This document shows positions 1 to 33,737 of a stretch of 33,737 bases of DNA, in pieces. The notes below the pieces were generated by a model, which ran no database searches, was not told where the DNA came from, and worked only from the letters and a program-made list of their open reading frames with translations. Origin of the DNA: a virus; the IMG/VR virus record IMGVR_UViG_3300041991_000043, positions 1-33,737 of that record; one strand, written 5' to 3'. Made by a program: the position numbers and the translations under genes. The first letter of the stretch is position 1, and every line of letters begins with the position of its first letter.

Positions 1-2
1 AA

Positions 3-347
3 ACACGTGCAATTGTTGCCCGTCTTAAAGGCGAAACCAGCTGCAAGGGTTGTCAGTACCTGTACGTGTTCAACACGCTTGACGGTTCTTCATTCGTCAA
101 CTGTTCAAGGAATAAAAACCGAAAGCTTCGCAATGTTTTGTTAGCTCCATACGACATATTGTCTCAAGTCCTTAAAGCTTGCCAAGATGGGATTTGCGAA
201 CTGTATTATCCCCATGGGGATTTTTTCTGGCGAATAATAAACATATACCCAAGGCTTAATTTTCCCGTAGGGGCACCGTTAGACCCCCTCCCCCGTAAAA
301 CCATCAAGCTTCACGTGGAAAAGACGTACGATAAGACCCTTTCCTAG
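3..347 (+). CDS. 5'-truncated hypothetical protein
   Basis: The reading frame is open from the window edge to a TAG at 345-347, so the gene starts upstream; the GTG at 66 is only an internal candidate start. The visible 114 residues include a C-x2-C pair near the edge (SCKGCQYLYVF) and two later cysteine stretches (FVNCSRN, ACQDGICELYY), so a metal-binding role is possible but unproven. I do not recognise the family. The stop codon overlaps the TAGGAG ribosome binding site of the nuclease gene that follows, so it belongs to the same operon. Its base composition is more AT-rich than that of the late genes. Confidence 0.6.
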   Translation, partial: TRAIVARLKGETSCKGCQYLYVFNTLDGSSFVNCSRNKNRKLRNVLLAPYDILSQVLKACQDGICELYYPHGDFFWRIINIYPRLNFPVGAPLDPLPRKTIKLHVEKTYDKTLS

Positions 348-356
348 GAGCATAAG

Positions 357-1067
357 ATGGCCAATGAACGCATCAAAACGTGGAGCTTTTCGCGCCTTTC
401 AGACTTCGAGCAATGCAAACTTCGCGCCAAGCTGAAGTACATCGACCGCATTCCTGAGCCTGCACGCCCCTTGCCAAAAGGGAAGCTAGAGCAGCCGAAT
501 GAGCGGGGCACCCGTATCCACGAAGCTGCTGAACGCTTCATCCAAGGTGGCGTAGAGCTGATCCCTGAGCTCGACGCTTTCAAGGACGAGCTCACTGAGC
601 TACGTAACAAGTACGCTCATGGCATGGTGTCTCTCGAAGGAGAGTGGGCAGTCAACCGAGAATGGGCACCAGTTGCATGGAACGATCGAGACGCATGGGC
701 CCGCATCAAGCTGGATGCCTTTGTTCGTCTTTCGCCTACCCATGCTGTCGTGATCGATTACAAGACTGGCAGAAAGTTTGGTAATGAGATCAAGCATGCT
801 GAACAGACCCAGCTATACCAGCTCGCTGCGTTTCTACGATATCCGGAACTTGAGATCATCGATGTAGAGCTTTGGTACACCGATCAAGATGACCTTACCC
901 ATGCCAAATACACCCGGCAGCAAGGGCTACGGTTCTTCGAGAATTTCAACCGCCGTGGCATAGAAATTACTTCTGCCACAGAGTTCCCCGCAAATCCGAA
1001 CATGTTTTCCTGCAAATGGTGCCCTTACGGCCCTCGCGGGACAGGAGACTGTGAAAAAGGAGTCTGA
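357..1067 (+). CDS. PD-(D/E)XK exonuclease, Cas4/RecB-like, probable Fe-S protein
   Basis: A 236-residue nuclease of the RecB/Cas4 type. It opens with the family signature SFSRLSDFEQC (Cys20). Then come GTRIHEAAERFI (His55), the catalytic core with Asp120 and Asp134-Tyr-Lys136 (VIDYKTGRK), and the QTQLYQLAAF helix that follows the core in this family. The C-terminus has Cys219, Cys222 and Cys232 (SCKWCPYG...GDC). With Cys20 this makes the four-cysteine layout that holds a 4Fe-4S cluster in Cas4 and AddB. Such enzymes degrade DNA ends, often 5'-3', and phage copies are thought to act in recombination or replication. The start is an ATG after TAGGAGCATAAG. It lies directly before the SNF2-type gene region, suggesting work on DNA forks or ends. 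No CRISPR locus is near, so a Cas4 role in spacer acquisition is not indicated. Confidence 0.88.
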   Translation: MANERIKTWSFSRLSDFEQCKLRAKLKYIDRIPEPARPLPKGKLEQPNERGTRIHEAAERFIQGGVELIPELDAFKDELTELRNKYAHGMVSLEGEWAVNREWAPVAWNDRDAWARIKLDAFVRLSPTHAVVIDYKTGRKFGNEIKHAEQTQLYQLAAFLRYPELEIIDVELWYTDQDDLTHAKYTRQQGLRFFENFNRRGIEITSATEFPANPNMFSCKWCPYGPRGTGDCEKGV

Positions 1068-1068
1068 G

Positions 1069-1479
1069 ATGGGTTATGTACGCGCAAGTCTTCTAAACCT
1101 GACTTTCGAAGAATGGTGCGCGCAGGATCTTGGGGCAATGTTGGCTACTCGACCTCTTTGGAAAGATAGCCACTCTAATCGTGAGATGGTCACCAACATG
1201 CCGAGGTTGATTCTTATGGACGGAGAAGGGCTTTCGGTACAAGCAAGTGACCTCCATTACTCGACTCCAAGGAACCTTGTAGGGCCTTACACCAACGTCG
1301 AAGTTGGGTACCCTTCTTCACCGCCTCCTAGTACTTGGGAGCAGTATGCAGATAGCCCAGACACGCCCTGCAGCACGATTTACAGCTACATCCCACTCCA
1401 CCTAGTGCTCCTTTTTATTGGGGCGCATGGGGGAATAAACAAACAAGTAACTTTCCGCTCTTTTGCCCATGCCTACTAA
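1069..1479 (+). CDS. hypothetical protein (136 aa)
   Basis: The ATG at 1069 is chosen over the upstream GTG at 1051 because AAAAAGGAG lies just before it; it begins one base after the nuclease stop. The product (MGYVRASLLNLTFEEWC...) has a Pro/Ser-rich middle (PSSPPPSTW) and a short hydrophobic stretch near the C-terminus (YIPLHLVLLFIGAHGG) that could be a membrane segment or a buried core. I do not recognise a family. Its 3' end overlaps the helicase gene start by 11 bases, which implies coupled translation. Confidence 0.6.
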   Translation: MGYVRASLLNLTFEEWCAQDLGAMLATRPLWKDSHSNREMVTNMPRLILMDGEGLSVQASDLHYSTPRNLVGPYTNVEVGYPSSPPPSTWEQYADSPDTPCSTIYSYIPLHLVLLFIGAHGGINKQVTFRSFAHAY

Positions 1480-2863
1480 CAAACCTCCGCCACGCTACAA
1501 ACACCAAACGGTGTCTGTTAAGTTCATGGACACCCGCCCAAGAGTCCTAGATGCTTCAGATCCCGGTACAGGGAAGACCCGAGTACAGATTGATCTCTGT
1601 ACTGCTCGACGCTTTGCCGGGGGTAAAGCGGTGCTGGTCATAGCGCCCAAATCCCTGCTGCGAAGTGCTTGGGAAAACGACTTCAAGAAGTTTTCCCCTT
1701 CCATTGTGACCTCGGTAGCCACAGCGGCCAATCGGGAAAAAGCGTTCGAAGCAGATGCTGATGTCTACATCACCAATACTGATGCGGTCAATTGGCTCGC
1801 CAAAAAGCCCCCGTCTTTTTTCAAGCGCTTCGACACACTCGTCATTGATGAGCTCTCAGCATTCAAGCACCACACTAGCGGGCGCTCCAAGGCCATCAAC
1901 AAGATCAAGAAGCACTTCCAGTACCGCTATGGCCTGACAGGCACTCCAAGCACCAACTCCATAACGGACATCTGGCATCAAGTTTTTGTGCTCGACGATG
2001 GACAGCGCCTTGGAAAGTCCTTTTTCCAATTCAGAAACTCCGTTCAAACTCCTCAGCAAGTGGGCCCTGCGGCCAACATGCTGAAGTGGACTGATAAGCC
2101 CGGAGCTGAGCTTGCGGTAGGAGGGCTGATTCAAGACATCGTTGTGCGGCACAAGTTCGAAGAGTGCATCGACATCCCTGCAAACCACGAGTACTCAGTT
2201 CCGTTTGTTCTTACTCCTGCGCATGCCAAGCTGTACCGCCAATTTGAGAAAGATGCTGTGATCCAGCTGACTTCTGGCCAAGTTGTAAGCGCTGTGAACG
2301 CAGCGGGAGTGATGGGCAAGCTCTTGCAAATTGCTTCTGGGGCATCGTATTCTGCGGGGCCGGCGTCCAATGACTATTCAGTGATCGACAGCTCACGATA
2401 TGAGCTAGTAGCCGATCTCGCAGAACAGCGCGCTCATAGCGTCGTGTTCTTTAACTGGAGGCACCAACGGGACCAGTTGATCGCTGAGTTTGAGAAGCGT
2501 GGGCTCACGTTTGTTGTCATTGATGGCAACACTACTGACAAAGAACGTGAGAGCGCTGTTGATCTCTACCAGAAAGGGTTCTATCGTGTGCTCCTTGCCC
2601 ACCCCCAATCAGCGGCACACGGGCTCACATTGACCCGAGGTACCGCGACAATTTGGGCAAGTCCAACGTACAACCTTGAGCACTGGATTCAAGGTAACCG
2701 ACGCATCTACCGCGCTGGGCAGACTCAAAAAACAGAAACGATTGTTGTGTTGGCGGCCGACACAATTGAGGATAAGGTTTTTCGCCGCATGACCGACAAG
2801 AATGTTCAGCAAACGAATGTTCTTGAATTTTTCAAAGAAGCTTTCTCCGATAACCGAAGATAA
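1469..2863 (+). CDS. SNF2/superfamily 2 helicase-like ATPase
   Basis: A 464-residue superfamily 2 ATPase with both RecA-like lobes. Lobe 1 shows a Q-motif glutamine (YKHQ, Q13), Walker A DPGTGKT (33-37), motif II DELS (127-130) and motif III LTGTP (156-160). Lobe 2 shows FFNWRHQRDQL, then AAHGLTLTRG and motif VI QGNRRIYRAGQ (408-418), which matches the QxxxRxxRxGQ form of SNF2 proteins. SNF2 proteins translocate along duplex DNA and usually do not separate strands; phage versions accompany replication genes. The ATG at 1469 is preferred to TTG at 1463. There is no clear ribosome binding site, so re-initiation from the overlapping upstream gene is likely. It is short for the family, with no extra accessory domain visible. 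Confidence 0.9.
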   Translation: MPTNKPPPRYKHQTVSVKFMDTRPRVLDASDPGTGKTRVQIDLCTARRFAGGKAVLVIAPKSLLRSAWENDFKKFSPSIVTSVATAANREKAFEADADVYITNTDAVNWLAKKPPSFFKRFDTLVIDELSAFKHHTSGRSKAINKIKKHFQYRYGLTGTPSTNSITDIWHQVFVLDDGQRLGKSFFQFRNSVQTPQQVGPAANMLKWTDKPGAELAVGGLIQDIVVRHKFEECIDIPANHEYSVPFVLTPAHAKLYRQFEKDAVIQLTSGQVVSAVNAAGVMGKLLQIASGASYSAGPASNDYSVIDSSRYELVADLAEQRAHSVVFFNWRHQRDQLIAEFEKRGLTFVVIDGNTTDKERESAVDLYQKGFYRVLLAHPQSAAHGLTLTRGTATIWASPTYNLEHWIQGNRRIYRAGQTQKTETIVVLAADTIEDKVFRRMTDKNVQQTNVLEFFKEAFSDNRR

Positions 2864-2878
2864 CCAAGGATCTTTACT

Positions 2879-3205
2879 ATGAGCAATTTCTCTGTCTCCC
2901 CTGTTCAGTCCGGTGCTCTTGGACTCGCTCAACAACTCGCATGGGAAAAGCAGTACCAGCAGCTGCTTCGCCTGTTTCTGAAAACTCACTACGAATTCGA
3001 CGGCTCAGCTGTAGCCGCTTGGATGCGTGCACAGGGGCTACACGATCCCGTCCACCACAACATGTGGGGGGTTCAGATCACGTTCTACGCCGGGCTTGGC
3101 TGGATGCACCCCGTTGGGCGTGGTGTTCCTTCAGGAGCTGCGCACATTGCTCAAGTTCGTATTTGGCGCAGCACCATGTGCAGCAAATCCAAGCGGGGGA
3201 TCTAA
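2879..3205 (+). CDS. small phage protein with HHNMWG...WRS motif
   Basis: A 108-residue protein starting at an ATG preceded by AAGGATCTTTACT. It carries the string DPVHHNMWGVQ followed by GLGWMHPVGRGVPS and ends with VRIWRSTMC. I have an impression of similar His/Asn/Trp-Gly plus W-R-S patterns in small phage proteins found near replication genes, but I know no function for them. The conserved His, Asn and Trp residues could form a catalytic or binding site; that is inference. It lies between the SNF2-type gene and a short gene that overlaps the DNA polymerase. Confidence 0.65.
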   Translation: MSNFSVSPVQSGALGLAQQLAWEKQYQQLLRLFLKTHYEFDGSAVAAWMRAQGLHDPVHHNMWGVQITFYAGLGWMHPVGRGVPSGAAHIAQVRIWRSTMCSKSKRGI

Positions 3206-3207
3206 TC

Positions 3208-3420
3208 GTGGAGATAGAAGTGAAAGCAATCTTTGGCTGGTGCACTGCGAACGAAAGATCCCAAGTTCTCTATCGATTTCCTTTGGACGGCAGGAAAGAA
3301 ATTCATACCCAACTTCAGATGCTGGATAAAGCGATAAATGCTTCTCGCTTCATGAACACCCCCGACACTTGTTATGTTGTTGAAAGCACGCCGCCATGGA
3401 AATTGAACAAGGGAAAATAG
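3208..3420 (+). CDS. hypothetical protein (70 aa), overlaps polymerase gene
   Basis: A GTG start at 3208 is placed seven bases after a GGGGGA ribosome binding site and two bases after the previous stop. A longer in-frame version would overlap the whole preceding gene and is unlikely. The product begins VEIEVKAIFGWCTANERSQ and ends PPWKLNKGK. It has a mixed alpha/beta look and no motif I recognise. Its last 25 bases overlap the polymerase gene, so translation of the two may be coupled. Confidence 0.5.
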   Translation: MEIEVKAIFGWCTANERSQVLYRFPLDGRKEIHTQLQMLDKAINASRFMNTPDTCYVVESTPPWKLNKGK

Positions 3421-5264
3421 AAGTCAACGGAGTTGTTTACGACATCGTTACTCTCGACTACGAAACTTTCTACAGTAAGGAGTACACCTTAACTGGAAAG
3501 ATGAACATGTCGGAGTACATCCGCGATGATCGCTTCCACGTGCATGGGGTTGCCATTAAAAAGAACAATGGCAAAACGCTTTGGTACACCGAACGAAACA
3601 TCCGGCTGGCTCTTGACGAGATTGACTGGTCTCGCACTGCCCTTCTCTGCCACAACACCGCCTTTGACGGGATGATCACGGCCGAGGTATATGGGCATGT
3701 TCCGGCCTTCTATCTCGATACCCTGTCCATGAGCCGTGCTACACGGGGGCACAGCGTCAGGCATGATCTTGACACCGTCGCCAAGTCTTTTGGGCATGGA
3801 GGCAAGGTCAAGAAGAAGGCTTTGGTCGACACTAAGGATAAGCTCGTTCTTACCAAGCAGGAAGTTGCAAACCTCGGGGCGTACTCTATCGACGATGTCG
3901 AAGATACGTACCGGGTTTTCTGGGACATGTACCCCCATCTTCCAGATGACGAGCTTCGGCTTATCGACATCACGATGCGTATGTTCTGTGATCCGGTACT
4001 CTTGGTCGACATTCAACGAGTTGAGCAGGAACTATCCAAAGAACTTGGGGGCAAAGCAGCCGCGCTTTTCCGTTCTGGAGTTTCCCCAGAGCAGCTTATG
4101 TCAAACAAGAAGTTTGCAGAGCTAATCGAAGCGACTGGTGCCAAGCTCCCCAAAAAGATCAGCCTTTCGACTGGCAAAGAAACTTACGCATTCGCAAAGT
4201 CTGATATTGCCTTTCAAGAACTGATGAACTCTGGCAACAAGCAAGTCCATGCTCTGTGCGAAGCTCGGCTACGGATCAAGTCGACCATTGGTGAAACTCG
4301 GGCAAACCGTTTCTTAGAAGCTGGCCGTAACGGTAAGAAGCTGCCAATCCTGCTCAACTATTCTGGAGCGCATACACACCGCTGGTCTGGTGGGAACAAG
4401 ATGAACCTCCAGAACCTGAAACGTGGAGGAGAACTTCGGCGCTCAATTCTTGCCCCCGCAGGACAGGTCGTGGTTGTAGCCGATTCAGCGCAGATTGAAG
4501 CGCGTGTGCTCGCTTGGCTAGCGCAGCAAATGGACGTAGTAGCTGCCTTTGCGGCCAATGAAGACATCTACAAACTCATGGCTTCCGTTATATACGGTAA
4601 GCCAGTTGCCGACATCACGAAGGACGAGCGCTTCATTGGCAAGGTGTGCGTACTCGGTTTGGGCTTTGGAATGGGCCCTCAGAAATTACGCATGACCTTG
4701 AAGCAAGGCGCGCTTGGAGGCCCTCCTGTAGACATGAGCGAAAGCGAATGCCAGCGCATCGTCAACATCTACCGTAGGCGCAATTGGCGGATTAAACAGT
4801 TCTGGGCCCGCATGGACCAGTTCATTGTCAACATGACAGTGGGGGTGGCCGATAAGGAAGGCCCGCTCACTTGTGGCAAGGGCTTCATCCAGCTACCGAA
4901 TGGACTGTTTTTGCAGTATTTTGGCCTGCATGGAACCGCTGAGGTTTCTCGTGGCGATCTCGTCATGACGGAGACGACTTACTTGACCCAAAAAGGAAGG
5001 GCCAAGCTCTATGGGGGCCTCCTCACCGAGAACGTAGTGCAGGCTCTGGCCCGCGTGATCATCGGAGAACAGATGCTGAAAATTCACGACGCTGGGCATC
5101 GTATCGTCACTATGACTCATGACGAAATCGTAGTCGTTGCTGACATGAACAAAGGGCAAGAAACGCTCGATTTCATGATCAAAACAATGTCTACCCCGCC
5201 GGATTGGGCCCCCGGATTGCCTCTTTCCGCTGAAGGGGGTTTCGACGTGTGTTATTCCAAATGA
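3396..5264 (+). CDS. family A DNA polymerase with 3'-5' exonuclease domain
   Basis: A 622-residue replicative polymerase of the compact phage type. The N-terminal DnaQ-like exonuclease has Exo I LDYETF (Asp21, Glu23), Exo II CHNTAFDG and Exo III YSIDDVEDTY. The polymerase domain has motif A VADSAQIEARVLAWLA (Asp363), motif B RFIGKVCVLGLGFGMG (Arg412, Lys416) and motif C MTHDEIVV (His575, Asp576, Glu577). Aligning motif B on Arg and Lys places Leu420 where E. coli Pol I has Phe762 and T7 polymerase has Tyr526, and Phe424 where Pol I has Tyr766. No 5'-3' exonuclease domain is present. The ATG at 3396 has a poor ribosome binding site and overlaps the upstream gene. It is the core of the replication block, with the SNF2-type ATPase and nuclease upstream. 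Confidence 0.95.
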   Translation: MEIEQGKIEVNGVVYDIVTLDYETFYSKEYTLTGKMNMSEYIRDDRFHVHGVAIKKNNGKTLWYTERNIRLALDEIDWSRTALLCHNTAFDGMITAEVYGHVPAFYLDTLSMSRATRGHSVRHDLDTVAKSFGHGGKVKKKALVDTKDKLVLTKQEVANLGAYSIDDVEDTYRVFWDMYPHLPDDELRLIDITMRMFCDPVLLVDIQRVEQELSKELGGKAAALFRSGVSPEQLMSNKKFAELIEATGAKLPKKISLSTGKETYAFAKSDIAFQELMNSGNKQVHALCEARLRIKSTIGETRANRFLEAGRNGKKLPILLNYSGAHTHRWSGGNKMNLQNLKRGGELRRSILAPAGQVVVVADSAQIEARVLAWLAQQMDVVAAFAANEDIYKLMASVIYGKPVADITKDERFIGKVCVLGLGFGMGPQKLRMTLKQGALGGPPVDMSESECQRIVNIYRRRNWRIKQFWARMDQFIVNMTVGVADKEGPLTCGKGFIQLPNGLFLQYFGLHGTAEVSRGDLVMTETTYLTQKGRAKLYGGLLTENVVQALARVIIGEQMLKIHDAGHRIVTMTHDEIVVVADMNKGQETLDFMIKTMSTPPDWAPGLPLSAEGGFDVCYSK

Positions 5265-5273
5265 GGAGTTGAG

Positions 5274-5558
5274 ATGGCTGGAATTACGATTGATGATGAG
5301 GAACTTGAAGCGCACATTGGCGAGTACCTACGTGACGTGGTTGCCAAGCATGCTCAATGGGCCATAGAGAAACAAGCCAAAGAGGTTGTAGCGGGCGAAC
5401 TTGCCCGATTGCGCCTTTTGGACCCGAACATGGGGACATTGGGCGATATGGTTGAAGACAAGCTAACTCCTTTGATCGATGCCCGGATCGAGCTAATTAT
5501 GTCCTATCGGCTCAAAGAAGTCCTATTGCGTATTTTCCAAGACGTTGCGAACCGATAA
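5274..5558 (+). CDS. small helical protein, paralogue A of tandem pair
   Basis: A 94-residue protein starting after a GAGGAG ribosome binding site that overlaps the polymerase stop. It is charged and probably helical throughout. Its centre, AKEVVAGELARLRLLDPN, closely matches the centre of the next gene product, [17 protein letters not shown], at the same place in a protein of nearly the same length. The two therefore look like a tandem duplication. I do not recognise the family. Its position straight after the polymerase suggests an accessory role in replication, or a small oligomer; this is inference. Confidence 0.7.
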   Translation: MAGITIDDEELEAHIGEYLRDVVAKHAQWAIEKQAKEVVAGELARLRLLDPNMGTLGDMVEDKLTPLIDARIELIMSYRLKEVLLRIFQDVANR

Positions 5559-5559
5559 C

Positions 5560-5847
5560 ATGAAAGTCAACCTACGAATCGAAGAAGACGACCAGTTTCG
5601 TCACGAAGTACGAAGTCTCATTGAAGGGCAGGTACGGCACATTCTTCGCGAGCAACTTGCGGGCATTGTCGCTGGAGAAATCGCAAAGATGCGCCTACTT
5701 CAGCCTAACAGCCCTATGCTTGCCGCCCTGATCGTCAAGGAAATCCAAAAAATGTTCAGCACCCGTTCGGGGACGCTTGAAAACATTTTTTCCAAAGAAA
5801 TTCAAGCCCAGCTCCGAAAAATTCTTTCCCCACCTCCAGCACCATGA
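5560..5847 (+). CDS. small helical protein, paralogue B of tandem pair
   Basis: A 95-residue protein; the ATG at 5560 lies one base after the preceding stop, so it is likely read by coupled translation, and the TTG at 5545 is less likely. It shares with its upstream neighbour the core VAGE-(L/I)-A-(R/K)-x-RLL-x-PN and the flanking helices. The C-terminus (ILSPPPAP) is different and proline-rich. Both copies are intact, so each may be useful, for example as a hetero-oligomer. The stop overlaps the start of the J-domain gene in an ATGA. Confidence 0.68.
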
Positions 5848-6107
5848 ACTACTACGAAATTCTTGGCATTGCTCCTGATGCTTCGGACGTTGAAATCAGG
5901 ATTGCGTACAAGCGCTTGGCCATGAAGCATCATCCAGATCGAGAAGGAGGTGACGCAGCGAAATTCGATGCTATTCAAAAAGCCTACAAAGGGCTTCAAA
6001 ATGCCGTGTGCCCTGTCTGTAACGGGCGCGGGCAAGTCCGTGAGCGCAAGGGTGCGTTCACGCGTTTGGTGAACTGCCCCCGATGCTGGGGGAAGGTCAA
6101 AAAATAA
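5844..6107 (+). CDS. minimal J-domain protein with half DnaJ zinc finger
   Basis: An 87-residue Hsp40-like co-chaperone. Residues 2-52 form a J-domain: [12 protein letters not shown], then [12 protein letters not shown] with the invariant His30-Pro31-Asp32 needed to stimulate DnaK ATPase, and the closing helix [11 protein letters not shown]. Residues 56-83 carry two CxxCxG motifs ([15 protein letters not shown]), half of the four in full-length DnaJ, enough for one zinc. The substrate-binding beta domains are absent. It probably recruits host DnaK to a phage complex, perhaps replication or assembly; this is inferred from the family and the location. The start lies in an ATGA overlap with the previous gene. 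Confidence 0.92.
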
Positions 6108-6124
6108 CTTCGGAGTGACTCCTA

Positions 6125-6493
6125 ATGAGTACGCTTGGTCTTAAAATCGACGCTCTTCACGCACTACGTGAAGAAAAGCGAGCAATTGAAGCACAGCTAA
6201 AGCTGAAGGAAGAAGAAATTTCGGCGATGGAGAACGACCTGATCACCCAGATGGATGCTCAGGGAGTTTCGAGATCCACCGGTGCGCATGCCACAGTGTC
6301 CATCACTATGTCTGTTCGCCCGGCGGTCGAGGACTGGGACGCGTTTTATGCGTTCATCTCCAAGCACAAGTACTTCCACCTGCTCGAACGTCGTCCGTCA
6401 GTCGTTGGCTGCCGGGAGCTGTTCGAGCTTAAGGGGACTATCCCCGGTGTGGTGCCCTTCACTCAGCGTAAGCTGCATATCCGTTCCGTGTAA
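6125..6493 (+). CDS. conserved phage protein with N-terminal coiled coil (122 aa)
   Basis: The ATG at 6125 follows CGGAGTGACTCCTA. Residues 10-45 (LREEKRAIEAQLKLKEEE...) form a short coiled coil with Glu/Lys heptads. A compact domain follows with a Trp-Asp-Ala-Phe-Tyr motif (VEDWDAFYAFISKHKYFHLL, then ERRPS) and the ending IPGVVPFTQRKLHIRS. As far as I recall, proteins of this make-up are frequent in phage genomes near the polymerase and single-strand-binding genes, but I know no function. The next gene follows after 20 bases and has its own AAGGAG site, so the two are probably co-expressed and may work together. Confidence 0.75.
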   Translation: MSTLGLKIDALHALREEKRAIEAQLKLKEEEISAMENDLITQMDAQGVSRSTGAHATVSITMSVRPAVEDWDAFYAFISKHKYFHLLERRPSVVGCRELFELKGTIPGVVPFTQRKLHIRSV

Positions 6494-6513
6494 CGATCCA
6501 AGGAGAATCATCG

Positions 6514-7251
6514 ATGGCAACCCGTGCGAAAGCAACCCTTCCCGTGAACTATAACGAGCAGTTGGCTCGTGAAGCAGCGGAAATCAGCAAGCGTATCGCT
6601 ACACCCTCTGGGGACCGCGTTCGTTTCAACTCCAATCGCGGTTTTGTTACCCCCGACGGCAACGAAGGCGAGGAACTCGAAGTCGTCATTGTGGACTTCA
6701 TGTCCAGCAACCTGTTCTATGACGGCCCGTTTGATCGTGACAAACCGCAGCCCCCGGCGTGCTTTGCAATCGGGCCCGAGCCGAGTTTGCTCGTTCCGAG
6801 CGATAACAGTCCGAACAAGCAAGCGGAAGTCTGCACCGTGTGCCCGAACAACCAGTTCGGCTCGGCCGGCAAAGGCAAGGCCTGTAAGAACACGCGGCTG
6901 TTGGCGGTCATGCCTCTGGCAATGGATGGTGGTGAATCGCCCATCTGGATCATGTCTGTACCTCCAACGTCGATGAAAGCCTTTGATGGCTATGTGTCGA
7001 CTTTGGCTTCCAAGCACAAGACGATTCCGGTGGGGGTTGTTACCCGCATCACGTTGGACCAAACTGTGCAGTTCGCTGCGCCTCGGTTCACAGTCGTTCG
7101 TCCTTTGGATGGCTCAGAGATTGGGACGTACATGGCTAACCGCGAAGAAGCACGCACGCGTTTGGCGATGGAGCCGGATGTATCGCAGTACGTTCCGCCG
7201 GCGCAAACCGCACCTTCTCGCGGTCAGCCGATGCGTCGCGGCGTGCGCTAA
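6514..7251 (+). CDS. zinc-binding protein, candidate ssDNA-binding protein
   Basis: A 245-residue protein starting after CCAAGGAGAATCATCG. The centre contains Cys83 and a knuckle C107TVC110 ... KACKN (Cys124) inside NNQFGSAGKGKACKN, a likely zinc site. The flanking regions are rich in beta strands (LEVVIVDFMSSNLFYDG; PVGVVTRITLDQTVQFAAP). The C-terminal 30 residues are flexible and basic (SRGQPMRRGVR), unlike the acidic tail of classical SSB. Beta-rich core, zinc and position between polymerase and nucleotide genes suggest a single-strand-binding protein analogous to T4 gp32, but no OB-fold can be proven by eye. The alternative is an unnamed DNA-metabolism protein. Confidence 0.55.
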   Translation: MATRAKATLPVNYNEQLAREAAEISKRIATPSGDRVRFNSNRGFVTPDGNEGEELEVVIVDFMSSNLFYDGPFDRDKPQPPACFAIGPEPSLLVPSDNSPNKQAEVCTVCPNNQFGSAGKGKACKNTRLLAVMPLAMDGGESPIWIMSVPPTSMKAFDGYVSTLASKHKTIPVGVVTRITLDQTVQFAAPRFTVVRPLDGSEIGTYMANREEARTRLAMEPDVSQYVPPAQTAPSRGQPMRRGVR

Positions 7252-7258
7252 GCTTTAC

Positions 7259-7337
7259 GAGGTCTAAGCTGGATGGTTTCGACACCACAGCACCAGCCGT
7301 GTAAACTGGAGGGGGGAAAGGCCCCTAGACCTCACCA
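7259..7337 (+). ncRNA. cloverleaf-like RNA ending in ACCA (degenerate tRNA-like)
   Basis: Starting eight bases after the previous stop, the DNA can fold as a tRNA-shaped cloverleaf. The acceptor is GAGGTCT (7259-7265) with AGACCTC (7327-7333), seven perfect pairs, followed by A and an encoded CCA (7334-7337). The D-type stem is GCTG (7268-7271) with CAGC (7288-7291). The anticodon-type stem is CCAG (7293-7296) with CTGG (7306-7309), plus a C-A mismatch. The T-type stem is AGGGG (7310-7314) with CCCCT (7322-7326), a seven-base loop directly against the acceptor. Against a working tRNA: the T-loop is GGAAAGG, the base before the presumed TGT anticodon is G, there is no variable loop, and the D-loop is 16 bases. 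An alternative fold pairs GCTGG (7268-7272) with CCAGC (7293-7297), giving a three-way junction. Confidence 0.35.
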
Positions 7338-7374
7338 ATCTACCTTTATTTTCACTTTCATCTAGGAGTTTGAA

Positions 7375-7725
7375 ATGGCCCGTCCGAAAAGCGTTATCCT
7401 CACCCCGACCGAAAAGAAGCTGGCTTTGGTCACCACCAAACAAGCCATCAAAGAAGCCAAAGTGCATCTCGCTGGCCTCATGAAAGACCAAGCCGCTATG
7501 GGCAAAGCCCGCGATCAGTTCTTGAAAGCAGCGGCCCGTGAATATGCGGCCAAACTGGCTGAATACGAGCGGACTTACAAAGCCAATACGAAGACCGTCA
7601 CCAAGAGCATCAAAGAAAACCTTGCGCTCTTGTCCAAGCAAGAAGCTGATCTGCTGAAGCTGTCGCCTGCGGTCGCCACTTCGCTGCCGCCGGCTGAAAA
7701 GGCGGTTCTGACCCCCACCGAGTAA
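7375..7725 (+). CDS. lysine/alanine-rich helical protein (116 aa)
   Basis: The ATG at 7375 has a good ribosome binding site (CTAGGAGTTTGAA). The protein is nearly all helix, rich in Lys and Ala (TTKQAIKEAKVHLAGLMK; EYAAKLAEYERTYKANTK) and probably coiled coil, with the peptide LTPTE at both ends (residues 10-14 and the C-terminus). High charge and helicity would suit nucleic-acid or protein scaffolding, but I recognise no family. It stands alone between a structured leader (7252-7374) and an intrinsic terminator, so it may be its own expression unit and strongly expressed. Confidence 0.7.
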   Translation: MARPKSVILTPTEKKLALVTTKQAIKEAKVHLAGLMKDQAAMGKARDQFLKAAAREYAAKLAEYERTYKANTKTVTKSIKENLALLSKQEADLLKLSPAVATSLPPAEKAVLTPTE

Positions 7726-7743
7726 GAAATCGGAACAGGTGTT

Positions 7744-7777
7744 GGCCCCAAGCTAGCTTTGCAGTTTGGGGCCTTTT
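7744..7777 (+). terminator. intrinsic terminator
   Basis: GGCCCCAA (7744-7751) pairs perfectly with TTGGGGCC (7766-7773) around a 14-base loop, followed by TTTT and a T-rich stretch. It lies just after the lysine-rich protein stop and just before the dNMP kinase gene on the same strand, so it probably reduces rather than stops transcription into the genes that follow. Confidence 0.8.
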
Positions 7778-7793
7778 CATTTGAGAGCGTTCT

Positions 7794-8324
7794 ATGAACC
7801 TTCTTCCAGTAATTGGCCTACACGGCCGCGCGCGTGCGGGCAAAGATACAGTGGCCAATTTCATTTTGGCTCAGCGCGGTGGGTACATCTACTCTTTTGC
7901 AGACCCTATTCGGGCCATGCTGCTCCCTCTGGGCATCGATATGCGCGACCCGTATTGGCAAGCGCATAAAGAACAAGTCATTCCGGCTCTTGGGGTTTCG
8001 CCACGACGGTTGATGCAGACCCTTGGCACAGAATGGGGCCGAGACCTTGTTCACCCAGATCTTTGGCTTATTTTGGCCAAGCAGCGGCTCTTGAACTTTG
8101 GTCCGGGCATGATCGTCGCAGATGTTCGGTTTGAAAACGAAGCCGAATGGGTCCGCTCACAAGGCGGGCGTGTTATTCACATCGAGCGTTCCAATGCCCC
8201 AACCGTAGAAGCACACTCTTCGGAACAAGGTATCGTGTTCAAGGATGAGGATCTTCGCCTCATCAACGGCGGTACCTTGGAAGAGCTGCACACCACAATT
8301 CAGGAGTTGTTCAATGGCAGCTAA
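7794..8324 (+). CDS. deoxynucleoside monophosphate kinase
   Basis: A 176-residue P-loop kinase of the phage dNMP kinase type. The P-loop is GRARAGKDT (Gly11 to Thr19) with the family's Lys17-Asp18. Other family-like features are YSFADPIR, the LMQTLGTEWGRDL-x-DLW block, VADVRFENEAEWVRSQGG, and the ending VIHIERSN. The enzyme phosphorylates dNMPs to dNDPs and so feeds the phage polymerase; with ThyX at the end of the operon it forms a small dTTP/dNTP supply route. The start follows TTGAGAGCGTTCT, a weak site just after the terminator. Its 3' end overlaps the next gene by 11 bases. Confidence 0.85.
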   Translation: MNLLPVIGLHGRARAGKDTVANFILAQRGGYIYSFADPIRAMLLPLGIDMRDPYWQAHKEQVIPALGVSPRRLMQTLGTEWGRDLVHPDLWLILAKQRLLNFGPGMIVADVRFENEAEWVRSQGGRVIHIERSNAPTVEAHSSEQGIVFKDEDLRLINGGTLEELHTTIQELFNGS

Positions 8325-8745
8325 GCCAGAGAACACCTTTATCGCTTCTGTGCATAGGAAGTTTGGAGGTGCCTCACCTTACTTTGAGAAGATGTACAAC
8401 CCGCTGCGGTCGGGTACCCCGGATGTTTACTACAGCGGGGATATCGGGCAGCTGTGGGTTGAGTACAAGTTTTTGCCTAAGACTCCGAGAATTACGAGAA
8501 CGTCGAGAATCACAGAGATTCTTCCGGAGCTCACACCCTTGCAGAGGCGCTGGCTTGATCATCGCTATCTTGAAGGGCGCAATGTAGCTGTCATTTTAGG
8601 CACTCCCGACGGGGGTGTGATCTACCGGGACCAAGAGTGGAATACCCCACTCCCCATTACTGAGCTTACCGCTCGCATTGTGTCGCGAGAAGCAGTAGCC
8701 CAGTGGATCACTTCCCAAGTCGGAGTAAGCAAGTGCCTCTATTAA
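8314..8745 (+). CDS. VRR-NUC domain endonuclease
   Basis: A 143-residue single-domain nuclease. The ATG at 8314 is chosen because AGGAG lies at 8302-8306; the longer frame from 8245 only overlaps the kinase gene. The VRR-NUC core is seen as SGTPDVYYSG (Asp37), LWVEYKF (Glu50-Tyr-Lys52), LTPLQRRWLDHR and GRNVAVILGTPDGG. These are the catalytic D ... ExK residues and the Q-x3-WL helix of the family. Stand-alone VRR-NUC proteins in phages are thought to cut branched DNA such as Holliday junctions, resembling T7 endonuclease I in role. Here it could resolve or trim replication intermediates together with the upstream Fe-S nuclease. Confidence 0.88.
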   Translation: MAAKPENTFIASVHRKFGGASPYFEKMYNPLRSGTPDVYYSGDIGQLWVEYKFLPKTPRITRTSRITEILPELTPLQRRWLDHRYLEGRNVAVILGTPDGGVIYRDQEWNTPLPITELTARIVSREAVAQWITSQVGVSKCLY

Positions 8746-8912
8746 AAACGCTTGGAACAACAGCTAAAGCCACTACCTCGATCTACCGCATCGTTGCAAC
8801 TGCGGCCATGACGTATTACGTCTTGCGCGAGGTAGTTTTGTACGAGAAGCATAGACAGGAGCATCGAAATGAACGAAAAAGAAGCCGAGGTAGCCCTTCG
8901 CGACAACCTTGA
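8733..8912 (+). CDS. small putative membrane protein (59 aa)
   Basis: A GTG start at 8733 with GGAG seven bases upstream gives a 59-residue product that overlaps the genes on both sides (13 and 44 bases). Residues 17-41 (SIYRIVATAAMTYYVLREVV and on) are mostly hydrophobic and could span or lie on the membrane. The C-terminus is strongly basic (HRNERKRSRG). No family is recognised. The overlaps leave the reality of the gene uncertain; the ribosome binding site is the main support. Confidence 0.4.
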   Translation: MPLLKTLGTTAKATTSIYRIVATAAMTYYVLREVVLYEKHRQEHRNERKRSRGSPSRQP

Positions 8913-9132
8913 CCAGTTGTTCGCAATAGTGCTTTGGAAGGCCATGGGTCGAAACCCGTTGATCATCACTGAAAAAGATCTGGAGCAATTCGCTGCAGCT
9001 ATGGAAGTTGAGACGTTAGGGTCTCCTCGGCTGCTCATTCATGGGACGGAAGATGGTATGAGGTTTCAAGTCATGACCGACGCCCAGTCCAAGAAGTTTC
9101 TCGCTGAACGAGAAGCGCGCATGGCCAAATAA
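8869..9132 (+). CDS. hypothetical protein (87 aa)
   Basis: The ATG at 8869 follows ACAGGAGCATCGAA, a strong site. The soluble product begins MNEKEAEVALRDNLDQLF, has a helical first half, then two likely beta strands (PRLLIHGTEDGMRFQVM), and ends in a charged helix (FLAEREARMAK). I recognise no family. It is followed after eight bases by the GP88-like gene and is probably co-translated with it. Confidence 0.65.
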   Translation: MNEKEAEVALRDNLDQLFAIVLWKAMGRNPLIITEKDLEQFAAAMEVETLGSPRLLIHGTEDGMRFQVMTDAQSKKFLAEREARMAK

Positions 9133-9140
9133 GGAAAGCT

Positions 9141-9764
9141 ATGTTCCAGACCCACAAGGCCGCTGATGCGGTCCACGGCGGTTTGGGGAAGCCTTCCAAG
9201 ATGCCCGGATATGCGTACGGCATCCCCGCTAAGTATTGCAAGGTAGGGGCTAAGCTGCACAAAGTTCCGGGCAGCGTCTGCGCAGATTGCTACGCGCTTA
9301 AAGGACGGTACCTTTTCTCAAACGTCGTAGAAGCTCAAGAGCGCCGGTTCCAATCCCTTAAAAACCCGCTATGGGTGCCCGCAATCGCGTGGTCAATTCG
9401 AAAAAGGGCTTGTGACTACTTCCGCTGGCACGATAGCGGCGATCTACAAGGTATGTGGCATCTAGCCAACATTGTGGAAGTCGCCAACTTGTGCCCCGAC
9501 ACTAAGTTCTGGCTCCCTACGCGCGAGAACGCCCTTGTATCCCAGTACCTCGTCAAAGTAGGCGCATTCCCCAAGAACTTAGTGGTTCGTGTTTCAGGAG
9601 CGATGATCGATGGCTACGCCCCAATCAAGTTTTATAACACCAGCACCGTCGTTACTTCCGACAACCAAACGACTTGTCCGGCCTACAAACAAAACGGAGT
9701 ATGTGGCGATTGCCGGGCCTGCTGGAATCGAAGAGTCCGAAATGTTGCATATCCAAAACACTGA
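9141..9764 (+). CDS. GP88-like phage protein
   Basis: A 207-residue protein resembling the phage gene product 88 family. It begins with GLGKPSKMPGYAYGIPA, then a cysteine motif GSVCADCYALKG, then the block FRWHDSGDLQG and, later, FWLPTRE. The C-terminus has another cysteine cluster (TTCPAYKQNGVCGDCRACW). The cysteine layout suggests bound metal or Fe-S, and the His-Asp-Ser-Gly-Asp block looks like an active site, but no reaction is established that I know of. The start has GGAAAG seven bases upstream. It sits in the nucleotide-metabolism end of the operon, two genes before thyX's immediate neighbour. Confidence 0.75.
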   Translation: MFQTHKAADAVHGGLGKPSKMPGYAYGIPAKYCKVGAKLHKVPGSVCADCYALKGRYLFSNVVEAQERRFQSLKNPLWVPAIAWSIRKRACDYFRWHDSGDLQGMWHLANIVEVANLCPDTKFWLPTRENALVSQYLVKVGAFPKNLVVRVSGAMIDGYAPIKFYNTSTVVTSDNQTTCPAYKQNGVCGDCRACWNRRVRNVAYPKH

Positions 9765-10101
9765 TTCGGACGCCCCTACCTACGCGTACGCTTTTGTGGT
9801 CATAGGAAAAGGGCAAGAGCTTGACGTCGGTGCCTTTCTTGATGTCAGCTCTGCTGTAGGAAGCCACTACATAGGGGCGTTGGCCACACAAAAGTTGACC
9901 GGGGTACGCGATGCGAAGCTGGAAAAGTTGCATGGGCAGCTTAACGCCCTTTTTTGGAGAGCGCGATTTTCACAAACCCCGCACCTCGGCGTATTTCTCG
10001 TGAAAACAAGGATTCCGCTTACGCCGGATGTGCTCAAGGTGTTTTTACGGGGGTTACCCCCAGAAGAGCTAGTCGCTTTCTTTGGAGCTGCCAGAATATG
10101 A
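9742..10101 (+). CDS. hypothetical protein (119 aa)
   Basis: The ATG at 9742 (MLHIQNTDSDAPTYAYAF) lies within the end of the GP88-like gene; a longer frame from 9610 would overlap that gene by about 150 bases and is less likely. The ribosome binding site is weak (GAAGAG), so coupled translation is probable. The product has an alternating beta/alpha look (YAFVVIGKGQELDVG; GVFLVKTRIPLTPDVLKVFL) and no motif I can name. It ends in an ATGA overlap with the next gene. Confidence 0.6.
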   Translation: MLHIQNTDSDAPTYAYAFVVIGKGQELDVGAFLDVSSAVGSHYIGALATQKLTGVRDAKLEKLHGQLNALFWRARFSQTPHLGVFLVKTRIPLTPDVLKVFLRGLPPEELVAFFGAARI

Positions 10102-10310
10102 TCGACCCAACCCTGATCACGAGCATCGATCCGCCGCCTAATGGCGAGCGCCTGAATGTCCAGATCTCCCCTTGCGGGACCAAAATCTGGGTGTGCATAG
10201 ACGGCACAGCAGTGTTTCGTTACCGTAACCTGAAGGGCATCACGATTGACGATCAGCGTCCAGCGCGTGCCCGTATCAAAGCCATAAAGGACAAACCATG
10301 GGCAAGTTAG
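10098..10310 (+). CDS. hypothetical protein (70 aa)
   Basis: The start is an ATG overlapping the preceding TGA (ATGA), with TTTGGAG 12 bases upstream. The product, beginning MIDPTLITSIDPPPNGERL, has a short beta-hairpin-like core (LNVQISPCGTKIWVCIDG, then TAVFRYRNLKG) and a basic C-terminus (RPARARIKAIKDKPW). I recognise no family. Its last 13 bases overlap thyX, so the two are likely co-translated. Confidence 0.55.
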   Translation: MIDPTLITSIDPPPNGERLNVQISPCGTKIWVCIDGTAVFRYRNLKGITIDDQRPARARIKAIKDKPWAS

Positions 10311-11080
10311 TAACCCCCAAAGCATTTCTTATCGCTGAGACTGCCGTAGACTTCAAAGCCGTTGATCACGCGCTGCTTAGCCTCAGTGTCGAAGGATGGG
10401 GCACTGATAGCGAGAACAACGCTGACGTCTTGGTTGAGTTTGCTGGCAAGCTCTGCTACATGAGCTTCGACAAAAAGCTCAACCGCAACCTCACTAAGGT
10501 CGGAGCGCGTGCAAACTCCGCGTACATACAGGACGGCATCATTGCTAACAAACACGGCAGCGTACTTGAGCACGCGTCAGTCACATTCTTGTTGACTAAC
10601 GTCAGCCGTGTTGTAACCCACGAGCTCGTGCGCCACCGTGCCGGTACGGCTTTCAGCCAAACTTCCGGCCGGTACGTGCGCACTGACGAAGTCGACATGT
10701 TTCTTCCCAGCGAGCTGGCTGAGTTCCCTGAGGCCGTATCGGTCTTCAAGCGTGCGGTCCAGCAGATGGAAGAGAACATGACCCGTCTTGCCGAAATTAC
10801 GGGCATAGCTTCCATGACTGATTTCGGCCTCAAGAAACGCCTCACTAGCGCGTTTCGTCGCCTCATTGGCAATGGGCAAGCCAACCATATGGTGATGACC
10901 GCCAATCACCGTGCATGGCGGCACATCATCGAGATGCGAACATCTGTGCACGCAGAAGAAGAGATTCGGCTGATTGTGTCCGACATTGCACAGCAGCTGA
11001 AAAACAAATTCCCCACGATCTACGCGGACATGAACCTGAATGACTGTGGTGAGTGGGTGTTTGAGCACAGCAAGGTGTAA
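10298..11080 (+). CDS. thyX: FAD-dependent thymidylate synthase
   Basis: A 260-residue ThyX, which methylates dUMP to dTMP using methylene-tetrahydrofolate, FAD and NADPH. The signature region is HELVRHRAGTAFSQTSGRY (Arg112-His113-Arg114, Ser123, Arg125). A later block, NHRAWRHIIEMRTSVHAEEE, carries the second conserved region that binds dUMP and FAD. Usual ThyX has RHR-x7-S; here eight residues separate RHR from the Ser of SGRY. The length is normal for the family. The ATG has AAAGGA six bases upstream. It is the last gene of the + strand operon and is followed by a strong terminator; with the dNMP kinase it supplies dTTP for phage DNA synthesis. Confidence 0.95.
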   Translation: MGKLVTPKAFLIAETAVDFKAVDHALLSLSVEGWGTDSENNADVLVEFAGKLCYMSFDKKLNRNLTKVGARANSAYIQDGIIANKHGSVLEHASVTFLLTNVSRVVTHELVRHRAGTAFSQTSGRYVRTDEVDMFLPSELAEFPEAVSVFKRAVQQMEENMTRLAEITGIASMTDFGLKKRLTSAFRRLIGNGQANHMVMTANHRAWRHIIEMRTSVHAEEEIRLIVSDIAQQLKNKFPTIYADMNLNDCGEWVFEHSKV

Positions 11081-11081
11081 A

Positions 11082-11110
11082 AAAGGCCCCTGTTATGAGC
11101 AGGGGCCTTT
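11082..11110. terminator. bidirectional terminator between converging operons
   Basis: AAAGGCCCCTG (11082-11092) pairs perfectly with CAGGGGCCTTT (11100-11110) around the loop TTATGAG. A-rich sequence precedes and T-rich sequence follows, so the hairpin reads as an intrinsic terminator on both strands. It lies just after thyX (+) and about 30 bases beyond the last - strand gene, exactly where the two transcription units meet. Confidence 0.88.
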
Positions 11111-11140
11111 TATTTTGCCGCTTTGTTGCGGAACGCCGAA

Positions 11141-11230
11141 CTATGTCTGAGTTGCTTTGAACAGCGCCACGATCACCGGGCCGAACACTGCCCCGAAAAC
11201 CGCCAACGCCGCCAAGTCAGGAAACTCCAT
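11141..11230 (-). CDS. 29-residue single-span membrane peptide
   Basis: The ORF reads MEFPDLAALAVFGAVFGPVI followed by VALFKATQT: an acidic N-terminus, about 18 hydrophobic residues and a Lys near the end, which is one transmembrane helix. TAAGGAG lies just before the ATG and includes the stop codon of the upstream fibre gene, so translation is almost certainly coupled to it. It is the last gene of the late operon, before the bidirectional terminator. Very small hydrophobic phage proteins of this kind can act in lysis (holin or antiholin-like) or stay in the host membrane; which applies here cannot be read from the sequence. Confidence 0.6.
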   Translation of the reverse strand: MEFPDLAALAVFGAVFGPVIVALFKATQT

Positions 11231-11239
11231 TTCAGCTCC

Positions 11240-12892
11240 TTAGCCCTTGTAGCCCGGCAGCTCGATCACATAGGTATCGACCTGTGCGTTCGGGTTGATG
11301 ACCGGGTTCTTCGGGTCGGCGTTGCCCCAGTCGCTCTGCACCAGAATGCGGGTGCCGCTCGGGCTCGGGGTGACGTTGGTCTGCGCCCAGTAGTTGTTAA
11401 CCGGGGCATTGCTGTAATGCCCGGTGCTGCGGTGATGCGCCACGCGGAACACCGCGCCGGTGTCTACGTTGGCGATGGCAACCTCTTGGTCGAGGTAGGT
11501 CTGCGGATTGGCCACCGGGGCGTTGTTGCTGTCGTTGTCAGCCGTGCTGCCGTAGGGCGAACCGGTCACGCCCATCGCCACCCAGCCGGGGAGCTTCCAC
11601 GCGCCGCCGCTGATGAGGGTGCTGCTGCGCGGGTAGCCGTCACCCTTGCTCATGCCGATGACCGTGTAAATCTCGCCCGTGGTCATGTTGGCCACCATCA
11701 TGTTGCCGCTGCCCGCTGGGCCGTCAAACTGCGCGCTGACCAGCAGGTCTTCGCCCTTGGCGTTGAGGGCGGTGTCGAGGTGTTCGCTGGCGTCAAACGC
11801 GACGGTGCGAACTTTGTTGCCGTCGAGGTCGAACACGACCAGGGTTTTGTTGCTCCAGTCCGGCCACACCCAGCCCTTGCCCGACTTGAGCGGAAACGGC
11901 GTGGTGCCGCGCGCCTGCGCTGCCGGAATGCCGTTGTAGCGCGTGACCTTGCCGGTCTTGGCGTTGAAGCCGAAGGCGTTCAGGCCGAGCTGGTCATAGA
12001 CGTTCGGAATGCCGCCCGCGCCCATGCCCCACAGTTCAAGATCGCCGCCGGAATAGAAGGGATAGCCTGCCCGCACGGGGCCGGTGGTGGGCCAGCCTTG
12101 CGCTTGTACGTCGGGCAAGAAGTCGTGCAGCACGGTCTGCACGCCGGTTTCGACGTTGACCGCCATCATGCGCATGATGATGCTGCCGCTCATTTCGCGG
12201 TTGTCGGTGTAGACCAGCAGCGCGGGGTCGGTGTGGCTCCAGTAGAACTGTTCGATGTCGCCGGGGTTGATGTCGAGGAACTTGATGAAGGCGTAGGTCT
12301 TGCCGTCATACATCGCATAGCCGCGCTGCCCGCCCTCTTTCGCCTCGGTCACATACAGCACGAAGCGGGTTTCATCGCAGTTCCAGGCCTGCGTGGTCGG
12401 ATAGGCGGGCATGGTCACGTTCGACTTGAAGTCGGCTAGGGCATCGGTCACGCGCACGATGTGCGTGCCGGGGAAATCGGGGTCTGCGACGCGCTGGCCT
12501 TTGGCGGGCTTGGCCAGCGCCGAGAACGGGCGCAGGGCTTTGCCGTAGTCGACCAGCCCGGTCGCAATGGAGTCACCGCCCGTACCGCCACCAGTCGTAC
12601 CGCCACCAGTCGTACCGCCACCAGTCGTACCGCCACCAGTCGTACCGCCACCAGTCGTACCGCCACCAGTCGTGCCGCTGCAGACAGCCAGCGTGTCGAG
12701 CCGCGCGTTGAGGGCGTCGAGCTTGTCTTCGACGGCGGCAAGCTCCACCAGCACAGCAGCGTTGTCGACAGTGACCACGGGAACGGGTACGGGCACGGAC
12801 GGGCCTGCTTCCGCGACGGCTTCCCGGATGACGTCTTTCAACGCGTCGGTGTCGAAGGAAAGGTTCAGGCTGATGGTGGCGGGGATGTTCAT
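11240..12892 (-). CDS. tail fibre/adhesin with GGGTT repeat hinge and predicted beta-propeller
   Basis: The ATG at 12892 is preferred to the TTG at 12955, though no good ribosome binding site is visible, giving 550 residues. Residues 1-70 have a helical stretch ending in VEDKLDALNARLDTL, a likely trimeric coiled coil or virion anchor. Residues about 75-104 are six GGGTT-type units. From about 115 to the end the protein looks like a TolB/WD40-like propeller: repeated strands with Asp-Gly turns (YAMYDGKTYAF; LVVFDLDGNKVR; NMTTGEIYTV) and a closing block AHHRSTGHYS then SPSGTRILVQSDWGN, as in secreted carbohydrate-binding propellers. It probably binds or cleaves a host surface glycan. It is separated from the rest of the virion operon by an unusual AT-rich gap, so it may be separately controlled or exchanged. 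Confidence 0.7.
   Translation of the reverse strand: MNIPATISLNLSFDTDALKDVIREAVAEAGPSVPVPVPVVTVDNAAVLVELAAVEDKLDALNARLDTLAVCSGTTGGGTTGGGTTGGGTTGGGTTGGGTTGGGTGGDSIATGLVDYGKALRPFSALAKPAKGQRVADPDFPGTHIVRVTDALADFKSNVTMPAYPTTQAWNCDETRFVLYVTEAKEGGQRGYAMYDGKTYAFIKFLDINPGDIEQFYWSHTDPALLVYTDNREMSGSIIMRMMAVNVETGVQTVLHDFLPDVQAQGWPTTGPVRAGYPFYSGGDLELWGMGAGGIPNVYDQLGLNAFGFNAKTGKVTRYNGIPAAQARGTTPFPLKSGKGWVWPDWSNKTLVVFDLDGNKVRTVAFDASEHLDTALNAKGEDLLVSAQFDGPAGSGNMMVANMTTGEIYTVIGMSKGDGYPRSSTLISGGAWKLPGWVAMGVTGSPYGSTADNDSNNAPVANPQTYLDQEVAIANVDTGAVFRVAHHRSTGHYSNAPVNNYWAQTNVTPSPSGTRILVQSDWGNADPKNPVINPNAQVDTYVIELPGYKG
12582..12671 (-). repeat. six identical 15-bp tandem repeats in fibre gene
   Basis: The unit GTACCGCCACCAGTC (+ strand) occurs six times head to tail without a single change, encoding GGGTT-type units of a flexible hinge. 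Because 15 is a multiple of three, gain or loss of units keeps the frame and changes only the hinge length. Perfect identity at the DNA level points to recent expansion by slippage or recombination. Confidence 0.95.
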
Positions 12893-13169
12893 TACGGCGT
12901 CCGTACGGGGAGTGGAGAAGATCGTACAAGGGTGTGCGCGCGTTTGCAACCACAATGTTGCCGCCGGCGGTCCTTACGATCCTTACGAAATTTTTGACTA
13001 ACCTCTTATCAGAAACAATTTTCTATTTTTTAATTTTCTATCTCAATACTAACTTTTTAAGATAAATTTCGTAAGATCGTAAGGAATTGAATAAATAGTA
13101 GCTAGATCAAAGAGTTAGCTCCTTACGAAATCCCTTACGATCCCTTACGATCTTACGAAGTTACAAAAG
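12893..13169. promoter_or_regulatory. AT-rich intergenic region with CTTACGA repeats
   Basis: This 277-base gap holds no convincing gene. Its centre (about 12990-13120) is markedly AT-rich in an otherwise GC-rich arm, and its flanks hold clustered CTTACGA words in both directions. It lies between the giant gene and the fibre gene, both read on the - strand, so it could carry a promoter for the fibre, a repressor-controlled switch, or a replication origin. No GC-rich hairpin with a T-run is present, so it is not an ordinary terminator. Confidence 0.5.
12971..13158. repeat. CTTACGA iteron-like repeats with long inverted repeat
   Basis: Two direct words lie at 12971-12990 (TCCTTACGATCCTTACGAAA). 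Their reverse complement, lacking one base, lies at 13067-13085 (TTTCGTAAGATCGTAAGGA), so the two arms can form a 19-pair stem around a loop of 76 bases. A third cluster of four direct words follows (CTTACGA at 13122, 13134, 13144 and 13152), spaced 12, 10 and 8 bases. The total is eight copies in 188 bases, near one helical turn apart within clusters, as expected for cooperative protein binding. Confidence 0.85.
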
Positions 13170-16100
13170 TTACATGAATCGGTACAGCGGCATGGATCGG
13201 TCCATAACTTGGTCCAAACTTGCGTGCCCGGTCAGCCCTTTGAGCAAGGTCATCACGTGTCCAAAAGCGGGGCCAAGGAACGAAGTGCCCGGTACTTGAC
13301 CCCTCGAAGCGTCGCCCAAGACGTCGCTGCTGAAAGCTTGCGTGCCGAGGATGCCAGAACGCGCGATAGACGCAGTTGCCACGTCGTAGAGGCTAGTTGA
13401 TGCGGTTATTGACCCAGTTAGCGTGCCTTTGATCAGGTCGCTCGCGAACATGAACGGCACGTAGGACATCAAGATGATGGCCGGCAGGCCGTTCTCGTGC
13501 TGCATCTCCGTGTCCATGCGCCGGAGGATCACGTTCTGAAAACTGAACGTGAACTGCTTCAGATGGAAGATCAATTGGTACGCAGGATCACTCCCCCAGA
13601 TTGGGCGATGCGCGGCATTCGGCCGGAGCACCGCGCCGTCGACCCACTTGAAAACAGCCGCCTGAATTCGCTTTTCGATGGCCGCAGCAGTGCTCTCTGA
13701 GGCTCCAGTGGCCATAATCTCACTTTTTGTAAGCAAAATTCCGCCATTTTTGCTATACAAAACGTCGTTTTTCGTGATTCCGAGCTCTTTCAGGTACCGT
13801 TCAGCGGTTGTTTTCGCGTCCGAAACCCCCTCAACCGCCGCCAATTCCGTAAGGTTTTTGAAACTCCTTACGTTTTCGGCCGCAGGATCGTAAGGAGCCT
13901 TGTCGAGATTCTCGACCTGTTTTCGGATGAAACGCTGCGCTGCCACCATCGCGGCAACCCGCATGCTCTGGTTCCACCGCTCCATTCCGTTGTACCGGAA
14001 GAACTTGCTGTTGATCTTCTTCAGAGCACGGCTCATGTGCATGGAGTTGTACACCTGCCCCATAGCCTCCAGCATGTTCTGATCGTCGATCAGCCCCAGC
14101 GTCTTCGCCATCTCCGTGTCCGCATCAGGATCTGCGCGACGAATCTGGTCGATCAGCCCCTTCATCCCGTAGAGAAAGGCCCTTCCAGCCTCTTTCATGT
14201 CCCCCGAACGGAGGGCGATGCCCAGAGGGTCGACGAAGTTTGAGAACAGGCTCAACGGGAGAAGCACGAGGTTTTCAATGGTGATGATTCCGCTCATGAC
14301 CTCCTTCAGACGAGGGTTGAACTCGTTGCCGAGGGTCCCTTCGAGGGCCATAACCGCTTTGTTGGCCAGCGCCAGCTCTTTTTCAGAAGCCCCTTGTTCG
14401 AGGGCTTTTTTGAAGGCTTGCGCGATTTTCTCGCCGTCGTTCCCAAAATCCTTTGCGTATTCAGCCCGATGCACTGCCCGCTGGGTGTAGGAGGTCAGGA
14501 TGTCCGTCAGGTCGCCTGACTGGAACTTCGCAAACTCTTCGGCGTTGGAAGCGTCAATGAATGTGAACTTCCGGTCCAGCACCGATGGGTTCCAAGGGGT
14601 GAAGCCCAGCGTGTGCTCGTTTTCCGCGAGCTCGAGTGAGCCATCCCCATTCACCAGTGCATTGAAGGTGCTTCGAGCTTGGTTCTTCCCGATATAGGGC
14701 TCCAGCAGCGCCAGAAAATCTCCTTCATTGCCCCGGATAGCCTCCTTGTCCCAGTAGCGCGGGAAGTAGTTTTTCACGTACCCGATGTCCTCCCACTGCT
14801 TCTTATCCGCGTTCCACTGCCGCACGCCTTTTTGCCTCATGTACGTGTGCATGTCTTCAAGGTAGCTGGCCAGTTTCTTTTCGAGGGTAGACACCGGGGG
14901 CTTCATGCTCTGCATGTTTTTGAGGGTGGTGCGCCGCTCTTCGGCCGTAGTTTTTTCGAGCATCGCTTGGAGCTGGTTCAGGTGCTTGCCAACTTCTTGC
15001 GCCCGACGCTGCAGGAACGGAAGCTCACTACCCTGCTCGCGCCCCGGCTCGCGGTGGAATTTATCCGCAAGTTCCGTGAGCGCGGGGATGTTCGTGTTCC
15101 GCAGGCGGTCAGTAGCCCCGGTGAGCAGCGCGTCAGCCGCAACGCCGATTGGACCCGACACTTCTCGAATCTTGTCCTTCAGCGTGTTGGCTCTCAGATC
15201 TTGCAGAACCGCCCCAACGGTGCTTGGCTCGGAGAACTTACCGCCGAGCAGCGCAGAGAACAGCATGTCGGTTTTCTGATCCTTGCCGACGACCCCCAGC
15301 ATTTCGTTGATGAACCGCACCATACGGGCGAAGATGTTGGTTCCGGTGTTCCCAAGGACGATGTGCCCTTCGGCCCAGAACTGGAACATGTACGCCAGCC
15401 GCTCTTCGCGGTCTTCCTCGATCTGCTTGCGCGCTTCGGGGTGATCCTTGAGCAGCGTGCGCAGCTTGGCCTTAACCTGAGGTGCTTCGGCAGCCGTCAA
15501 GAGGTCCTCCTTAAGGCGGCGCTCTTCCGGGGAGTTGTCGAGGGTGGCGAAGAAATCGTGCAACGACTCGTGCCAAGCGACCCCCATCGGGTTCAAAGAG
15601 TTGATGGCGATTTCAATGAGCCGCTTCGTCTTGTCGGCGTTCATGGAGAAGCGCCCAGACATGGCGGGGTCGACGAACTTGCCAAACGCGACCTTCACAT
15701 CCTTGCCGCGCATACGCGCGACCTCATCGATGATCGCTTTTCGAGCGTCCTTCGCACCCGCGTTCTTGTTCGGGTCAGGCCGCATGGAGGACTTGGCCCC
15801 AGCCTTCTGGCGAATCTTTGCCGCAAGGATTGCGCTGGACGCCGACCGCAGAAACTCTCGCTTCGCGTCTGCAAGCGCCGGCTTAAGCCCCTTAGCTTCC
15901 TCGTTTGAGAGGCCCATCCGGGCTTCCACATCGAAGGCTTCTGCTTCGCCAACAATGTCGTAGTACAAGCGCTCTGCAGCGGACTTCACATCCGCGTCCG
16001 GCCCAAGCTGTGCCAGCATTTCATTGGCAGCCTCGTCAGCGAGCTTGCTCATCTTCGCCGTGTCCCCTGCTTTCAACGCCTTTGAGTATTCGGCTAGGTC

Positions 16101-19100
16101 CCCGTACTTAGCCACAACGCCGCTCTCCAGATTCCCTCCGTTGTCGAACCCTTCCTGTTTCTGGATGGCATGTTGAATCTCATGCATGGCGGTTTCAAAC
16201 AGCAGCTTCTCTGTAGCTTGGTTCAAGTCTTTGATGGAGCGCGGATAAGCCCCCATGACGCTGGCCATTACGTCCTTACCGGACTTCATAGTGTCAAAAA
16301 CGACCTTCTCCGCGCTGGCTTCCCCAAGCGCGTCGATCACGGCTTGGAATCTTGCGCCCTCAGGCGATAGATAGACTGCGTTGTTCTCCGGCACAAACCC
16401 ACCGATAACCGCCATGACCGGCAGGACACGGCTTTCGTTGTCCATTTCAAGCGTCGTCGAGGCCAACGGCGTGCCCGCGTATGCGGCGAATTCCGGAACA
16501 CCCTTTATGAGATCGCCCAAGGTGGCGGGCACACCGGACTTGATGAAGTCCCGCACACGAGCTTTGAACACGGGGGATCTGACCTCCTTGCGCAATTTGC
16601 CGTCGGGCCCACGGAACCAGCCGAGCGTGCTCCACACGTTGTCAGCGGAAGCCCCCGCTTTCAGCGCACGGTCCGCGCGCGCCGCGCCTTTGGGGTCCGC
16701 TTTTGCCCCTACGAAGGAGTGCTTAACAACCTGCTGAGCACCCGCGACGATGCCGTCCAACTCCTTGCGCTGCGCATCTGAAGGGCGCATTCCGTCGAAC
16801 AACATGCTCCAATCAAACACAAACCCCTTGCCTTCGCGCTGGTCCAGCATGTCCTTGAGCTTGAAGCGCAGGTAGTCTTGATCCTCTGTGCGCTCTTCTT
16901 CCGGCGTAGCTACAAGCTGATCGCGGGCCTTCACAGCCATTTCAGCGAATCGCAGCACCTTCTCAGGAGAGTCAAGGCGTGAATAGTTTTCTTTCACGAC
17001 GATGTCGTGCAGCGCCGTCAATGCGGCGTCGCTCAAAGCCTTTGCCTTCGCCTTCGCCTTCGCTTCCGCTTTCTCTTCCGTTTGGGGCGTCCACGTGCCG
17101 GGAGATGACTCGGCATACCCGTGGCTGCTTAGGAACTCAGCCACGGAGCGCTCACCGCTGTTGAACGGGCGCGCACGATCCTCGGCCGCATCGGTGATGA
17201 TTGTGGCCTTAGCCGACATCGCTTTTTTGATTTCCGGCCACGGCGGGGTCAGCGCCCCGGGGCGGTTGCCGTTGGCACTGACGAATATGACGTCATCTTT
17301 CGAGTAATCACCGGCGTTGGCGCGAGCGCCCCATGCTCTGGCATAAGCCTCTGTAGAGGAGCCCGGAGCACCACGACCGATGAACTTGTTGGCCTTGTCG
17401 CTCTTGGCTTGGTCCTTGGCGGTGTAGGGGCCAGTCTTTGGCAGGACGACGCGCTTGTCGGTTCTGGGATTAGCCCCTACTTTGCGCGCGCCCCCACGTT
17501 TCTCCGCCCCGACGGCAAGCCCGGTGTCCTCTTCGTAGTACCGTACGCCAGAGGTTTCGGCGGCGTCGTCAGAGTCGCTTTCGTTGCTTTCGAGCTTGGC
17601 CTCAAATTCGGCTTCCCCTACCTCTGCCAAAGCGGCTTTGTACAGCTTCATCCTTTCTTTCAGGACCGCCTTCCTCTGCACGGTGCCCTCGTACATATCC
17701 TTCTCAGTCCCGGCGCGTTTAGCTTCCTCGTATTTTTTGTCCGTCTCGTCGATGAGCCTTTGTTGCCGCGCGATGTTCTGGCGCAGGGCGGTCTTGATGT
17801 CCTCTACACGGACCTCATTTGCGGCTTTGCCTTCCCCGTAAGCGCCGTAAGCATCCTTCGTCGTTAGTTCAAGATTGCGCAACGCGCCCCGCCCTCTCTC
17901 CATCAAGGTATTGATCTCCTCGCGCGAGGCATCTTCGGGCGCGGTTTTTTGCGCGTAGTCCTCGACGGCGAGCTCAAGGTCGTTGCGTACGAGAACCTTT
18001 GCCTCCATGACAACTAGGTTGAGCTTGTCTTTCAGCTCGCTGATGGAAGCCTCAGCCTCCCCCAACGCGCTGTTTACTAGGTCGTAATACCCGCTGTTGA
18101 CCGACTTTACCGCTGTGTGTTTTGTAACGCGGTCAAGGCGCACTTTTTCAAGCGGGGTCAGCACCCCGTCGATGTCGTCCCGGTTCAGCACTGACGCGAC
18201 AGCTTCGTTGAACAAGCGGTGCTTTCGAGTCTGCAGGTTTTCTCTTTTACCCGCCCCCTCCTTATCCAGCTCTGCGTCCCCTCTGGACTTCCACATCGAT
18301 TCCGCTGACAGCATCAGCTTGGAGCCATCTTTTTTCTGGAACGTGATGCGGGTGTCTTTGGCGTCTTTTGCCCCCGTCAAGAGGCTGTACCGCGCAAGGT
18401 CTTCGTCCGTGGCTTTCAGATCGTTCTGTTCAGCATCGTTCACCTTGTGGACGTAGTACAAATCCAGCGCGCCTTTAGTACCACCGCTCTTGTAGGCGGC
18501 GCGCAGCATCTCCAGCTCGTTCTTGAGCATGGAGATTTCCTCGGGCCGTTTCTCGGTGCGCCCCTCGAGGTTGGAGATGCGTTTCTTGATGTCATTCGCG
18601 ATACGCACTACTTCTCCGTCCGAGTCCCTTCCAGTCGACGCTACATACTCGCCGTACGGAACACGAGCGACCTCTGCGTTCGGGCCGTACGCGCCCCGGT
18701 TCATTTCATGCCGGTCTTTATGCAGCACCGTGTGGAACGGGCGCAAGGCCTTAGCGTCCTTGAACGCGTACGTAGCGGGCGGCGCGCCTTCCTCATTGAT
18801 AGGGTTGCTACCATCTTCCCGCAGAGTTTCGTTCGGATCGAAAGCCAGCTTTGACTTGTTCTGGCGCGCATAGAAGTCCAGCACGGCCCGGGCGCTTTCC
18901 GACGAACCAAACGCCGCCGCAAGGCCGTCGACGACATCATCACCACGCTTCTTGCTGCCGCTGTCAACAAAGCTGAACTGGTCGACCAACTTGGCGACCT
19001 TCGCGAGCTGTGACGTGGTTAGAGTTTGCGCAGCATCCGGGGTGAGGCTGGACACAAGGAAGCTGTTTGGCTGCTTGATGTCCTCCTGCGCGCTTGAGAT

Positions 19101-20921
19101 CCCCTTGATCTTGGAGATGAATGAGTCTTCGAGACGCGGAACTGCCGCATACTCGACGAGGGTTTGCGCCATTGTGTCGGGGTCTTTGAACACCGACAAG
19201 GCATCTGACAATTTCGCAAGCGTAGGAAGGTCCTTGGCGGTGATGTCCCCGGTCTTTGCAGCGAACGCCACCAGCGTACGAGCCATATCAGGGAGCTGGC
19301 TGCGGATCTCGGGGCTGGCCTTGGCCGCGTCAGTCAGGCCGTCGAACACCACCTTTTCAAAGGCAGCGTTTTCGCTGGCCGAAGCGCTCTGCATGTTGTT
19401 CTTGACAATCTTGCCCCCCATCTCCTGTGCAAAGTCAGCGCCCTTGCTGAAGATCGTCTTGCTGAGGTCGGAGATGTTTTGCGCCACGCCGGCAAATTTG
19501 GCCCCCACGCGCTGGGCAACAAGCGCCCGCGCAATGTATTTCTGGCTCTCCGGGCTGCCAAAATCCTCCCCCATAGCCCCAACGCGCTGGCGTACGTGGT
19601 CCGGAGTATTTGGGTCATTGAGTAGGTCGGAGGCGTACCCCGCTGCTCTAGCGGCGCGGTCAGCGTCGCTCTTCGCAATGTTGTCCGCCGTTTCTTCAAG
19701 CGTACCCCCTTTGAGAGTAACTGGATCGACTCCGTCCAAGTCCGCTGCCGCCTCATCACCAGCGTCGCTGCCGAACACTTTGCGCAGGAAATCGGCCGGA
19801 TTTTCTGCTGTCTTAGTGGCCTCGGTCATGCGGTCAAGAGTGCTCGCCACAATGTCCTTGGCCTTGTTACGAACGCCAGCAGTCTTGTCCCACGCCTCGC
19901 CCGGCGTATCCGCGAAACGATCTTTGATCGCCGCGCCAAAGTCCGCAGCTCTGCCCATAACGCCCGGTTCAGGTCCGGGTTCAGGTTCGGGTTCAGGTCC
20001 GGGTTCAGGTCCGGGTCCGGGTCCGGGTCCGGGTCCGGGTTCAGGCCCCACAGGGGCATCCCCCCGCCGGAACGGGTTGGTGATTGTCGGCATTTTGGGC
20101 ATCGCCAGCGCCCCGACCGCATGGCTCGGTGCGCGCCCAGCAGCTGACATCACGCCGCCGGTGAGCCCCCCCGCTACTGCAGCGTCTGCCACGTCCCATG
20201 GGTCGAGCTGCTTGTTCGGGTCGAGGTATTTTTGCGCCCCGTAACCGACCACCTGTTGGGCACCTTCGGTGATCGCTTCCGTACCTGCTTCACGTGCGAC
20301 GTGGCCGAGCAACGTGCCCGCCGGCTTCCGCAGGATGGAGCCACCGATACTGGCGGGCACGATAGCATCGAGCAGCGCGTTGACGCCGCCTTTGACGGTA
20401 GCGGCTTTGTCCCGCTCTTCCGCTGACGCCTGCATCTGCACTGGGTCTTGGTACTGGTTCAACGCGGCTTCGCCGCGCTCCATCATGTATGAGGGGATCG
20501 CCGCACCGGCAAACCCAGCGACTCGGCCCAATGGCCCTGCGCCCGCTGCCAGCGCAGCGCCGGCCAATGACGGGACCATGCTTACCGCCCCTTGGCCCAG
20601 AGCCCCTGCGGCAAAGTCAGCAGCGTCCCCGACCGAGTGGATGCCCCGCAACGAGGAAACACGCGGGGCGTACATATCTGCTCTCCGCACGATATTGAGC
20701 GCACGCTCCCGTGCCCGCGCGGCAGCTTCGGGGTCCTTTGACACCTCAGCGTTCAGAGCCTCCGAGGCCAGTGCGCCGGCGCTAATCCCTGCGGCACCCA
20801 GCCGGGTGCCTTTCATGAACTCGCCTTCCGGGCGCAGGGCGTACCGCTCCTCCGGCGAAAGCACGCCCGCTGTACTTAGCTCTTCAGAATAGTTGCGAAG
20901 GGAGGAAGTCGGACCTGCCAT
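13170..20921 (-). CDS. giant polyvalent-type internal virion protein (2583 aa)
   Basis: The start is an ATG one base after the preceding stop. Residues about 105-245 contain Gly/Ala-rich hydrophobic segments (SLAGAALAAGAG, GLTGGVMSAAG) that may insert in membrane. A Pro-Gly-Glu linker follows at about 293-319. The long middle is helical and charged. About 1180-1265 hold an unassigned alpha/beta segment (DVIFVSANGNRPGAL, ATIITDAAEDRARPFNSGE). An HEIQHAIQ motif (1580-1584) with EGFDNGG and GEAEAFDVEAR matches the LPD23-like domain of large polyvalent proteins. A second HESLH is at 1784. The C-terminus (KNYFPRYW; LPLSLFSNFVDPLG; YQLIFHLKQFTFSFQN) resembles LPD38. Such proteins are packed in the virion and ejected with the DNA. 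The size, late position and neighbours suggest a role like T7 gp16, but no lysozyme motif is visible. Confidence 0.85.
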   Translation of the reverse strand: MAGPTSSLRNYSEELSTAGVLSPEERYALRPEGEFMKGTRLGAAGISAGALASEALNAEVSKDPEAAARARERALNIVRRADMYAPRVSSLRGIHSVGDAADFAAGALGQGAVSMVPSLAGAALAAGAGPLGRVAGFAGAAIPSYMMERGEAALNQYQDPVQMQASAEERDKAATVKGGVNALLDAIVPASIGGSILRKPAGTLLGHVAREAGTEAITEGAQQVVGYGAQKYLDPNKQLDPWDVADAAVAGGLTGGVMSAAGRAPSHAVGALAMPKMPTITNPFRRGDAPVGPEPGPGPGPGPGPEPGPEPEPEPGPEPGVMGRAADFGAAIKDRFADTPGEAWDKTAGVRNKAKDIVASTLDRMTEATKTAENPADFLRKVFGSDAGDEAAADLDGVDPVTLKGGTLEETADNIAKSDADRAARAAGYASDLLNDPNTPDHVRQRVGAMGEDFGSPESQKYIARALVAQRVGAKFAGVAQNISDLSKTIFSKGADFAQEMGGKIVKNNMQSASASENAAFEKVVFDGLTDAAKASPEIRSQLPDMARTLVAFAAKTGDITAKDLPTLAKLSDALSVFKDPDTMAQTLVEYAAVPRLEDSFISKIKGISSAQEDIKQPNSFLVSSLTPDAAQTLTTSQLAKVAKLVDQFSFVDSGSKKRGDDVVDGLAAAFGSSESARAVLDFYARQNKSKLAFDPNETLREDGSNPINEEGAPPATYAFKDAKALRPFHTVLHKDRHEMNRGAYGPNAEVARVPYGEYVASTGRDSDGEVVRIANDIKKRISNLEGRTEKRPEEISMLKNELEMLRAAYKSGGTKGALDLYYVHKVNDAEQNDLKATDEDLARYSLLTGAKDAKDTRITFQKKDGSKLMLSAESMWKSRGDAELDKEGAGKRENLQTRKHRLFNEAVASVLNRDDIDGVLTPLEKVRLDRVTKHTAVKSVNSGYYDLVNSALGEAEASISELKDKLNLVVMEAKVLVRNDLELAVEDYAQKTAPEDASREEINTLMERGRGALRNLELTTKDAYGAYGEGKAANEVRVEDIKTALRQNIARQQRLIDETDKKYEEAKRAGTEKDMYEGTVQRKAVLKERMKLYKAALAEVGEAEFEAKLESNESDSDDAAETSGVRYYEEDTGLAVGAEKRGGARKVGANPRTDKRVVLPKTGPYTAKDQAKSDKANKFIGRGAPGSSTEAYARAWGARANAGDYSKDDVIFVSANGNRPGALTPPWPEIKKAMSAKATIITDAAEDRARPFNSGERSVAEFLSSHGYAESSPGTWTPQTEEKAEAKAKAKAKALSDAALTALHDIVVKENYSRLDSPEKVLRFAEMAVKARDQLVATPEEERTEDQDYLRFKLKDMLDQREGKGFVFDWSMLFDGMRPSDAQRKELDGIVAGAQQVVKHSFVGAKADPKGAARADRALKAGASADNVWSTLGWFRGPDGKLRKEVRSPVFKARVRDFIKSGVPATLGDLIKGVPEFAAYAGTPLASTTLEMDNESRVLPVMAVIGGFVPENNAVYLSPEGARFQAVIDALGEASAEKVVFDTMKSGKDVMASVMGAYPRSIKDLNQATEKLLFETAMHEIQHAIQKQEGFDNGGNLESGVVAKYGDLAEYSKALKAGDTAKMSKLADEAANEMLAQLGPDADVKSAAERLYYDIVGEAEAFDVEARMGLSNEEAKGLKPALADAKREFLRSASSAILAAKIRQKAGAKSSMRPDPNKNAGAKDARKAIIDEVARMRGKDVKVAFGKFVDPAMSGRFSMNADKTKRLIEIAINSLNPMGVAWHESLHDFFATLDNSPEERRLKEDLLTAAEAPQVKAKLRTLLKDHPEARKQIEEDREERLAYMFQFWAEGHIVLGNTGTNIFARMVRFINEMLGVVGKDQKTDMLFSALLGGKFSEPSTVGAVLQDLRANTLKDKIREVSGPIGVAADALLTGATDRLRNTNIPALTELADKFHREPGREQGSELPFLQRRAQEVGKHLNQLQAMLEKTTAEERRTTLKNMQSMKPPVSTLEKKLASYLEDMHTYMRQKGVRQWNADKKQWEDIGYVKNYFPRYWDKEAIRGNEGDFLALLEPYIGKNQARSTFNALVNGDGSLELAENEHTLGFTPWNPSVLDRKFTFIDASNAEEFAKFQSGDLTDILTSYTQRAVHRAEYAKDFGNDGEKIAQAFKKALEQGASEKELALANKAVMALEGTLGNEFNPRLKEVMSGIITIENLVLLPLSLFSNFVDPLGIALRSGDMKEAGRAFLYGMKGLIDQIRRADPDADTEMAKTLGLIDDQNMLEAMGQVYNSMHMSRALKKINSKFFRYNGMERWNQSMRVAAMVAAQRFIRKQVENLDKAPYDPAAENVRSFKNLTELAAVEGVSDAKTTAERYLKELGITKNDVLYSKNGGILLTKSEIMATGASESTAAAIEKRIQAAVFKWVDGAVLRPNAAHRPIWGSDPAYQLIFHLKQFTFSFQNVILRRMDTEMQHENGLPAIILMSYVPFMFASDLIKGTLTGSITASTSLYDVATASIARSGILGTQAFSSDVLGDASRGQVPGTSFLGPAFGHVMTLLKGLTGHASLDQVMDRSMPLYRFM
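19966..20045 (-). repeat. hexanucleotide Pro-Gly/Glu repeat linker
   Basis: A run of six-base units (CCGGGT, TCAGGT and TCGGGT variants on the + strand) encodes a Pro-Gly and Pro-Glu linker near residue 300 of the giant protein. It joins the Gly/Ala-rich N-terminal part to the charged helical middle. The five adjacent identical CCGGGT units suggest recent slippage. Confidence 0.85.
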
Positions 20922-20922
20922 G

Positions 20923-23280
20923 TTAGTTACCCCGTAGCTTGCTTCGTTGTTGGTACGCGGCTACAGAGTCACGAACAATCTTCTCTTTGTCCAGATCAGG
21001 TTCGCCGCCTGTTGAAGTGTAATCGGCAAACGGCACTACTTGGCCGGACTCTGTAGGAACCCCATACGGGTCGGCGAGGGGGTTAAGACGGCCCCAGAGC
21101 AGGCTCTTTAGCGGCAAATTCCCGTTCCACCAATCGTCGATATTCATCTTCCGCACGTCTGTCGGCGCATCCCAGTGGTTGGTCGCTCCCCCGTTTGACA
21201 TGATGGAACCGTCTTGGGCCACTTGGTTGCGCGCTTCGTTCATGTCAAAACGAACCATGAGGTTTTGCTGCACCGCCGCTCGATCTTGCGGTGACAGGGA
21301 CATGAACTTCTTACCCGACAGCTTGACGTCGTCGCCCTCTGCAAAAGCGCGGAATCGCTCCTGCTTGGCCTTGTCCACAATCTGCTTGCCATCTGGACCA
21401 GTAGTGACGAACGAAGAGCCGACGGACTCAATGAACCGGTCGTAACCCTTTTCTTCGTCTTCTTTCGCCTGCTTTGCCGCGTTCTCCATGGCCTTCTGCT
21501 GAGCGGCTTGTGCCGAAGATGCCGCAGTCAAAGCATCTCGTCTCTGCCGGTCTGATACGTCAGCCAAAGTGGCCCTCGCTCGTACGTCCTCGTTGCGCAT
21601 GTCCGTGTACCCGCGCAGCTGGGACTTGTAGCGGTCAGTGGCGTCGGTCTGGGCAGCACTGGCGTTGTCTTGGTCCAGCCGCTTCATGGCGATCAACTGC
21701 TTAGCAAGGTTGCCTTGGTTTTTGCCATACAGCTGCTTGATCTCCCGCTCGAAGTTGGCATTCTGCCGGTCGTCGGGGATGACGTACCCACCGGCACCGG
21801 GGGGCACATACTCAGGGGCCGGGGGGACATATCGCTGGTCAACAGAGCCAGCGGTGTTGAAGCGGCTGCCAGAACCACTTACCGCGTTCGCGGGGCTCGC
21901 GCCTTCACCTACGCCGACGAAGTTGTTCATGCGCCCGGGGTTTCGCGGGTCATCGGCTTTGCCGTAGATGTTCCCGTTGCCGCCATAGGTGCCGAGGTTC
22001 TGGTACTGGCCGGTGCCCCCAACGTCCATTGCTTTTCGGGGGTCAGCGAAGGGCGCAGAGTTCTGCACGCCAAGCGGCACACCCATCTCAGAAAGACGGC
22101 GGGATTGGTACGAGCCCGGGGCTACGGGCAGCGTAGCAGGCTGGTCAGAGAGTTGCGCCGGCGCTCGCAGCGGCGATGCTGCTGTGGGCATTGCCGCAGC
22201 ATCCGCCGAAGGCTGCTGCGCCCGGCGCTGTAGGTACTGGTCACGGTCGCTTGGGCTCAAAAAACCGTTGACAAAACCGTCGTTGCCGATGCCCGCGAGG
22301 CCACGACCGAGCCGGCCCGCTAGCCCAAAAGTAGCCGCGTCTCCCACATTGCCCAGTACGCGCGCAGTGTCGGCCGCAAAAGAACCCAACGGCGTTTCGA
22401 CGCCCATACTGTTTTGAAAATGGTCGCGATACCCCGTGTTAAGGTCTTCAAGGGACTGAGCAGCCCCCGCAATACCCGCCGTAGGAGCGCCAGCGCGCAG
22501 GGCATAGCCCGCAGCCCGGTTCAACATGGGCTTGCGGACCTTGGGGGCCACGTCGGTCACTTCGGCAGCGGGTACCGTCGGAGCGGGGCGTGGGCCCTCG
22601 GGCGTGATGTCGATGGGCGGCCTAGGAGTTCTGGCCGGCCCGACTGCTCGGCTTTCAGAAAGGGTTTTTCCGGTCGGATTCACATTGCCGTCAGGGTCCA
22701 CGATCCAAGGATTGCCGCCGTCCGCCAGCCCGGGCCCGAGCTTGTGCTCGCCCCGCAGCGCGGATTCTTTGCGCTGGTCTTTGAAGTCATGCGTAGCCAA
22801 GCGCAGAGCGTCCAGTTTGTCACGACCAACGGCATCCGCCGTGTCCTCAGGCAGCACGTACTCTTTGTTGCTCAGCATGACCGGCCCGACCTTGTCGTCC
22901 GTGCCGTCGCCCGGGCCCTTCACGCGCCCGCCGTGTTTCAGCTGTGCTTGTTGGTACTTGTTCGCGGTGTACTCGGCCCCGAGATACTGGTCTTTCTGGC
23001 CGCCATCAGCCATACCAAAGAGCGAGCGCAGCCCCGACTTTTCTTGGCGCGCGGTTGAAATGGGGGAGGGGGGAGTGCTTCCAACCCCACTTCCACTCCC
23101 GCCGTTGACGGCCGCGTCCACAGCCGCGTCGATCTGCCGGCCGCGTCCGCCGAGAAGCCTCGCTGCGCCCTCAGCAGCACCGTTGCCGAGGAGTGAGGGC
23201 GAAGGCCGCATTGAGCCACCATCTGCCATCTTGCGCAGTTTCGATTTCATCTGGAAGTCTTTCGTGATTTGGCTAGCCAT
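20923..23280 (-). CDS. internal virion protein with GPGDGTDD motif (785 aa)
   Basis: The ATG at 23280 is preceded by GAGGGGTGAGCAGATC. The N-terminus is basic with MADGG motifs (KLRKMADGGS, FGMADGGQKD). Residues about 117-150 contain GGRVKGPGDGTDDKVG then MLSNKEYVLP and DTADAVGRDKLDALR, a pattern I know from internal or ejected virion proteins and tape-measure-like proteins of many phages. The middle is low-complexity (Pro, Gly, Ala) with a weakly hydrophobic stretch. Residues about 500-650 are helical (REIKQLYGKNQGNLAKQL; DRQRRDALTAASSAQAAQQ). It stands directly upstream of the giant protein, separated by one base, and probably works with it in DNA ejection, like T7 gp15. That analogy rests on order and size, not on similarity. 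Confidence 0.72.
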   Translation of the reverse strand: MASQITKDFQMKSKLRKMADGGSMRPSPSLLGNGAAEGAARLLGGRGRQIDAAVDAAVNGGSGSGVGSTPPSPISTARQEKSGLRSLFGMADGGQKDQYLGAEYTANKYQQAQLKHGGRVKGPGDGTDDKVGPVMLSNKEYVLPEDTADAVGRDKLDALRLATHDFKDQRKESALRGEHKLGPGLADGGNPWIVDPDGNVNPTGKTLSESRAVGPARTPRPPIDITPEGPRPAPTVPAAEVTDVAPKVRKPMLNRAAGYALRAGAPTAGIAGAAQSLEDLNTGYRDHFQNSMGVETPLGSFAADTARVLGNVGDAATFGLAGRLGRGLAGIGNDGFVNGFLSPSDRDQYLQRRAQQPSADAAAMPTAASPLRAPAQLSDQPATLPVAPGSYQSRRLSEMGVPLGVQNSAPFADPRKAMDVGGTGQYQNLGTYGGNGNIYGKADDPRNPGRMNNFVGVGEGASPANAVSGSGSRFNTAGSVDQRYVPPAPEYVPPGAGGYVIPDDRQNANFEREIKQLYGKNQGNLAKQLIAMKRLDQDNASAAQTDATDRYKSQLRGYTDMRNEDVRARATLADVSDRQRRDALTAASSAQAAQQKAMENAAKQAKEDEEKGYDRFIESVGSSFVTTGPDGKQIVDKAKQERFRAFAEGDDVKLSGKKFMSLSPQDRAAVQQNLMVRFDMNEARNQVAQDGSIMSNGGATNHWDAPTDVRKMNIDDWWNGNLPLKSLLWGRLNPLADPYGVPTESGQVVPFADYTSTGGEPDLDKEKIVRDSVAAYQQRSKLRGN

Positions 23281-23287
23281 GATCTGC

Positions 23288-25213
23288 TCACCCCTCTTTA
23301 TTGATGTTCGTGTTCGTGGACTCGCTCTTCCCTTCGCTCTTGCTGTAAGACTCTTGGCCAGAAGCAGTCACACCGCCGGAGCCAGACAACGTAGCGCCAA
23401 CGTGCACCCCAGCCATAGCCCCTGCGGCGAGGGTGGAGGAGATCGATCCCGCAGCTTTCAGCGCGTCCACGGCAAGCGCAGCCTTTCGTATCAGCTGCTC
23501 CATATTGCCCAGATACGCTTGAACCTGCGCTTGGTAGAACGCGACGTTGGTGCGCAGCTCTGCCTCTTTCGCGGTCACCAAAACCTGCGCTTTGGAACCT
23601 TCAGCTTGCGCGACGGCGCTATAGCGCTGGGTATCCGCGATATAGGCCTGTGCGTTTGCCTGAATGACCGCGAGCTGCGACTGGATGTTGGCCTTTTCTT
23701 TGTCCAAGTTGGCGACGTACCCCTGAATGAGCACTCTATTTTTGTCGATGGCCACTTCTGCGCGCTTCGTGCTGATATCCGCAATCGCGGATTTTCCTTG
23801 AATAAGCGCTGCATACGCGCGGGCTTCGGCGTCGATGATCCCAGCCTTGGCCGCTTCGCCCTTTACTTGGGACTCGTATGCGTCAAACTTGGTCTTCTGC
23901 GCGGCGATCTGCTCGGCGTACGCCTGCACACGGGCTTTGAACACCTCGATCTTGTTGCGCAGCACGTTGGACTGGATTTCAGCCCCCTGCATCTGGGTGC
24001 GGTACACGTCGGTTTGTGCCTTGATTGCGTCGACCGAAGCTGAATACGCTTGAACTTTCTGGGTATTCACCTGCCCGCGAGCGACTTCTGCCTCGACCTC
24101 AGCTTTGAACACCTCAATCTTCGCCAGTTCGCTCTGCACCAACGTGTTGAACACCTGAGCGCTGATCTGGTACCCATTCATGCGCGCGTTGAACAAAGAG
24201 ACTTGCGCGTTGTAGATGTTGACCTGTGTCTCCAGCTGAGTCCGCGCGGCGTCAAACAGCCGCTGCGCTTGGTTGAGGAATACGTTTACGAACACGTTCT
24301 CCGCTGCCACAGCCTGCGTGCACGCAAAGCGCACGTTCTCTACTTGCCATTGGGCGATCTGGATCGTCAGCTCGCGATTCAGCCCGAGTTTCTTTACCGT
24401 CAGGTCTTGGCGCAGCTGGTCGACGCGCGCAGCCTGCATGCCCGGCGGCGTAGTGAACCCGCGCATTGAGAACTCTTCGGATACGGAGTCAATCTCGCGG
24501 CTGGCGGTCATGTCTTCGCGCTCGGAAGCTCGGGCCCACATGGCCTGCTCCACAGCAGCGGGAATGCCCGAACCGCCGCTCCACAGCCTGCGGAGCTGCT
24601 CAACCACCTCGTCAATGATCTCTGGCTGGTAAGTCGGCTCAGCCCACTGCAGTACCCCCACCAACGGGGTGCCGACAAACTCAGGTGCCGTGGCGCTGAA
24701 CACCGGTAGCGTAAGTCCGGAGAACGAAGGAACCGTGATGTCGGCCAGCGCGGGCAGCGTTGGCATGGTCAGAGTAGGGATGGAGGGCACGTCGACATCC
24801 CCGATGCTCGGCTCCGTAGGCGCGGCGCTTGGGGCCGACCACGCGGGGGGCGTCGGGATGTTCAGCGAGCTGATCGACGAGATGAATTCCGGCAGGTTCA
24901 GGTCGGGGATGTCCGGCACATCGCCGAGCTGCGGCAAGGAGGGCACCTGCGAGGTGATCTGCCCAAACGTCGTGGGAGTGATCGACGGGAGGTTGAAATC
25001 TGCATTGATCTCGGCGTCAATGCTCGGTGGGGGCGGCAGCCCCCCGGCATCGAAAGACAGGTTTGTTCCGCCCAGCGCGTTGATCGTGGACAGAGCCGAC
25101 GTCGTGAGCTGGCTAGCGACTGTCGAAGCGGAAGCAATGCGGTCCCCAACTACATCCTCTACGTTGCGGACGATGTCGTAAGCTTCAGCGAAGGCACCAC
25201 TCGGTTCTGCCAT
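23288..25213 (-). CDS. virion protein with proline-rich N-terminus and long coiled coil (641 aa)
   Basis: The ATG at 25213 lies two bases after the preceding stop. Residues about 55-200 form a low-complexity Pro/Ser region of short repeats (IPTLTMPTLPAL, VPSLPQLGDVPDIPDL). Residues about 225-590 are a nearly unbroken helix rich in Ala, Gln and Glu with heptad spacing (VFNTLVQSELAKIEVFKAEV; AYAEQIAAQKTKFDAYE; VIQANAQAYIADTQRY). The last 50 are Gly/Ser-rich (GATLSGSGGVTASGQ, SYSKSEGKSEST). Almost no cysteines occur. Such long coils are typical of phage core or ejection proteins, or of a rod in the tail. With the next two genes it forms a set of three that resembles the T7 gp14-gp15-gp16 layout by order only. 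Confidence 0.7.
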   Translation of the reverse strand: MAEPSGAFAEAYDIVRNVEDVVGDRIASASTVASQLTTSALSTINALGGTNLSFDAGGLPPPPSIDAEINADFNLPSITPTTFGQITSQVPSLPQLGDVPDIPDLNLPEFISSISSLNIPTPPAWSAPSAAPTEPSIGDVDVPSIPTLTMPTLPALADITVPSFSGLTLPVFSATAPEFVGTPLVGVLQWAEPTYQPEIIDEVVEQLRRLWSGGSGIPAAVEQAMWARASEREDMTASREIDSVSEEFSMRGFTTPPGMQAARVDQLRQDLTVKKLGLNRELTIQIAQWQVENVRFACTQAVAAENVFVNVFLNQAQRLFDAARTQLETQVNIYNAQVSLFNARMNGYQISAQVFNTLVQSELAKIEVFKAEVEAEVARGQVNTQKVQAYSASVDAIKAQTDVYRTQMQGAEIQSNVLRNKIEVFKARVQAYAEQIAAQKTKFDAYESQVKGEAAKAGIIDAEARAYAALIQGKSAIADISTKRAEVAIDKNRVLIQGYVANLDKEKANIQSQLAVIQANAQAYIADTQRYSAVAQAEGSKAQVLVTAKEAELRTNVAFYQAQVQAYLGNMEQLIRKAALAVDALKAAGSISSTLAAGAMAGVHVGATLSGSGGVTASGQESYSKSEGKSESTNTNINKEG

Positions 25214-25215
25214 GA

Positions 25216-26403
25216 CTATAACCTCCGGGTCGACACCGCAATGTCGACTGTAGCATCGTCGACTTCAAAGTCAGTGCCATCCACATTAGTGAGCGTCAAA
25301 CGCCAATACCGACCCCAAAGGCCCTTGCCGGGGGTCACACGGCTGTTTCTAGGGGCGCTCGCATCGCGTTGCTCAAGCAAGTAGACCGAAGGAAGATGGC
25401 CAGACTCGCGGACCTCAGTTTTGACCGCTAGCCTGCCCCTGCTAGTGTAGCCGAAGTACAGATTGTCCAGTCGTTTTGTCTGCGGGGCTCCGAAGTCTGT
25501 GAACCCAGATTCAACCGCAGCATCAATCGGTACGCCATTATCCGTATCGCCAACCAGCTCGTGCACCCCATCGGGCCCAACCGCCAGCTCGCGCCCCTGC
25601 CACGAGGCGATAGACTCAAAGTCGAAGTTGTCATACCACCCAACCGCCGTGGTTTCGGTGTTCATCACCCACGCCTTGGCGCTCGGGTCTTGGTACCAAG
25701 CTTCCGCAGTTCCCGTGGCCGTAGCGCTAACGAGCACGGATACGTTAGTCCGAAGCTGCGTAAGTGAGGTGCCCACCGCTGTAGAGGTCAGCAGGTAGGT
25801 TTCTGGTGCGGCGCTTACTCCAAGGGATGAGGTTGCCTCGACCGAGGAGGTTGCATCCACGTTTACGCGGCGCTGCAGCACAGCTACCGTGCCCACGGCG
25901 CTCGCGGAGGATGATGCCAGTTCGGACAGCCCCAATGAGGCGAACGACGATTTGATTACCCCTTCGGAGTGCAGCAGGATGCGAGAAGTGGTCCCGTAGG
26001 CCGGGATGCTCGCAATGGCTTGCGCGGCGCTCGTCAGCAGCTGCGCAGCGCCGGCAACCAGCACTGTGTCGTGTGCGTCAGCCGTGGCCTCGGCCAGCTG
26101 ATGGATGGTCTGTATCGTCGAGCTTTTTGCTTTTGCAACGCTTTCTAGTAGCTCGGCTACTACTAGAGTGTGCGATACGGATGAGACAGCGTTCGCGCCG
26201 CCGATCAGGATGGCGTATGCGTCGACAACGACCCCATCCGTGGCCTCTCCCGCGCTAACAAGCACCCCCTGCGGGCGTACACCCGGCGTGACCGAAGCGG
26301 ACGCGTTGGCCACATCGACCTGAACCGCCACCACGCCCGTGACCGGGCAAGACGAAGTGGCGAGCACTACGTTTTCGCAAACCCCACAGTTAACAGTGCT
26401 CAT
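25216..26403 (-). CDS. virion protein (395 aa), beta-rich, Cys at N-terminus
   Basis: The ATG at 26403 overlaps the preceding TGA (ATGA); a longer frame to 26511 only runs over the neighbouring gene. The N-terminus is MSTVNCGVCENVVLATSSC, with three cysteines in 19 residues. The central part (about 30-260) is Ala/Ser/Thr/Val-rich and looks like repeated beta strands of a fibrous or exposed domain. The C-terminal part (WYDNFDFESIASWQGREL; DNLYFGYTSRGRLAVKTEV; GRYWRLTLTNVDG) is a compact beta domain with many aromatic residues. I recognise no family. Its position in the late operon supports a tail or head-tail joining role. Confidence 0.65.
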   Translation of the reverse strand: MSTVNCGVCENVVLATSSCPVTGVVAVQVDVANASASVTPGVRPQGVLVSAGEATDGVVVDAYAILIGGANAVSSVSHTLVVAELLESVAKAKSSTIQTIHQLAEATADAHDTVLVAGAAQLLTSAAQAIASIPAYGTTSRILLHSEGVIKSSFASLGLSELASSSASAVGTVAVLQRRVNVDATSSVEATSSLGVSAAPETYLLTSTAVGTSLTQLRTNVSVLVSATATGTAEAWYQDPSAKAWVMNTETTAVGWYDNFDFESIASWQGRELAVGPDGVHELVGDTDNGVPIDAAVESGFTDFGAPQTKRLDNLYFGYTSRGRLAVKTEVRESGHLPSVYLLEQRDASAPRNSRVTPGKGLWGRYWRLTLTNVDGTDFEVDDATVDIAVSTRRL

Positions 26404-28751
26404 GGCTGGTTGACTCCGATAAATAAGGGCATCTCGTGGGCCCCGAGGGGCACGGGCGTGTACCCGGTCACAACCTGCTCCCCGTTGAAACCCTTGGTAT
26501 ACAGGACACATTCTCCGCCAATAGCGGAGTGCTCGGCGGCTATGAATTGGACCAGATTTGTCTCGGGGTCAGGGCTTGGGGCCATGGCGTAGGCGTGCTG
26601 CTGCTCCGTCGTCTCCCCTGAAGCCGCGCCGTTTAGCCCATCTGAGTAGAAATTCCACGTCCCTTTGAAGTCAGTGCCTTTGTCCCACGACACCGAGGTT
26701 GGCTTACGGATCGGGGCTTTGCCGGCGCATAACGACTCGATATCTTGGCACTGCTCTGCCCACGGCCCGCCGTCTGCGTAGTCGTAGCACTGGTGGCGGC
26801 TGTATTCGAAGCAGACAATGCGGCGCTCTGTATGCTTGCCCCCACATTTGTCCGTGCGGCAGTCGCACCCGGGCGGGTAGGGGATGATGTAGATACGCGG
26901 AAACTTTCGGTACCCGTAGTAGATGTATGGGCTGAGGACGCTCACGTAATTGACGGAAGTGCTCCCCTTGCGCCCCCCGTCGTACAGGTGGCCATCAAAG
27001 TAATAGTAGGCCTCTCTCGAGTACGCGGGCACGACGAAGCACGCGCCCCGGCTCTCGCCGCCGCGCTGCTCGGTCACGGTAGTCTGTTTCCACACCTTGG
27101 CTTTTGTGACCACACACCCGTCCGGGGCCTGTATGAAGTCGCTGTACCTCGGGGGATCATACCCAAGCGTTCCTGATGTCAAAGTGCCCTCGTCCACAGA
27201 CTCGTAGAGCAGAGAGCGGTTGTCGATGTCGTTTGTATAGGGCATGGCCGGCAGGGAGCGCGGCCCCGCCGTTCTCCACGACCATGACCCATCGAGCAGA
27301 CAGGTTTCGCCAATCCGGTCGTCGAACGAAGACCCTTGGCTATCCGCTTTCTTCGGCTTGAAGTATCTGGCTGTCTTCAGAGCCCCGTTCATAAAGGCGA
27401 CAAAGACCACGGTGTCGCACTCTATCGCCTTTGTGCTGGGCCCAAGGGGCTTGGCACTATGGCTTAGAAGCCCGGGCTCCGGCAGCAGGGGCTCGTAGTA
27501 CTTAACTGGGATGTAGCTGAACTTCACCGGCGGGGAGTACAAATACCCCTCCGACTGCTTGCGCAGGTTGGCGAAACCAAGGGCGATTGGCTCCCCCGGC
27601 CGACGCTTCTTGATCACGGCCCCGATGTTGATGTTGATTTGGTACCAGTACCCTTTCTGGAAGACATCATCCCCCGGATACGTGTACCCCACGTTGTGGG
27701 CTTCGTGCCCGTTCTCACTAAACGCCCACCCGCACACGGAACTGTAGCCAGACAGCCTGTAGAACTCCTGCAAGTCCCCGGCGCTAAGGAGCCTCAGGAT
27801 ATCGCCTCGATCCAGTTTGGCTTGCAGTGTTGCGCCGGCCGGGAACCCTTCCCCCGTCGGCAAACACCCAAGGTCTTCGAGGGCCGTCTGCAGGGCTTTG
27901 TCCCCGCGCTGCTCAGCACGAAGGAGAAAGTTAACCCCACTAGAACCGGGGAAGATCGGCAGCGGCATGGCGAGCACGCCGCGACTTGCGCTGATCTCTA
28001 TAAGCCACAGCACGTTGTCGGGCCCACGGTAGATCCCATGCGTGCGCATGAACTTGTAGTCGTACTGAACCTGCACTCCAAGGTGGTCGACGTCTTTCAT
28101 GTACTGCGTTGACGGGGTAGTCGGAGCCTTGGGGTCGCGCAGCATGCTCTTGCGGATATGCCCGAACCCAAAAACGATCTGCACTACTTTCTTCATGGTG
28201 CCGGACCACATAGATGTGCGCGGCACCATGTATTGGCTGTACTCAAAATTGGTGACGAACGGCGGTGCAGCCCACTCGGGGGTCATGGAGCTGTGAGGGC
28301 TCACGGCGAGCCGCAATGAGGACTGCCTCCCAGTGGGCAGTTTCCGCTCCGCAGCGCACCCCGGCGTCGGGGCCCACTGGCGCATGACCTTGTAGGTCAC
28401 GGTCGAGCCGTCGGGTCTAGTCTCGGTGCGCGTGTCCATCCGCCCGTCGGACACAATCCCTGACAGGAAGTTGGGGAACTGCGTGTATGGGGGAAGCTCC
28501 GGCGCGTTGTACACAACGTCCGGGTGCACCGCGCCGGCGCTGATGTGGATGACGCTCTGCTCGCCGTACTGCAGAACGTAGATGTACTCATCGTCGCTCA
28601 CGCGGCGATTCATAGAGTACGTCGGGACGTCGGCCCGCTGGGTAACCGACTGCGCCTTGGCGAGCAGGAGCTGAGCCTCAGGAATGAGGGCAAGCGCCCG
28701 CTCTCTATCGCCCTCCAGCCGGATAGACGGAGTCCCTTGGACGAGGGCCAT
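26400..28751 (-). CDS. large virion protein (783 aa), unknown fold
   Basis: The ATG at 28751 follows GGGGGATCT. The protein is rich in Tyr, Pro and Gly and appears mostly beta (YIYVLQYGEQSVIHISAG; GYWYQININIGAVIKKR). Near residues 610-665 there is a cysteine-rich stretch (PPGCDCRTDKCGGK; VCFEYSRHQCYDY) that could bind metal or be disulphide-linked in the virion. The ending is PLFIGVNQP. No known family is recognised. It lies between the 201-residue protein and the 395-residue protein, with translation coupled to the latter through ATGA, so it is probably part of the tail or connector. Confidence 0.65.
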   Translation of the reverse strand: MALVQGTPSIRLEGDRERALALIPEAQLLLAKAQSVTQRADVPTYSMNRRVSDDEYIYVLQYGEQSVIHISAGAVHPDVVYNAPELPPYTQFPNFLSGIVSDGRMDTRTETRPDGSTVTYKVMRQWAPTPGCAAERKLPTGRQSSLRLAVSPHSSMTPEWAAPPFVTNFEYSQYMVPRTSMWSGTMKKVVQIVFGFGHIRKSMLRDPKAPTTPSTQYMKDVDHLGVQVQYDYKFMRTHGIYRGPDNVLWLIEISASRGVLAMPLPIFPGSSGVNFLLRAEQRGDKALQTALEDLGCLPTGEGFPAGATLQAKLDRGDILRLLSAGDLQEFYRLSGYSSVCGWAFSENGHEAHNVGYTYPGDDVFQKGYWYQININIGAVIKKRRPGEPIALGFANLRKQSEGYLYSPPVKFSYIPVKYYEPLLPEPGLLSHSAKPLGPSTKAIECDTVVFVAFMNGALKTARYFKPKKADSQGSSFDDRIGETCLLDGSWSWRTAGPRSLPAMPYTNDIDNRSLLYESVDEGTLTSGTLGYDPPRYSDFIQAPDGCVVTKAKVWKQTTVTEQRGGESRGACFVVPAYSREAYYYFDGHLYDGGRKGSTSVNYVSVLSPYIYYGYRKFPRIYIIPYPPGCDCRTDKCGGKHTERRIVCFEYSRHQCYDYADGGPWAEQCQDIESLCAGKAPIRKPTSVSWDKGTDFKGTWNFYSDGLNGAASGETTEQQHAYAMAPSPDPETNLVQFIAAEHSAIGGECVLYTKGFNGEQVVTGYTPVPLGAHEMPLFIGVNQP

Positions 28752-28764
28752 AGATCCCCCGTGC

Positions 28765-29370
28765 TTAGGTCGACGTCAGCTGAACGCGGTACGCAAGGTT
28801 GAACACGTCGGTGTTGTACAGCGTACGCGGCGCGTTGAACTTCGTAGCGGAGACGAGCGTTCCGGTAATCGCGCCTTTGGTCGGCTCGCTCATCAGCGCT
28901 GCGCCATTCACGGTCAGGCTGGAGGCGGTGGCAATCGTGAACAAAGTCTGGTTGGCGACGTTGTCGATGGCCACTGGCGAGGGGGTCGGAGCTGACGGCA
29001 GCCAAATCTGCCGGGTGGCCTCGGTGTACCCTTCTGTTCCCGAAGTAATCTCGCTCGCAGTCGCCGGGTAGCTCGCAGCGGTAAGCCCCGGCAGGGGGGT
29101 GTAGTTCGCAGCGTACAGAGACAGGTACCACGTGGGCACCTTCGCGCCGTTGTAAAGGCCGACGGTCAGCATGTACAGCAGGCCTTCGTCCGGCAGCAGG
29201 TTGGGGTCTTCGCGGTGGTCGCGGCCGTTCACGTTGTGGAAGTACGTGCCGGAAACGAACGTCTTGGAAGTGGGGAAGTACAGACCGCGCGCGTCGCCGG
29301 TGCGTTCGTACTTGTGGTTGGCGAGCGCTTTGGCAAACTCACCGGCGTGTTTCTGCAGATCACGGTCCAT
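28765..29370 (-). CDS. virion structural protein (201 aa)
   Basis: The ATG at 29370 is chosen for its strong AAGGAG nine bases upstream; the longer frame from 29598 lies within the preceding gene. The protein begins with a short helix (MDRDLQKHAGEFAKALANHK), followed by an extended region with YFPTSKTFVSGTYFHNVNG. The centre mentions a Trp-Tyr-Leu-Ser strand (PTWYLSLYAANYTPLPGL). The C-terminal half resembles an Ig-like or decoration domain (LTVNGAALMSEPTKGAITG; LAYRVQLTST). The size and strong translation signal suit an abundant virion protein, possibly a decoration or tail component. I cannot name the family. Confidence 0.65.
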   Translation of the reverse strand: MDRDLQKHAGEFAKALANHKYERTGDARGLYFPTSKTFVSGTYFHNVNGRDHREDPNLLPDEGLLYMLTVGLYNGAKVPTWYLSLYAANYTPLPGLTAASYPATASEITSGTEGYTEATRQIWLPSAPTPSPVAIDNVANQTLFTIATASSLTVNGAALMSEPTKGAITGTLVSATKFNAPRTLYNTDVFNLAYRVQLTST

Positions 29371-29399
29371 TGAAAATTCTCCTTCGAGGGATTGAATTA

Positions 29400-30641
29400 C
29401 TAGATTACAGAGTCGACAGCGGTACCGAAGGCCACCGTAGACGTGGAGTTTACAGGAGTGACGACTTGCTTCATACCATCTCGGAACAGGTACGTGGTGC
29501 GACCCACGAGGCCCGCCGGGACTTTCACACGTTCTGGTTGAAGCTCCACCGTCACTCCTCCATCCATACCGACGACATAGCCCGACGTGCTGAGCCACAA
29601 CGCGACTGGATTGGGGGCCGGAACCTCTTTTTTAGGTAGGTGTTCGGGTGGGAGTTTAGTGCTGCTGCGCCGAACCGCACGGCAGGTACTGACGAGCTGC
29701 ATTTCGAACTTCGTAGGGTCTAGCCCTCTCAGGAACCACACGCCCCGCGAGTCGCCGACGTACATCCCATCAGTGACCGGCTCGATGAAAGAAATCAGCC
29801 CGCTGAACTGGATGAAGTTGTGGGCCGGGTTGTGCAGGTGCGGGCGCATAGCCTCGCTGAAATACAGGGTGTCCCGCGCGGCCGTGTAGAGCCGTCCGCC
29901 CAGCCAAGTTACAAACTCTCCCGGCGGCAGTGGCAAGAGGAACTGGGTGTCACACTCGCCCCCGCGCGCAGTTTCGGTGAGCACATACGACTGGAATACT
30001 GCGGGGAACTCTTCGCTCCGATGGAACATGGAGCCGTCGGGGTCAGTGATGTACGCGCGGAAAGACCAGCCAAGGCGTTGGGGTAGCCCGTTGAGTACGA
30101 TGCCGCCGCCCTGCGGCAAGTCGATTACCTGCACGGGGGTAGCCCCACCTTCTTCGCGTCGGTCATCCAAGTAGGTCACGACGACGCCGTATTTCCCCGG
30201 TAGCAGCCCCCCGTTTCCGGCAGACAGCGTCGGGATAACCTCAGGCACAGGTACTCCGACGGGGCGCGCGGTGCCTGAGTCGGCGGGTAGCCAGCCGAGA
30301 GTTGTCTTGTTGGTCCAATACACGTTGCCGTTGTACTCCGTGTACGACAGCGGGTCCGCGCTTTTCAGGTCTGCAAGCGGCGTCGCGTCGAGCGCGCTGT
30401 TAAGTGCAAGCAGCTTAGCCCCTCGGCCAACGAGCATAGTCCCGCGCTGCACAGCCACCCAGATGCTGTGATAGTCGTTGCCGGCCAAGCGCAGCGTCCT
30501 CCCCGTTCGGCGCTTGAAGTTGCCACTGCGCCCTATGTCCACGTTGACGGCGCTGCGCACTGTACCCGCCATGAGAGAAGTCTCATTGCTTAGGGTATCG
30601 ACGCCCGCAGCAGGTAGCGGGAAAGGACGGGTCTGGCTCAT
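29400..30641 (-). CDS. tail nozzle-like / DNA-stabilisation-like protein (413 aa)
   Basis: The ATG at 30641 overlaps the preceding TAA by one base (TAATG). Its opening (AGTVRSAVNVDIGRSGNFKR followed by RTGRTLRLAG) matches the style of podovirus nozzle proteins such as P22 gp10 and T7 gp12, in which an early asparagine-rich strand is followed by an Arg-x-Gly-Arg pattern. The remainder has repeated beta-blade-like pieces: VYWTNKTTLGWLPAD, YGVVVTYLDDRREEGG, FVTWLGGRLYTAARDTLYFS, GVWFLRGLDPTKF and GYVVGMDGGVTVEL. These suit a beta-propeller at the tail tip that plugs the DNA channel. Similarity is by pattern, not by measured alignment. Confidence 0.6.
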   Translation of the reverse strand: MSQTRPFPLPAAGVDTLSNETSLMAGTVRSAVNVDIGRSGNFKRRTGRTLRLAGNDYHSIWVAVQRGTMLVGRGAKLLALNSALDATPLADLKSADPLSYTEYNGNVYWTNKTTLGWLPADSGTARPVGVPVPEVIPTLSAGNGGLLPGKYGVVVTYLDDRREEGGATPVQVIDLPQGGGIVLNGLPQRLGWSFRAYITDPDGSMFHRSEEFPAVFQSYVLTETARGGECDTQFLLPLPPGEFVTWLGGRLYTAARDTLYFSEAMRPHLHNPAHNFIQFSGLISFIEPVTDGMYVGDSRGVWFLRGLDPTKFEMQLVSTCRAVRRSSTKLPPEHLPKKEVPAPNPVALWLSTSGYVVGMDGGVTVELQPERVKVPAGLVGRTTYLFRDGMKQVVTPVNSTSTVAFGTAVDSVI

Positions 30642-33600
30642 TAGGCGACGGCCGGTGAGGGCACAGTTTGGGTCGACAGGACCGGAAGCGGGGTTATCAC
30701 ACGATTCTCGCAGCCGAACGGGTTTGTCACACTCGGCCCAGCAAAAGCAATATCCAAAATCCCCAGAGGACTCACCCCGGATGCAACGCGCGGGGGCGTT
30801 ACTTCCTCAGCACCGAACGACCCTTGCCGAATCGTGTGGCGCATACGGGGGGTGCCAACTGCGCTCACATCATCGCCGTGGGCCTTGATGCGGCCCGCTT
30901 CCCATCGGTCGATGTCGCCAATCAGCGAACTCTCCCAACCTTGTGCGGCGATTGCACTAACCGCCACGACGATGTGTCGCCCAGCATTGTATCCGTCGAT
31001 GCCACGAGAGTACACCGTGCGGATACGCAGCGCAACCGACGGGCGGCCGAACACGCTGAAATCACTGGCCGGAAGCGCGCTTATGGACGGATTAGTGCGG
31101 GTGAACCGCATGGGGAACCGGTAGTCGTCGAGATTGTCATCCTCCAACGAGCAGTTTATCCACCCTTCCGGATATACGGGCCGGTTCAGGAACTCGATCA
31201 CATTGTCGCCCCACAGCGTCATATCTCCAGCGCTCACCGTGTACCTACGTGGGTACCCTACAAGCGGAACCCCCCAAGGGTTCGTGCCTGAAGAACCGCC
31301 GGCATGGGGAGTGCCGGTCGGGTAGATCGTGCGGTTGAACAGCTCCACGCGCGTGGTACCGGGCTGCAGAGAATCGAGCCCTGCTGGCCTCAAATAGACG
31401 TTCGGGTCAACCGGGTGCCCTATAGAGTTAGCCCCCCACACTGTTGACGGCGCGATGCCCTGCGGGTTGTTGACATCGTCCAGCGTCACGAATTGCGGCA
31501 CGTTCAGGAACACGACATACCCGGTGCGCTGCGACCGGATACCCGCAGGGAACACCCGCTGGAGTCGCAGCGTAAACATAGCCGCTCCGAATTGCGGGTA
31601 GTAGTCAAACCCTCCCCACGAATTGCGGCTAGGCACTGGGCCAATAGTGCGGTTCTGGTTCGAGACGATGGGCGTGCCAAACTCCGCCCACGAGTAGATA
31701 GGGCTCGAGCGCCACGGCCTAGGGGTGTAGCCGTAAGGAGCTTGGTCCCCCGCCGGCGCGTAGATGTTCCACGGCGTCATCCTCGCGTGCTCACTAACCT
31801 GCTCTCCCGGTTCGGAGATGCTGTCCGGGTACAAAAACCGCGTGAAGATGACCGTGGGCGTGCCGAACAGCCCGTCTTCGAATATGAACCGGGGCAACAG
31901 ATTGTTCGTGTGCAGCTCGGCCATACCGAACTTGGTCACGTCACCGAGGCTGCCCGGGTACACCGTGGCTAGGTTGATGACCGGATACGGAACCGCCATC
32001 CCCACCGGGGGGATGCCAAAACCGTTGCTGCCGTCCGGGTCGTCCAGCATGATGCGCTGCGGGCTCGGCGGATCGGGCAAGACATTGCGGATGCGGTGGA
32101 TAACCGGGAGCAGCGGGGGCGTGTACGCCGCAGGCACCACCACCTTGGTGCGGTATGCGATCAAAGGCGGGGTGAAGAACTCGGGGTTCTCCCACCCCGG
32201 CTCGAGGTACCGGATGAAGTGCTGGACGTCCGTAACACCGAACCCACTCTGGTCGTAGCCGTATGGGCCCACTTCCATGTTCCGGTTCCGAACGTAGGGC
32301 TCCCCTACCCACTCCATAGAGTGGACGTTCACGGATTTGGGGAACGCTTCCCGGCGGAAAATGACCACCTCGTGTCCGCCAACCTGCCCCTGCTGCGGGA
32401 TGCCGACGGGGGCAATCGGACAAGGGTTGAAACGGACCTCGGGGAACGCGGCGGGCACGTCATAGAACAGGCTCGGGTACACGCGGCGTACGCCAAACGC
32501 AACGAACGGAGTTCCCCAAACCGCACCTTTCCAGCCGCTGTGCTGCTTGACCGTTCGGTTCAGGTTCAGTACAGGGTCGGGTTTACCAAACGACGAAGTA
32601 TCTCCGGCCCCGGCTGGGCCGATAGCCACTGCTGCGTTCCAGACGACGGTGTACTGCTCGTTGTAGAACGACTCCCACCCCAGCGCGGTTACCCCGCGCA
32701 CGCGCGGTGCGATGAAGGTGTCCGCCCCCCACTGTGCGGAATCTATCCCCTCGGGGGTGATTGGAGCCGCTCTGTTGGACACTATCGCGCTTACATTGAC
32801 GCGCGAAGAAGAGTGGCCGAATGTGCGGAGGAACCGGCGCTTGTTTTCGACGAGCGGAGCGTAATGTGGCCACTCATCAGGATCGATGTTGTCCGCAAAC
32901 GGGGCGGCAAACACCTCCTGCTTCAGGTTGTACACAATGGGGAAGTTCCACTGCGTGTCGTACCACCCGTTGTTGTGCAGGTCGATGTCCTGCCGCCAGT
33001 TGAAGATTGTGGCGACGCCGTACCCCGCCGGGTCTTCTTCTCCGGTGAGCACAGTGACGCGGCGCGTATTTACCAGCAGCTCCGCGTTCTCGCTGATGAA
33101 CTGCGAATCCCAGCCAAGAGGGGTGATGAAGTGCTGCCGCTTTACTGTGGCTTGCCCCCAGTAGGTAGTCGGCACGAACGTCGGGTACACCGTGGTGGTG
33201 CGGAACCGTATCGTCGACGCGCCAACCCCCAGCGGCGCGATGCCCCGCCCAGCTTGGTCGATGTACTGGATGAACTGCGCAATGTAGTGGCTGTTGTTAG
33301 CCACAAATGCGTTGATGCCCCCCGCCCCAGTCAGGTAGCGGATGCGGAAAGCGATAAACGGATCGGGCAGTTGGCGCTTGTCGTTTGCCCCAGTCGCTGG
33401 GGGCGGGGCAATGCCGCCGGGGAACAGAATCTGAGCGGTGAGGGTGAAAACGGGGGAGGGTACGCCCCAGCTCAAAGGCAAGCTAGCGGGGCGGATCACC
33501 GCCGCTTTGTTCACCGTCGTGACGTTGCCAAACTGCTGAGCGAAGATGCCCGCCGGAATAACGCTCACACTCCCGAGCAGGAAGGTTGGGGCTCCTACAG

Positions 33601-33737
33601 CGGTAAAGGCTTCGCCCAGAGGACGAACAGAAACGCTCTTGTTCCTGATTGCTGAAAGCCCGCTCTCGAACGAGTCCCACCCGACCGCGTTAGCCGCGCG
33701 TGCGATCCAGAACGGGAAAGCTACGTTGGCCCCGGTC
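30641..33737 (-). CDS. beta-repeat virion protein, 5'-truncated (>1031 aa)
   Basis: The frame is open from the window edge; the GTG at 33568 is internal, since upstream residues (AVGWDSFESGLSAIRNKS) continue the same repeat. About thirteen or more loose copies of a 40-80-residue motif are seen, each built on (F/W)G-x-P-x-V ... R-x-(V/I)-x-P-x-G-(I/W). Examples are WGTPFVAFGVRRVYP, FGTPTVIFTRFLYPDSI, FGAAMFTLRLQRVFPAGI, LWGDNVIEFLNRPVYPEGW and FGRPSVALRIRTVYSRGI. This gives a beta-solenoid-like or beads-on-string fibre. It stands before the nozzle-like gene, so an appendage, fibre or surface-coat role is likely. The N-terminus, and so the anchor, is not in the window. Confidence 0.75.
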   Translation of the reverse strand, partial: TGANVAFPFWIARAANAVGWDSFESGLSAIRNKSVSVRPLGEAFTAVGAPTFLLGSVSVIPAGIFAQQFGNVTTVNKAAVIRPASLPLSWGVPSPVFTLTAQILFPGGIAPPPATGANDKRQLPDPFIAFRIRYLTGAGGINAFVANNSHYIAQFIQYIDQAGRGIAPLGVGASTIRFRTTTVYPTFVPTTYWGQATVKRQHFITPLGWDSQFISENAELLVNTRRVTVLTGEEDPAGYGVATIFNWRQDIDLHNNGWYDTQWNFPIVYNLKQEVFAAPFADNIDPDEWPHYAPLVENKRRFLRTFGHSSSRVNVSAIVSNRAAPITPEGIDSAQWGADTFIAPRVRGVTALGWESFYNEQYTVVWNAAVAIGPAGAGDTSSFGKPDPVLNLNRTVKQHSGWKGAVWGTPFVAFGVRRVYPSLFYDVPAAFPEVRFNPCPIAPVGIPQQGQVGGHEVVIFRREAFPKSVNVHSMEWVGEPYVRNRNMEVGPYGYDQSGFGVTDVQHFIRYLEPGWENPEFFTPPLIAYRTKVVVPAAYTPPLLPVIHRIRNVLPDPPSPQRIMLDDPDGSNGFGIPPVGMAVPYPVINLATVYPGSLGDVTKFGMAELHTNNLLPRFIFEDGLFGTPTVIFTRFLYPDSISEPGEQVSEHARMTPWNIYAPAGDQAPYGYTPRPWRSSPIYSWAEFGTPIVSNQNRTIGPVPSRNSWGGFDYYPQFGAAMFTLRLQRVFPAGIRSQRTGYVVFLNVPQFVTLDDVNNPQGIAPSTVWGANSIGHPVDPNVYLRPAGLDSLQPGTTRVELFNRTIYPTGTPHAGGSSGTNPWGVPLVGYPRRYTVSAGDMTLWGDNVIEFLNRPVYPEGWINCSLEDDNLDDYRFPMRFTRTNPSISALPASDFSVFGRPSVALRIRTVYSRGIDGYNAGRHIVVAVSAIAAQGWESSLIGDIDRWEAGRIKAHGDDVSAVGTPRMRHTIRQGSFGAEEVTPPRVASGVSPLGILDIAFAGPSVTNPFGCENRVITPLPVLSTQTVPSPAVA

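Follow-up and report, generated by a model that had tools for sequence, protein, structure and literature searches.

The spacer analysed here lies in the IMG/VR virus record IMGVR_UViG_3300041991_000043, which was studied in full (33,737 nucleotides, hereafter the window), and it raises the question of why a phage message should fold into the shape of a tRNA between two protein-coding genes. The upstream gene (6514–7251, plus strand) encodes a protein of 245 amino acids (phrog_27714) whose function is not known, and the downstream gene (7375–7725, plus strand) encodes a lysine-rich protein of 116 amino acids that is probably a coiled coil and belongs to no known family. An intrinsic terminator (7744–7773, plus strand) closes the lysine-rich gene, and a hairpin with a T-run follows this gene in most relatives as well. 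The length of the lysine-rich protein varies among relatives through repeats in its middle (KLKELEKAH-like). The closest named phages are distant (KPP25-like, 37% identity); KPP25 has an analogous lysine-rich gene, again with a similarly placed terminator, and only 16 nt lie behind its homologue of the upstream gene. The spacer of the window contains a real, conserved and undescribed tRNA-shaped RNA element, one that is absent from Rfam and lies where gene annotation skips.

The cloverleaf and its rarity

At 7259–7337 of the plus strand, the sequence folds into a cloverleaf with a 7-bp acceptor and three arms, for which homologues were found in two other loci, L018 (1938–2016) and L031 (518–592). 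The acceptor strands GAGGTCT (7259–7265) and AGACCTC (7327–7333) pair at all seven positions, an assignment made from the predicted fold and the comparison of homologues, and are followed by an ACCA tail (7334–7337) that is present in all three loci. Arm 1 (7268–7291) consists of a GCTG/CAGC stem around an inner hairpin, TGGT-TTCGAC-ACCA; its stem is identical in L018, while L031 has an unrelated hairpin instead. Arm 2 (7293–7309) has a CCAGC/ACTGG stem, in which one pair is doubly compensated relative to L018, and a 7-nt loop, CGTGTAA. Arm 3 (7311–7326) is a G-rich/C-rich hairpin adjoining the acceptor and is represented by GGGGGTAGGGCCCCC in both L018 and L031. Behind the ACCA lies an A/U-rich, unstructured stretch (7338–7368) that includes the ribosome-binding site AGGAG, as read from the sequence.

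The sequence-only reading from which this work started had described four stems in tRNA order with ACCA at the right place, and its letters, coordinates and pair counts all proved accurate (acceptor 7/7, D-like 4/4, anticodon-like 4/5 with one C·A mismatch, and T-like 5/5), the T-like stem being AGGGG/CCCCT in the register given then or GGGGG/CCCCT in the minimum-energy fold. Its further proposal of a nested minihelix ending in ACCA (7268–7295) was dropped because this structure is not conserved in L018, which has AACG at the positions corresponding to 7292–7295 and in which the fourth inner pair becomes C·A.

Folding energy by itself is weak evidence for the element, as the 79-mer has a z-score of -2.17 (5 of 200 shuffles were equally good) and the z-score is -0.08 once the flanks are included. 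A composite criterion was also applied, comprising a 7-bp acceptor in which no more than one pair is G-U, a three-branch minimum-free-energy fold, a body of 66–83 nt and ACCA directly after it. With both strands scanned, 7259–7337 was the sole match in the window, and 30 Markov-shuffled windows gave one match in total (~0.03 expected by chance); the composite object is thus present beyond chance expectation, though modestly so. With the ends fixed, L018 and L031 each yielded a minimum-free-energy cloverleaf in 2 of 4000 shuffles. It is the comparative evidence that establishes the element as real, since L018 and L031 have the same structure at the same place.

Homologues, compensating changes and departures from tRNA

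Relatives were found through the upstream 245-amino-acid protein, which led to 14 viral loci and one MAG contig (L018), whereas L031 was found through the downstream lysine-rich protein. The contig of L018 is filed under a Bacteroidetes MAG and has the gene order of a phage contig of this clade, so the MAG label tells little about the host. The L018 element aligns with that of the window without gaps over 79 nt, with 60 of the 79 positions identical, and its conservation equals or exceeds that of the flanking gene (73% at the nucleotide level). In L031, the flanking gene is 92% identical to that of L018, and arms 1 and 2 of the element are unrelated in sequence. Its 75 nt fold as GAGTCCC, three hairpins, GGGACTC and ACCA, a perfect cloverleaf and the most stable of the homologues (z-score -3.66, with none of 200 shuffles as stable). 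A covariance model built from the window and L018 only recovered L031 (32.2 bits, E = 6e-6, 148 kb searched) and gave no other convincing match, with no further copy in the window, the contigs of the relatives or KPP25, and with only the MAG's own copy among 296 genomes from the phylum of the MAG that contains L018.

The acceptor is paired at 7/7 positions in the window and in L031 and at 6/7 in L018 (95% of all acceptor cells), and four of its seven pairs (2, 4, 5 and 7) have changed on both sides across the three homologues, compared with zero or one double change when the partner strand is slid along. Pair 5 forms the series U-A, U-G, C-G, a path that would be expected of an RNA and not of a DNA inverted repeat. 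Three pairs show double compensation when the window is compared with L018, a result that 19 randomly placed substitutions equal at P ~0.004; a column-shuffle control on the alignment of three sequences was not extreme (33–40 of 500). The sequence-only reading had named the loss of pairings in relatives without compensation as the outcome that would speak against it. Wherever the element is present, the alignment shows compensation instead, and in L004–L008 the element is gone as a whole.

The element is like a transfer RNA in its cloverleaf order, 7-bp acceptor, encoded CCA and size of 75–79 nt, but unlike one in having neither a T-loop nor U33, in its enlarged arm 1 and in a 13-nt region within arm 2 of L031. 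The T-loop consensus UUCRANY is absent beside the acceptor, where the window has GGAAAGG or GAAAGG and both L018 and L031 have UAGGG, and position 33 is G in the window and in L018. The earlier judgement that this is not a working tRNA agrees with the searches, as neither ARAGORN nor Rfam gave a tRNA match in the window, L018 or L031. No Rfam family reached its gathering threshold in the window and none was convincing at E up to 10, and the C4 covariance model, applied to the window spacer, L018 and L031 with E allowed up to 10, matched none of them. Three candidate assignments were rejected: a ZNFX1-AS1_2 match in L031 lay far under its gathering score, a tRNA-Sec match in L007 reached 22.2 bits against a cut-off of 47, and for tmRNA both ARAGORN and Rfam were negative, with similarity limited to the short motif GGTTTCGAC.

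Searches with parts of the element were similarly unproductive. The exact motif GGTTTCGACACCACAGC matched in unrelated contexts only, the arm 2 motif gave zero matches and no new relative, and the arm 3 motif, where present in unrelated phages, forms a plain hairpin without the acceptor strand and ACCA after it in the contexts shown. The hairpin core GGGGTAGGGCCCC is also present in the unrelated phages L046, L053 and L055, with three copies within ~100 nt in L053. Comparison with the DNA of named phages and plasmids returned nothing meaningful.

A candidate RNase P signal in a fast-evolving spacer

The most likely of the readings considered, held tentatively, is that the element is a cis-acting, tRNA-like RNase P processing signal that splits the message and leaves the transcript of the lysine-rich gene with a structure at its 5' end. 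The polycistronic phage mRNA would fold into the cloverleaf, in which the acceptor and the third arm would stack into a helix of ~12 bp that runs into single-stranded ACCA; the RNase P of the host would recognise this helix together with RCC(A) and cut between 7258 and 7259 of the plus strand. The predicted cut would release the upstream message of the 245-amino-acid gene and would put the lysine-rich gene on a separate transcript, bounded by a closed structure at the 5' end and by the intrinsic terminator at the 3' end, while a second, later cleavage within the A/U-rich sequence behind 7337 could release the 79-nt RNA as well. Here we infer the recognition by RNase P, the cut and the effect on expression.

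Bacterial RNase P reads the G1-C72 pair, an unpaired base at -1, a stack of ~12 bp and RCCA, and reads the positions of arms 1 and 2 little. Constant across all three homologues are G1-C72, a C at -1 that faces the discriminator A73 unpaired, an A at -2 and, in the predicted folds, a stacked helix of ~12 bp with single-stranded RCC(A) behind it; arms 1 and 2 can be exchanged. The RNase P signal is supported because the constant features are those that the enzyme reads and the variable arms those that it reads little. The conserved RNA structure, its ACCA, its position and the terminator are direct observations. Among the roles first suggested for the element, that of a tRNA mimic or of an RNase P target splitting the message therefore has the best support as regards cloverleaf, G1-C72, C at -1 and ACCA, with the cut itself a prediction. 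RCCA-dependent cleavage of an unusual substrate by RNase P is documented (PMC12710915), and both phage M3 RNA (PMC11143913) and C4 RNA (PMC5320573) are RNase P substrates. Against the RNase P reading stand the want of a T-loop in arm 3, a feature normally contacted by the specificity domain of the enzyme, the small number of homologues (three) on which it draws, and the distribution of the element among relatives.

The spacer evolves fast among these relatives. L004 has no element and its next gene follows after 21 nt (L004:3239–3259), a spacer suggestive of a deletion of the array between repeats; short direct repeats of ATCAACG flank the element array of L018 (L018:1932–1938 and 2087–2094). 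L005–L008 have no cloverleaf but carry element 2, a helix of GGAGAGCAGC/GCTGCTCTCC and then ACC, which in L018 and L031 sits after the cloverleaf and whose helix in L018 differs by paired changes. In L007 (3239–3345) and L031 (595–695), the second element has an outer helix of GGAGAGCAG/CTGCTCTCC and then CACC, enclosing a T-arm-like CAGG-TTCGACT-CCTG; it is shortened in L005, L006 and L018, with the outer helix kept or compensated. L009 has a perfect 12-bp hairpin of GGAGAGGGGAGG/CCTCCCCTCTCC with a 7-nt UUUGAAU (TTTGAAT) loop, followed by ACC (L009:3255–3288), and this looks like an acceptor/T-arm minihelix; its shape is that of the smallest RNase P substrates, which favours the RNase P reading. 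The relatives nearest the window thus repeatedly show a helix with ACC behind it. Other hairpins, with no ACC behind the helix, occur in L010 (on a contig shared with L001), L011, L012 and L014, and the genes abut in L013 and L015. As relatives L004–L008 do without it, the cloverleaf is dispensable, and as some relatives have neither element nor ACC (no element in L004, L013 and L015, no ACC in L010, L011, L012 and L014), the clade can do without processing.

Hairpins of unrelated sequence lie in the spacer of most relatives, and those of L010 and L012 resemble terminators or attenuators, as might be expected if the element were no more than a generic 5' leader structure with a protective or regulatory effect on the lysine-rich mRNA, the tRNA shape and ACCA being incidental. 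We regard this as doubtful, since such a leader would not need to keep the three-arm junction, the 7-bp closing stem and ACCA through the arm replacement seen in L031.

It is also unlikely that the element serves as a free tRNA-like small RNA of 75–79 nt, released by RNase P and 3' processing and acting in trans as a C4-like antisense RNA or as a decoy for tRNA-handling enzymes. The precise tRNA size of 75 and 79 nt, the long unpaired runs in arms 1 and 2 that are invariant between the window and L018, the end of window/L018 similarity at ACCA with none further downstream, and an A/U-rich stretch that would suit a 3' cut are all in keeping with such an RNA, but the replacement of arms 1 and 2 in L031 leaves no conserved antisense or binding sequence, and close relatives are without the element. 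We give little credence to the more specific proposal that the phage releases a translation-dead tRNA mimic as a decoy in trans for RNase P, for CCA enzymes or for a defence nuclease of the host that cuts tRNAs, with arms swapped between phages. A decaying phage tRNA gene is very improbable: the T-arm-like hairpin of element 2 in L007 and L031, with its sub-threshold tRNA-Sec match, and the arm 2 loop of the window, which presumably resembles the loop of tRNA-Thr(UGU), would fit it, but a remnant should gain neither compensatory changes nor a better fold, the most stable homologue (L031) is the least tRNA-like in sequence, and none of the three gives a tRNA match.

If the RNase P reading is right, the phage has its operon message cut by the ribozyme with which the host matures its tRNAs. 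The exchange of two of the three arms, with the acceptor, the third arm and ACCA kept, also makes the element a natural test of the minimal requirements of RNase P.

Relation to known viral RNAs

The element is an undescribed RNA that resembles the C4 RNA of phage P1 or phage M3 RNA in that it is probably a non-tRNA substrate of RNase P. In phages P1 and P7, the C4 antisense RNA is ~77 nt long, has three stem-loops and arises when host RNase P cleaves a longer transcript (PMC5320573). Unlike C4, the element lies in a replication operon of lytic type, forms a closed cloverleaf with ACCA, has no match to the Rfam C4 family, and has arms without the conservation that antisense pairing would require. 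In phage M3 RNA and in polycistronic mRNAs cut by RNase P, a non-tRNA phage RNA or mRNA spacer is likewise the substrate (PMC11143913), a likeness of substrate type in which the element's own cut is predicted. The tRNA-like structures of plant RNA viruses (TYMV, TMV) are likewise viral tRNA-like folds that end in CCA, and they are cleavable by RNase P (PMC11143913, PMC12710915). Those structures, however, are genomic 3' ends with pseudoknotted acceptors, whereas the element described here is a true cloverleaf within an internal mRNA spacer of a DNA phage.
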